Source: Hexactinellida sp. DTS-2022 (lineage: Eukaryota > Porifera > Hexactinellida). From it: a stretch of DNA of 64,000 bases. The stretch's first letter is position 1. Each line of letters starts with the position of its first letter. Position numbers and translations under genes: made by a program. Location: the NCBI GenBank assembly GCA_028753945.1, contig JAPNXP010000001.1, positions 5,880,501 through 5,944,500 of the forward strand. Direction: 5' to 3'. Of the stretch, positions 1-64,000 are shown in pieces. The notes beneath the pieces are model-generated. The model worked only from the letters and a program-made list of their open reading frames with translations, made no database searches and was not told where the DNA came from.

Positions 1-190
1 TCTGAATACAATCAGATTAGTAGAATATACAGGTATATATTCAATTTCCAATTGCTTATCTTACCATACGTACACATCAATGAGTCGCGAGTCCTGTCTC
101 AAGTCACCGAGTCAATTGACTGGTGAGTGGTGACTCGTTGACTGTTGATGACTCGCGAGTCATCGAGTCAATCAAATGAGTCGTGAAAAG
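1..190. repeat. Dispersed repeat rich in the palindrome gactcgcgagtc
   Basis: The stretch carries several copies of a gactcgcgagtc-like palindrome (around 84-165) next to unique-looking sequence. The same sequence, including the lead-in ending in ccatacgtacacatcaat, recurs at about 7730-8060, so this is a copy of an interspersed element. No coding potential is seen. Confidence 0.6.
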
Positions 191-822
191 CCCTGCTTAT
201 GGCTGGATTAATAAGAACATTATTTTCGTATTTCCACAGTTCCTTTATGCTTAAATTTACACTTCCCACTTATCACAGTTTTATAGCTACAATGAGGATA
301 GTATCAGTGATAACTTATTGGATTTGGAATCTATAATAGGATATATTGTCAAACACCACTGGCCATGGTCTAAATTTGTTTACCTTATCCGAAATTTCTT
401 ATAACGTATTAACCCTGCCACCACTTATGAAATTATTCACTTCCTCACTGCAGCCCTTCTCGCTGTTATAATCATCCAATTACTAGTCCACAGCACATAC
501 ACATGTATTAATGACAGACTACTCCAGTTAATTTGACCAGCAATATTATCGATGATAAACTGCTTGTTAAGGTCATACCACGGTCGATTTTATCGACTGC
601 TGTGCTCTAGGTGTCCTCCTCCTGGATTGGAATTGACGAATGGAATGATTGTTAGAATAGACAGCTATAATGACATTGTCATGTGTCAGAGCCAGAGCAA
701 TACACCCAGGTGAGTCAAGGAGTAAGTTAAGTATCTCTTTAGCTTAGATAGGCTGAAATATGATCAGAGATAAGCTATTTCTTAGTTTAGCAAGGATATG
801 TAACTAATATGGTTGCTATATA
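191..822. other. Stretch with no recognised feature
   Basis: AT-rich sequence with no open frame resembling a known protein, no clear terminal repeats and no RNA gene that I can see. Confidence 0.5.
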
Positions 823-1295
823 CACTCCCAACCAAAAGTATTCGTACTCCACAAGCATTCCCATAGAAAATAGTAATATAGTGTGTCAATAATAAAGTTT
901 ATTGACACTAAATACAAGGAATATTGCAATTTAGATTTCATATTCGTAATCTACGCATTCGAAATCTTTAAAGAAGCTTTGAACTCTATGAGCTACTGAT
1001 TAGGTTGAAAATTATCTTCCTATGCCACCATGTGCCACTTATTCCCATCTTGTAGCATGGGGACAATTGGAAGAAGTGGTACATGGTGACACCGGATGAT
1101 AATTTTCAAACTGATAAATATGTAATTGAGTTGAAAGCTTCTACAATGGTCAATTCGGTGGCGTAGAATACGATTCTGAATACAAAGTGGCGACATCTCA
1201 TAGAATTTGGATAAATTAGCGATAAATATTAGAGTTATATAGTACTATATCCATAGGAAATTTTTGGGTGTACGAATACTTTTGGTAGGGGAGTG
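823..1295. mobile_element. Tc1/mariner-type foldback MITE, 473 bp
   Basis: Inverted ends cactcccaaccaaaagtatt and its near mirror before 1295, each flanked by TA (821-822, 1296-1297), as expected of Tc1/mariner insertions. Pairing extends inward: attcgtaatctacgcattcg near 943 mirrors sequence near 1150, so the whole element is a near palindrome. It has no coding sequence. A sister copy lies at 5591-6068. Confidence 0.8.
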
Positions 1296-1299
1296 TACT

Positions 1300-1660
1300 T
1301 TGCTTAATCAACCAACGACCAAAAATATAGTACCTCCAAAAGACATGCTGTCGGCACAGCTGTAGTTTTAGATTTCACTGTGCCGACTATACTATAGTAC
1401 AGTGGCCCAGTTCTGATCTTACTGCCTTGGTTTTTTTTTTATCCGTTTCCTCTCCACGAAACAGAGTTTTATTAACTAAGAGCTGAAATTTTCAGGACAG
1501 TTGTCTCATGGGTTACAGATGTGCACCTGCGGTCTCGATTTTGATAATTCACATTTCCATCCCAGAAGGTGACAAAACTTTTAATCAATTAAATTAGAGG
1601 GTTGTCTCAGTATGGATTATCGAGTAGCATTCAATTAGTATTAAAGGGTATTCTATCAAT
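1300..1660 (+). repeat. Fragment of the 1.3-kb interspersed unit
   Basis: Contains the junction tgtgccgactatactatag with agtggcccagttctgatct (about 1378-1420), then the block on gagctgaaattttcaggaca. Both recur at 4911-5300, 16230-16430 and 23377-23526. It is read as a truncated copy of the same repeat family. Confidence 0.6.
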
Positions 1661-1878
1661 TATTAATTAAGTGTGTATTATAGAATGTCTAACAGAGGCT
1701 GTAATTTAATTGGTCGAGACGTGACCTACGTTATATAAGGCCTATGCACCAACTTTGTGAAACTGGACCATGGATAAAGGAAGGCTATTGGTAAATAGGT
1801 TATTTATCGTTATCTAAATAACTAGTAGTGAAAGATGTCATAAATGTTCTATAACTATATAGGAACATGATATCAAGG

Positions 1879-2045
1879 CATAGGCGTCGGACCCACCCGG
1901 CCACCCAGCATGGGCCGGGCAGCCCGAAGGGGCTACCCGGCTCTACTCGGCGTGAATGTTGCGGCCCCGGAATCGATTGGGCCGATCCCGGAACCTTTGG
2001 GCCGGGCGGCCCAAAGGGCCGGCGGGACCATTTCCGACGCCTATG
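1879..2045. mobile_element. hAT-type MITE, 167 bp, with 8-bp TSD
   Basis: Ends cataggcgtcgg and ccgacgcctatg are inverted. The 8-bp direct repeat tatcaagg flanks it (1871-1878 and 2046-2053), the duplication length of hAT transposons. The interior is GC-rich, unlike its surroundings. It interrupts the left arm of the foldback element. Confidence 0.85.
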
Positions 2046-2483
2046 TATCAAGGTATACATAGCACCCTTCAGAATTGAGCTATGTCATCATTTGATTACG
2101 TAATCGCTATTTTTGGTAGGTAGTATCGTGTTTTTATTGCCTACTTTTAACATAGTTAGACGCGTTATAAATGTTCAAAATTGGAACATGATGATAACTA
2201 GTTAGATGAAATATATCGAAATTATCAATGGAATGTTGACACATCCTCGGTTGCCAAGGAAATGAATATTTCCTAAAATGAGCCATAACTCAAAAACTAT
2301 CTATTTTATGTAAACTAGGCTAGTGCTGATCTATCCGCAATAGGTAACTTCCTATTCATTGATAATACATTTTCTAGGCCTAATACAATAATTTTTGAGA
2401 TATTGAAATAATTAGCACTTAGTTCCTTATGAGGTAATACACTCATTATCTTGTGTCAACATTCCATTGATAATTTCGATATA

Positions 2484-2670
2484 CAGTGGAGCCTCCCATA
2501 ACGGACACTCCAAATAGCGGACAACCTCTAAATAACGGACAACCCTCGTGGCACGGATTTATGTATTTAGCATATGTCTAATAGAAAAGCAACCTCTAAA
2601 TAGCGGACAACCTCTAAATAACGGACAATGGTTCGGTCCCAAGGTGTCCTGCTGTTCAGAGGCTCTACTG
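2484..2670. mobile_element. pogo/Tc1-class MITE, 187 bp
   Basis: Ends cagtggagcctcccataacg and gaggctctactg are inverted and sit between TA dinucleotides (2482-2483, 2671-2672). The interior repeats an ataacggacaa-like motif several times. No coding sequence. Confidence 0.75.
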
Positions 2671-2854
2671 TATTACATCTAACTAGTTATGGGCATCATC
2701 ATGTTCCAATTTTGAACATTTATAACGCGTCTAACTATGTTAAAAGCAGTCAATAAAAACACGATACTACCTACCAAAAATAGCGATTACCTAATCAAAT
2801 GATGACATAGCCCAATTCTGAAGGGTGATATGTATGTTGCAGTGCATGGCCTAC

Positions 2855-3085
2855 TTAATATACAGCCGTGTATGTCGCCGAGAAGGCCAAAAAAATAGAA
2901 GGCCAGTTTATAAATTTCATTCTAGGATAAACTATGCCCCTTATTGTTATTATTTGGGTTGTATATGGGGTAATCAACCATTGCGAGTCCAATGGAACCA
3001 CTTTTGAGAATCTCAGATTTGTGGTTAAGCTGTTTAGGCGCCATTTAATGATGACACAACAAATATACAAAATATACAATTCGAG
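2855..3085 (+). repeat. Interspersed repeat shared with 43415-43615 and 60880-60940
   Basis: The block from gtcgccgagaaggccaaaaa to tttaggcgccatttaatg is nearly identical to 43425-43610, and its first part recurs near 60890. The short open frames across it are not conserved proteins. Family unknown. Confidence 0.65.
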
Positions 3086-3207
3086 TCTAAAGAACTACGG
3101 AAAATGAAGATAATTTGGTAATATACTTAGTTTACATTTTCCGAATATATAATGTGTATGAATATGTATAAACCAGCAATTATATACGTTTTATGGACGA
3201 AAATCAT

Positions 3208-3725
3208 AGACTCCTTAAGATAAGGACTGGAACGTCGCGATCTCGGGGTTTTTAACTTGAGTCTGAGAGGCTCCAATTATAAAATTGAAAAAGCATTAGG
3301 TTTCCGGTTTCCAAATGTGATTTTTGGCATATAGGGGTAACTTTTGGTACCCGCCAACAAGTTGAGGTTTCCACTCAAAATTTATCACACCTCGACAAGT
3401 TATGACGTCATTGTCACATTTCGAGAACCCTGAAAAGTCACTTAATCGCACATAATTCGCACTCTAAGAGATAAATATCTGAAAATTTTATAGAACATGC
3501 ACATTAATGAAGCGGACACTTTGGTCACACCAGATTGCCAATATGCTTACTCATTATTACATGATGACGTAATCACTATAATTTCACATTTATATATTTG
3601 ACTATTTAGGCCTATTTACGCTTTATAATCAATGTTAGAAGTGTATAAACCACACACCAACCTCGAATCGGTTGGTGTGTGGTTGGGTTCTGCCGCAAAG
3701 CGACCTAGCAAGCGAGGTACCCTAG
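3208..3725 (+). mobile_element. Non-autonomous Helitron, 3' part
   Basis: Matches the interior and 3' end of the complete copy at 10813-11441: the same ggcatataggggtaactttt block, the long terminal hairpin built on accacacaccaacc, then a terminus ending CTAG followed by T (3722-3726). The 5' end (TCTATACT...) is missing, so the copy is 5'-truncated. Confidence 0.8.
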
Positions 3726-3769
3726 TCTATATAGATATACTGTAGCATCAATCTATATAGATTCTAGCA

Positions 3770-3945
3770 TTCATAAGCACCCATTGACATTAAAATGGAT
3801 AAAAGTGCGTATACACTGGTGTATATACACTTGTAGCCAATATAGTTCATAGAGTGCATATACACCGGTGTACATGCATGTACACCAACTTATCAGTGCA
3901 CATGCATGTACACCAAAAGTGCATATACACTGCAACATGTATACC
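3770..3945 (+). repeat. Repeat shared with 41265-41490
   Basis: The run from ataagcacccattgacatta through repeated gtgcatatacac-type motifs recurs at 41265-41490. There it is interrupted by a hAT MITE inside cacccatt, so this copy is the unoccupied site. Confidence 0.65.
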
Positions 3946-4115
3946 TTTATATCATATTCCTATATAGTTATAGAACATTTATGAGGTCTATCACTACTAG
4001 TTATTTAGATAACGATAAATAACTATTTATCAATAGCCTTCCTTTAATCCATGGTCCAGTTTCACAAAGTTGGAGCATAGGCCTTATATAACGTAGGTCA
4101 CGGTCGAGAGTAGAT

Positions 4116-4910
4116 TCATGCAACCAATCAGTTACCTATTTGTGTTCCATCACTTATTTCAATCAGTTATTTTTACAGCATTTTCTTTTGTGGGCACTAT
4201 TACAAACCAACGACCAAATATAGTGCCTCCAAAGGGGATGCAGTTGGAACAACTGTAATTTAGATTAAAAAACTAGATTTTCAAATAATCACTCGATTGT
4301 GCCTGAATTTACTACGTATTAATTAATTATTCACTTAATAACTTTGTTTTAAATTCGAGAAATCTCCAGGAACAAAACGTCCCCTAAACTGAGATGACAG
4401 TTATATCAATAACTCCTCTAACTCTAATCCTCATCTGTAATTGCTCTAGTTATGCTATTTAGACTGTTAGCAGCCGTCCTGGTAGAAGACACTCACGAGC
4501 GTTTGGAGGGGTTCATCCCCTCCCCGTGTTCCCTGCAGCAGGGGAGGTACCCCGGAGTGACCCTACATAAGGCCAGGAACAAGAACAGCAGGAAGTGGCT
4601 GTATAGCTGGAAGAGCGATAACAGAAAGGCTTGGCAGAAATACACCTTCTATACACAGGTACAGTTAGTATTCCTTGACCTAGATACGTTCACGTGACTA
4701 ATAAAACTACGGAAGGAGAACGGGATTTCCTTCTTAAATATTTCAAGCATATACTCAAGGCATTATCCCCAGTCGAACATTATAGATTACTATTCTATGA
4801 AATAACTGATCACAGGACAGTGTCAATTATATTATTTTGGTACTATAAATACAAGACCTATTAGATTAATACATGAGTATATAGCCATAGCTTTATAATA
4901 TAGATTGCTA
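4116..4910. other. No recognised gene; one unassigned open frame
   Basis: About 4195-4265 repeats the block accaacgaccaaatatagtg also seen at 1308, 7072, 27420 and 50030. An open frame at 4452-4697 (+, 81 codons) lies in locally GC-richer DNA but matches no family I know. I do not call it a gene. Confidence 0.4.
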
Positions 4911-4953
4911 TAGTATAGTAATAATATAGTGGCCCAGTTCTAACTATATAGTG

Positions 4954-5107
4954 CAGGGGTTTTTTAAGGTTGAGACCTTGGTGTATCTCAGCGCGACCTT
5001 GGTGAAACTCAACACTGCAGCGGGCCGCGGCAGAACATAATCGTGGTGTAACTCCAAAAAATCTTGGTGCAAAATTTACACCAAGATCGGCCTTAAAAAA
5101 AACCTTT
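4954..5107. mobile_element. Small hAT-like MITE
   Basis: Begins caggggttttttaagg and ends in the imperfect mirror ccttaaaaaaaacctttt, interrupting the left copy of the 1.3-kb unit. The matching place in the right copy (near 16390) lacks it. No clean target duplication was found, so the class is tentative. Confidence 0.45.
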
Positions 5108-5590
5108 TCTAATCTTACTGGCTTGGTCAGCTGGTCCGTATATAGTCTACAGAACAGAATTTATCAATTAAGAGCCCCAATTTTCAGGATAGGTGTTCAT
5201 GGGTTACAACTTAAAGATGTGTACCTGGGGACTGGGTCACGATTTTTGCTTACATTTTTTTGGACACATTGTTACACCTCTTTTATGTCACAACAGAAAC
5301 AATAAATAGTCCCGAATATTCAATTTGCTATATGCATTCGATAGAGAATTGAATTCTACACCTTTTCACAGTGCACAAATTTTCAAATTGGGCTTAGTTT
5401 GTGCCACAAATGAGTTGCTAATTCTCTTTGTTTACTATCACTTGAGTTCAATTAGAAGTGTTAAATCTAATTCCATTGTTTCAACTTGTGATAATTATAT
5501 TGATTCAACTTGTGAGCTCGAGTAGGCTTTTATTTTCTATTTGAAAACTAAGATTCTACATTCCATAACATCTAGAGATTAAGTGATATA

Positions 5591-6068
5591 CACTACCCGG
5601 GCAAAAGTATTCGACCACCCAAAATTTTCCCATTAAAATAGTACTATAGTAGGTTTAACAATGGAAGAGAGTGTATTCAAATTATATGATATATTGCTAT
5701 TTCGAATACAAATTCGAATTCTGCGCATTCCAATTAACAAATGTAGAAGCTTTCAATTCAATTCCTTATGATTAGGTTAAAAATTTTTATCCTGTGCCAC
5801 TATGCACCACTTTTCCAAATTGCCACAATGGGAGAGATGGGAACAGGTGGCACAAGTTGCCATTTGATGATAATTTTCAACTGAATTAATATGTAATCAA
5901 TTTGAAAAGATCTACAATCGGTAATTCGAATGCGTAGAATACAAATCTGAATTCAAAATAGCAATATGTCAAAAGGTTTTAATACATTGAACAATATAAT
6001 TAGGCCTACTATAGTACTATTTTCAATGGGAAAATGTTGGCTGGTCGAATACTTTTGTCCGGGTACTG
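5591..6068. mobile_element. Tc1/mariner-type foldback MITE, 478 bp
   Basis: Ends cactacccgggcaaaagtat and the mirror before 6068, each beside TA (5589-5590, 6069-6070). The inverted arms extend through attcgaattctgcgcattc near 5715 and its mirror near 5930. The other copy of the host repeat reads straight through this site near 15920, giving an empty site in the same window. Confidence 0.85.
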
Positions 6069-6447
6069 TATATTTAATTCTGCAAGAATACTCTTTTACT
6101 ATTATATTACTGGCGTATTTAATTTAAATTAACTTAGACAGCATTTGACATACACGTATAGAGAAGCATCCAGTTTGTTTATAGTGGTTGTTCAATGTGC
6201 TGAATTCAAATTTGGTAGCCAAATTCATTTACAATTACTATACGTATATAACAAATAAATAAACATAATAAATGTAAGTTGATGTTGAAATTAGTATTAA
6301 ATTATTAATAATATTAATAAATATTTATAATAATTAGCTAAATATCATAATTCTCAGAGATGATACAAGATAGAAACAAAAGTCCAATTTATCGATTGAT
6401 CCTTATCCCACGTAATACCTCTAAAATGGGTCTTGACACCTTGAGAT

Positions 6448-6763
6448 CAGAGGCGGATCCAACACAAATCTGAGGGGCAGAGACTATTTCAGGGGGGGCT
6501 GTCTCCTAAAATACCTAACTAAATTTTCAACATACTAAATCTTAAATATCTCAAATAGTCAAAATCCTTAAAATGTAAATACAATAATATATAGTGAGTG
6601 AGTTATATCTATGATAATAATACTAAAGAAATATAATTGGTGCGATTTGCGATACTGAACTTTCAGGTCTGAGTTGGCACGGATGTTGTCAGTGGGGAGG
6701 GGGGCAGGTTATAATTTAGGGGGGGCATATGCCCCCCCTGCCCCCCCCTTGGCTCCGCCACTG
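6448..6763. mobile_element. hAT-type MITE, 316 bp, with 8-bp TSD
   Basis: Ends cagaggcggatcc and ggctccgccactg are inverted, flanked by cttgagat on both sides (6440-6447, 6764-6771). The interior has long G runs and C runs. The mirror copy of the host repeat, near 9140, has a single copy of the target and no insert. Confidence 0.88.
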
Positions 6764-7005
6764 CTTGAGATGATGATGATATGGTCAAAAAAATAGTTTT
6801 ATAATATTGTTAATTATATATTCTGAATGCGTTGGTTGGTGTTGGGTGAATACCCAACATGCGCATACAAAATGCATACTCAACACATATTATATTCTAC
6901 TGAAACTTGAATATCTCTGAATTGAAGTCAGCTAAAAGGAAACTTCCAACGCAATTAGGGTCGTTACCTTCCGAAACACCTTTCTGAAATGGTTTAGCAC
7001 TTTAT

Positions 7006-8310
7006 ATTTACAATGACATTACATAAAATCTAAAGTTTTGCCGATTGCTTGTTCTTTTGTAGCTCTATCAAACGGCTAAACACCAGAATATAGTGCCTTC
7101 AAAGAACATTCTGTCTGCACACCTGTAATTTTCTATTTTAATTGTGCCGACTACAGTATAGTATAGTGGCCAGGGCTTTATCCAGGAGCGCGCCATACGC
7201 CTAGAGGCGTATAAATTGGGAAGAGTTTTCGTTCAGGAGCGCGAAAACTTCCGAAAGTTCCCATAGAGTAATACAAAACTAACCTTTTAGGCGTACAAAA
7301 TTCATACTATAGTGACCTTAGGACAGTTAGGAGTGTTCAATTCTAGACCTGTATAATACCCTGATAGTGACCCAGTTCTAATCTCGCTGCCTTTATTTTT
7401 ACTGTGCCGACTATACTATAGTAGCCCAGTTCTAAAATGACTGACTGTATATATATTTATTTTCGCCGTTGACGGTGCTCTGGCCACCTTTCTACATTGA
7501 GTTCTGAAAATTGGCAAGTAGGAGCGGTATGACTTTGAACCTAGCATTATCATTTTTGATCAAATACTTTTGACACCTATTTAAACTAATTATTGCTCAT
7601 AACATTAAATAATTCATAGTGAGCTTGATAAAATTACATTTATGAATACAGCATTAAATTGTAGACCTTTTCACCGAATGGCGGTTATCTCGTCCACGAA
7701 AATTTCGTTCCAGAAATTTCCAGTGCTTTTGAGCAGTCACCGAGTCATTTGACTCTTGACAAAATTAACTGACTGAGTCACCGAGGCAATTGACTCGTGA
7801 CAAGATTCGGTGACTCGAGCACCGAGTCTGACTCGATGTTTCGTGGTGACTCGCGAGTCATCAAATCAATCAGATAATATCTTTTGAGATTCATGGGTTT
7901 TTCAAATTCTGGTAAAAGAATATTCAGGTACTATTACTCAATTTCCAATTGCTTAATCTTACCATACGTACACATCAATAATTCGCGAATCCTGAACTCG
8001 ATGGCTCGCGAATCCTGACTCGATGACTCGCGAGTCCTGACTCGTTACAAACTTCTGTGACTCGTGAAATTTCGTCCAACAGAAATTAAAATTTGACAAA
8101 TATTATGTTTAATAAACCTGAATAAATAAAAGCTGAATATTTATATAAGCAGCATCCTTATATGTAGACGGTCTATAAAAGCCCATACAAATAAGCCAAA
8201 AATTTGTAGACGTCAATAAATTCTGTAGACCACTTGCCCTGCTTTTTATGGGTAATACTAATGTATATGTAAAAAACCTGGTCTAGAAATAGACGGTCTA
8301 CATATAAGAT
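7006..8310. repeat. Repeat patchwork without a gene
   Basis: Holds a copy of the gtgccgactacagtatag junction (about 7138-7165) and blocks related to the 1.3-kb unit (7440-7700, cf. 44820-45000). It also has the gactcgcgagtc-rich repeat (about 7730-8060). A small inverted-repeat MITE spans about 8157-8308, with ends cttatatgtagacggtct and agacggtctacatataag. No coding sequence is recognised. Confidence 0.55.
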
Positions 8311-8315
8311 ATCTC

Positions 8316-8830
8316 TTAAATACATGAGTAGAAACTGAATGAAATTCTTATACCTCTCAAGTATGTCAATGGATCACGGTTTACATAATCTGAAATGAGA
8401 TGGAAAAGTATTTCATCACTTGCGATACATTGTTTTGATCTTTTTGGCACATCTCCTGCCTCCCATTTATAAGTCTTGCTCCTTGAAAAGCTTTCTCTAT
8501 CTGTAGATGCTTCAAGAACTTGCATAATGATGGGTGAGGTGAGGGGAAACTTGATTTAATTGCATTATGCCATCCCTCAACTGAGTTGTTTGTACTGGCA
8601 AGCCTAGTGCTCTTCCTTCACACAAGTTCCAAATGCGTATAAGATAATTCAATATTCTGCTCGTTTGGTCTGCCATTTCTTCGCCATATAATTTTTCCAA
8701 AAATATGTTGCAACATTACTTGCAGATTCTTGGGAATATTGCATAGCAAATTGCAACAATCAACTACTAATGTTCTGGCACGAATATCAAACTCAGTAGC
8801 ATCTTTATTCGGGTACAAATTCTCTATCAT
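8316..8830 (-). pseudogene. MULE transposase remnant, C-terminal part
   Basis: Read on the minus strand, two overlapping frames carry TNNSVEGWHNAIKSSFP followed by CKFLKHLQIEKAFQG. That block closes the catalytic region of animal Mutator-like (MULE) transposases. Upstream comes an N-proximal stretch with FGKIIWRRNGRPN. The reading frame is interrupted several times and no start is defined, so this is a dead fragment. A piece of the catalytic core of the same family lies at 16428-16560 and an N-terminal piece at 26005-26290, all on the minus strand. In life the protein would cut and paste its own element. Assignment rests on motif recognition, not on a search. Confidence 0.7.
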
Positions 8831-10812
8831 TTATGTATTGAGTTATTAAGCCTTCTGATTGAATTTTTCTATAGATATTTTGAGACAAATGAAAATTAAA
8901 TTATTTCAGAAAGGTGTCTCAAAAGGCAACGACCCTTAGTGAGTTGGAAGTTTCGTTTTAGCTCACTTCATTTCAAAGATATTCAAGTTTCAGTAGAATA
9001 TAATAAGTGATGAGTCAGCATTTTTAATGTGCGTGTTGAGTGATCACCCAACACCGACCAAACCATTCGAATTTCGAAATATAGAATTCACAAAATTGTA
9101 AAAACACATTTTTTAGCGATGTCATCATCACCTCAAGGTGTCAAGACCCATTTGTAGAGGTGTTACGTGGCATAAGGATCAATTGATAAATTGAAAGTTT
9201 GTTTTGTTGCGTCTGATTTTAACTCGCGTCTGATTTTAACTCGTCACTATAGCAGTACCATGGATACTGTTTTACCGTCTTATTTTAACTTGTTCTTGAT
9301 AACATTAATGTCCTGGGTTCAATATTAGTATTACACATTGAATAATAATGTATTTAAATTTGAATGTGTTGTTATTGAATTAAAGACAACAATCCATTGA
9401 AATGAATGCAAAAGAGCTTGATGATTTATCTCGATATCTATTTTCGAATGTGTATCCGACACACATTCTTGAAAGCAAGAACAGCAGTCATGCCAAGAAT
9501 AACTTTCGTGTGAGAGCCAAACAATTTCAGATTGGATACAAGGATAAGATTTTCAAGGTAAATTTCCTATAACATCAGTGGTCATGATACAATTATTGGA
9601 ACATTTTATTACAGATAATTACCGATAAAATTATTGAATAGGACAAAATTGAGGTGTTGCGTGAAGATGGAGTAACCGACGCGCTGAAACTGTACCATGA
9701 TATTGCAGCCCATCCCGGGATCAATGCTACTATAAGATTTAGTATGTAATTATTGCAAAAAATATTATTCTCTACAGTTACCCTCTCAATTAAATTAATT
9801 AAGTAATTAATGACATGTACAAATTTTTAACTATATAATTTATTCAAATTTTAAGTGGTGAAGGCATATTATCAGGATACAAATCCAGTCGAGAATCAAG
9901 CAAATAATGAAAGTTTGATTTCATAATTTGCTTGTAATCATTATTTGCAAAATACTCACCACCCAAAAAGCGAAGGAATTTGTTAGCCAGAATAAAGCTT
10001 TGAAAACTTCATAATAAATAGACACCTGTTATTGGAACTAAAATAGAGTTAGAAATACGCAAGAATGCAAATGTATTGTAAACATCCTGTGTAGTTGATC
10101 AATTCTTTTATTTTTAGGTCAAAACTTGTCATGTTTGTCATGTAACATCAGCCTTATCTCTTCAACCACAAAGGAAACTGCAACCAATCCCTTCACCAGC
10201 TCAGCCTTGGTACCACATTGGTATAGATCTGGTCTGTGATTTGCAGGACAGTGAAGGCTACAAACACCTCTTCGTCACTACCTGCTATCTCTCAAAGTTC
10301 TGCGCAGTACTAAAAGACTAAAGAGGTTTTTACGCAACTAGAGGTTATCTACCTTACACTGGGTGTCCCAAAATAATTCAGCGTGATCAAGGCCCAGAGT
10401 TTGTCAGCAAGGTACATATAATAATTATAGTGAAGTGATAAGGGAATAAAATATAGTTGTATATACACACTATAATATAATTATCTACTGGCATATATGA
10501 TAATTTTTTGTTGTTGTTCTTGTTGTTAAGTTGAAGTAACTAATATATAATAAGACATATTTATTGAATACATCTAGACCGCGTAGTAGTGAAGGGCTCG
10601 TTTATTATATATATAATTTTAAATTATTATCAATTTATAATAATGTAATTATTCCTCTAATTTGGATAGGAATTCCAGAAATATCATGAAAGGTTGGGAG
10701 TAGATAATAGAAAGACCGCAGCCTACCATCCACAAAGCAATGGTCTTGTGGAAGCTCACAACAAGATACTGAAAAAGTGAGTGGAGCATAGTAGTGTTAC
10801 GTATATTCTTTA

Positions 10813-11441
10813 TCTATACTATTAAAACACAAGGCTGGTTATGTGGGTATGTGTATATATTTGTTTGTATGCATGGGCGGCGCGGCCGCACCCCGCACGG
10901 GTGATTCACCCGCGGGCCCCTGAACCGATTACAAAGGGGACTAGTAGGTCGATCACCCGGGGGCCCCCAAAAGCCGCGCCGCCTCTGTTTGTATGTCCGA
11001 GTTGATTGAAGAAAGTGGACGGTTTCCAAATGTGATTTTTGGCATATAGGGGTAACTTTTGGTACCCGCCAACAAGTTGGGGTTTCCACTCAAAATTTCT
11101 CACACCTCGACAAGTTATGACGTCATTGTCACATTTCGAGAACCCTGAAAATTCACTTAATCGCACACAATTCGCGCCCTTTAAGAGATAAAATCTGAAA
11201 ATTTAATAGAACATGTACATTAATGATGCGGACACGTTGGTTGCACCAGATTGCCACTATGCTTACTCATTATCGCATGATGACGTAATCACTAAATTTC
11301 ACATTGTTAAATTTGACTGTTTTAGGCCTATTTACGCTTTATAATCAATATTAGGATTATATAAACCACACACCAACCGCGAAGCGGTTGGTGTGTGGTT
11401 GTGTTTTGTTGCGAAGTGACCTAGCAAGCGAAGCGCGCTAG
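10813..11441 (+). mobile_element. Complete non-autonomous Helitron, 629 bp
   Basis: Begins TCTATACTATTAAAAC and ends GCGCGCTAG. It lies between A (10812) and T (11442), as Helitrons do, with no target duplication. Near the 3' end is a long hairpin (about 11366-11400) from accacacaccaaccgcg folding on cggttggtgtgtggt. Partial copies lie at 3208-3725, 16760-17095 (-), 23120-23349, 25545-26005, 27870-28030 (-) and 50205-50290. It encodes no protein and must have relied on a RepHel enzyme in trans. Confidence 0.9.
10872..10987. mobile_element. hAT-type MITE inside the Helitron, 116 bp
   Basis: Ends catgggcggcgcggc and gccgcgccgcctctg are inverted. The direct repeat tttgtatg (10864-10871, 10988-10995) flanks it. 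GC-rich interior. It is the innermost of four nested insertions here. Confidence 0.85.
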
Positions 11442-12402
11442 TTAAGCTTAAGCTTAATTATTTAATTTAATTTTTATTAACCCATATATCACACTACATA
11501 ACCAATTTAGCAAACTGAACAAAATGGTGTTAGAGGCAGGTGCTGAATGGCCAAGTAAATTGCAAGCTGCTGTTCTAGCCGCAAACACATGTTGGAAGAA
11601 ATCAACCAAATTCACACCGTTATTCCTCATGTATGGCAGAGAGTCCAACAGTGCGCACCTGCTTGAACATTTACCGTTCAGAATGACGAGCACGACGATT
11701 CTCCTATTTGTCTAGACTTGGGTAATCAGGAGAATGATTGGATAAACCCATTAATGGACAACCGTGCCGAATCAAAAAGACAAGCTCATGATAACATCCA
11801 ATTCGAGCAAGTTAAACAAAAATGTGTATTCGATAACAAGGTCAAGAAATACAGGTAAATCAATATGATAACCATTAATACCGTGAATAGACTCAGTTAT
11901 TATTAACTTTACACTAGATCGGAGATAAAGGAGGACGACCAGATTCTTCTACTTAACATGCGCAAGGAAAAGAAAATGCCTGAAAGTAAAAAGGAGAACA
12001 AGTACATTGGGCCAATGGTTGCAACGAACGTAACTGAGAACCATGCCTTGGTTCAAAAAGGTACATCTTCTAAGTTGCAAAAAGTCCCGCTCCACATCTA
12101 CAAACCATATCATCCAAGATCCAGGTCTCCGACAGTTAATATACCATCGAAGAAAGTAAAATGGACGACCAAATAATTTCGGATGATGTTTCTCCTGCTG
12201 TGAAAACCTCGATTCCAAAGTGGAGATTTGGAATATCGAGGGGTTGATAGCCAAGAAATTGGAAGAGTTAAAGGTTCGTAACATTGACATTGAACATTAT
12301 CTCTCAAAAATTCAAATAAGAGATTATAATTATTTTCCTTAACAAAAATTATAAATTAATAAAATTACTGCAAAACTTCAGACACATAAATCCTTCTTTT
12401 AG

Positions 12403-13490
12403 CCAATTTTTATCTGATCATGTCAAGCGTGGGCTCTACATTTCGAAGCTCCATGAAAAACTTGACTCTTGTCTGAAGGTCAAAGGGTATTACGTACCAG
12501 GCACGATTATTTTCGAAGTTCTACAGGATTGCGATGAAGAAACAATGGTAATTAAATTATCTATGAGTTTTTAATATAAATAATACAAAGATTTATTGCA
12601 TGAGTACACCTTGTTTAGAGAAGAGATATTCTGTACACATTATCTGAGTGGACGAAAGAACTTTTCCCACAATTGGGGGAAACTAAGAACACAGATTATG
12701 TGTACAAAGTTCTTTATGGTGTGGTAAGTTGCAATTTGATGCAATCTAATTTAATTATTTAGTCTGTTATATTTATCTTATACTTGTACAATTAATGACC
12801 TAGGCTATGGAATACCTACAGCGAGAAATAACAGCTCCTTCCACACATACTCCCTTAGACCTCCATACTCTCAAAGCTGATGATCCTTCCATAACCCCAA
12901 TCACAATTGACTGGAAAAAAGAGAAGTGCTCTCTGCTTGATTGCCCATTCCAACAGCCAACTGATCAACACTCTAGCATGGCCGGGCAGAAGTTACAAGC
13001 ATATGAGCCGTGGATCTGTGATTCCATTGGTGCTGATGGAAACTGTCTCTTTAGGTGCCTTTCAAAAGTGATTTCTGGGAGTGAGGAGTATCATGCTAAG
13101 CTACGCGGTGAGATATGCCGCTACATGCTGAGTGATGGAAAATACGTTATCGGCTGGTACTTCTCTCAGGTTCTATCTACCACTCCTGCTGAACATATTA
13201 GTAAAACTTGCATGTACAACGATAGAATTCGGGGTACCAATGCCGAGTTGATAACTCCTTCTGCACTACTCCAGACCGATATATATGTTGCTAACAAGGT
13301 ATATTGCACAGAGGGAAGTAAGGTAGCAGAAACCCGTTGGTCACGTATAAGAGCTTCCAACATCAACAACAAAAACCATGCTCTATACATTACTAACTTT
13401 TCAAAACACTTTGAACCTGTCACGAGAATGATTAATAGCCAAACTCCAACATTCTTCTTTCACGATACAACACCAATTAAAATCAATTAA
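12403..13490 (+). CDS. OTU cysteine protease-like module of the Ginger1 element
   Basis: Three exons keep one frame across two tiny introns: 12403-12547, 12619-12723 and 12804-13490, with GT..AG at each border. The last exon runs 227 codons from its first internal ATG. It holds DGNCLFRCL, the Asp-Gly-Asn-Cys nucleophile loop (Cys at residue 80), and KHFEPV with the presumed catalytic His at residue 201. The protein should cleave ubiquitin-type or similar isopeptide bonds; why transposons carry it is not settled. It may be the C-terminal part of the integrase transcript or a separate gene; the joining exon (about 12180-12250) is unclear. No break is seen in this portion. Confidence 0.75.
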
Positions 13491-13827
13491 GTCTTTTATC
13501 TAACGCTTAAATTGTCTCTCACACGAACACCTCCAGTTATTTTCGAAAGCGCTCAAAGGCAAGGTACATCGAACTTCGTGGGGACCTCTGCCCGAGGTTA
13601 TTCAGGCGACACAATCCCTATCATGGTGAGCCCAGATAATGGTAACGCAACTTGCAACGGCACATCCAGTGGCGATTTATCAAGTACCACTCAACCAACA
13701 CTCCTCCATCTAAAATGTATTGCGGGAAAGGCAACGCAACTGACGAGTCCAGGCCGGGACGAAACACAAAGAATATCAGTTGAGTTGTAATTAATTAATT
13801 ATTTTAGTTGTGAGTGTCTGTTTAAAT
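13491..13827 (+). other. Ginger1 3' region with an unassigned open frame
   Basis: A 92-codon open frame (13512-13790) starts with TTG, is Ser/Thr-rich, and matches nothing I recognise. It may be 3' untranslated sequence or a decayed exon. Confidence 0.3.
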
Positions 13828-14475
13828 TAGAGCTGAAACGAATATTCGAATATTCAAATATTCATTCGTTTTAATGGCTAAACAATAATTATATCAATTC
13901 AATACTCTAAATTAGGGGTTCTTAACCTTTTTTATGTAATTTCCCCTTTTGGCCTGTTCACTCTACCCTATTCTCCTTCATTTGTATGAGGAAAAAAGTA
14001 GCCATGAACAAACAACCTTTTGGATGTCTGCTCTTTACATATTTAGCAAACCATAGAGCATAACATCAATATGATTGGTGATCAGTACTTTTGAAATGAC
14101 TTATGTTGCTATGTAGATAAAATATATGGTTTATAATATTTTATTTAATTAAGTTTATTATTATTATTGATTTTGTCTAAATTGATTTCTCCCTTATATT
14201 CCCGAAATTTCCCCCCAGGGGGAAATTTCCCCCAGGTTAAGAAATCCTGCTCTAAATAGAGGAGAAAATAGTTATTTGTTTATGTTACAATAGTTTAATC
14301 TTAGCGCTAAAGTATTAGACACAAGTTAGTTATTACAAAAGCTAATTAGTTTAGGTAGGAATGATATTGACGATCTCTCCAATCTAAACACAAGTCATGT
14401 TGTTATCGAAAAGTGGTTAACGAATATCCGGTTCAATCTAATATTCGAATATTTAGTATATTCGTTTCAGCCCTA
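13828..14475. mobile_element. hAT-type MITE, 648 bp, with nested insertion
   Basis: Ends tagagctgaaacgaatattc and gtatattcgtttcagcccta are inverted. The 8-bp duplication gtttaaat lies at 13820-13827 and 14476-14483. A small relative is at 48491-48608. It is split by another hAT MITE (13913-14249) and lies inside Ginger1. Confidence 0.87.
13913..14249. mobile_element. hAT-type MITE nested in another, 337 bp
   Basis: Ends taggggttcttaacc and ccaggttaagaaatcctg are inverted. The 8-bp repeat ctctaaat flanks it at 13905-13912 and 14250-14257. No coding sequence. Confidence 0.87.
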
Positions 14476-14484
14476 GTTTAAATA

Positions 14485-14550
14485 CAGTCGACTCCGCTTA
14501 ATTGGGTAACTTTCCGAGGATAGTTTGACCCAATTCAGCAGAATCGACTG
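14485..14550. mobile_element. Tiny pogo-class MITE, 66 bp
   Basis: Ends cagtcgactccgcttaattg and caattcagcagaatcgactg are inverted, leaving only a short loop. A TA precedes it. The ends resemble the other cagtcaactccc-type elements in the window. Confidence 0.6.
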
Positions 14551-14566
14551 ATGTATATGTTTTGTC

Positions 14567-15039
14567 TGAGCTGTGTCTGGTTTATATTGTTTAGTATTAT
14601 AATAACAATAGTTACGCTATATGAGTACCTGCTATCTGGAATTCGCCACCAGCTTAGGGTTAGGATAATTTATCAGCTAGGCTATAGCGGTACTGGTATA
14701 GTGTAGCTGTTGTATTGTGTGTGTCTGGTTTATATAGTTTAGTATTATAATAACAATAGTTACGCTATACGAGTACCTGCTATCTGGAATTCACCACCAG
14801 CTTAGGGTTAGGAGAGTAATAATTTATCAGCTAGGTTATAGCGGTACTGGTATAGTGTAGCTGTTGTATTGTGTGTGTCTGGTTTATATAGCTTAGACTG
14901 CTTAGTATTTGTAATTACAATAGTTACGCTATAAGAGTACCTGCTATCTGGAATTCACCACCAGCTTAGTGTTAGGAGAGTATTATCAGCTAGGATATAG
15001 CGGTACTGATATAGTGTAGCTGTTGTATTGTGTGTGTCC
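14567..15039 (+). repeat. Three tandem copies of a unit of about 155 bp
   Basis: Each unit runs from tgtgtctggtttatat through gagtacctgctatctggaat and ccaccagctta to gtgtagctgttgtattgtgt. Units start near 14567, 14722 and 14875 and differ by small indels. They lie in the non-coding 3' part of Ginger1. Confidence 0.8.
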
Positions 15040-15235
15040 TGTCTAAGTTGTGTGTATTTACAGGCTAACTAATAATTCTTCCCTCTAGCCATTAATTTGT
15101 ATATACTTTTGTAAATTGTATCATAAATATAGTATATTTTGTAATATATTTCCTCTAATATCGTATTGCAAATCTTGTGATATATATATAATAGTGTATG
15201 TATAAGCATATATGATATATATGTATTTCAAAATG

Positions 15236-15302
15236 TTCAGCTTCAATTCGCGTTAATTTCCTTCGCGTTAATTACATAGCGCGTTAATTTCCTATAATAA
15301 GG
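15236..15302. mobile_element. Solo end of the ggaaattaacgcg MITE
   Basis: Matches the right-hand 100 bp of the complete element at 22156-22533, including gcgcgttaatttcctataat, but no left end is found nearby. Confidence 0.6.
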
Positions 15303-16427
15303 TATTACTGAAAGTATTACAAGTACTAAGTTATCAAGAACGAGTTAAAATCAGACGGTAAAACAGTATCCATGGTACTGCTATAGTAACGAGTTAAGAT
15401 CAGACGCGAGTTAAAATCAGACGCAACAGTTTCTATTTTCTATAATCTCTGAGATTTATGATATTAAATTATTATAAATTAGTTTACATAATTATTAATA
15501 TTATTTATACTATAAGACTAATTTCAATATCAACTTACAATTATTAAGTTAAATTATTTTGTCTTAAATAATTAATTAATTAATTTGGCTATCAAATTTC
15601 AATTCCGCACACTCGATAACCCCTAATAAACAAAGAAATTACTTATATAGAGCTCAGCTCTAGTAGAGTTCAGTATTTCAGTATGTGTATTCATGCACTG
15701 AGAAAGGTCAGTTTTTTTTCCAAGCTTTGAAATTTACCTTTAGAAAGTAAGCCTGGGCTTTTAGTATGGGAAAAAATCTGAACTCTACAAAGCTCAGCTC
15801 TATATAAGGATTCTCATAAACAAATTGGAAGTATATAAGTCATATACTGACTGAATTAATTACAATTAATTACGTCCGTATATTAACAGTGCAATAATAT
15901 TCTCGCAGAAGTAATATAATCACATAATCTGTCGTTGTTATGAAATATATAATCTTAGTTTTCAATTGGAAAATAGAAGCCTACTCGATCTCACAAGTTG
16001 AATCAATATAATAATAACGAGTTGAAACAATAGAATTAGATTTAACACTTTAAATTGAACAGAGTGTTAGTAAACAAAGGGAATTTGCAACTCAACTGTG
16101 GCACAAACGAAACCCAATTTAAAAATTCGTGCACTGTAAAAAGGTGTAGAATTTAATTCTCTATCGAATGCATATAAATTAAATATTCGCGCACTATTTA
16201 TTGTTCTTTTTCTAATATTAAACAGGTGCAAAAATGTGTCCAAAAAAATGTAATAAAATATCATGACCCCAGGTGCACATCTGTAACCCAGGAGACACCT
16301 GTCCTGAAAATTTCAATTCTCAGTAAATATAACTCTGTTCTGTGGAGAGGATATGGAAGGATAACAAACCAAAGCATTAAGATTAGAACTGGGCCACTAT
16401 ACTATAGTATAGTCGGCACAGTAAAAA

Positions 16428-16560
16428 CAGCCCGGTACAACTGCGATAAATGTTTCTTCAAGAGCGTTTATTGCAGCTTCCTCAAAGTCCACCATAATTG
16501 ATGCCGGATTGAGCGCAGGTTCATATTCCAATAGTTTCCTGAACCATAGCTTTCTTCACT
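16428..16560 (-). pseudogene. MULE transposase fragment, catalytic core
   Basis: On the minus strand the frame reads LLEYEPALNPASIMVDFEEA followed by AINALEETF and PGCF. This is the conserved acidic block (MVDFEEAA) and the GCF motif of MULE transposases. It stops abruptly where the 1.3-kb repeat unit begins, so it appears cut by that insertion. It may belong to the same gene as the C-terminal fragment at 8316-8830. Dead fragment. Confidence 0.65.
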
Positions 16561-16574
16561 TTTGTTCGTCATTA

Positions 16575-17240
16575 AAGCGTATATGTCGTAGGCGAAATTG
16601 AGTTTCAGTCCAAATTGAGTCTCAATTCCGCCTAGTCCAAATTGAGTCATACTTATATAAAATGTTCAACTAAATATTATGGGTAATTATAAAAATATTG
16701 CAAATGTTGAAATTCCATTGTTCGTAGCTACAATAACGTATATTTCGCGCTTGACATAATAATGGAAATGCCTATGCAGGTTAATGTCCATGTTCTATTA
16801 AATTTTCAGATTTTTATCTCTTAGAAGGCGGGAATTATGTGCGATTAAGTGAATTTTCCTACTTCTAGAATAGTGACAATGACGTCATAACTTATTGAGG
16901 TGTGAGAAATTCTGAGAAAATTTCTCACAGTTGCGGGTTGGTGCGGGTTCATTTGTTTATATTGTCGGATTTGCGGGGCGGGGCGGGGCGGGTCATTTAC
17001 TAATAGATGCGGGGCGGGTGCGGGCCCCGCATATGACCCGCGCAGAGCTCTAATATATAAACACACACACCCAGCATTGTGTTTTAATAGTATAGATATG
17101 TTGTAGGAGAAATTGAGTTTCAGTCCAAATTCGGACTCTATTTCGCCTAGTCCAAATTGAGTCTCAATTTCTCCTTGACAAATTGAGTCATACTTATAAA
17201 AAATGTTCAACTAAATATTATGGGTTGTTAAAATTTAATT
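16575..17240. repeat. Duplicated tttcagtccaaattgagtc repeat around a Helitron end
   Basis: Two direct copies of a block with gaaattgagtttcagtcc and aaatgttcaactaaatatta lie at about 16580-16690 and 17105-17225. A minus-strand Helitron fragment lies between them. No coding sequence. Confidence 0.6.
16760..17095 (-). mobile_element. Non-autonomous Helitron, 5' part (minus strand)
   Basis: The minus-strand 5' terminus TCTATACTATTAAAACAC starts at 17095. The interior matches 11100-11230 in reverse, and the 3' hairpin is absent. A GC-rich block at 16935-17045 (gcggggcggg repeats) marks a further insertion or expansion not seen in the other copies. Confidence 0.75.
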
Positions 17241-17905
17241 ATATCCTAGATCTAATCCCTTTAATTGTTCACTTCCAAATGTGAATACTAGATAAACAAG
17301 TATCCTGAATACGAATTTTACACTCACAGATTAAGATTATGTCTATTTATTGTTCTTATTTGACAATATACTAGGTAAACAAATTAAGGAATATTCCAAA
17401 TTAACATAGAGCCTAACTTCCAACGGGAATTATATGCACGTAAGTATGCTGAACACGATTAACCCATTTACAAATTTCTAATACAAATATTTATTGTTGT
17501 TGTTATTGACTATATAGGTAACATGTTTGTAAAATATTAGAATTTACCTAGAGACTAGCTTTAGACGGTTATTTTAAGTAATTGCATATGCTAAAAATGA
17601 ATTTAGAATTATCTACTTGCAAATAAGGGATGTTTGTTGTTAAAGTTGGGAAATTAATGACTAAGAATAAGATTGAGATTTTAAATTATAACTAAGTAAG
17701 CAAACTAGTATCAAATAGTACGTATAAAGATTAATATTGAAGACTTGACAAAATGAATACGAGTCCTTTTGTAAGTTAATTATATTGCGTGGTAAAGTGT
17801 AAATTATATATGATAATGATTTAAGTGGAATAGTTAAGTATCCCCTAGGCTAGCAAAAGCGAACGAGATTTTAAGCTAGTAAAATATTTATCCTAATTTA
17901 CTCAT
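17241..17905. other. Stretch with no recognised feature
   Basis: AT-rich, no open frame of note, no repeat ends identified. Confidence 0.5.
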
Positions 17906-18126
17906 AGCTGGATGAGTTGTTAGTTGGTTTAATAGCTGGATGAGTTGTTAGTTGGTTTAATAGCTGGTTGTGTTGTTAATTGTTTTAATAGCTGGCTGGG
18001 TTGTTAGTTGGTTTAATAGCTTGTTAGGTTGTTAGTTGGTTTAATAGTTGGCTGAGTTGTTAGTTGTTTTAAAGCTAGCTGGGTTGTTAGTTGGTTTAAT
18101 AGCTGGCTGCGTTGATGATTGTTTAG
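17906..18126 (+). repeat. Minisatellite, about eight 28-bp units
   Basis: Tandem variants of agctggctgggttgttagtt followed by ggtttaat, roughly eight copies with point differences. There are no intervening unique spacers, so it is not a CRISPR array. Confidence 0.9.
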
Positions 18127-18233
18127 AAAATTTGGTTTTAAAATAAACCTGTGCAGTTATTGGTTTGAGGAAAGGTGTTTGCAACATTCTTAGAGTATTA
18201 AACATAGTGTAAGACACTTAACCACTGGTCCTG

Positions 18234-18874
18234 TTATTTGCTCTCGTCCTTGAGCCGGGCGTAGAGTAGCTTCTTGAAGACGTCATTAGCACGCTCCACG
18301 CTCCCCTGATCCTCTGGGTGAAGTGTCCTACCGTGCACGATACGTGTGCTTGACCACAGCTTGTGTAGAATAACGATCAGTGTCTTATTTGAGAACTCAG
18401 TGCCGTTATCTGTGTGCATGACATGAGTCCCAAGCACTGTGTCACCTCCTCTGTTGTCTTATTTTTGCTTGGTCTCAAGACGACGAACTTCCTGAAGCAG
18501 TCTTGGTAATTGAGGATGAACTTGTACCCGTTATCAGGATTCAACTGCAAGTCGACCAGATCAGCATGTTCACGTACGCCAACCCCTGCTGGTATGATCG
18601 GCTTGTGAATTATTTTCTGTGTGGACTTTCTCCCTTTGTTTGCCTGACAGGTAGGGCACAGGAGTAGAAAGAGGACTGTGACCTCACGAGGTATGTGGTA
18701 CATATGCTCTAGGAAAACGCAGGTCGTATTTACGATCATCAGTGTGTCCCATAGGTCTTCCTTGGGTACTACGCGTAAACGGGGCCGTTGAATACCTCGG
18801 GAATCTTGTTGCATGTAGTATAGTACCTTCACATCATCAATCTGCATTACACAATTACATTGTCTCTTCTTCAT
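18234..18874 (-). pseudogene. Broken integrase-core relic (KRBA2-like/Ginger or LTR kin)
   Basis: Two overlapping minus-strand frames carry an rve-type integrase: CPTCQANKGRK (zinc-binding pair), then LVDLQLNPDNGYKF, MHTDNGTEFSNK and RTLHPEDQGSVERAN. These are the three acidic regions of a DDE integrase. The relationship is to the KRAB-A domain-containing 2 / gypsy-type integrases, as in the Ginger1 element upstream, but the sequence is distinct. Only this part of the element is recognisable; it is a broken old copy and no terminal repeats were found. Confidence 0.65.
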
Positions 18875-19480
18875 CCAATTACGGTCGTTGGTAACATTCT
18901 TATCAGCCTCAAATCAGTCTATAACCTCCAAGGGCGGCGGAACCTGGGGGGCTAGGGGGGTTATAGCCCCCCTACTTTCCCCCTCATACACATTATACTA
19001 ATTTAAATAATATTAGTAAAGGACATTTCAGTAACTATCTACGTCAGTGAGTGTCACCAGCCAGTCGTGAAAGTAATCGAAATATGACATGAAAATTGAT
19101 TTGGTTATGACTTGAAAATTGATTCAAATTATTTTATGTTGTTTTTAGAATTAATTTGACGATTTGTTATTTATTTGAATTATCTGACCAGAAATTAATT
19201 AATTGAATATTGAAATTTTGTAATATCACTTAATTCACCATGAAACTATAATATGACAAAGAAATGTCAGTCTTCACAATGATCTTGGTATATTTATTAT
19301 TAAAACAATGGTAAGAGTGTCTATTGTATATTGAGTAGGCGAAATTGCACAAATTATTAATTATTCCTATTAGTGAACTAAGAGTGGGAGAAATTTTGCT
19401 AACCCCGTAGTAACTGATTAAAGAGCCTTAACAACAATACTCTGAAAACTTCACATCTCTTAAGGTGTCAAAGCAAGGAA
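18875..19480. other. No gene; relic of a G-rich hAT MITE end
   Basis: About 18930-18990 has gggcggcggaacctgggggg and a cccccctac mirror, like the cagtggcgg hAT MITEs elsewhere. The rest is AT-rich and unassigned. Confidence 0.4.
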
Positions 19481-19659
19481 GTATTTTATAATTTTTTTCG
19501 AAGAATAAACGTAATAGAGCAGGAGAATCATATTCTTCAGACTTTACTGCAGATAGTAGGGCTACAGTTCTGTAAATATTCAGCATTCTGACCCAGAATC
19601 TGAGATAAGTAGTATATCTGAAGAAAGTGTGTCAGATATCGTTAGACCTTCATTTAAAC

Positions 19660-20077
19660 AAGGCTGGATTCGGTTAACCGGCTAACCGGTTAACCGTTGC
19701 TGACATCGGTTAACGGTTAGAGATTTTATTAACCAGTTAGCCGGTCTGTTGAATATCAACAGAATTATTGGGAAATTAATGTATAAAGTATTATAATTTT
19801 TTGAGTTTTTCTGTATATGTAGTCATAAATCCATTACTCATCACCACTTAATAAATTTTCTTGGACAACATTGATTTAAATTTACCTAAAGCACGAAATG
19901 TATCAATTAATATACTTATGCGGTTATACTTTATACAGCTGAGTCTTATTCTGTAGTATAATAAATTTTTTATAAAGGATTTAATGTATTGAGTAGGATG
20001 GGCGGTTAACCGGTTAACCGTGGCGAGAAATCGAATTGTAACCGTAGCCTCAGATCGGTTAACCAACTCCACCCTTG
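19660..20077. mobile_element. hAT-like MITE within the hAT transposase relic
   Basis: Ends caaggctggattcggttaac and ggttaaccaactccaccctt are imperfect mirrors. Clusters of ggttaaccg occur at both ends and near 20005. The flanks (catttaaa, ctttaaat) are not a clean duplication, so the class is tentative. Confidence 0.6.
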
Positions 20078-22155
20078 CTTTAAATTTCCTCAAGAAAACC
20101 AACTTATTATACTTACTGATCAGTGTTTAACAGAGTGCTGTGATGAAGGTTTGGGCAAACCTTATCAGCCAAAGATTATTTTCCAAAAATCAAAAGAAAA
20201 CAATGAAAACAAACGCGTGCATTCCTTAGCACCTGGTTTGAAAATCATAATTGGCTTACCTATTGACTAACGCGAACAAAGTTTACTGTTATGTTTGCCG
20301 AACAGCAAACAGAAGGCAGTTGATTAACTTCAACAAAAGTGCTAAAGATACATTCGTCACTTTTGGATTCGATAACTGGAAAAAGGGAAAGGAACGTTTA
20401 AGGAACATGAAAGATGTAAAGCGCACTTAGAGGCATGTATGAAGCTCGAGTCTCTTTTACATCCATCTGTCTCTACAAAACTATCAAGTCAACTCCTGAA
20501 TGATCAAATGCACCATATAGAAATGTTCATGAAGGAGTTGTCATCAGTTAGGTATTTAGCTCGCCAAGGAGTAGCTTTACGAGGCTACAAAGAAGAAGAT
20601 GGTAACTTTATACAATTATTGAAGTGCAGAGCAGAAGATAACCAAGGCCTTGAATTATGGGTGCATGAAGGAAAATACCTATCTCATGACATTGTCAACG
20701 AAGAGATGATGGCTCATGATATTCTTCGAGGGCTCTTAATTGAAATAAGGGAAGCTAATTGGTTTTCATTAATTGCAGATGAAACTAGAGATATATCTGG
20801 CTCAGAACAATTTTCTATCTGTATACGTTGGGTGGATAACAATTATGTCATTAATGAAGACATGATCGCATTCGCAGAGGTAGAGAAGACTGATGCTACT
20901 ACTCTGTCCAACACAATCTAACATGTTCTTGTACGTAGTGACCCTGATCTCTCAAATTGCCGTGGCCCAGCATATGACTGAGCATCCAATATGTCTGGAC
21001 ACCTTACCGGAGTTGCTACCCGTATACAGAAAGAACAACCAAAGGAATATCATGTCCACTGTGTTGCTCACTGCTTGAACCTTTGCTTACAAGACATTGG
21101 AAAGAGGTGTGTATGCATAAGGAATGCTCTTGAAATTGCAACCGAGTTATCTAACCTTATTCGAGCTTCTCCAAAACGTTTTGCTTTGTTTCGCCATCTT
21201 AGAGATCAACTTCGTCCAGGTTCTCCTGGATTGAAACATCTTTATCCAACAAGATGGACGGTACGTACAGCTTCCATTGATGCGATTCTCAAGAATTATG
21301 TAGTTATCTGTGAAGAATTGACAGAAATAGCTACTGAATCGCATGGCGAAGCATCTACGGAGTCTTTGGGATTTCTCGCTCTAATGAAAAAAATTTCAAC
21401 TTTTTGGGGCTTAAGCTTGCTCATCTTATCTTCGGAGCCACTGAGAACCTGTCTTTAACACTACAATACAAAGATATTAAATTGCTCAAGAAGCTTCAAA
21501 GGCTGTTTAATTTAACATTATAATTCTTGTTAAGGCAACGCTGTGATTCCGCATTTGAAAGCATTTATAACTCAACAGTCGTGAATTCACAGTCTTACAC
21601 TCAACAACCTTCCCTACCAAGACAGAAGAAAATTCCTAAAGGTTTTCTGATGGCACTACCGTTCAACATTGTACTTCTATAATGGAATATTTCAAGCAAC
21701 AGTATTTTGAAGTTATAGTGTTACTAATAAGTGAAATCAAAAAAACGGTTTGATCAACCAACCTTTTCGATTATTCAAGAAATAGAGAAAGTCATTATAG
21801 ACTCTTGTAATGGTGCTATGTTTTAAACATCCTCAGATTTCCAAAACATGTATGCTACAGACTTGAACATTGAGATTCTTCTTGTCCAGCTACCAATGAT
21901 GCCAGATGTTGTTAGAACTGCTAACAAAGACTATAAAATGGGCATTCAAAAGATGTCAACACTGTGTGTGAAATTTTCAATGTCTGTAAGTTTCCAAAAA
22001 CAATGTTTTCCGAAGTTAATAAACTTTTTCAGATGTACTTAACTATTCCATTGACATCGGCTACTGCAGAGAGGACATTTTCAACCCTAATACGCCTCAA
22101 ATCATATTTGCGTTCAACTATGACTCAGAAACGCTTGAATCATCTTGTTATCATA

Positions 22156-22533
22156 CCTTATTATAGGAAATTAACGCGAATTTCTCCAAATCGCGTTAAT
22201 TTCCTTCGCGTTAATTTCATGGAGCGTTAATTTCCATGACCTTAATTTCCTGCTACGTCTTTAGCAAAAGCATAATGGGTGACAAACTTCCGAGCTACAT
22301 ATTTTCAGATGTGCAAATAGTTTGAAAGGATATACCATGTCTATCAAGTAGATTGGAAGCCTATTTGGGCACAATAATAGTAATCAATCAGGAGATTAAT
22401 AATCCTGAAATTTTTTTATAAAATTTATTCGCATTAATTTAATGTATTTGTTCAGCTCCAATTTGCGTTAGTTTCATGGAGCGTTAATTTCCTTCACGTT
22501 AATTACATGGCGCGTTAATTTCCTATAATAGGG
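22156..22533. mobile_element. TA-flanked MITE with ggaaattaacgcg ends, 378 bp
   Basis: Ends ccttattataggaaattaac and gttaatttcctataataggg are inverted, with TA at 22154-22155 and 22534-22535. Removing it joins the hAT frame LNHLVI to LHCNLQQTD, as expected of the family, which supports these boundaries. Confidence 0.75.
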
Positions 22534-22562
22534 TACATTGCAATCTACAGCAGACTGATAAA

Positions 22563-22725
22563 CAGTGGCGGTGCCAGGCGGGGGCTATGCCCCCCCTCTC
22601 CCCTCTTTGGAGGCTGGCCCGGGGTGCCCCCCCCTAGAATAACATTGGTTTACAGTGTGGCCCCCCCTGAAAAATCCCCTGCTCCCCCCAGAGCTCCCCT
22701 ATCTGAAATCCTGGCGCCACCTCTG
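22563..22725. mobile_element. hAT-type MITE, 163 bp
   Basis: Ends cagtggcggtgcc and ggcgccacctctg are inverted. The flanks ctgataaa and ctgataca are an 8-bp duplication with one difference. C- and G-run interior. Confidence 0.75.
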
Positions 22726-23119
22726 CTGATACACTAGATCTCTTGAAAATTGCTGTATATTTTACTACAAGAAACGATAGAAGACAACAGTTTTTAGAAA
22801 TTTTTAATTTAATTTTGTGACTTTACTTAATATAGCAAATATTTATTTCGAATACTAATTGTGATTTTGTGGCCAATCGTAGATTTACAATAGTCATAGA
22901 GTATACTAAATGTCGCCCAATTATTTCGTTCTCCTATATGAAGGTGGACATAGTTACACAGGTTAGGCCCCCTAGTTATTACTAGCTTCCGCCGCCACTG
23001 ATCACCTCCTCAACCTCACCCCTCCCCAATAACTGCTTGAAATATGGAATATATTCCAACTGATTATTGAAATTCAAAGCCAGAACGAAACAATAATTCC
23101 ATTAAGAATCAGACTTAAA
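22726..23119. other. No gene; fragment of a cagtggcgg hAT MITE
   Basis: About 22960-23000 shows tcgggc-poor sequence ending cttccgccgccactgatc, a lone MITE end. The rest is AT-rich and unassigned. Confidence 0.35.
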
Positions 23120-23349
23120 TAGTTACCAATTAATGATGCGGACACGTTGGTCACACCAGATTCCCAATATGCTTACTCATTATAGCATGATTACGTCATC
23201 ACTAAAATTTCGCGTTGTTAAATTTGACTATTTAGGCCTATTTACGCTTTATAACCAATATTAGGAGTATATAAACCACATACCAACCGCGAAGCGGTTG
23301 GTGCGTAGTTGTGTTCTTCCGCGAAGCGACCTAGCAAGCGAAGCGCGCT
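23120..23349 (+). mobile_element. Non-autonomous Helitron, 3' fragment
   Basis: Matches the last 230 bp of 10813-11441: aatgatgcggacacgttggt, the hairpin around ccaaccgcgaagcggttgg, then agcgaagcgcgcttg. CTAG has become CTTG. Confidence 0.75.
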
Positions 23350-23376
23350 TGTATACATGGAAATACAAGTCCTTTT

Positions 23377-23526
23377 TATTGTGCCGACTATACTATAGTA
23401 TAGTGGCCCAGTTATAATCTCACGGCCTTTATTATTACTGTGCCGACTATCTATAATATAGTGGCCCAGTTATAATCTTAGTGCTTTGGTATATTATTAT
23501 TACTGTGCCGACTATACTATAGTATA
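23377..23526 (+). repeat. Tandem copies of the gtgccgac...agtggcccag junction
   Basis: Three successive occurrences (about 23378, 23437 and 23502) of tgtgccgactatactatag, two of them with agtggcccagttataatct. The same junction ends the 1.3-kb unit. Confidence 0.7.
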
Positions 23527-23825
23527 CAGTACACCCTCGCTAATTCGAAGAGAGGTGTTCCGATTCCAAAATCTTCTGTTCCGATTAGTGAATTCGTTCG
23601 GATTAGTGAAGTAATGCATTTTCTATGGGCATCTATAAATCAGAATCTCGATAATCCGAACCAAACTTGTAGAAACCTTGTTAATCCGCACGTAACATCT
23701 AGTGTACTCCTTAAAACACTTGCCTGAGACTTTATTTTATACTTCCAATGCAATTTACGATTTTCTCCCACATTTATTAGAATAATATTTTGGTTTCTCC
23801 AGTTCGGATTAGCGTGGGTGTACTG
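23527..23825. mobile_element. pogo-class MITE, 299 bp
   Basis: Ends cagtacaccctcgctaattc and ttagcgtgggtgtactg are inverted, with TA at 23525-23526 and 23826-23827. The interior repeats the phrase ttccgattagtgaa. Confidence 0.78.
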
Positions 23826-24400
23826 TATTACGGATTTTGGAACGGATTTGAGATTTTTTCCAAATCCGTTCCAAAATCCGTAAATAACGGATTTTACGGA
23901 TTCCAAATCCTTAAATCCGTAAATCCGTAATCCATCCGGACCCTCTGCGTACGGTACGTCTTACGGTACGAAATATTACGTTGTGAACAATTAACAATAT
24001 ATAAGTATTTGATACTATTTCTATAATTTAAAAAATAATTCATAAACAAGGATCTAATCTATTATTGTTCGAATCGGAATGAAATTTTACTTCGAATTCG
24101 TGAGGTTTACATATAGATGTATAGTTTTATTTACAGAACCCAACAAAAATTTAAAATACCACAAAGTTCCAACCAAATACAAGTTGAATTTTCTACTAAG
24201 AATCGAGAGTAAATCTTGATAAATTTACCTAACTTATCTTCGATAAAAAATAAGAATCAAGTGCTAAAAGATAAGCATCTAAACTATCATTAACTAAGTT
24301 TGTACGGAGTGCGTACAGAGTGCGTAAGTACGTTACGGAAGGATAATCTGCGTACTAATTCCGTACCGTACCGTACAGTACGCCGTCTAGGTTACTCTGG
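23826..24400. repeat. MITE-like inverted repeats (ccaaatccg and gtacggtacg types)
   Basis: About 23830-23935 is a short palindrome built on aaatccgttccaaaatccg. About 23945-24395 is bounded by gcgtacggtacg and its mirror cgtaccgtaccgtac. Target duplications are not clear. An open frame across the right end (24300-24533) is not a recognised protein. Confidence 0.5.
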
Positions 24401-24683
24401 TCTTTCTGTAGGAGCAATCTTTGCAAAACGCAGAGGTGTCCATGTAAGAGGTCGGGGAGAGCTTGCAACTTTAAATGTCACAAGGGCCATAGCTGTTTCA
24501 ACAAGTAATATTACTAGTCTGTTCATTAGTTAGCTAATTGGAGCTTGCAAACTTGTATTATTACCACCCAATCTGTAGGCAATCAATAATATTTTTATCG
24601 ATCTAAATCACGTTCTCCAATTATATCGAGTTCGATTAATTCACGTTATATAACAAATTTACATTATATTAAGTAACTGAAGC

Positions 24684-25537
24684 CAGGGTTGTCAACCTCT
24701 GAAAACCAAAAATCGGGAGATTTTGCCAATTTTGGCGGGAGTTTACCAAAAAAGCGGGAGGTCGAAGATGAAAACACGGGAGAAAAGCGGGAGACTCAAA
24801 ATATATGCCATTTCTTTGAATCTATCATGAATAGAACGATACAATATGATTATATTTTATGTTTGGATATCTAGTATTAGGAAACGCTTATTTTGATAAT
24901 TCTATCTATCAAATTTATTTCCGCGTATCTCATATTCACCCAATGTATGCAATAATACAACAAAAACGAAATAGCTTGATTATAAATTATAATTTTTTTT
25001 ACAAATATTATGTTTTTTTTCAGATATACGTAGATGTAGCAGCAGTAAATATCTTCGAAAGTTCTCGTAATTTATCAACATTTTTCTTGAGATTTCAAGG
25101 AATTTCATGAAGATTAGGCCTTCAGATTTGTAAATTGTGTTGTAAACTTAATCCACACGTGGTTGCATATATCGACATATAAACTAAACGAGAAAAAATT
25201 CAGCATCGGATCTAGTATAACAACTTTCTGGAGGATGTAGGCGCAAGGCCATCCGGGATATTTTTAAGAATATCTTCCAAATTCGAATTAAAACATAATA
25301 GTACAGTGTACTAATAATTGGCTAAATAATCTTAACTACTTACAAGTATACATGAGTAGAACAAAACTTGGTACTCGTATCTTGACTAATTTTAGCAAAA
25401 AATCCCGTTATTTACTTGTATATCATAAAATAATAATATAGAAACAATTTCCCAAAAAGCGGGAGTTTAAAAGTTTGGCGGGAGGTCGGGAGGATGGGAG
25501 AAAAAAAGGCAAAAAAGCGGGAGGGTTGGCAACCCTG
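24684..25537. mobile_element. hAT-type MITE, about 854 bp
   Basis: Ends cagggttgtcaacctc and gggttggcaaccctg are inverted, with aaaagcgggag next to each. The flanks share ctgaagc. A second diverged copy lies at 41812-42670. It has no transposase. Confidence 0.75.
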
Positions 25538-25544
25538 CTGAAGC

Positions 25545-26005
25545 TAGACTCCTTTAGATAAGGACTGGAACGTCTGAGAGGCTCCAATTTTAAAATTGAA
25601 AAAGCATTAGATTTCCGGTTTCCAAATGTGATTTTTGGCATATAGGGGTAAATTTTGGCACCCGTCAACAATTTGAGGTTTTCACTCAAAATTTCTCACA
25701 CCTCGACAAGTTATGACGTCATTGTCACATTTCGAGAACCCTGAAAAGTCACTTAATCACACATAATTCGCGCAACCTAAGAGATAAATATCTGAAAATT
25801 TAATAGAACATACACATTAATGATGCGGACACTTTGGTCACACCAGATTGCCAATATGCTTACTCATTATCACATAATGACGTAATCACTAAAATTCACA
25901 TTGTTAAATTGACTATTTAGGCCTATTTACGCTTTATAATCAATGTTATAATTGTATAAACCATACACCAATTCGAAGCGGTTGGTGAGTGGTGGGGTAG
26001 AAATA
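25545..26005 (+). mobile_element. Non-autonomous Helitron, 3' part
   Basis: Matches 3208-3700 in the same orientation (gataaggactggaacgtc, ggcatataggggtaa, terminal hairpin around 25965-25995). The last bases after the hairpin are lost where MULE coding sequence resumes. Confidence 0.75.
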
Positions 26006-26290
26006 CTATAATTCTTACTTCATCACTCATTCCTGAATCAAACATCAAGAAGGGCTCATCTCTAGGTGTTATCTTATATTTGGAGGGAATTTGGATCTCA
26101 GATTCAGAAGTTGGGTTACCAAAAGTTTCTTCATCTGCACTTTTGTGATTACGAATTGTTCGCTTTATTGATTCGAATTTTGTAAGTTTTGTAATGAAGG
26201 TTGGGTGAAGTTTCTGAATACCTGCTGATGAATAGACCTCGTACCAATATCAGAGTCATTTGCCTGCCGTTTTATTTCACTGTATCCTTT
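26005..26290 (-). pseudogene. MULE transposase remnant, N-terminal part
   Basis: Minus-strand reading gives TKFESIKRTIRNHKSADE, then IQIPSKYKITPRDEPFLMFD and SGMSDEVRIIVF. These match the region just before the catalytic core in animal MULE transposases (the pattern F-DS-G--D--RI-IF). It is cut off at 26005 by a Helitron fragment. Upstream (to about 26600) the frame fades. Confidence 0.65.
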
Positions 26291-27365
26291 TAACATTTCT
26301 GTTCGAGCAAGATCTTTTCCATGAGTATGGGATGTAAGGATTGCTTCTGGACTATCAGGTTTGACAACATTATCATGGTGTGTATGTATTCTTGCATTAC
26401 AAGTCCCGCGTTTTTAACATCTCCATTCTAGTATATCTCCTGAAGTATGATGGAGAGATATGAATCCATTTTAATATTGTAGTTTTGTCCTTTTGTCTGA
26501 TGCTCTTAATATTTCCAATGCGCAGATGTTCAGAAAATGCCTTGTACTGAAATATTCAGGTGTGAATATCCCTCAAAGCGGTTGCTTAAATAGGATTGAA
26601 TATTGTGGTTAGAAGCATTAAAAACAATGGAATACCTTCAGAACACACTGGGAAGACATAATTTGAGGTGATGAAATATATAGAAATGTGTTATCATTTA
26701 CTAATTTTAGTAATTTATACAATTTACAATTTGGTTAGAATTTGGTTTGGAAATTATTAAGAATGAGATTCCTTTGGACGAGTTTTCCATAGGCCGAAAT
26801 TTCTTTAGGCAAAATTTACGTGGATGAGATATTACATACGGATTCAACTTGTTAAATCTTACTCTATTATTTCAATTTTCGATACGTATTATCCGTGGAT
26901 ACCATTGCCAAAATACTTAACTATTATATATTTAATCTGATTATTTATACATATTTAATGAATGACATAAGTGGCGGATCCAAGGGGGGGGGGCATGTTC
27001 CCCCCTGAAATATCACCTGCCCCCTCCCACCCTACTTAGTAAAATAAACAATAATTTAGCACCATCATAGGCGCAACTAGAGTTACTAGACCAATTTGGG
27101 GACATTTGCCCACCCAGATTGCTAGATTGGGGTATACAAAGGTACAGGGCTGTCGCGTGTGAGCATGACAACATCCGTACCCAATGCCCACCCAGACCTG
27201 ATAGTTTAGTTTCGCATATGGCACCAATATACCTTTAATATTATTACAGATAGATACCCTGAAATATTCTCTGCCCCCCCCCTCTGAATATCATTAAACT
27301 AAAGACCTTGAACACTTTAGAAATGTGTCCTAACACCTTGAGGCCTTGATGACATTTAGAAAAAA
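26291..27365. other. No intact gene; G-run MITE relic
   Basis: 26291-26640 may contain more decayed MULE sequence but I cannot follow a frame. At about 26970-27300 a gtggcggatccaaggg end and a cccccccctctg segment suggest a degraded hAT MITE. Confidence 0.4.
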
Positions 27366-27368
27366 TCC

Positions 27369-27477
27369 AAAATTGCAGCTGTGTCAACAGCATGTGACTT
27401 TGGAGGTACTATTCAATTGACTAACCACCCAAAGATAGTGTCTCCAGGGAACATTCTGTCGCCACAGCTGCAATTTT
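27369..27477. mobile_element. MITE with aaaattgcagctgtg ends, 109 bp
   Basis: Ends aaaattgcagctgtgtc and gccacagctgcaattttt are inverted. The interior has tttggaggtactattcaatt and a mirror-like gtgtctccagggaac. The family recurs at 49985-50096 and in pieces at 1308, 4205 and 7072. Confidence 0.7.
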
Positions 27478-27869
27478 TGATTTTTGTTACTATTGCTAAT
27501 GGTTTGGTTAATTTTAGCAATTAGCAATATCGATATTATCTGCTTTATTGAGTGATCAAAACACAGCTCCATAGCTGCTATTAGGACTGTAGCATTAGCT
27601 TCGAATGTGATCATTTATCAAGTAGCTCACCATATTGCTTCGAATAAATTCCCCGGCGCTTATTGTTTTCGTGGCCCAAATTAATCCTGATTTTTTTTGA
27701 AAATTCAAGAAAAAATATTTTATTTTGGTTCTAATGTTTCTTACCCACAGTCAGAGCACTAAAGGAGCGCAATCCATTTTTCAGGAGCGCAAGGTGGAGC
27801 GCACTCCTTCTAAATTTGAGGAGCGGAAGCTGGAGTGTGCTCCAAATTTGAGGAGCAGGCTCACTGAGT

Positions 27870-28030
27870 GAAAACCTCAAAATGTTGACGGGTGCCAAAA
27901 GTTACCCCTATATGCCGAAAATCACATTTGGAGACAGGAAACTTAATGCTTTATCAATTTATATAATTGGAGCCTCTCAGACTCAAGTTAAAACCCCCGA
28001 GATCGCGACGTTCCAGTCCTTTACTTAAGG
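27870..28030 (-). mobile_element. Non-autonomous Helitron, internal fragment (minus)
   Basis: Reverse complement of the block at 3210-3370 (ggtaacttttggtacccg, gagtctgagaggctcc, gtcgcgatctcgggg). No ends are present. Confidence 0.7.
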
Positions 28031-28115
28031 TGTCTATGGAATTAACAGATAATATATTCATTTTGATTGGAAATTTGAGTTAGTTTTATCAATTTACTAA
28101 TTCGTTACCTTACAA

Positions 28116-28566
28116 CAGGGCTCTTCAATTAGTTTATCTCCGGGCCACTATTGAAAAATCAGGCACTTCCCCGGGCCACTCCGCGCCACTTCGTAACTGG
28201 AGTAGCCATAATTCATTACTTCTACGTTAATAACAATTAAGTAAGAATATAACACATTATGTGATATATAGTAAGGATACAAGACTAAAAGTACAAGCAA
28301 GAAAGTCAATTGGGCATATTAATGCATGTGACAATTTAATGAAGAATATCGGGAAAAGTAACGTACTGTAAAAACACTATGCCAATGGTTGTATATTAAC
28401 TAAACATAAATTTGAATATTGGAATGATCAAGTAACTACTATATCCCAGGGCCTAGAAGGTTAAGTTACAGTTCCAGTTGCAGAGCATGTAGCTATGAGC
28501 GAAATAATATCAAATAAATATATATATACTGAAAAGATTTGGCGGGCCACTAATTGAAGAGCCCTG
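28116..28566. mobile_element. hAT-type MITE, 451 bp, with 8-bp TSD
   Basis: Ends cagggctcttcaattag and ctaattgaagagccctg are exact mirrors, followed inward by ccgggccac and gcgggccac. The duplication ccttacaa lies at 28108-28115 and 28567-28574. Perfect duplication and ends suggest a fairly recent insertion. Confidence 0.9.
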
Positions 28567-28893
28567 CCTTACAAGTTCAATTACATTATATAAACTAGGG
28601 CACGTATAATTTGGTACGTAAATATTCATAGATGGTGTGATAATATAAGTTTCATGAGGTTTGCGCAGTTTTTAAGCCAAATCAGAGTTAGTTAACTAGA
28701 GAAATATCTTTGTTATTTAACACATTTTGGTACATAAGAAATGAAGGAGCGAAATTTTAAACACGGTACGTGGTATACCGATGGTATAATGAGGTATAAC
28801 CAATTATACCAAATTAGTATCTAGTTTTTCGGTATACAACCTTATTCTTAAAATTATAAAATTTACCTACATTACACCTAGATTATACCAATA

Positions 28894-28990
28894 TCATACC
28901 ACAACGAGCCCTTCGGTCTCGGTCGCTTTGCGACGGATCGGTGCTACGCACCTCATGTTAACGGCCGCTGTGCGGCCTTACCCCTCACTA
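28894..28990. repeat. Stem-loop-rich dispersed repeat, copy 1
   Basis: cccttcggtctcggtcgctt, then gcgacgg, then a ggccgctgtgcggcc hairpin. Related copies lie at 50814-50906 and 55355-55485. GC-rich against an AT-rich background. Family unknown. Confidence 0.6.
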
Positions 28991-29218
28991 AACCTATGGT
29001 GGGTCGTATCATTCCCGTTTTTCCGAAATATTCGAACACATATTGATTTATGGCGACCAATTCGTGACCAATACGGGTCACTGGCTAGTTTGTTATAATT
29101 AGAAACATCCTTCTAGTACCTTTTTTCCACATTATAATACTGTATTATTGATTTTTATTTTGGAATACTTGGATATATTTCTTAAGATAAATTAGTTCTG
29201 CTAACTTTGGTATTTTAG

Positions 29219-29386
29219 AATAGAGTCACCTCGGGACCATGGTAGTTTGACCCGATTAAGCGGAGATATCTATTAACCGAAAATTTTCCAAGTCAAACTA
29301 TAATTCCGTCCTATAAATCCTGTGAAATTTGACCCCATTAAGCGGAGAAATCTATTAACTGTGGCTCTATTAAGCGGAGTATACTG
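29219..29386. mobile_element. pogo-class MITE relic
   Basis: The right end ctattaagcggagtatactg lies before TA. The left part has gtttgacccgattaagcgga. The left terminus is diverged. Confidence 0.45.
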
Positions 29387-29439
29387 TATCTCTATATACT
29401 TGTCAAACTTAATCATAAACGATTACTGAGAAGTAATTG

Positions 29440-29640
29440 CCACTTAAATTCAAGTGAGAGTAATTAGTGATTTATTAATAAATGAGAGTAATTAGTGATT
29501 TATTAATAAATAAAGTACAATAACATAAACAAACAATTAATTAATAGTACAATAACATAAACAAACAATTAATTAATAGTACAATAACATAAACAAACAA
29601 TTAATTAATAGTACAATAACATATACAAACAATTAATTAA
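29440..29640 (+). repeat. Tandem repeat, 32-bp units
   Basis: About four copies of gtacaataacataaacaaac followed by aattaattaata (29513-29640), preceded by two copies of gagagtaattagtgatttat. There are no unique spacers between units. Confidence 0.85.
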
Positions 29641-29664
29641 ACGAATAACCTATGTATAATACAA

Positions 29665-30100
29665 TTAATTAACACAACAGCTGCACAGACAGGATTTCTC
29701 TTGGCGGTCTTGTTTTTGATTAAGCTATATATACGAAATTTACATAAGAAAGGTTTGGTTATTATTTATAATGAACAATAATTGAATGTTAAACTTACTT
29801 GAAACACTAAATGCCACTGTGAGTTTCAAATTTTTAATTTGAGTATTACCCTAAAAATGTTCAAATTAACATAAAAATTATCATAATGCACAATATGCAA
29901 AACCATACCTGTAGAATGTCATCTAAAATCTTTATTTTTTTAAATTGGAGGGCGGTCTCAGCAGCCCCCCTCTTTTTCCCGCCTCTTTTCCCACTTTTTC
30001 TATCCTTTGGTGGGTTTGGATCTTCTGGTGGGTTTGGATCTTCTGGTGGGTTAGGCTTCTCTGGTGGGTTAGGCTTCTCTGGTGGGTCGTTATCATCCAT
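29665..30100 (-). CDS. Possible two-exon proline-rich repeat protein, 83 aa
   Basis: Exon 1 (30100-29909) opens with ATG and encodes MDDNDPPEKPNPPEKPNPP and further PPEDPN units. The units are four 18-nt repeats, followed by a basic stretch RKSGKRGGKKR and a tail ending KILDDILQ. A donor CAG|GTATGG follows. A candidate acceptor TATATAG at 29725 opens a 60-nt exon 2 (29724-29665) ending in a Cys cluster (SCLCSCC) and a stop. A TATA-like CATATAAATACC sits about 50 bases upstream of the ATG. The protein would be disordered and I recognise no homologue. The splice is inferred; if it is not used, the open frame runs to 29861. It could be chance over a minisatellite. Confidence 0.35.
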
Positions 30101-30160
30101 GATATATTAATAATAAAAATTGATAAGTTAATAACCTCATTAATCAAGGTATTTATATGA

Positions 30161-31537
30161 ATTTGAAGTTTAACAGTCTTGTAGAAAAGGCTACTACAGT
30201 CCCCAATAATCAGCTAACATAAATTCTTTTAAATGATACTAATTTAATAGAAACTGATTTCTCCACTGGAATCCACGGGCGGAGGTAGATATTCCAAAGG
30301 AACTTAGAATGTATATTACGGCCTAAGGGAGGAACCCGCAGAATGAACAGGATTTGCCATATTTGCCATAATCTATGAAAGATTCAAAACTATACCTTCA
30401 AATTTTTAATACCATTATCAGCCAGCAACTGTAACTCATCTTCAATGAGGTATCTGTTAATTTTGTTCTCTTCTAACTAAAATAGCATCAATAAATAAAT
30501 TGTAGTGTCAAGTGTATCGTAAGCTTTAAATTGTATAATAATCTTAAAATAAATACAAATCAGCTAAAATTTTTCAATTGAACCAGTAAAATCTAATTTT
30601 AATATTTAGCATACTAAATCCCATTCCCAACTTTCTTATTAATTTTGGGTTAAAAAAATTGAAATGATTACCAACATTTAGAATGTAAAGGGAATATAAT
30701 CACTAAATACATAAATATACGTAGTTTAACTTGACCTAAACTACTAATCCATAAGAATCTATCTGTCTCTTAAGAGTCGCGTTACCAAATCTTTGTGCAC
30801 ATTGAATTTGAAGCAAACCTGAATTAACACGATGCAACAGTTGCATTACTATATTGTCATGTTGCGTGTTCAATATTCATGAATTTGATGGGTTAAATCG
30901 CAACATATTGCACCGTGTATAGTGGGCTTAAGCGCAACCTGTTTTTGCACCGGAAAAAAGCCACATGATGTTTGTACCATCCTATTGTAGCCAGCGAGTG
31001 TTTGTTTTCACAACAGTCGCAATGTACGTACATATTTCACGTTTTTATTTTGTAAATTGAGTACATACAAAGGCAATAGATGTAAATCATTAAAGGCTTC
31101 CCTTTCTATATCTGGTATTTTTTGCAACTATCAAAGTCCAGAAATAAAATTGTCTAGCCTGGATATAGGAAATAAATTATTAGATGCACTGTATAATAAC
31201 AGAGTCGATTCGTTTCTATATAATCATTAATTCTATAATGTACAATAGTGGTTGTTATAAATTGGATACAAAATTTTGCATAATTAATTGAGACCCTAGG
31301 AATTTATACAACTCAATATATTGCAATGCAATCTGTACTATTGAGATCCAACTCGGCTACTATTTTAGTAAATCGTCAGCTCCTGTATGAATTTCAAAAG
31401 TCAGATATGCATCGTGAGATTGAATTCAGTAACATCTTGGTATTATGTATTCTGTTTCTAGATGATACGCCTTTCTTTAGGGTATTTTAGGAGACCTAAT
31501 GGGAAATACATTTAAACCATGTTACTGTATGTATATG
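30161..31537. other. No gene recognised
   Basis: AT-rich sequence. Weak hairpins such as atgcaacagttgcat near 30833 are the only structure seen. No open frame of note on either strand. Confidence 0.45.
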
Positions 31538-31970
31538 TATACCAAAAGTTAACAGAACTAATTTATTTGAACAAATAATGTCTAAAGTATAAATTATTAT
31601 ATTACTGGTACTACCAGAAGTTCTAGAACATTCTCTAATCTTAAATACCAAAGTTATAAGAACTAATTAATCTTAAGAAATAATGTCTAAAGTATTAATT
31701 AACTGATATAGAACATTCTCTAATATTAAATACCAAAGTTAACAGAACTAATTAATCTTAAGAAATAATGTCTAAAGTATTAATTAACTGATATAAAACA
31801 TTCTCTAATATTAAATACCAAAGTTAACAGAACTAATTAATCTTAAGAAATAATCTCTCAATGTAGGAATTTATTAATTAATGACTAATCACTGGTACCA
31901 GAATTCTAGATCATTCTCCAATCTTAAATACCAAAGTTAACAGAGCAAATTATTCCCAAATCCCAACTAT
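31538..31970 (+). repeat. Tandem repeat, units of about 85 bp
   Basis: Four to five units start taccaaagttaacagaacta and contain aatgtctaaagtattaatta and acattctctaatattaaa. The middle two are nearly identical. The outer ones are longer and diverged. Confidence 0.85.
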
Positions 31971-32470
31971 TCTGTTAGTTTAGTTGATTTAAATGGTGAA
32001 GTTACTAATCTATAATAACGTTTAAAATAGTGAAACTAAATATCTATACATTCTCACCATTAATATGTCTTCAAATCTATTCCAATGAGTAGCATTATGA
32101 ATCATTGATCATGATTGGTCATCTCTTGATCCCAATTAATAGATGTCCAATTAAAGTATTGCTGATTGTCTTGGAAATTATAAGGAATTAATATCTGAAG
32201 TATGAATTAACAATACATATTCTGTTAGTTTAGTTGATTTAAATGGTGAAGTTACTAATCTATAACAACGTTTAAAATAGTGAAACTAAATATCTCTACA
32301 TTCTCACCATTAATATGTCTTCAAATCTATTCCAATGAGTAGCATTATGAATCATTGATCATGATTGGTCATCTCTTGATCCCAATTAATAGATGTCCAA
32401 TTAAAGTATTGTTGATTGTCTTGGAAATTATAAGGAATTAATATCTGAAGTATTAATTAACAATACATAT
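31971..32470 (+). repeat. Tandem duplication, 250-bp unit
   Basis: 31971-32220 and 32221-32470 are almost identical (tctgttagtttagttgattt through gtattaattaacaatacat). The high identity implies a recent duplication. It lies between the small gene candidate and the Helitron gene. Confidence 0.9.
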
Positions 32471-33019
32471 AAAAGTATATACTCACCAAATAAAATTCCA
32501 AGAAACCTCCACTCATCGAGAAAATAGTAGATGAAAGATATTTTCAAAAATAGTAGATGAAAGACGTACACATGTGTTTAGTATTCAATATGGTTAATTG
32601 CGTGTCAATTTAAGCTCGATAATTTGTCAATTTTAAACAAAGTAGCTTAAAATAGAATCATAAGGCGCCACAATCAACATGATAGTGTGTACTATCATTA
32701 TGAAGGTGTCAGCACTGGGAGCCAGAAATAGGAAGTCATGTTAGCACTATTTCAGTAGTACGGTCAGTCATTCTTACCTAAAACGTCTCACCTGAGGCGC
32801 ACAATCAGACAATATCTGAAAGCGTCGCACAGCAAGATTCCTTAGAGCTACCAGTTGTAAAATGGATTGAAAAAAATGATGAGTATCAAAAGTTATTAAA
32901 AGAATTTTCTAAGTTATGAACTTATGAACTCATCAAGAAGGGCGCTAGTTCTGACCTTCGAGAGCCTGAACTGTAAGCAGCCGAGGTAATATTATATTCA
33001 TCAATGCGATGAAACATTA
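32471..33019. other. Downstream flank of the Helitron gene
   Basis: On the plus strand a short frame ends in VVKWIEKNDEYQKLLKEF and a stop (about 32830-32918), unassigned. A palindrome atgatagtgtgtactatcat lies at about 32679-32698. The Helitron 3' end should lie somewhere below 33020, but I could not fix it. Confidence 0.3.
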
Positions 33020-36000
33020 CTAAGCAAAAAAGAAGGAATCAAAATGTTCATTTCCTTCTAGACGGCTACTAAGTCTATGATGTAAAATACAGACTTTCTG
33101 TGCATTAAAAATCGGATCACATTCAATAGGAGTGTCTAACTTATTGTGTAAATAGTTAGGGAGAATGTTCCAATTCATTGAGTTGACATGAGTACAGTCA
33201 ACTGATAATATGTCAATTCCAGCCAAGGCGGCTAACATATTAAGTTCAACATTTGTACCCCAAGCATTGGGTGCAGAAATAGCGTTAATATGTTCATGCA
33301 ATTCCTGCTCACTGTGTATGCCAGATGTGCGCATAACATTGTAGTGATGCTGGGTACTGGTAATGAATGTATTAATCAGATTGTACTTTAATATCTCGAA
33401 ATAATTTTCAGTGCCAAATATTATATGAGATAGGGTACGGTACAAACAGTTACCATCTGGTTGAACATTATACACTGAAACATTCTGACCAAAATATGTT
33501 GTCAGTTGTGCTTTAAGTGAGGTGTAATAATTGCTTACTGCACCTCGAGTCTCACGGATAGGTAAAATTAGTATCGCGTGTAATCCAATACAATGCGCAA
33601 TCTTCTGCCGCATTGGGATAGTAAGATTATTCACCGTACCATTGAGAAAATACTCTGACAAATCGAATGGATCTCGAATTATTGCATCAAATATACATTC
33701 ACGATCTGATAATGGTGATACAATGTATTCAGCTATATCCATTTTGTCTATAACTTCCAATGGGCTAATAGTACTGTCATTAAACTCAAAAAGTTTAATG
33801 ATTTTACCCTTTGCATCAGATATATTTAGGACAGACTCTCTCTTTGCAGGAGCAATAGCCTCAGGCAAAGGAGTCATTGTCAATTGGGAACTTGGGAATG
33901 TTTCATTCAATAGAGAACATATTTCATCTATGTCTTCTATGGGCTCAATATGAGAAGAGGAATTAAAAACTTCCCTATAGACTACATTTCTAATCCAAAC
34001 TTCCCCAGATTTTGATTTGTCAGTTCCACATACCATTATTTTTAGTCCCAATGGATTTTTAACTCTACTCAATGCAACATAGAGTTGGCCATGACTAAAA
34101 ATGGCTTCAGGGGATGGCAGATATAGACCAACGGTATCCAAACTCTGACCTTGCCCTTTGTTAATTGTGATACAATAGGCTAGGCGGATTGGAAACTGCC
34201 TCCTTCTGAGAATAAATGGAAGTTCAGACTCAGAAGAAGTCAATATAATTCGTGGTATAAACACTCGCTTATGCTTGTTTGTACCAGTTGCGATCTCCGC
34301 GTCAATTACTCGGTTTGAGAATGCTCTAATAATCAACCGAGTACCATTACAAAGACCCTCATCGGGATCAAGGTTACGCAATAGAATTACAGTCGCAAAC
34401 AATTTCAAGAATAGCCGATGAGGAGGCATACCGTTAGGAGTGATAGAATTTAAAAACTCATTTGGAAAATTTACTGCAGCAGAACCTTCAACAGAATCTG
34501 CGCTCAACAGAGTTATACCATCACCAGGAAGCTGATGAATTACGTAATCGTTTATTAAATCAGCTGTATCATTTTTAGGACACAGTATAATTTTTTGACT
34601 TACATAATCACGATCAGCATAATTTACATTTATATCACCATAGACTGAAGTGACCAAGTCTGTAATGGAATCACCTGGAACTACAAATTTGTTATCTATG
34701 TGAATCATTTGATTTTCATCCTCAGGTTCAGTGCCTTCTCCTACTCTTAATAAAAAGTTGGAAAATTTACTGACCTCGAGGGCATCTTGTGACAATAATG
34801 TTTGGAGGCGCATATTTATAGTTAGCTTCATTACTTTAACATAACGCCAGAGATATGACCTATTCAGACAGGAAGAGACCACTTCGGCTCTCGACCCATG
34901 CTTAACTACAGGGGGTATCTGACGGAAGTCGCCTCCAAAAACCATTACTTTTCCACCAAAGGGGAGATCACAGGAACAAATATCCCTCAAACTGCGATCA
35001 ACACACTCAGCTACATGCTTATTTGACATGCACGCTTCATCCCATACCAAAAGTTTTGTACGCTTAATTAGCTGTGCCAAAGCACTCTGTTTCGAAATGT
35101 TACATACAGATAACTCATTGATATCAATGGGAACTTTCAACCTAGAGTGGACAGTCCGCCCTCCTGCGAGGAGGAGAGCGGCTATACCACTGCTAGCTAA
35201 CCCAAGGGCAATTTGACTCTTCGAGCGAACTTGAGCCAAAAGTATATTATAAAGGAATGTCTTCCCTGTGCCCCCGGGACCATCTACAAAGAATATTTTG
35301 GGATACTGCTCAGGATCATTTACCGCTGCTATTATAGAGGTAAATACACTAAGCTGATCAGAATTAAGAGAAGGAACATCATGAACAACTATTGCTAGCT
35401 GCTCATCAACGTTATAATCTAATTCTCTCTGAATAATAAGAGCCTCCTCGTATGGACTTCTGGTATGAATAGGTATTGGCATCCCTGGGAAATCTGCTAG
35501 AGATTTACCCTGGTTTTGCAAACGCTTATCAATATCCACTAATACAGCATTAAGTATGTGCTCATCGACCTCAATATCGGGCACAGATTTTCTAGCACGA
35601 TGCAGAAAGTCATCAGAAAAAGCAAATTTATACTTTTCCCAAAGAGCCGCAGGATTACATGGTTCGTTATAGAGTAGAATGGTAACGAATAGATGACGTA
35701 ACTGTGGAGGCATATGCCACGAAGCAGCCATATCCAAACACATATCATATTCGCTATCATCTTCCAGCAATCCGCGGTGGCATGCGGCCTCCTTGAAGGT
35801 ACCACAGACAGTTCCGTCAGGAAGAGTACGAATAGTCTCAAAGCTGGTACAGCCAGTGACGTGATTCAACAGAATTCTCAAGTAGAACCGCTCTCCCTCA
35901 GTTGGATGAGCAGAAAACACTCGGCCAACCATCTTACCGTGCCCCTTAACTCGAGGCTTCCATTCTCGCTTAGTTTTATCCCATACAAAATATTCAGGAA

Positions 36001-38461
36001 AATCTAAGTAAGAGATTGGCAGAGCAGATGGAAATTTTTGGTTAGCTAGAAACCATCCTGTTAAAGTGGAATGTTTTTCTACACTTAACACATCCTCAAT
36101 ATCAGCGTCATCTCTAAAAACGACAGATTGCTGATTTTCAAGATGAAGAGCTAACCTCATCACATGTGGCAGATTAGCATGGAGATCGTAAGAAAATATT
36201 CTATAGCAAGCCTCACATGCAGATATATACCGAGCTTCCACATAATTAGATACTTCGTCTACCTTCCGAGGTTTATCAGTGTGATCACCCGACTGAAACT
36301 CGATAATGGCTCGGTCATGGCCTTTATAGACATACTTATAGAGGTACTTAACTGCTCTAACTGTGCTGCAAATTTCAACGTTAATGTGAGCATTATACTT
36401 TAACAAAAGGTATGGGTTATACGGTACAACCCAGCGATTGTCAAGCTTCATGCCTGCTACCTCTACAGTACGGGAGTTATACAATGGGTAACCATCCTTA
36501 GTGGTGGTAGTAACGTCAGAGAATTTCTTTGGGTATTGTTTAGCACATGAACCATTGCGCATACAAACAGCAGCCTTCTTTGCAGTACCACATGGACCAT
36601 GTAACATACAGCGCTTCACAATCTGATGCAATCTCGGATTGAGATCAGGATCAGGAAGTTCAGCACCCACAATCTTATCGTAATCAGAAGGGTCACGTGG
36701 TTTGCAATCATCAGCTAAGATCACCAATATATGAGCATGCGGAAGACCACGCTTCTGAAATTCAATTGTGTAGACGTGTGCAACGGTTTTACCAAGAACA
36801 TGTTTCTTAAGAATGTCATCTAGTAATTCCCTTAGCTTTTGTTTAAAAACACGAACAATTAAATCGGGACGATCAGTAGCCTTCTGGTTAGGCAAAAGAC
36901 TACTCGTTATTTCGTCCCAAAGCGGATTACATGTAAATGTAATGAATAAATCTGGCTTACCAAATTTCCGCACTATTGTCATTGCGTCCTGATAAATTTG
37001 GATCATTTGCCTCGGAGAGTTGGTATAGCTCGAGGGTAGAATAATATTCCGTCCCAAATCAGTCGCATTAGTGTCTCCTTTGGAAACAGCATCAGCCAAT
37101 CCACTATACAGATCAACTCGGATCTTTTGCTGATTGAGCTTAATGTAGTTGAGTCGCTGCTGCTCAATCTTAGCGTACATGTCAACGATATACTGGTGGA
37201 ACAGCCTTCCCGAGAGGTGCAGGTGGTTAAGCCCGCTCCTGAGCATCAGGCGATAGCTATAGAACTCCAGTGCAGTAACATCGCGTCTACCTCTGCTATG
37301 AGGGGTACCAAGGTGCCAGCCATCATTTCCTAGGGGAAACAGTAAGACATAATGCAGCGAGTCATACGCACAGTGTGTTTCTGTGATCCTTTTGAGACCA
37401 CCACTGTGGGCATGCAGCACAATATCCCTGTTTGCAACTCCCTCAGAGTAACCTCCACCAGGGAGCAGCACTGCAATTTCAGGAGCAGAAGGAGCATTGT
37501 ATCGGCGTGGGTCTGGGCAACCATCAGCTCTGATGATCAGCCTGATGTCCACTCCTCCTTGTGCTCGCATTAGATCAACTGCGTGCTTGAAGTGTGAGAC
37601 ATAGGGGTTAACCTCATATAGCATTTGCTGCAAGGCCTTTAACTCAGGAAGTTTGGCCTCGCCTAGATGTCTCTGACGGTTTTCCACTTCAGCCTCTGCG
37701 GTACCGTCGTGGATGTAAATCTGGGCAAAGACTGGTGCCTCATCACTATTTGGAAGCAAACTTCCAATGTAATGGTGCACAACGCCCTGAATACGGAAGG
37801 TATATACACCACGTCTAGCATTAGCAAGCTCTTTGTCGATATTTGCTCCGAGGGAACAAAACGCAAGGCTTGAGTTGTATGCTCGTATGTGGCTCCTGAA
37901 GTACTTGCCTCTGCTATCAGCAGCTGTGAGCAGATGGCCTAGCAACTCTGGAAGTTTATCTAAGGAGGGAAGAACAACCTTGCCCTCTCCGCAACAGAGG
38001 GAAAACTTTGCACATGCTTTCGTACTTGTGGAAAGCTTTTCACTCTCCCAAAACTTAGCATCACAAATTGAACAACTATAGGACATACTACCTATTGAAT
38101 GTTCATCAACCAAACCATCAATAACCTCAGAAGAGATTTGTGATCTGGCTAAATTGAGGTACCTCTTAGATTGGAGAGTCTTGCTCGTCTCATACAACAG
38201 AGTCCGGGACTTCAAACGAACTATTCGCTCATTTTCAGACTCATTTTGTCTGAGGACCTCCTGGTGTTTGCGCTTGTATTCCAAGCGATCAGCTGATTCA
38301 GTCTCGGACTCATTTTGTCTGTGGACCACCTGGTGTTTGCGCTTGTATTCCAAGCGCATAGCAGTCTCTGCGTCAGACTGCGCCAGTCTCCGAGAGGTTT
38401 GCCGCTCTCGTTGCTTCTCAAGACGGAGAGCTCTTTCGCCAGGAGTCTCATTCTCACGCAT
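33020..38461 (-). CDS. Helitron RepHel protein with C-terminal OTU domain, 1813 aa
   Basis: A single uninterrupted frame. Residues 1-90 are three charged coiled-coil repeats (RLEYKRKHQ type). A CSICDAKFWE zinc-binding stretch follows near 130. The Helitron-like N domain leads to the HUH nuclease with RGLPHAHIL (about 570-580) and a tyrosine motif in SNYVEARYISACEACY. The SF1/PIF1-like helicase has Walker A GPGGTGKT at about 1061, LVWDEA, GDFRQIPP, and a late motif ITINKGQGQSLD with YVALSRV. The end is an OTU protease with DGNCLYRTL (Cys about 1672) and NEHFDSF (His about 1806). It nicks DNA, joins it through tyrosine and unwinds it in rolling-circle transposition. The ATG at 38461 is chosen because an in-frame stop lies shortly upstream; a charged repeat continues a little above it, so a spliced longer N-terminus is possible. 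All motifs look intact. Confidence 0.93.
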   Translation of the reverse strand: MRENETPGERALRLEKQRERQTSRRLAQSDAETAMRLEYKRKHQVVHRQNESETESADRLEYKRKHQEVLRQNESENERIVRLKSRTLLYETSKTLQSKRYLNLARSQISSEVIDGLVDEHSIGSMSYSCSICDAKFWESEKLSTSTKACAKFSLCCGEGKVVLPSLDKLPELLGHLLTAADSRGKYFRSHIRAYNSSLAFCSLGANIDKELANARRGVYTFRIQGVVHHYIGSLLPNSDEAPVFAQIYIHDGTAEAEVENRQRHLGEAKLPELKALQQMLYEVNPYVSHFKHAVDLMRAQGGVDIRLIIRADGCPDPRRYNAPSAPEIAVLLPGGGYSEGVANRDIVLHAHSGGLKRITETHCAYDSLHYVLLFPLGNDGWHLGTPHSRGRRDVTALEFYSYRLMLRSGLNHLHLSGRLFHQYIVDMYAKIEQQRLNYIKLNQQKIRVDLYSGLADAVSKGDTNATDLGRNIILPSSYTNSPRQMIQIYQDAMTIVRKFGKPDLFITFTCNPLWDEITSSLLPNQKATDRPDLIVRVFKQKLRELLDDILKKHVLGKTVAHVYTIEFQKRGLPHAHILVILADDCKPRDPSDYDKIVGAELPDPDLNPRLHQIVKRCMLHGPCGTAKKAAVCMRNGSCAKQYPKKFSDVTTTTKDGYPLYNSRTVEVAGMKLDNRWVVPYNPYLLLKYNAHINVEICSTVRAVKYLYKYVYKGHDRAIIEFQSGDHTDKPRKVDEVSNYVEARYISACEACYRIFSYDLHANLPHVMRLALHLENQQSVVFRDDADIEDVLSVEKHSTLTGWFLANQKFPSALPISYLDFPEYFVWDKTKREWKPRVKGHGKMVGRVFSAHPTEGERFYLRILLNHVTGCTSFETIRTLPDGTVCGTFKEAACHRGLLEDDSEYDMCLDMAASWHMPPQLRHLFVTILLYNEPCNPAALWEKYKFAFSDDFLHRARKSVPDIEVDEHILNAVLVDIDKRLQNQGKSLADFPGMPIPIHTRSPYEEALIIQRELDYNVDEQLAIVVHDVPSLNSDQLSVFTSIIAAVNDPEQYPKIFFVDGPGGTGKTFLYNILLAQVRSKSQIALGLASSGIAALLLAGGRTVHSRLKVPIDINELSVCNISKQSALAQLIKRTKLLVWDEACMSNKHVAECVDRSLRDICSCDLPFGGKVMVFGGDFRQIPPVVKHGSRAEVVSSCLNRSYLWRYVKVMKLTINMRLQTLLSQDALEVSKFSNFLLRVGEGTEPEDENQMIHIDNKFVVPGDSITDLVTSVYGDINVNYADRDYVSQKIILCPKNDTADLINDYVIHQLPGDGITLLSADSVEGSAAVNFPNEFLNSITPNGMPPHRLFLKLFATVILLRNLDPDEGLCNGTRLIIRAFSNRVIDAEIATGTNKHKRVFIPRIILTSSESELPFILRRRQFPIRLAYCITINKGQGQSLDTVGLYLPSPEAIFSHGQLYVALSRVKNPLGLKIMVCGTDKSKSGEVWIRNVVYREVFNSSSHIEPIEDIDEICSLLNETFPSSQLTMTPLPEAIAPAKRESVLNISDAKGKIIKLFEFNDSTISPLEVIDKMDIAEYIVSPLSDRECIFDAIIRDPFDLSEYFLNGTVNNLTIPMRQKIAHCIGLHAILILPIRETRGAVSNYYTSLKAQLTTYFGQNVSVYNVQPDGNCLYRTLSHIIFGTENYFEILKYNLINTFITSTQHHYNVMRTSGIHSEQELHEHINAISAPNAWGTNVELNMLAALAGIDILSVDCTHVNSMNWNILPNYLHNKLDTPIECDPIFNAQKVCILHHRLSSRLEGNEHFDSFFFA

Positions 38462-38757
38462 TAAGCGTTTTCGCTCTGCTTCCGTATTGAACAGTTTAGT
38501 ATTTGGAAATTATTATCCGACATTCTTGAACAAAATGTATTATTGAGCTCTATACAGCTACTATACATTAATATATAATTCTCTCTGCATACTTAATTAG
38601 TTAATTCTCATTGGTTAACAATTCCTGCATACATAAAGCTGTTATAAAATTAACCAATTAAATTAATAATTTAAGTAGAAAATTCTCATTGGTTAACTAC
38701 ACTATTTTTACATTCTAATTAATCAAATTATCTATAGTATCATATCTGTTTATAAAT

Positions 38758-39400
38758 TTATAAATGCGAAAATCGTGTTCGGCATACTTGTTTACCTATA
38801 ATACCCGTTGAAAACTAACTTCTAGGTTGATTTTGAATTTTCATTAATTTGTTTACCTATTTTGTGTAAACAACAGCAACAAATATTCATATTATAAATT
38901 TTTAAACGCGAAAATCGTGTTCGGCATACTTGTTTACCTATAATACCCGTTGAAAACTAACTTCTAGGTTGATTTTGAATTTTCATTAATTTGTTTACCT
39001 ATTTTGTGTAAACAACAACAACAAATATTCATATTATAAATTTTTAAACGCGAAAATCGTGTTCGGCATACTTGTTTACCTATAATACCCGTTGAAAACT
39101 AACTTCTAGGTTGATTTTGAATTTTCATTAATTTGTTTACCTATTTTGTGTAAACAACAACAACAAATATTCATATTATAAATTTTTAAACTCGAAAATC
39201 GTGTTCGGCATACTTGTTCACCTATAATACCCGTTGAAAACAAACTTCTAGGTTGATTTTGAATTTTCATAAATTTGTTTACCTATTTTGTGTCAACAAC
39301 AACAATAAATATTCATATCATAAATTTGTAAATGCGAAATTCGTGTTCAGCATATTTGTTTACCTATTATGACATTTATTTACCAATTATAACATTTGAC
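38758..39400 (-). repeat. Tandem repeats of about 142 bp in the Helitron 5' leader
   Basis: About four and a half units contain cgaaaatcgtgttcggcata, ccgttgaaaactaacttcta and ttgtttacctattttgtgta. Unit starts are near 38763, 38905, 39047, 39189 and 39333. Inner units are near identical. They sit between the element's 5' terminus and the start codon and could hold promoter elements. Confidence 0.88.
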
Positions 39401-39549
39401 AGTTAGTTTATATCTCATATATTAATGCGGTTTCTATCCCCCCATCATTTTAACACAATCCGGACAAACACACACACAACAATCGAGATTTAATAATATA
39501 GATATACCATGTATATTTCTAGTATTACGGTAGTATAGAATAGAATAGA

Positions 39550-39757
39550 TTCCAGAGATGGAACCGGTCGGGATTTTCATGACCCGACCCGACCGGTGCA
39601 GTTGGAAATTTGACCCGACCCGACCGGCCGGTCGACCGGTCAATCATAGCTAGCAATAATTTATAAATAATAGAAAACAAATTATGATATTATGATATCG
39701 AATAGATCATATAGAGATCTCGACCGGCCGGTCAAGGTTCGACCGGTTCCGTCTCTG
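39550..39757. mobile_element. hAT-like MITE with ccggtcgggt ends
   Basis: Ends cagagatggaaccggtcg and cgaccggttccgtctctg are inverted, and the interior repeats cccgacccgaccgg. The flanks (gaatagattc, ctgaatagaa) are not a clean 8-bp duplication. Confidence 0.65.
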
Positions 39758-39879
39758 CTGAATAGAAGTAGATATATTATATGTGTAATGTAAGTATGGA
39801 TTGTTATACCGAAACAATTCCTAATTTGGTTAATTGGTTATACCTCATTATACCATCGATATACACGTACCGTGAGCTC

Positions 39880-41040
39880 AAAGTGATGCACTTCTATGAA
39901 CTATATTGCTACAAGGGTATACACACTTTTGTTTATTATTAATATTAATGGGTACTTATGAAATTTAACTAAGTATTCTGAATTCCTGTTTCCTGTGTAT
40001 CTAGTATAGTTATGATCTAACATTGATTCTGAAATAGTATATTCGATATAATGTAGCTATAGTATTGTACTTATGTTATGATGATGACATACGGCGCGTA
40101 AATTACTTTTAAAACCCCCTCACAGACAGGATGGGAGTGTGCTTCTTCTAGTTTAATTTCAAAACTTGATAGTATTGCATTGTAGATACAAGGAAGGATT
40201 TAAATAGAATTCAAATTACATTTCATCTTAGTTTAATACAATTTAATTATAAATTAATGTTTGAATTATACAGACTTCCAAATAAGAATTGCCTTTAATT
40301 AACTAAAGTAAGATTAATGATTACAAATAGAAATAAGAATTTGCGAAGTATTTTTACGTTGCTATATTTTGAATCATTAACACTGTAAAAATTCTTATGA
40401 AATACATATTCACTTACAAACAACTAACATAATAATAACAACAGTCATTATCAAGCAGATAGTAGTAGTTAGGTTTATGTAATGTGTTCTTTATACTATC
40501 ATATACTATAGTGTAATTACAATATGGAAAAGGTGGCTGATTTATCTAATAATCGTTAATAAAACCTAGAGTTGGTTAGCGACCTATTCATTTAAATTGA
40601 TAAATAGAAAGAACATCCTTAGGAAAATACAATCTTTATAATTTCAATAGCTAATTCGAATTATTAAAGAGTCACTGGACCAGAACACAAATTTCGATAT
40701 AACTGACGAACAATGCGAATTGAGAAATCGGGCTTCGAGGTGATCATCTACAGGAAATTCTATATCTCCTGTCCAAATTTGAAATCTCTATCACCAATGG
40801 TCTAGTCAGCCCGACAGAAGTAAATTCAATACTGTGCACTTATAGTATAAAACTATAGTAGGACCCTACTATAACGGTTTTACTAGAAGAAGCACTCTAA
40901 AAATGCAACCGATTTGATTGTTACACATGGAATTGTGTGATGTATTGCTGGGAATAGAATTAGAATTAACTTCAAAGAATTTGTGTTTATTGAAATGCAT
41001 TGCATGATTATAATTGTATGTTATCAATTATAATCAATTG
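39880..41040. other. No gene recognised
   Basis: AT-rich sequence without an open frame of note or clear repeat ends. Confidence 0.5.
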
Positions 41041-41045
41041 TTATA

Positions 41046-41230
41046 CAGTCGAAACCGGTTTATTCGAACCAATTTTTTGCATGGAAATAAAGTAAGAAAA
41101 TCCGATAGTTAGAATAAACCGATTGAAAATAAAACAATATTGGAATTTCTTACACATTTAGAATCAATTGTTAATTAGAAAAAACCGATTTGTTATAAAA
41201 ACTCGGTGTTAGAAAAACCTGTTTCGACTA
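41046..41230. mobile_element. pogo-class MITE, about 185 bp
   Basis: The left end cagtcgaaaccggtttattc lies after TA. The right end aaaacctgtttcgacta is its imperfect mirror. An internal aaaccgattgaaaat motif is repeated. Confidence 0.6.
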
Positions 41231-41278
41231 GTTACACAGGAATTTACAATACTTAGTTAAAATTAATAAGCACCCATT

Positions 41279-41414
41279 CAGAGGCGTAGCTTGCACCTAG
41301 CTTGCACCTATGCCTCCCGGGGCGGATACATTTAATGTCGCTTTTATGCCGCCCCTTAATAGTGCCGCCCGGGGCGGTCCGCCCCCCGCCCCCCCCCCCC
41401 TAGCTACGCCCCTG
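41279..41414. mobile_element. hAT-type MITE, 136 bp, with 8-bp TSD
   Basis: Ends cagaggcgtagc and gctacgcccctg are inverted. The duplication cacccatt lies at 41271-41278 and 41415-41422. The same surrounding repeat at 3772 has one cacccatt and no insert, an empty-site pair within the window. Confidence 0.88.
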
Positions 41415-41489
41415 CACCCATTGACATTAATAATAAACAAAAGTGCGTATACACTACTTATAGCCAAAATAGTTCATAGAGTGCATATG

Positions 41490-41811
41490 CACTGCAACAA
41501 TAACCTAGGGTGAGCGGATCTCTTATGGCTAGATGAAGACCTGCAACATATATACCGAAGTTGCCAAAATCAATGAAATCACACTCCAGTTATCAATTAA
41601 CGTGTTTTAATTTTATCATACCAATACCATTTTTATTGATCCGGTGCTTATTCTGGGAAATAGGGTATGTTAGAGGTTTCGTTAAACACACAACTCACAA
41701 AATTCCGCAACTAAAAACTAACCAATGAGAATGGTACCCTAAATAAACAGTAACAAACCCTGAGTGATGTATAATATATATATATATAAATAAAGTACTA
41801 TATTTATAGGG
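41490..41811. other. No gene recognised
   Basis: AT-rich; a short tata microsatellite lies near 41770-41790. Confidence 0.45.
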
Positions 41812-42670
41812 ATGTCAACCTTTGGAAACCAAAAAGCGGGAGGTTTTGCCATTTTGGCGGGAGTTTTACCAAAAAAGCGGAAGACTCAAAATATGGTATT
41901 TCTTTGTCTCTATCATGAATAGAACGATGCATATTATTTTTTGTTTTCGTTTGGATATCTACAATTAGGAAGCTTGTTTTTCTAGTTCTAACATCTATGT
42001 ATTAATTTTTTTCCCGCGTATCTCGGTTTCACCCAATGTGTGCAATAATACAAAAAAACCAAATAGCGAGATTAATGAATGATAATTGATGTAGTTGATT
42101 TAAATACATTTTCAAAAGTCCTCGTAATTTATCGACATTTTTCTTGAGATTTCAAGGATTTCATGACGATTGTTCCATCAGATTCGTAAAATGTGTTGTA
42201 AAGCTTATTCCATGTGTTGTAAAGCTTAGTTGCATCAGGATTTCATCCAGGCGTATGCAATGCGCCTGGTGGCGCGTTAATTTGGAAGCAATTTTTTATA
42301 GACGCGCGAAAATCGAGAGATGCTCCCATAGAAGTAATAGAAAACTGAGTAATTTAGGCGCGTGTGAGCGAGCTCAAACTAAATCTAGGCATGGCCTCCC
42401 GGGATATTTTAATAATTTCTTCCGAATTCGAGTAAAACTTAATGGTAGAGTGTTTTAATAAGGGGTTAAATAATCTTAACTAACTTACAAGTACAGTAAA
42501 TATTAAACAAAACTTGGTACTCGTAACTTTACTAATTTTAGCGAAGATATCCAATTATTTACTTTTATAAATCATAAAATCCGAATATAGAAACAATTTC
42601 CAAAAAAATCGTTCAGCGGGAGGTCGGGAGGATTGGGAGTGTAAGGGAAAAAAAAGCGGGAGAGCCCCGC
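41812..42670. mobile_element. hAT-type MITE, diverged second copy
   Basis: The start gggatgtcaacctttggaaa with aaaagcgggaggttttgcc matches 24684-24800. The end with agcgggagagccc matches 25500-25537. It carries its own insertion around 42230-42390 (gcgcgttaatttgg, gcgcgaaaatcg). Confidence 0.65.
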
Positions 42671-42803
42671 CCAGGGTTCTCGCCAGGATTTATAATAGGG
42701 GGGGGGGGTACACACTCAGTGAATAATGTGCGCTCAAATATATTTACAACCCTAAGGAATTATGAAGTCTATTCTCCCTTTTGTGGGCGAATATGGACTT
42801 CTA

Positions 42804-42980
42804 CAGTCAACTCCCGTTATAACCAAGTCGGATATAACGAAGTAATTAAATGGTTGAATTCCTTCTATCTTGTTGCATTATTAAAACTTCGGTTATAACT
42901 AAATGGATTTAACGAACTTCCGCTTATAACGAAATGAAACTAAGGTCCCCGAGCACTTGCGTTATAACGAGAGTTGACTG
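42804..42980. mobile_element. pogo/Tigger-class MITE, 177 bp
   Basis: Ends cagtcaactcccgttataac and gttataacgagagttgactg are inverted, with TA at 42802-42803 and 42981-42982. The ends resemble the Tigger type known from many animals. Confidence 0.8.
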
Positions 42981-43024
42981 TATATAGGGTACATTAGGTT
43001 CGTTTAGGCGCTATAGGAGAGTTA

Positions 43025-43334
43025 CATAGGCGTAATTAATTGGGGGGCAGGGGGGGCAGGCTCCCTAGTTTTTAAAACTTGGGGGCCGAGTATCCCAGGC
43101 ACCCCAAGTTTATTAAACCTCGATGTTTCATAGATTGATTGTTTTTTACAATGAAGCGACTATTCATTCTACAGATTCATTCGCAAGGTCTTACAAAAAC
43201 AAATTGTTAATTTATTGTTAATTGTGTAATGAATATTAACTTAATAATGAGATAATATTAATAAGGAGGTATAGAGATAAACCTTTTTGGCCCCCCCAGA
43301 TTTTGAAAGGATACCAAAAATATCGACGCCTATG
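43025..43334. mobile_element. hAT-type MITE with G runs, 310 bp
   Basis: Ends cataggcgtaatt and tatcgacgcctatg are inverted. The flanks gagagtta and ggagagta are an approximate 8-bp duplication. Related to the cataggcg MITE at 1879-2045. Confidence 0.65.
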
Positions 43335-43414
43335 GGAGAGTACACTATGTCTATTTAGGCATAGGGTGCATAATCGCAATAAGGGGGTACTGCACCCCCA
43401 AAGAGGCCTAGCGA

Positions 43415-43615
43415 GAACTATGTCACCGAGAAGGCCAAAAAAATAGAAGGCCAGTTTATAAATTTCATTCTAGGATAAACTATGCCTCCTACTGTTATTA
43501 TTTGGGTTGTATATGGGGTTTCCAACCATTGCGTGTCCAATGGAACCACTTTTGAGAATCTGAGATTTGTGGTTAATTAAGCTGTTTAGGCGCCATTTAA
43601 TGGCGAGACAACCCT
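43415..43615 (+). repeat. Interspersed repeat, copy of 2855-3075
   Basis: Nearly identical to 2855-3075 over gagaaggccaaaaaaatag to ttaggcgccatttaatgg. It lies directly upstream of the MAGUK-like exon. Confidence 0.7.
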
Positions 43616-43651
43616 GTACATAATGTCTATTTGAATTTAGTCAGTATTTAG

Positions 43652-44239
43652 ATATGGAAAACGGAGATAGATGAGACGCGAATTATCCTATTAGTTGGTG
43701 TTCTGAACAAACTGTTGGTGGATATGTTTATTCATGAGTATCCAGACACCTACCAGACGCTCCTGACGCTACCCCCCGGGGTTCTAGAAGTGGGCAACAA
43801 CAGTGTCTTTTCAACCGCTTGCAAGAACATCATAGCTTCCAAGAAACACGTGCTGATATCAATCGTTCCTGAGTCGATACCGAGTTTTTTAGAGCTCAAC
43901 CCGATCGTAGTCGTGACTTATCCCGTGGGGATACGGGGCGGTAGCGACACGGACGCTAAGGAGCTCAGCACTAGTGACGGACTCCTAACTGCCTCTCAGC
44001 TGGACGAAGGCCAAATTAGTGCTAATCAAATTAGAAATGAGTTTGGCATTCACATAAGTGGGATTGCTAGCGGGACTAACCTAGGTGAGATGTTTTACCA
44101 GGTGTACTCTATCATCGTTGCTAGCAGCTATAAGAAGATTGTTTGGTCTGACAAACCGCCTGATACGATATCGAAGGGGTTTGGACCCCTGAGCCAGTCT
44201 AGCGATCTCCTGGAAACCTTGAGTAAGGTGTCTTGCTAA
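43652..44239 (+). CDS. Terminal exon of a MAGUK-like gene (guanylate kinase-like domain)
   Basis: The frame is open from an acceptor-like tcagtatttag at 43651 to TAA at 44237-44239, 195 codons without interruption. It reads RIILLVGVLNKLLVDMFIHE, YPDTYQ, ACKNIIASKKHVLISIVPES, LNPIVVVTYP and, near the end, YKKIVWSDKPPD. This follows the inactive guanylate kinase-like domains of membrane scaffolds, closest by eye to tight-junction ZO proteins (PD-YQ, K-II---KH-L---P, PIVVF--P, LVWV). It lacks the P-loop of true guanylate kinase. Such domains bind partner proteins at cell junctions. Its base composition is higher in GC than the flanks. Upstream exons are not found; repeats fill the region before it, so it may be a gene with a long intron or a stranded exon. 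Confidence 0.5.
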   Translation: MWKTEIDETRIILLVGVLNKLLVDMFIHEYPDTYQTLLTLPPGVLEVGNNSVFSTACKNIIASKKHVLISIVPESIPSFLELNPIVVVTYPVGIRGGSDTDAKELSTSDGLLTASQLDEGQISANQIRNEFGIHISGIASGTNLGEMFYQVYSIIVASSYKKIVWSDKPPDTISKGFGPLSQSSDLLETLSKVSC

Positions 44240-44819
44240 CATTGAATGTAGGTTGATCGAGTATTATCTTACGTATATCTATATGTATATTGTGTGTTCA
44301 CGAACGTTTTCTAACATATTGCACAGCAACATTTTATTTGTGTTTGATTCTAATTTCTTCATTTTAAAATCATATAAGATAACGATTTATTAATATGATT
44401 ACAATCTATCTACAATCGAAATGAATATACGTATATCTGGTACACAAACTTAGTATGCCTAAAGATTTAACTTATTAAGGATGAACCCGCAGGAGAAATC
44501 TTTGCATTACTTATCCATAGTTTTCTATCGATCTATATTTAATACGTAACACATTTGTTATGTGCGTGTGTGTATTTGTTTGTCTTTCTCCATAACTGAT
44601 TGGAAACATCCCAGAAAGCTTAAATTTGTATCCAGGATTAATTTTGTAGTGCGCAACGATTTATTGGTTTTTGAAGCGAGATTTTTTAAATTATGACCTA
44701 AGTTGATTTATAGCGTATTGCGTATAATACGTATTACACGTAATACTCTATTCATCAGTACATATTATACGCTAAATCTAAGATCTACCAGGGATGTTTT
44801 GAAGTAAATTAAGTAGTAT
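44240..44819. other. Flank of the MAGUK-like exon, no further gene
   Basis: The sequence after the stop is AT-rich, with no second exon recognised. An ataatacgtattacacgtaat palindromic patch lies near 44725. Confidence 0.4.
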
Positions 44820-45570
44820 AATTCTTTATACATTGAGGGCTGAAACTTGGCAGCAGGTGCGGAGTGACCGTCTAATTTGCACCTGGGGTTACGATTTTTA
44901 TCAAATAATTATAACACCTATTTAAACTAATTATGGCTCATAACATGAAAAAATTATAGTGAGCTTGATAAATTTACATATTTGTATAGATTTTTAAATT
45001 CTCACCTTTTGGCAAATCACAAAAGTTCAATTTGGCCTAGGTTTGTGCCATAATTGAGTTGCCAATCTCCTGCATTTCCTCACACTTCAGATTCAGTAAA
45101 ACTGTTGAATCAATTTCCATTGTTTCAACTTGTAATAATTATAGTGACTAGACTTGTTAAATCTTACTTATACGTAATACGTATCTAATAAAAGACGTTT
45201 TAAACAACTAAGATTATGACGTAATAAAATAGGTATTTTGGCATAACTCCTTCAATCCAGAATTGTTGGATTTAATCTATATTTCATAGAGCATTTAACT
45301 TACTGTAAAACACCTGTTTACACAATGTCGTTGTACGACATCACGAAATAAAAAATTAAGTTGTTACTCCAACAGTTAAATCATTCAATCTCTCCCAAAA
45401 TTTGTCACTTTCTATAACTAACTGTGTTTACACTTTGGAGCCAATTTTCTATTTTTCACGTAATTTTCGTTTGATATAAAAGGTTATATAAAATGATAGC
45501 TATCATAAATTAAGGAATACAGCCAGGTTCTTTTATTATGATTTATGAACATTCAAGGGACCAATTATGT
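44820..45570 (+). repeat. Fragments of the 1.3-kb interspersed unit
   Basis: gagggctgaaacttggcagc, aacacctatttaaactaatt and gtgccataattgagttgcc match 5160-5440, 7490-7680 and 16060-16230. The remainder is unassigned AT-rich DNA. Confidence 0.5.
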
Positions 45571-46455
45571 ATCCATAATAGAGAGACTTCATAATAAGCG
45601 AACTCAACTTAATATGCACCATAGGCGTCGACCATGTCGGGCGGCCGGGGTATTCTCCAGCATGAAAAAATCATTTCCGGGCGGTCACTGTTCTGCCCCG
45701 GCATAAATCTTCCGAAATTGGGTGATATTTTGGTGGTGTTTCGTAATAATTTTGATGGATCTACTATGTATTTCTATTTTTATTGATTCTAAACTCTTGA
45801 GAAAATTTCCTGAATGTTTGGACCCGCTGCGAACATCGCTGGAGAAGTAATCATACGTATAGTTCGACACGTGCCTATTTGGTTCGGGTGAACATATTTA
45901 GACTAAGTTAATTCGAGTGGGACCCAATAAATTTGGTTCGGCTGAACTAAAAATTTTAAATCGATCCATATTACCTCTGCTTGAAAGGTAATTAATTATC
46001 ACAAATCGGTGACAGTCGAAATTCATCCGCGGGAAAGTTTTTTTGCGCTTAGTTCAACGAACCTTTTGATTCGGATGAACCTATTTAGTTGGTCTAGAAC
46101 TATACTAATTAGGTTCGGCCGAACTTAATTCGATCAGTTAAATTAAAGAATGCAATGCATGTGTTGTGTCAGAAAGTTTAATAGAAATCGATTTAGCGGA
46201 AATTTTCATCAAAGGTAAAACCGACTTTTTGGAAAAAAGTTACGCAATAGGCAAACAACTTTTCGGAAAACACATTATACTAGGTGAAATTTTAAAAATT
46301 TCATAACTCGCTCCGGCATGATTATCCGAAAATGGGAAAGTTCGACGCCACTCTATGTAAGTTGTTAAATTGGGACCTTAGGGCTTGTGTATTAAAAGAT
46401 CTTCACATTAAGCTAACGAAATTTGTTCACATTAAGCAGACCTGACTGTATTGAG
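45571..46455. repeat. Degraded inverted-repeat element with ggttcg-type motifs
   Basis: Repeats of ttcgggtgaac, gttcggctgaac and ggttcggccgaac occur at 45880-46130. The right end tcacattaagcagacctgac resembles a pogo-class end. A cataggcgtcgac hAT fragment sits at 45613-45700. No protein. Confidence 0.4.
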
Positions 46456-46468
46456 AGTCAGCTTCGGG

Positions 46469-46647
46469 CAGTGGCGGCGCGAGGGTGGGACCAGGTGGGA
46501 CCTGTGCACCAACCGGATTTCGAGCGTGCCCCACTTGATGCCTCACCCCAGGTGGGGTACAGGCTTAAAGTTATTTAGTGTGCACACCTGAGGTAGGCTG
46601 TGTCCCACTTGTGCTCCACCAGTTGCGCCTCGCTAGCACCATCACTG
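46469..46647. mobile_element. hAT-type MITE, 179 bp
   Basis: Starts cagtggcggcgcgagg and ends with the imperfect mirror cctcgctagcaccatcactg. The flanks gcttcggg and gtttcggg are an 8-bp duplication with one change. Confidence 0.75.
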
Positions 46648-46779
46648 GTTTCGGGTGAAGAAAAGATACTGTTGAGAGTTCCTTATACAGATAAACATTC
46701 ATTGTAATTTGTCTCTATATACCATGTATTCATTGCTAACTGCTCCTTATTTTCGTATTTCCTTTCAAAGCGGATCCGG

Positions 46780-47790
46780 ATCCTGCCGGATCAAAAAAAG
46801 TGGACCCAGTCATCTCTAGCCCAGATAGACTTGATTGTCTGCGCTGGAAGCAAACCCTAGGGGGCAGAGATCACATAGCGCGTTGACTTTTGCGAGCGTA
46901 CCCGAATCTCTCTTATCAGCAGAAGAGAGGCATTAGAGCAGCGACTTCACGGAGGTGAAAGTGGGAGAGGTGCCGCCATTCTCGAGCACCGTGACTTCGT
47001 ATGAGGGACAGCAGGTCACGTTTGATCTGTAGAAGGACACAGGGGCACTGCCGACTCTTCCCTTGTAACCATCGTGTCGTAGACCTTAATGTAATGTCCT
47101 ACCCCGCCAGCACGCACCTCTACTGCAGCACCGCCAGGCAGAGGATGGCGTAGGCGAAGGAGTGGGAGATCAGCTTGTCCTCGCATCCCTCTACCGCGAT
47201 AGATATGACCGCGACTCCACACAGTAGTCCGGGAGGTAGTCGAATGCCATGTCTGGGAGGAGGTCCGGGCTTCAGAGGATAACATACCCGTCCTCATAGC
47301 TTGTGGAAAACGCGGACTTATTCACCTCGACAAGCTGGGTCACATTCTCGCGGAGGTGCTTCCCCTTATACATTTTCCACTCGGGGGAGGCAGCACTGGG
47401 TCCAGCAGCAGCTTGTCGAGGGTGTTGACCTCAATGAAAGGGTGCGAGGAGCCGCTATTAGTTGCCGCATGCCCTGGGGAGTTGAACACGAGCATGTGGT
47501 GCAGATAGGAGCTCTCGGAGGGCCGCAGCACCTCCTTCAACAAGTCTCCGTTCCTCTCCCATGGGGTGACGCCGGTCCCGCCTGCTCAGAGCACTCCGTT
47601 TGCCCAGTGCTCGATGATACAAAGACTGCCGGAGTTCCTAGTGAAGTCCTGCAGGTGCTCTATCCTGTCCGGGTCCACCTGCCAGAGGCTGATCACCTGG
47701 GAGGAGGCGGTCAAGACAAGCGAGTGGCATGGATTGTTGTACCAGTAAGCGTGCTGGTGCAGACAGGACACGCCCAGGTGGTGTGTTTGT
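46780..47790 (-). pseudogene. GC-rich gene relic, function not recognised
   Basis: A block of about 1 kb with much higher GC than its surroundings. Minus-strand frames give coherent but broken protein: HAYWYNNPCHSLVLTASS, then QVISLWQVDPDRIEHLQDF, HPFIEVNTLDKLLLDPVLP and, further on, CPSYEVTVLENGGTS. The first pieces resemble a WD40 blade (LVLTASS...ISLWQ), but I cannot name the family. The frame changes repeatedly with no convincing GT..AG introns, so I read it as a decayed copy of a coding gene. A tandem pair of a 34-bp block (gctttcaggtctccttagta...) follows at about 47797-47868. Confidence 0.4.
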
Positions 47791-47946
47791 CCGCTTTCAG
47801 CTTTCAGGTCTCCTTAGTATTGAATTATGTATCGCTTTCAGGTCTCCTTAGTATTGAATTATGTATCGTTATATTGTGTTAATATCATAGCCGGCTATGG
47901 TATTATAGCCTATGGTTAATATAACAATATACGTACTACTTTTCTA

Positions 47947-48474
47947 CTCTGACCGGCCCAAATTATTACAACATCAATATTAGGAATTCATATATTCAAG
48001 CTTCTAGTAGTATAATAACATTAGTAGATGCTTCAAAATATATGTTGACATAAAATGATATGTTAAGTACATAATAAAATGGCAAAATATTTGTATTTAA
48101 TTTTTGTGGAGATGTTAAACTCATTAACTATATAATTAGCTAATTAAATATATAATTTCTGATCATTATGAGGTAATTAGATATACAAATTCTGATTTCA
48201 GATTTAAATACTACATAGTCTAATTACTCTAAGTGTACAATTACTATTGATTACGAGATACACCCACATTTCCACCAGTGGCAAGTGTTAGGGACACTTA
48301 TGCCACTTCATGGATATTGTTAAAATTAACTTAAAATAGCAATGTTATGAAGTTTAGAATCATAGCAATCTATTTAAGGTTGGTTAGAGTAGTTTAAACA
48401 GCCATCAACAAATTATTTGAAGCATATTATTTCTGGAATATAATTACTGTTCAAATACTTTTGGCCGGTCAGTG
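47947..48474. mobile_element. Tc1/mariner-type MITE, 528 bp
   Basis: Ends ctctgaccggcccaaatta and caaatacttttggccggtca are inverted, with TA on both sides (47945-47946, 48475-48476). It is related to 60972-62125 by the ggccggtcagtg end and the agtagatgcttcaa block. Confidence 0.78.
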
Positions 48475-48490
48475 TATGTAGTATATGTAG

Positions 48491-48608
48491 TGGGCTGAAA
48501 TGAATATTCGAAAAGAACAAACCTTTTCTAAACGAACGAATATTCGAATATTCGTTCAATCATTTTCGAACAAATATTAGAATATTCGGTATATTCGTTT
48601 CAGCCCTA
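48491..48608. mobile_element. hAT-type MITE, 118 bp
   Basis: Ends tgggctgaaatgaatattcg and gtatattcgtttcagcccta are inverted. It is a short relative of 13828-14475. The flanks atatgtag and ctatgtag differ at one base. Confidence 0.78.
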
Positions 48609-48627
48609 CTATGTAGCATGAATCGTT

Positions 48628-48722
48628 AGTGGCGGTGCAAGTCAGCCACAACTGGTGGGATATACTTAAATTCAGGTGGGCACAAGTCCCACCTGACCCC
48701 ACCCTCGCGCCACCTCTGGAAT
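48628..48722. mobile_element. Short hAT MITE relic
   Basis: tagtggcggtgcaagtcag and ctcgcgccacctctgg are mirrored, with a caggtgggcacaagtccc centre. No clean duplication. Confidence 0.5.
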
Positions 48723-48868
48723 TGTGTCATGCGATCAGAGAAACTCGACGTAATTAGTACAATTTCCGATTCTCAGGCTTGTATTATAATCAACATTTAA
48801 TTAATTAACACGTAAAGGGGGAAGTTGATCTGAAATCTATATTGGAGCGTATACGGAAAACTAATTAG

Positions 48869-49333
48869 CACTATTGCCTTGGGAATGGAATTTCCGTTCC
48901 CATTCCCATCAGAGTTGGAATCGGGTCCACTTTTCAGAACCCGACCCGACCCGACCCGAACCCGACCCGAATCCGAAGTGTATATAAGTGTAGATATTCG
49001 AACTGATCAACTTCGAACCCGAACCCGACCCGAACCCGTTTCTAAATCCGAATCTTAATCCGAACCCGACCCATCCGAGAAACCCGAACTCGATTCCAAC
49101 TCTGATTCCCATCCCATTCCCATAGGAATCCCCATAAGGAATCCCATAGGGGAGTATAATATATACATAAAAACGAATTTAATTACTAAAGCAGATTCGT
49201 ATCAATAGCAAATCCTATATTAATTAAGGATGACCAAATGAAACCATATTCGAATATCCCTGGGGATTCCCATGGGGATCCCCACAGGGGAAATTCTGAT
49301 TCCCATTCCCATCCCATTCCCACGGCAACCCTG
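48869..49333. mobile_element. hAT-type MITE, 465 bp, with nested insertion
   Basis: Ends cactattgccttgggaatgg and ccattcccacggcaaccctg are inverted. The 8-bp duplication ctaattag lies at 48861-48868 and 49334-49341. It contains many attcccat repeats, one of which is the target of the nested element. Confidence 0.85.
48910..49104. mobile_element. hAT-type MITE nested in another, 195 bp
   Basis: Ends cagagttggaatcgggt and actcgattccaactctg are inverted. The 8-bp duplication attcccat lies at 48902-48909 and 49105-49112. The interior repeats cccgacccga. Confidence 0.87.
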
Positions 49334-49461
49334 CTAATTAGTGTGCAACGACAATCACTATATTAATATTCGTGCATATATACTAGCGTATACACACGAT
49401 AAAGTGTTCTGCTAATGGAATTCAGTTAAATTCCCCAAATGTATCCTATTTAATTTGAGTA

Positions 49462-49811
49462 CAATATAGTCCGGTTATATCGAAGTGGATATATCGAAAT
49501 TCCGCATATTTCGAAGTAATTTTTATCCCCATGACCTGGAATGCATTAATTATTGTTCGATTATATCGAAATCAAAATTTCCAATTTTCGAAAGCAAACA
49601 CCAATACGTAAACATTCTACAATATTCAACCAAAGATGAAGATGTTTGATTATCAAATCAAATTGTTTCTTTACACGTTAGTTTAAATGTTTATAACGAA
49701 ATCCGAAATCAATTTGGAAATTTATCTCGCATATAGCGAATTCGCTTATAACGAATTTCGGTTATATCGAAGTAAGAGTCCCTTCGACTTCGATATAACG
49801 GGAGTTGACTG
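49462..49811. mobile_element. pogo/Tigger-class MITE, 350 bp
   Basis: The right end gatataacgggagttgactg precedes TA (49812-49813). The left end caatatagtccggttatatc is its diverged mirror after TA. Both share ttatatcgaag inward. Confidence 0.7.
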
Positions 49812-49984
49812 TATATTTATTATCAATACATAATGAATGAATGGCATAAACTCATGATGGTTTAAGATAGAAAGAATCTTGAAATTTATCAATAGTTCCT
49901 TCATAGATTTTTCTCGTACCAACTTGTTAAATGAGTCTAAACACCATGAGGCGCGTTCATGACATGGTTAATAAATCTAAAATT

Positions 49985-50096
49985 GCAGCCTGTGCCGAAA
50001 GTATTACACTTTCGAGGCACTTCTAGTTACCCAATCACCAAATGTAGTACCTCCACAGGGAATTGCGGCGTCCGACTCGTCATAAGCTGCAATTTT
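49985..50096. mobile_element. MITE with aaattgcagc ends
   Basis: Copy of the family at 27369-27477: taaaattgcagcctgtgcc and cataagctgcaattttgg are mirrored, with gtagtacctccacaggga inside. Confidence 0.65.
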
Positions 50097-50204
50097 GGAT
50101 ATTTATCTTGTTTTCTCCTCAGTTGTACAATACATAACAAGTATTATTCAATAATTTTTGAAATCTAATTGGGCATATTGCTTTATATCGTTGAGAAATT
50201 TTTA

Positions 50205-50290
50205 AGCCTATTTATGACATAATACATGTTAAAAGTACTAATTAAACCGCTTACCAACCGCGAAGAATTTGGTGTGTGGTTGTGTTCTGC
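50205..50290 (+). mobile_element. Helitron 3' end relic
   Basis: cctatttatgacataatac, then accaaccgcgaagaatttgg and gtgtgtggttgtgttctgcc match the terminal hairpin of 10813-11441. One arm is decayed. It lies about 50 bases upstream of the dynein gene. Confidence 0.6.
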
Positions 50291-50343
50291 CTAGACGAAT
50301 TTTCTATTAATTTTGGTCTTCCATTAGTCGGTAATTATATACA

Positions 50344-50685
50344 ATGGATGATTACCAACAATCTGAGGAGAGCACGTTCGTGGCTGACGAGGTTTCCCAG
50401 ATCATAAAGGAGACTGTAGATGGGGTTATTGGACAGAATAACTACGTCCACAATCGAGTCAACCAGTGGACATCCTCCATCATGGAGCAGTGTCTTGCGC
50501 AACTCACAAAACTTGGCAAACCTTTTAAGTACATCGTAACAGGAGTGGTTATGCAGAAGAACGGAGCTGGCCTGCACACGGCATCCAACTGCTACTGGGA
50601 CAACTCCACTGATGGAAGCTGCACCATTCGATGGGAGAATAAGACGATGCACGTCATTATAACCATATTCGGTGTCGCTATATGA
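50344..50685 (+). CDS. DYNLT1: Dynein light chain Tctex-type 1
   Basis: 113 residues, start ATG to TGA, no intron. [51 protein letters not shown] and [15 protein letters not shown], then [14 protein letters not shown], match the animal Tctex1 light chain end to end at its usual length. The protein is a homodimer that binds dynein intermediate chains and cargo adaptors in the cytoplasmic dynein motor, and occurs in axonemal dyneins. The frame is intact and of normal composition, so I read it as a working gene. There is no poly-A tract or target duplication to mark a recent retrocopy, though an old one cannot be excluded. A Helitron relic sits just upstream, so the promoter must be short or partly element-derived. 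Confidence 0.93.
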
Positions 50686-50813
50686 TTGCTTAAACGCTTT
50701 ACACTTAAACTGACATGTATTATTTACTCTCTTTCTTATGTTACTTGATTTTATTCATTGATTTTATTAGCAAAGTATTGATCAAGCATTAGTTTGCTGG
50801 AAATATTATATTA

Positions 50814-50906
50814 ACGAACCTTTGGGTCTCGGTCGCTTTGCTACGGTTCGGTGCTTCATGCATCAATTGACGACAGCTGCGCGCCAGTGCGCGGCCTTAC
50901 TACCTT
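50814..50906. repeat. Stem-loop-rich dispersed repeat, copy 2
   Basis: gggtctcggtcgctttgcta, then ggttcggtgct and a gcgcgccagtgcgcggc hairpin; relatives at 28894-28990 and 55355-55485. It lies about 130 bases after the dynein stop. Confidence 0.55.
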
Positions 50907-51102
50907 TCAAACTAATCATTTAGAATTCTACATATCTATGGTGTATTAAGTATATTCCTCATAAAGTCCCCTTAATATGAATGCTACACAATGTAATTAG
51001 TTTGGGAAATTAAAATTCTCATATTTATAGCTCAATAAATTTTAGTTACACGATAAGGATAGCTCGAATCTAAATAATACAAAAAAATTCAATAGAATAG
51101 AC

Positions 51103-51225
51103 CAGGTGTGTCAAACTCGATTCGAATAGTGGGGCCATATTCCAGATATTTTAATGGATTGCGGGCCACATCTGAGCAACCGGCGGGCCATAAATGGCCC
51201 ACGGCCCACCAGTTTGACACGCCTG
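51103..51225. mobile_element. hAT-type MITE, 123 bp, with 8-bp TSD
   Basis: Ends caggtgtgtcaaactcg and agtttgacacgcctg are inverted. The duplication gaatagac lies at 51095-51102 and 51226-51233. The internal gcgggcca pair adds to the stem. Confidence 0.9.
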
Positions 51226-51560
51226 GAATAGACAAATGATTGATCATTGATTGGTTAGATCATAGCCTACTATACATAAGGCCTCACAGTAAATATGATA
51301 TCTGGACCAGGGATGCGGTCGCCGCCGGGAAACGAAAATTATGGTATTGCAATTTTAGATCAAATATAGTGACTTACTGCTTAAAAACAGCTACCTCAAT
51401 AACTAGCAACTGTAATAAAGTAATACGTATACTCTCATTATACCATTAATCTTGTTACTTTGTGAGTTTGAATACAGTCACATAACATACACAATACAGA
51501 AACTACTAGAAAACCTCTATTTACTCTGGTAGATAAGACAACTAACTCGTATCTAAATAA

Positions 51561-54460
51561 TCAGGAATCGAACTTTTTCAATTTCCGCTTTTCTAATCCC
51601 TTTAAAGTAAGGCTCGAATTGTAATTCTTGACAAGATTTGCAATTAGACAATTTGCTTCACTCCGAATGAGACTTGATAGAATGGTTGAACCTTTCACAT
51701 TACAAGAAGGACAAGTAGTTCTCCAACCTTCAAAACCACTATCAAGACCAGTTAGGGAGCCAAAAGCAAGTGTTACTAAAATCTTTCTAGTTTGACCTTC
51801 TATCAACAGGGGCATAAGTTCACTATTACTTTGGATTATAGTTAGAATCTTCCAAACAATAATTAAAGATTCCAATGCAAGCTCTGAAGGATACTTTAGA
51901 CCACCACGATCAGAAAGCTGCAGTAGTTGGTACCGGAATTCGAAGGATTCATCTACTAGAATATCTTTGTCGATAATTAAAAGATCTCGGCATATTAAGC
52001 ACGGTGAAGAATGCTTAAGGTATTGGTAGGCAGCATACCCAGCAATAAAATCTAGTGACTGGAGTGTTGGGGTATCGCACTCAATGGCTGATACATCTGA
52101 TAGAGCAACAAGAAAAGGATCAATGTAAATTTCTGTATCTGTATGCACGCTATAAATGGGAGAGAAAGACTGAATAAATTCCTCCATAGAAATCTGGCTG
52201 GATGGTTGAGTGTTGGTATTAGAAAATAGAGTTAATAGATTGGAGATCTTCAAACGACGTTCAGCTTCTAAAATTTGAAGGTACGAAACATGGTAATTTG
52301 ATCCAGACATCATTTGATAAAGTCCGAAATGGTGCTCTAGTGGATCTGTCTGTAAGAAACGTGTTAAAATGTAAACATATCCACATTGTCCAGTTAGATA
52401 ATTAACTATTTGAGGGAGTACAATGCACGCGTGTCTTAAGCTTGTAAAAGTTTGCTTGCTCAATTTGCCATCTTTCAAAGAGTGTGATTCCCAAGTCTCT
52501 AGCCAATTTACTATCCTGGTTAAAAAGATAAAGCGTTCATCATTAACTGTGAAAGGGCGACATGAAGAATCATTTAAACGAATAAGCTTATATGGAACAT
52601 TTACATTAAACATGTTCCATAACGTGAGTAGAATTTTACGAAACTAGAGGTGTTTGTTTTCAACTCACTGCAACGTTGATCATTTTGGAGAGCTAGAGCA
52701 GCAATCGTGGACTCATGGATTACTTTCAGGACTAATTTGACATTTTGGCATTCCAATACAGAAGGATAACATGATTTAAATGTCAACCGCGGGGCTAATT
52801 TTGCAAGACTCTCCTTCTCTGAGCTATAAAGGGCGCGTACATCTTGGAAAGAAGCGCAGCACACCTTTAAAGGAAATGAACAATAATAAAATCGAATATC
52901 GTCAAAATCGGGTTAGAAAAAAAACTTATAACTGGACTTCAGATTTAGCCAATTGTTTCGTACAGATTTCAAAATATGGACGAAATCGAAAGTGAGATAC
53001 AGAGGCCTGTTAGGAACACAAGGATGAGGTACACAAGTTTCAAGATTACCAACAGGAGAGAATAGTTTGAATAACTTGACGTTAAGAGGATAGTTATCTG
53101 TTGAGATTACATCCACACATAAACCACAAGTTTCGATATCTTTAATACAAGCGAGTATGATGGGGAATATCTTCTCAGCGGAAAGAGAGGCACATGGTAA
53201 TAGACGAACTATAGTAGACCATTTTTTCTGGAGACTTGATACCATAATAGCGAATACAGTCTTTATTGGATCTTCTGGGCTTAGACTAGAACCATATATC
53301 TTGCCTCCTTTATATGTGACATCAGATTTTACGTGAATTTCGTCCATTTGCATAACGATATGTTTCTCAGCTTCAGTGAAAGAATTTGTCGCTGCTTGAG
53401 GAAAGGAAAGAATTCACACTCAAGTCCGAATGAAGAATACAACTTCTCCAAAGTGTTGACATGAGGCAGAGATAGACAAGCCATTTGTTGAAGATACTTA
53501 TAACATGCTGGTGAAATTAAATGTGCTTTAAGTGCCATAACCTGTGTGAGGATGTTGTAACTCCGCCTGTTTTTGGGTACAATACTGTTTTCAAGCTGAC
53601 ATTGGATGAATTGAAGCCTGGATATTTCGAGGGAATCAGTTAATTCAATTAATTAACTCTAATTCACCATTAGATGAAAGTACTTTGTTAATGAGTAGTT
53701 GGATATTGTCCTTCGCTAAAGATAAAGTCTCATTAACGGTCTTTGAAACAGATTCTGTGGACAGAACAGGACGAGGGGATATAGAAATCTCACAGAGAAT
53801 TGATTCAAGGTGTCGTATATCGCTGATTGAGAAAATTGGAATTGGTAAAATTTCTCCATTACGATAAGCTCAAACTGACAAATCGAAGGACACTAATATA
53901 TGGGTGTTGACAATGATATTGTGTTCTGTCAGTAGAGGTAGCATATATATTAGACTATGATCATCTGGGTACCATAAAGACCATGTTTTAGGTAGGGTAA
54001 GCAAATGTTACTTAGCTTGGATATCCTGGAAACAATTGATCTGATATTTCTCTTTCTCTTTGCTCTCAGATGCCAAGCTAAGTGTTAATGCTTCATTGAA
54101 CATTTCCTCATCTTTTGAGGTAGGTGACACAGATCTGCGCTTTTTGGAGCTAATAGATTGAAGGGTGTCCTGTTAGAAAAACTGGAACGGCATCATCTAT
54201 TAGCTTTGGGTTGACTCTTGGAATTTCACGATAAGTACCATCTCCGTTTGGAACTTTGTGAGTATACTCAACATCCTCCTGGCGAAAATGATTTACACAC
54301 ACATAAACCCCCTTGAATGATTGTAAATCGTCTCTCCGAAGAACCTGAAGCCATCTGTGTCTTAGGTCATCTGGTTTAGTAGGTAGTTTAAAAACTGGGA
54401 GACGGTGATCGTCGTTGTAGTTGATTTTGCATCCGAAAACGGCACAACTTGTTGGGCATC
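51561..54460 (-). pseudogene. P-element transposase (THAP9-like), frame-damaged
   Basis: In order on the minus strand. A THAP zinc finger lies at about 54460-54160: CAVFGCKINYNDD, HRWLQVLRRDD, CVNHF and the closing AVPVF. 53538-53353 is an unassigned linker. 53390-52913 is the RNase H-like core with MDEIHVKSD, ISTDNYPLN and FDFVHILKSVRNNWLN. 52864-52601 follows. 52613-51561 is the C-terminal half with TDPLEHHFGLYQMMSGSN and LQILEAERRLKISNLL. It would bind the terminal repeats through the THAP finger and cut out the element. Neighbouring pieces are in different frames at about 53350 and 52610. At least the first looks like a frameshift rather than an intron, so the copy is probably dead though not very old. 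Confidence 0.85.
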
Positions 54461-54730
54461 GTTAGAAAAAAACTAATAAATTAATGGTAGTAGCATAAAT
54501 CAATTTATAAGGTTAATTAATTAATAGGGAAATGGGCTCTGTAGGGGTATTGTACTAATGGGAATGACATAAATAAATAACAAGATGGATTATTTAGCTG
54601 TAGAGCGTAATAAAAGTATAAATTTGCTGTGTATGTTATATACCATAAACCACTTATTTATATTATGGGTGAATAACAACACAAAATTCTAAAATTAGCT
54701 TTGTGGTTAATATGCATATTTTTCGATATA

Positions 54731-54914
54731 CAGGTAAACCTCCCAAAGCGGCACCCATCGGGAGAATGATTTTGTGCCGCTTCTCGGAGGTTGCCGCTTT
54801 GGGAGGTTGCTCGTAAGGTAAAACTCCCAAAGCGGCACCCATCGGGAGAATGATTTTGTGCCGCTTCTCGGAGGTTGCCGCTACTCGGAGGTGCCGCTTT
54901 GGGAGGTTTACCTG
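54731..54914. mobile_element. pogo-class MITE inside the P element, 184 bp
   Basis: Ends caggtaaacctcccaaagcg and cgctttgggaggtttacctg are perfect mirrors, with TA at 54729-54730 and 54915-54916. The inner half is a tandem duplication of a block containing catcgggagaatgattttg. Perfect ends imply a recent insertion. Confidence 0.85.
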
Positions 54915-55063
54915 TATATCGACTGCTAGTCACCGGAATATCTGTTTTTAAGCGGAATGTCACTAAATTTGATAAAAAATTGCAATTTCGTTTCCCGGCG
55001 GCGACCGCATCCCTGGTCCAGATTTCATACATTACTGTGAGGCCTTATGTATAGTAGGCTATG

Positions 55064-55354
55064 GTTAGATGAATTTATTTTGACTCGATCAGATTCCAGC
55101 CTCTGAAATATTTCTATTATGCAGTCTATTTATACTAATTGAATAAAGTCTAGCAATTCCATACTAACAAACCCTCGAATTTAATTGGCCAACATATTTT
55201 GTCACCTTTGGATGGAAATGCGAATATTTCTCTTCCTAAACCAATAGATCGTTGTCGCAGTACAAAATTAATGCCCCTGTATAAAATTTTCAGCTTTCTA
55301 GGACTCGTAGTCTTTCCAATTAATTCAGAACAAACACACACCAATTGCGTTTTA
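55064..55354. other. No gene recognised
   Basis: The short minus-strand frame at 55150-55344 matches no protein. Parts resemble the gcattaattttgtactgcg block near 44630, so it is probably repeat-derived. Confidence 0.4.
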
Positions 55355-55485
55355 ATATAAGAGCCCTTCGGTCTCGGTCGCTTCGCGACGGATCACTCTC
55401 TCACAAAGTTGCTTCGCGACTTTTGTTCGTTCGTGTTAGGCACTACGCGATACAATTAACGGCCGCTTTGCGGCCTTTCCCTCCC
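55355..55485. repeat. Stem-loop-rich dispersed repeat, copy 3 (longest)
   Basis: cccttcggtctcggtcgctt, then gcgacggatcac, a nested agttgcttcgcgactt hairpin, and ggccgctttgcggcc. It is 35-40 bp longer than the other copies because of the inserted hairpin. Confidence 0.6.
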
Positions 55486-56785
55486 CAAAGCAATAACATT
55501 AATAATGAGTTTTAATAAGGTGTTCCTTACCCAATTATGAGCCGCTTTTGACTTCAAGTTGGGCGGATAGTGCAGACCTTAGGATTCCAACCCAGCTGCA
55601 CGACTAGCCATTTTCAAAGTCGTCTGAAGGAAGTTCAGTAGGTCGTTGGTAGATGGAGATAAGGAATTGGCATTCCTGTGATCGCACCAGAGTCCCATTT
55701 GTCCAGGCTGATTTCTACGACTTAACGGTAGAATTCTCCATTATTTTAATATAATCGTGATAACTCTTCGAATGCTTTTGGCTTGCAAGGCCTGCCTGAG
55801 ACAGTGCAGGCTAATATTCGCATTATTCCCGTAAGCACCTGAGGGTTGTTGTCTCCCAGTTGGTTCGTCAGCAGGTGCGATACTTGTGGGAGTAGGATTA
55901 GTTGTTGAGTTAGGGTTTGTAGTAGTAGGGCCATCAAGGTCTTCTTACTTCTTATTCAGAATGGATCAGGATTGCCAGTTCTACCTAATCTTGAAGAAGT
56001 TTGGTCAGGATCGTTGGGAGAACATGTAAGGGAAAGATAATTGTGTCCAGTTGAGGGTGAAGGCGTTGGTCTCTAGTGTATTGGCTCTCTCTCTTCCAGG
56101 TCACAAAGCGTGCAAGTTGAGTGTTGAGTCGGGACGCAAATACATCCACTGTTGGGGCAGTTGTAGCGTACTGAGTTTATGTCTGAGTATTTATTGGAAT
56201 ATTTCAGAAAGTGATGTGCTCCGTTATTAGTAACGGAGTAAACGGTAACGGTAACGGAAAAGTTACGGTAACGGGTGTCGACAAGTAACGGTAACGGAAA
56301 AAGTAACGGTAATGAGCATCGCCGAGTAACGGTATCGGAAAAAGTAACGGTAACAGACATCCGTTACTTTTGACTAGATACCGTTATCTTTAATCAGTTA
56401 CTCTTACCATTACATTACCGTAACACTGTTACCGTTACTACGTTAAACCGTGACCTACGTTATAATAAGGCCTGTTCACTAGTGTTAAATTTTGGACCAT
56501 GGATGTCGGTTAAGTCCATTGATTCTTTTGACAATAAATGTTATAGTTAGAGATAATTAACCAAATAAGATGACCTACGTATGTTATATTAAGGCATGCC
56601 ATTTATTGAAAATTTTGCACAGTGGGCCAAATAGAGCTTTCGGTGTAGGCATTTATTTAACATTTGGCCATATATAGTGTATAAATGTGATATAGGAAAC
56701 CTCTACCTAGGAATCGATTGACGCTATCGTTGAACCTCTATGATTGCATTTACCCATGATATCAATGTTTAATATCCAAATATAA
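55486..56785. repeat. Repeat-derived stretch, no gene
   Basis: 56215-56445 is a run of gtaacggtaacggaaaaagt motifs ending in a mirror of taccgttac motifs. 56450-56640 has two gacctacgttat blocks, the second altered, also found at 1715 and 4090. The block 55500-56100 has a few short frames but no recognised protein. Confidence 0.5.
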
Positions 56786-58520
56786 TTATAAAAAATTGTG
56801 GTTTTTTAATAATGAATTAGAAATATCAAGAAATAACGACTTTACTACTATCTCTTGATCATTAGTATCTTGTCTACGACTAGGACAGTGCAAACGGCAA
56901 CTGTGAACTTCTTCACTACATTGTTTACACTTTATAACTTTACGAAGAGTTAACATCACCGGGTCACTATTAGTCAGGAGGCGTGTAAAAATGTATGTGC
57001 AGTTTAATACAAATGAGCATTTTCTTGAAAGATTATCACGATATCTTCTAACTAACTTGTTACAAGCTTCTAGAGCCTCTTCTGAATACTCTTTCATTAC
57101 ATATCCATCATTGCATGATTCAATAAGCTCCACACAGTGAGCTAATAGCTTATGAAGTGAGGGAGTTATATTTACCCATGGCAATTCGGTTACAATAATT
57201 AATATGTATATTTGCACAAGGTGTTCGGTTTAGCAGTATCAATCTGTTTACTGGAAATAAAGACACGTAGAATGGCTGAAGTGTTGTTATTTATTATTCT
57301 TATTGTATCTCTAAATTGTGATGGTATTAGTGTCAAGACCCATTTAAGGAAGTCATTCTTATTCATAAAACAGGATCTAGTTATATTACCAGTTGAAGTT
57401 GTACCTCCTTCACTTGATGGCTGATCAATTCTCATTCCAGTCTTTTCTTGTAGTAACTCACGAGTAAATTTCATGGAAGTTTGGATATATTTAGAATTTG
57501 GAGACCATTTATATGTACCTTAATGCAAATGGTACACTACAAGCATGAACCACCTGAAAACCCAAGTATAGGTCTGAAGTGGAAAGGCTGACATTATGTC
57601 GATATTTGATAAAGGTTCATGGGTCAAACCAAACCTCTCGTTCGAAGGTAATGAGAAAAATTCTTCTTTGTCGACAGAATCGAAGATTAATTTGGCAGCT
57701 GATATAGTTGTGTTGATCGGGTACCCAGCTCGGATGAAATCCAAATCTTTCAATTCTGTAAATTTAGCTGTGCACAATTGACAGCTAGCCCCTCATGCAC
57801 CTGATAGAATGGAAGACATTTTCCCATCAAACATACTACGCATGATATAATAATCCTTCTTGCTTAATTATTGATACTTCTAGATTGATAACTTCTTCCA
57901 TTATGAATTTCGTGTTTTCTAGATTTTCCTTCTGAGCCAGAAGTACAACCGGCCTTAGTCCAAATGGAGAATTAGGGACCTCATTTACATAAAGAGAGTT
58001 ACCAGCGTTATCTGTTAAAGACAACACTTTAAATCCAACAAGATGTAATTTTTGGTATTGAAATTTGGATCTTCATGTAGTTGGTTATAAACCTTATGAG
58101 AACCCGAGCCATATAATCCATCAGATATTTTCAATGTCATCGGATACATTGTACGTATTGTCAATCTTCTGATCGATAGACTCGAACATCCGAGAAACAG
58201 TTTGTTGCAAAAGAACTTTATATGAGATGCCTATCCCAATTATTTCATCCCTTGGATTCTTAATAGATTGCAATTATTTGCTATTACAATCTTGCCACGA
58301 TATTATTCACTAATTGTATTATAGGAAGGGAATATTAAGTTTTCTGTTTTGCAGAGGTGGCGGAGTTCTGTGTATTTCCTTTACCAATTTCGAGGAGATT
58401 GAGGATAAAAACTAATTTAGGTATGGGCATATGTTGTAAAGGTTTTGAGAATGTACCCGTGCTGATGATTTCCCTACAAACAACTGGAAGTTTCTTATCA
58501 GAAAGTTCTTGAGAAACCAA
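56786..58520 (-). pseudogene. RAG1/Transib-like transposase, degraded
   Basis: Minus-strand blocks in the order of the RAG1 core. ISDGLYGSGSHKVYNQ lies at about 58125 (region of the first catalytic Asp). Then come NSPFGLRPVVLLAQKENL and EEVINLEVSI at about 57970-57850, CQLCTAKFTELKDLDFI at about 57780, and RFGLTHEPLSNIDIMSA with FRWFMLVVYHL at about 57645-57520. MRIDQPSSEGGTTSTGN lies at about 57435, LIPSQFRDTIRIINNNTSA at about 57330, and ITPSLHKLLAHCVELIES at about 57170. YSEEALEACNKLVRRYRD, with the third catalytic Glu, lies at about 57100, and KCKQCSEEVHSCRLHC at the tail near 56920. Several stops and frame changes make it dead. The tail resembles the CCGHC-type zinc knuckle I recall from lancelet RAG1-like proteins. 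No RAG2-like gene or terminal repeats were found. Confidence 0.75.
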
Positions 58521-59876
58521 TTATAAAGCATAGGCATAGCATTATATACATAAGGCAATGGCACTCACTCAAATTTCTAAACCAGGGATTGGTTAGTATA
58601 GTCCACTAAATATATGCCATGCAATTATTCTTCGAAATAAGTATGCCAGGGTGCTTCTACTTATGTAATTGTTTTTTATAAAGGTAGTCATGTACAAGAC
58701 GCATATTTTGGAGATAGCACAATGTCGAAATGACGTCACCGTTTTGTCTAATAGGCCAAATATGCCAAAACTTTGAACGCATGTAAAATGTTTTATTTCG
58801 CTTTTCAAAAAATTGCTTTGAGTAACCCATATAGGAGTCATTTTACATAAAATATCTCAGAATCAATTATGGAATGTTATCACATGCCTCTGTTGCCTTG
58901 GCAACGTGATTTCAAGGCTTGAGGTCATATCTTGAGAAGGAATATAGTTACAGCTTAGTCAATGGATCCAATTGATTGCCCGTCCTCAACTTCCTATTCA
59001 ATGATAATACATTTGGATGCTCTATCTCCAACCAATTTCCCGCACAATGTGTTTAACAGTTTGAATGTACGTATATTCAATAATCACAATTCTTCACATA
59101 TGGAGAAACCATAGCAACCAAATATAAACTATGGAATGCTAGGCTAAATTCCATATTGCGCTATGATCCGGGAGCTATAAATAATATATGTTGTTGAAAT
59201 TGAATATTTAACTATAAATAAGATAAATTTAGAGTGGTATTCGGCAGTATTCTTAGTTTCCGAGCACTTCCAGTAATGGCAACTAACATTTTCTACTAAT
59301 AATAAATCTCTAATTCATAACTCGACTAATAGTTGGGTCAAAAATTAAGGTTCCGTGACCAACCTCTGGCTAGTTAAGTTTTATGCCTGATTCTGATACT
59401 CAGGATTTAACTCGCGATTTAAGCTCCCATGCCGCTCTGGAAAGTTTGGGCAAACTTTTTTATAGTGACAAATTCAAAGGGCCTCCGGCAATTATTTTGA
59501 AAAATTAAGGCCCCTCTCTGAACATTTCATAAATTGAGATCAGAGTATTTTTGAACAGTATGCAATAAGTAGTAGCTGCACTGAAAATTACAACTCAATC
59601 GGGACTATACATTTAATGTAATAACCTTTTGAAGATTCTTACGTCATTTGTCACCATGGGAGGTCCCTTCTTTAAACTATTTTTTTAAGGGATTTGAAGC
59701 ATATCTCATCCTATATACATGCAATAACCTTTTAACTCGCTATGTAGTATGTCTCCATGTAAATTTCGGTAATAGACCTAAATTTACCACGTTTTTCATT
59801 AATTTAGTGATTATTATAATATTTCTTCGATTCAGGATCCATAGCCACTGTCAAGTGTGCCTCTTTAATGTCTCGT
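58521..59876. other. No gene; diverged repeat pieces
   Basis: 58860-59020 is related to 2205-2390 (gttgccttggcaacg, cttcctattcaatgataata). Open frames at 58593-58841 and 59648-59929 match no protein I know. Confidence 0.4.
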
Positions 59877-60916
59877 TTAACCATGAAATGGCCCTGATAT
59901 TTGAGACATTTGAAGTCCCGCCATCTTGAAATGGATAAGTCTCCACTCGCCGGATGACTTCGGTCTCAGGAAAGTTTCAACGTTCCGTTCTATAGCCTCA
60001 ACGGCCATTAGTCGCTGAATCTCTAGTTCCATGCAGTGGCGGCGCGAGACCAAAATGAGCGATGGGGCTGGCCGGGGCAAGGGACATTTGAGATGGGGCA
60101 AAATGTTTAACTATAAAACCACTATCAAAAAATATAGGTAGACACACAATAGTGGGATGGTGAAATTTCATGGTAAGACTAACAGTAACAACAAGGTTTA
60201 AAACATGAAAACCAATTCAAACGTAATCCATGCTGCAAAATTGGGTTCAAAAAGCGTCCTATTAAGAAGACGAGCGAAAAAAACTTCAAAAGCGCCCAAA
60301 TAAATTCTAAGCTATTGATAAGGCTTGCCCCACCAGTGGTGGGGCAAGCCGAAGGCCAGGTGGGGCATTTGCCCCACCTTGCCCCAGCGTGGCGCCGCCT
60401 CTGGTTCCATGGCTTACAAATGTTGCGGTGTGTGCACACTGGTGTGGATATTGTTTGTAGTGTTAACCATGGATGATGGAGATTATCTCTTTACCAGGGT
60501 TTAATGTGTTCCAATTTTGTATGAAGAAGGGGAGCTGAGCTGTAGGGTCTGCGGTTCCTAGGCTGCACCGGAGGGAGGGCCATTGATGCGTTTATTGTTG
60601 TGATAATTTGGTTTGGGAAGTTCTTTTCAGAATTTGGCGGGATTGTTGATTTGTCCCACTGGAACACGATCCTCCGGTGGGACCCATGCGAAAAACTGGT
60701 TTGATCCAAATCGACGTATTTAGGTGAATAACCTTTGGCGTGGGACCGTGGTTTATTGGCTGGCCTCGATTTTTTTGAAGGAGATGGTAGCCCAGTGTTC
60801 GATTTAGGAGTGTTCTTTGGATTGTTAAATTTTGCAGGACCAAATAGCAAGTCTAAGTCAGGCTGACCATGGCCTACTAAATTTACGGCTATATATGTCC
60901 CCGAGAAGGCCATCAA
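59877..60916 (-). pseudogene. Retroelement-like relic (possibly DIRS-type)
   Basis: Upstream on the minus strand is a proline- and lysine-rich region of about 140 codons. Downstream, past a MITE, is MELEIQRLMAVEAIE followed by PKSSGEWRLI and FKMAGLQ. These resemble the start of a reverse transcriptase of the DIRS or gypsy kind (PKS-G-WR-I...FKME-L). It is a broken fossil with only the gag-like and early RT parts visible. No terminal repeats were found, so the family is uncertain. Confidence 0.4.
60034..60403. mobile_element. hAT-type MITE, 370 bp, with 8-bp TSD
   Basis: Ends cagtggcggcgcgag and gtggcgccgcctctg are inverted. The duplication gttccatg lies at 60026-60033 and 60404-60411. A ggtggggcaagcc palindrome sits in the right third. 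It lies inside the retroelement-like relic. Confidence 0.88.
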
Positions 60917-60971
60917 ACAAGAAGGCCAGTTTTTATAACAATATGAATGTTGCGGAAATAGTCATAGTATA

Positions 60972-62125
60972 CACTACCCGGCCAAAAGTATTTGAACAAC
61001 AAATACAGTACATATTGGATATAGTGATAATGGTGGGGACATATGATTTGTGGCCAAATTATCACTATATCCAATATATCACTATATCCAATATATCACT
61101 ATACCCATTATATCACTATATCCACTGTATCACCGCATCTAATATATGACTGTATAGATTGTCAATACTTATATTCTGAAAAGAATAATCAAATTCCTTA
61201 TCAAATTCAAGTGGTAACGATATTTATACTGTAAAATATGAAATTATGGGGTCCAAGGAAGGTCAAAAATCCAATATTCTTGTGTAATCTGTACACAAAT
61301 TATCACTATATCCAATAATGATATCACTATAACCAATAAAATTTGAATGGGATTTGCTCGGGGATGCACCTAAAGCTGCAAAATTATCACTATATCCAAT
61401 ATATCACTATATCCATTATCACTATATCTATTATGTACAGTATTATGAATTAATACATTTAAGCATTTAGCAGCAAATAACATCTATAGATGCTTCAATA
61501 TGGCTATTTACATAAAACTATACCGTAAGTACAGTATAAGCAATTAGCAAAACATTGAATGACATTTTTATGGAAGTATTTAACTAGCTATAATTTTGTA
61601 ATGTATTTTCATACTTATTCGTCCAAACAATAAAATATATTAATATTATTCACCTTACTCGTGTAAATCGAAAAAAAATGGGGGGAAATCGATGATCGAT
61701 AAAAATCCGTCGGTGAAACTTTCGGCAATCCAATCGATACAAAATTCTTCATTCGATAATCGAAAAGTTTTCTCGATTGGATTGGATTGGCAATCCTGCT
61801 TATAACTGGTTAACTACTGTTTAAACTACTCTGAACTTACTATAAATGTCTTACTATAGTTGGAAAAATTCAAATCTGAGATCAGAATTTGTAGATTCTA
61901 ATTGCATCACAATGAGCAGATTTTTTAAATTAGCTCATTATATAATTAATGAGTTTAACACCGCCATAAAAATTTAAATACAAACATTTTGCCATTTTAG
62001 TATCCATAACATATCGTTAAATGTAAACATCCATGTTGAAGCATCTACTAATGTTATTATGCTGCTAGAACCTTGAATATATGAATACTAATTGTTGTTG
62101 TTCAATAAATTTTGGCCGGTTAGTG
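60972..62125. mobile_element. Tc1/mariner-type element with satellite core, 1154 bp
   Basis: Ends cactacccggccaaaagtat and aaattttggccggttagtg are inverted, with TA at 60970-60971 and 62126-62127. Two internal blocks (61060-61150, 61380-61440) are runs of a tatcactatatccaata motif. It is related to 47947-48474. There is no transposase gene. Confidence 0.72.
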
Positions 62126-62690
62126 TACATAATTAACTACAAAGTATTTGAATGAGTTCATAGAATGTAAAATCAGAGTTTTCTACATATCTCGAACCAT
62201 TAATTCCTTTTATTATGTTGATTCACTTGAGTAATCAAACAGGATGAGTATATAACAATAATACATCCTTCAGAACTCATCAATTCCTTATAATTAAGTT
62301 TACACATCTGCACTTATCAGGCCCAACAAGTGTTGCGCAACAGGTTGTCGCACTAACTACCAGGATTGTTCAAGCAGACCAGTGTTCAAATTTCCAAATT
62401 AGCCTGAGTTGTCAAATAAGTGGGTATTTTCTTGAATCGGAGGAATTATCAAATCAGCAAATATCCTGTGATTTGCATTAATATTTTTTTGCATTAATGA
62501 TTTCATTCATCATCCCAATAAAATAACCCTCAATAGGGGCGCATACTCGGTACGGCTGGTGCGGCGAACGCCGTACCACTTTTCAGGACGGCTAGATTTG
62601 CTGTACCACCTCTATCCATTCGTAATTAACAAATCATTGATGATTTCTCAATTAATGATATAATACTCGCGGATCAAATTCAAATTACTG
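62126..62690. other. No gene recognised
   Basis: AT-rich apart from a GC patch near 62540-62600 (ggtgcggcgaacgcc). No protein or repeat ends identified. Confidence 0.4.
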
Positions 62691-62920
62691 TTGCGGCGTT
62701 GCCGGGAAAGATTCGGAAAACTGCTGTGGCGTCGCCGGACTGCATTCGAATATGTAATGTAGCGACACACATCAAACAGTCAAAGGAGTATAGCGACCTT
62801 CAGCTAGAAATATGTGACGAATGTATTACAGCATACCGTGTTGTTATAAGTTCAGGGATTGCAACAGTAGAGAAGTGCATTCCACAGTGGCTTAAAACTG
62901 TAGTTCATTGGAAATAGGCA
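62691..62920 (+). other. Unassigned open frame
   Basis: A frame of 72 codons beginning TTG (62699) reads KTAVASPDCIRICNVATHIK and later LEICDECITAYRVV. It lies in DNA of slightly higher GC but matches no family I recognise. It may be an exon fragment or chance. Confidence 0.25.
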
Positions 62921-64000
62921 TTTAGGTTGCAGTTACTCAAAAGTGAAGTATTATAAACATATACGTACGTAGGTTATTGATAGCTGGGAATTGAATGGCA
63001 TCATCAAAAAATGATTTATGCAGTCTCTTAAGTTTAGGAATGAGTGATTTGTTGTAAATCAATGAAATACATAATTTATGGTTTGTTTTAACAATCTTTT
63101 AATAATCACCCATTGTTATTGTTCAAATATCTTGAACATAGGAGAATATTTGAGATAATGCAATATGACCAATGGACTCCCAAAATATGACTTCCTATAC
63201 GATAATAATACATTACCTGTGTATAGCATTAGCGGATTACGAGATATCAATAAGACACACTGGACCCAAGTTACAGGACACGAGCTGGCAGCCTACAGTC
63301 CTGTATTAAAGTAGTTTAAGGGGTGCATCACACTAAATAATCTCCTAATTGTACATAATAACTTCCTTCAATTTCAAAACTCAGCATGAGTTCATAGTTC
63401 GTTGCTCTGATTGATGAAATTGTCCTTAAGTGCTCAGTTCTTTTATTATAGTACAGTATCTGTCATACATTTGCGTAATCACTAAGATACACATCTTAAT
63501 AGGAACGAAAATTAGTTTTTCATTTTCATAGCAACACAAAGTGTCAATGGAATTCACTAAAATATTCAAAGTTGCCAATGTTTCGGAAGCTATAATTTTT
63601 TAAAATAATTATCTCTAGATGTGCTAATTAAGGAAATATATTAATAACGGCTTGAAATTCGTTACCACTTTCTTGTCACTCACTTTGAATATTATCACGA
63701 AAATATTTGAGATTTTTTAATTATGAGATTTGTCGAATAATATGTGACTACAACGAATTCGAATTCAAATTTAGATTTAGCATACTTGAATTGTATTATA
63801 GAGTCTAAATTTAGCTGATACATTTTTGTTAGAAGTAGTTACAAACATCATAATATAAGTTATTTTTGAAATTCCCTAACCACGAATTCGAACCATCAAT
63901 TTCTGTGACTTTTTGAATCCTTCGAGCAGAAGGATCCAAGCTGATAGGAATGTTGAAGCAACCTGTGAAACAAATATCATTAACGAGTTGTTAAATTTAT
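62921..64000. other. No gene recognised
   Basis: AT-rich sequence up to the end of the window, with no long open frame on either strand and no repeat ends that I can pair. Confidence 0.45.

Follow-up and report, generated by a model that had tools for sequence, protein, structure and literature searches.

A transposon relic in a sponge genome is very probably a Transib of the kind nearer RAG1, with a zinc-knuckle tail

Introduction

The locus described here raises the question of whether a broken RAG1-like coding stretch in a sponge genome moves the origin of RAG-like (RAGL) transposons further back, or whether it is what remains of a Transib. In the parts of Martin et al. 2020 (PMC7204232) on which we draw, a CCGHC tail is described in invertebrate RAG1-like (RAG1L) proteins, RAGL elements are reported from protostomes and cnidarians, and it is left open whether Transib preceded RAGL or the reverse. 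Tao et al. 2022 (PMC9435367), who reported bacterial and ctenophore Transibs, argued for the Transib-first order from bacteria, ctenophores, and other metazoans. According to that study, Subgroup I Transibs carry the CTT1 tail, the alpha11-alpha12 region, and asymmetric ends, with the NBD equivalent present in both subgroups; judging from the order of a figure legend, we count the ctenophore and Hydra-9 Transibs among the Subgroup I members.

A sequence-only reading of the window, the whole 64,000-nucleotide stretch analyzed (C1:5880501-5944500), had described a dead RAG1-like transposase with a possible zinc-knuckle tail and no visible RAG2-like gene, RAG-like rather than plain Transib, possibly from an early-branching animal. 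As checks, it named a RAG1 profile match and further genome copies with CAC-type ends and a kelch-repeat partner, and it would have given way to a position inside Transib with no tail homology. We analyzed the locus together with its relatives in the assembly (112,398,167 bases, 18 contigs).

Results

A broken transposase gene on the minus strand

Translation of the window and comparison with relatives from the same genome revealed a broken RAG1/Transib-type transposase gene on the minus strand, extending from approximately 58535 to 56786 in at least five frame pieces (Table 1). The blocks SDGLYGSGSH, TGN, LHKLLAH, and SEEALEACNK and the tail CKQCSEEVHSCRLHC are all present on this strand, confirming a RAG1-related coding relic. 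Its start lies slightly beyond the interval 56786–58520 that had been delimited at the outset, as does the 3′ terminal repeat at 56618. Between 58535 and 56825, five segments match proteins encoded elsewhere in this genome, with 30–61% identity for the three best-scoring proteins (L021, L015, and L003), and the window aligns with residues 132–708 of the 712-residue frame of L009. In piece E, the relatives align over 57199–56825 and the frame stays open down to 56786. Approximately 130 N-terminal residues, counted against the intact L009, were not found in the relic.

Table 1 Features of the relic and of the surrounding window (positions within the window)
Feature	Position	Strand	Description
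Relic piece A	58380..58535	-	Aligns with residues 132–183 of intact L009; 1 stop
Relic piece B	58027..58380	-	Contains SDGLYGSGSHKVYNQ, the first catalytic-Asp motif with Asp replaced by Tyr; 3 stops
Relic piece C	57851..58249	-	Other frame, overlapping B; contains GFKVLSLTDNAGNSLYVNEVPNSPFGLRPVVLLAQKEN; 4 stops, some only in the overlap with B
Relic piece D	57202..57846	-	Second catalytic Asp (MFDGKM), CxxC pair, GGTTSTGN; includes the stretch read as the alpha11-alpha12 equivalent; 2 stops
Relic piece E	56786..57229	-	LHKLLAH block, catalytic Glu (SEEALEACNK), C-terminal tail; no stop
Relic tail CKQCSEEVHSCRLHC	56885..56929	-	Zinc-knuckle-type C-x2-C-x4-H-x5-C; CTT1/CCGHC equivalent
Relic 3′ (right) terminal inverted repeat	56618..56660	-	Plus strand reads CACAGTGGGCCAA...GTAGGCATTTA; flanking 5 bases TTTTG
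Repeat beyond the relic 5′ side	~59330..59795		470 bp, 88% identical to the flank of L029
GTAACGG-rich repeat adjoining the relic 3′ end	56245..56448		83% identical to 206 bp beside L021
Second right-type Transib end	62883..62930	+	CACAGTGGCTTAAAACTGTAG...GGAAATAGGCATT
Helitron, well preserved	33020..38509	-	1829-residue open frame; Helitron_like_N, PIF1 helicase, OTU protease domain
OTU-protease ORF	12804..13490	+	
DUF4371 piece	20376..21458	+	With a DUF659 piece below cut-off
Transposase piece	52913..53413	-	TNP-like RNase H

At the position of the first catalytic Asp of RAG1, frame B of the relic reads Tyr (SDGLYGSG); 12 of the 13 aligned relatives read DGLDGSG there and the 13th FGFDGSG. 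The second catalytic Asp and the catalytic Glu are retained. The copy is dead, as the sequence-only reading had held: it carries frameshifts, four of the five pieces contain stops, and the first catalytic Asp has become Tyr. Comparison with the Pfam RAG1 profile gave E = 2.5e-4 for the 147-residue piece 56786–57229, so that a profile match exists, but at 19.7 bits it stays below the curated cut-off of 25 bits; six other pieces scanned gave no match. Piece E also matched HzTransib (6pqn) with E = 1.5e-5. Since the Pfam match is weak and confined to piece E, the case for the relic rests on its relatives in the same genome.

The sequence CACAGTGGSYYAA is located at 56618, 207 bp past piece E, where a right end would sit. 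Patterns of this type with at most one mismatch occur three times in the window (one within the relic) versus 0.30 expected by chance, a post hoc estimate because the pattern was composed after the site had been seen. For the 5′ end followed by TTTTG, a search of 58500–62000 at up to three mismatches returned a single three-mismatch match (CAATGTGTTTAA), which was not accepted. The 5′ end and the N-terminal ~130 residues have been lost or have decayed past recognition, and the repeat on that side (Table 1) occupies the place where the missing 5′ part might have been. Letters similar to the GTAACGG-rich repeat on the other side are found beside L029 as well.

Relatives with paired, unequal ends

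Search of the assembly with the Pfam RAG1 profile identified 68 places (best score 32.4 bits), with no match in any of 14 control genomes. The L021 protein identified at least 75 places; this search scored 71 of 1076 first-look candidates, so the place counts are lower bounds. Among the 18 relatives extracted, 11 have an open frame of at least 690 residues, including L030, whose C terminus looks foreign, and the best preserved of the relatives have a single DDE transposase gene whose product is approximately 700–740 residues long. The catalytic Asp, Asp, and Glu are present in L009, L021, and L001 and in the three references HzTransib, BbRAG1L, and mouse RAG1. In the columns used for the tree, identity to the relic is 54.9% for L009, 54.6% for L003, and 61.5% for L016 (148 sites). 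L001 (C2:3229569), which shares 29% identity with L009, represents a second, deep Transib lineage; it has a DUF1280 match below cut-off (E = 1.6e-4). In L048 and L050, approximately 100 residues ahead of the NBD equivalent have no Pfam match above its cut-off. Pattern matches in bacterial genome contigs (21) and viral contigs (67) included no relative and no Subgroup I protein.

In multi-copy families, ends were first set where the copies cease to match. Both ends were located in 11 of the 18 elements and not found in the remaining seven; element length is 2975–3343 bp, and exact 5-bp target copies flank 10 of the 11 end pairs (TAGTA, GGGCA, GGTTA, CATTA, CTGTT, CTCCA, GACGG, AAATG, CTTAC, and TTTAC), L037 being the exception. 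Most ends start with CACAGTG, which is the consensus RSS heptamer. Reading inward, the 3′ end is CACAGTG in L003–L007, L020, L009, L010, L035, and L036 and in five of six copies of the L026 family, with one change in L033 and a small rearrangement in L022; at the 5′ end, L035 has CACAGTG and L036 has CACATTG. By pattern, an exact CACAGTGG 3′ end lies within 1.1 kb of the catalytic-Glu block in 50 of 60 places, those with none in reach being L008, L015, L018, L027, L030, L033, L049, L070, L071, and L085.

Comparison of the left and right ends revealed an asymmetry. In L003, L009, L026, L029, and L036, the motif GGAAATAGG, or a close form of it (7–9 of 9), follows the heptamer after 10–11 bp on the left and 20 bp on the right, and its left and right offsets differ by 9–10 bp in these five of the ten pairs measured. 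In L021 the spacing is 7/21, and a clear copy at both ends is missing from L028, L037, L048, and L050. The common left-right offset, summed over 11 pairs, peaks at +9 (79), barely exceeding the maximum of 77 in 200 shuffles, whose mean is 68.4. The RSS nonamer (ACAAAAACC) matched 12 left ends at a mean of 5.75 of 9 positions versus 5.07 in shuffles, with none of 500 shuffles as high, and 10 right ends at 5.0 versus 4.87, with 36% of shuffles as high. As the positions of these matches vary, a nonamer in the Transib ends was rejected and none is claimed; the excess at left ends stands. TTA after CACAGTGGn occurs in the tailed families L003, L009, L016, L026, L029, and L035/36 and was unseen in tail-less families, a comparison that is uncontrolled for relatedness and in which other tailed families lack it as well. 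The second right-type end in the window (Table 1) has no transposase match and no acceptable partner up to C1:5947600 (one three-mismatch match), and it likely belongs to a non-autonomous or decayed copy.

The zinc-knuckle tail and its distribution

Analysis of the C terminus indicated that the Cys, Cys, His, and Cys of the relic tail occupy the same positions as in L009 (CKHCGEIGHIRSEKC), with Gly before the His changed to Val in the relic. Close forms are CHKCGELSHICKLSC (L021), CKYCGAINHYCRITC (L071), and CKFCGAINHFCRFSC (L076), and the CCGHC-spaced tail of L001, CKICDVHGHFTRYC, sits one stop beyond its open frame. The tail noticed in the relic is thus homologous to the tails of intact relatives in the same genome. 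A scan of 60 places, which counts each copy of a family separately and in which L008 lacked an anchor, detected the motif C-x2-C-x4-H-x(3-6)-C in 27, among them the window; in five of the 27, a stop falls within the motif or ahead of it. The Pfam zinc knuckle, compared with five genome proteins, touches only L009, below its cut-off (E = 0.027). The motif is absent from L028, L048, L049, L037, L032, L034, L073, L074, and L084, in which the frames are open at this point, and the tail-less L028 and L048 have exact target copies. The tail is probably ancestral and, since several families are without it, was probably lost more than once; the tree, whose supports are weak here, does not fix the number of losses.

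Placement of the relic among Transib, RAG1L, and RAG1

The maximum likelihood tree comprised 473 columns, with HzTransib, BbRAG1L, and mouse RAG1 as the only outside sequences. Rows below 120 usable sites or 200 residues were excluded, L018 is the one of the 20 listed genome proteins that is absent from the tree, the mouse RAG1 row lacked residues 347–459 of its chain, and the relic row followed frame C rather than B at the first catalytic motif, reading S there. BbRAG1L and mouse RAG1 formed a clade with a support of 100, separate from the genome set that includes the relic. The genome set was supported at 99 without L001, and the split between L001 plus this set and the three references at 88; the latter, which parts HzTransib from the genome set, involves long branches. 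The relic grouped with L003, L009, and L016 (support 94), and over the tree columns it is 28.4% identical to HzTransib, 18.6% to BbRAG1L, and 20.7% to mouse RAG1. A profile of 13 genome relatives matched HzTransib with E = 3.4e-54, BbRAG1L with 2.8e-28, and mouse RAG1 with 7.5e-19. Against Pfam RAG1, BbRAG1L scored 246 bits over most of the profile versus 32 for the best genome place and 38 for the L001 protein, so a true RAG1L in this assembly is unlikely.

The relatives read GGT(T/S)(S/T)TGN where HzTransib has GSGTTNDGN, RAG1L MAGN, and RAG1 NGN. Between CxxC and LHSY, approximately 48 profile positions align with BbRAG1L, and HzTransib has 13 residues there. Ahead of these positions lies a stretch that can be aligned with the beginning of the mouse RAG1 core and, with E = 0.16, with the NBD structure 3gna. 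By position and length in the sequence alignment, we take the ~48-position stretch to be the putative alpha11-alpha12 region of Tao et al.

With respect to the features of a Transib, the family has an Asp/Asp/Glu DDE transposase and CAC-starting ends with 5-bp target copies, the relic itself retaining the 3′ end only. Of the Subgroup I features, the CTT1 (CCGHC) tail is present, except in several families, and the terminal repeats are asymmetric; placement in the RAG1L clade was not recovered with BbRAG1L and mouse RAG1 as references. Because published Subgroup I proteins were not in the tree, Subgroup I membership rests on domain criteria. We conclude with high, though not complete, confidence that the relic is a fossil cut-and-paste Transib transposon that fits the published Subgroup I, in a sponge genome. 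Among Transibs it belongs to the kind nearer RAG1 and is not a RAG1L, and the earlier description as RAG-like rather than plain Transib is therefore not supported. Nor does the tail mark a RAG1L, since the same CTT1 tail is reported in Subgroup I Transib (PMC9435367). The combination that would have withdrawn the earlier reading was found by half, the relic being of Transib type and its tail homology being real.

Search for a RAG2-like partner

In the 11 elements with both ends, no frame of at least 90 residues was found outside the transposase frame on either strand, and the 10 that also have target copies are 3.0–3.3 kb long, hold a single gene, and leave no room for RAG2L. None of the Kelch places (73, hand-merged to 29) lies within 172 kb of the 103 transposase entries, which pool the Pfam RAG1 and L021 searches, include some elements twice, and omit C13:2658447 and the window copy. 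Judged by hand, more than 1 Mb separates the latter from the closest Kelch entry on C1. Pfam RAG2 (PF03089) gave no match in the assembly, but it also gave none in the control genomes, and RAG2_PHD gave one match in the assembly, below cut-off. The relatives with both ends are therefore without the RAG2L partner of RAGL elements; none was seen at the relic, which is not decisive there. The absence of a visible RAG2-like gene thus holds, and of the checks named at the outset, CAC-ended relatives were found in the genome and a kelch partner was not.

Host and neighboring elements

Homeodomains were detected at 16 places in the assembly and by eye comprise Msx, NK2, Bar/Bsh-like, Islet, Lhx, POU, paired-class, SIX, TALE, and HNF1 types, none Hox-like; the HNF1 reading is backed by solved structures (E = 2.4e-10). 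HNF1 is not known from ctenophores. Few homeoboxes, no Hox, the presence of HNF1, and 18 chromosome-sized contigs fit the pattern of a sponge, and the host is probably an early-branching animal, as had been supposed. The silicatein-type motif CGA(S/T)YAF, a sponge marker, occurs at no place in the assembly, a result that speaks neither for nor against a sponge. Other mobile elements share the window (Table 1), among them DUF4371 and DUF659 pieces of a kind typical of hAT-like transposons.

Discussion

As read from the sequence, this transposon family comprises one gene, its ends, 5-bp target copies, and a tail, with no second gene. By analogy with what is known biochemically of Transib, ProtoRAG, and RAG, a pair of transposases would use the NBD equivalent and the zinc-knuckle tail to bind the two unequal ends. 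They would nick in front of the CAC of the CACAGTG heptamer and leave hairpins on the flanking DNA, and the element would reinsert elsewhere with a 5-bp stagger. These binding roles, the hairpin step, and any present activity are predicted on the same analogy.

The relic might instead be the remnant of a true, ProtoRAG-type RAGL, once served by a RAG1L-RAG2L transposase and since deprived of RAG2L by decay, a history that would suit the correctly spaced tail and the alpha11-alpha12-like stretch and NBD equivalent, both of which are also in RAG1L. We regard it as very improbable in view of the tree and the Pfam RAG1 scores (246 versus 32–38 bits), of ten relatives with ends and target copies that hold one gene in 3.0–3.3 kb, and of the lack of Kelch places within 172 kb, the silence of Pfam RAG2 proving nothing alone. 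For the intact relatives, element anatomy already argues against it. Recurrence of the tail in deep lineages, including L001 at 29% identity to L009, and the alpha11-alpha12-like stretch leave little room for another account, in which the relic is an ordinary Subgroup II Transib (HzTransib-like) with a zinc-knuckle likeness due to chance; this would explain why HzTransib is the best solved match and why only one of five proteins touches the Pfam zinc knuckle, and we give it a slight chance. That the locus was a domesticated RAG1/Transib-derived host gene, later decayed, is hardly credible: the 5′ terminal repeat was indeed not found for this copy, but the 3′ repeat is in place, the family has many copies, and the reading frame is broken several times. 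The fossil Subgroup I-type Transib is the reading that we retain.

As the relic is a Transib and not a RAG1L, it gives RAGL transposons no earlier origin; it is further evidence for a tail and other RAG1L-type parts in elements that lack RAG2L. The abundance, in a non-bilaterian genome, of well-preserved elements that have such parts but no RAG2 fits the Transib-first order, and the many families offer material for studying which parts are dispensable. Since Tao et al. had already argued for this order, our main addition is the host and the large sample. Asymmetric ends and a tail in Transib are not new, given the published Subgroup I and the 12/23-like ends of some insect Transibs, as stated in the portion of a 2021 hypothesis paper used here (PMC8355894). 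The additions appear to be the sponge host, CACAGTG across families, and repeated tail loss. A literature search by title and abstract opening, with most subscription journals and repeat libraries outside its scope, returned nothing on Transib in sponges, Porifera, or Amphimedon. We also raise, as a conjecture that we hold to be somewhat doubtful, that RAG2-free transposons were already diverse in the earliest animals and had the NBD equivalent, alpha11-alpha12, the CCGHC tail, the exact RSS heptamer, and ends that differ by nearly one turn, the tail then being lost repeatedly. If this is true, RAG-like end asymmetry would predate RAG2L, and tail loss in families that nevertheless moved, leaving exact 5-bp target copies (L028 and L048), would parallel the loss in vertebrate RAG1.

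Comparison with known systems sets these elements apart in different respects. HzTransib (PDB 6pqn; Helicoverpa zea) shares the DDE core, the GTT..GN motif, and the single gene, but it is 25–29% identical, has 13 residues in place of the ~48 positions of the alpha11-alpha12 stretch, and shows no CxxC-H-C tail in its aligned part (to residue 471 of 497). ProtoRAG/BbRAG1L (Branchiostoma belcheri; PDB 6b40) shares the core order and the alpha11-alpha12 stretch and, in the sections of PMC8289069 and PMC7204232 consulted, a CTT* tail, CAC ends, and 5-bp target copies. Unlike the elements here, it has RAG2L, lacks GGT..TGN, and clades with RAG1; the same portion of Tao et al. (PMC8289069) reports that it needs CTT* for cleavage and has a 27/31-bp spacer asymmetry. 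Vertebrate RAG1 and its RSS share the catalytic Asp-Asp-Glu, a weak match in the NBD region, and the heptamer CACAGTG, whereas the elements here are transposons without RAG2 and with no convincing nonamer, and their spacers differ by 9–10 bp rather than the 11 of vertebrate 12/23. From Subgroup I Transibs they differ in the sponge host (sponges are unnamed in the main text of PMC9435367), in the tail-less state of several families, and in heptamers that are mostly exactly CACAGTG; with them they share the single transposase gene without RAG2L, the CTT1 tail, alpha11-alpha12, the asymmetric ends, and the NBD equivalent.
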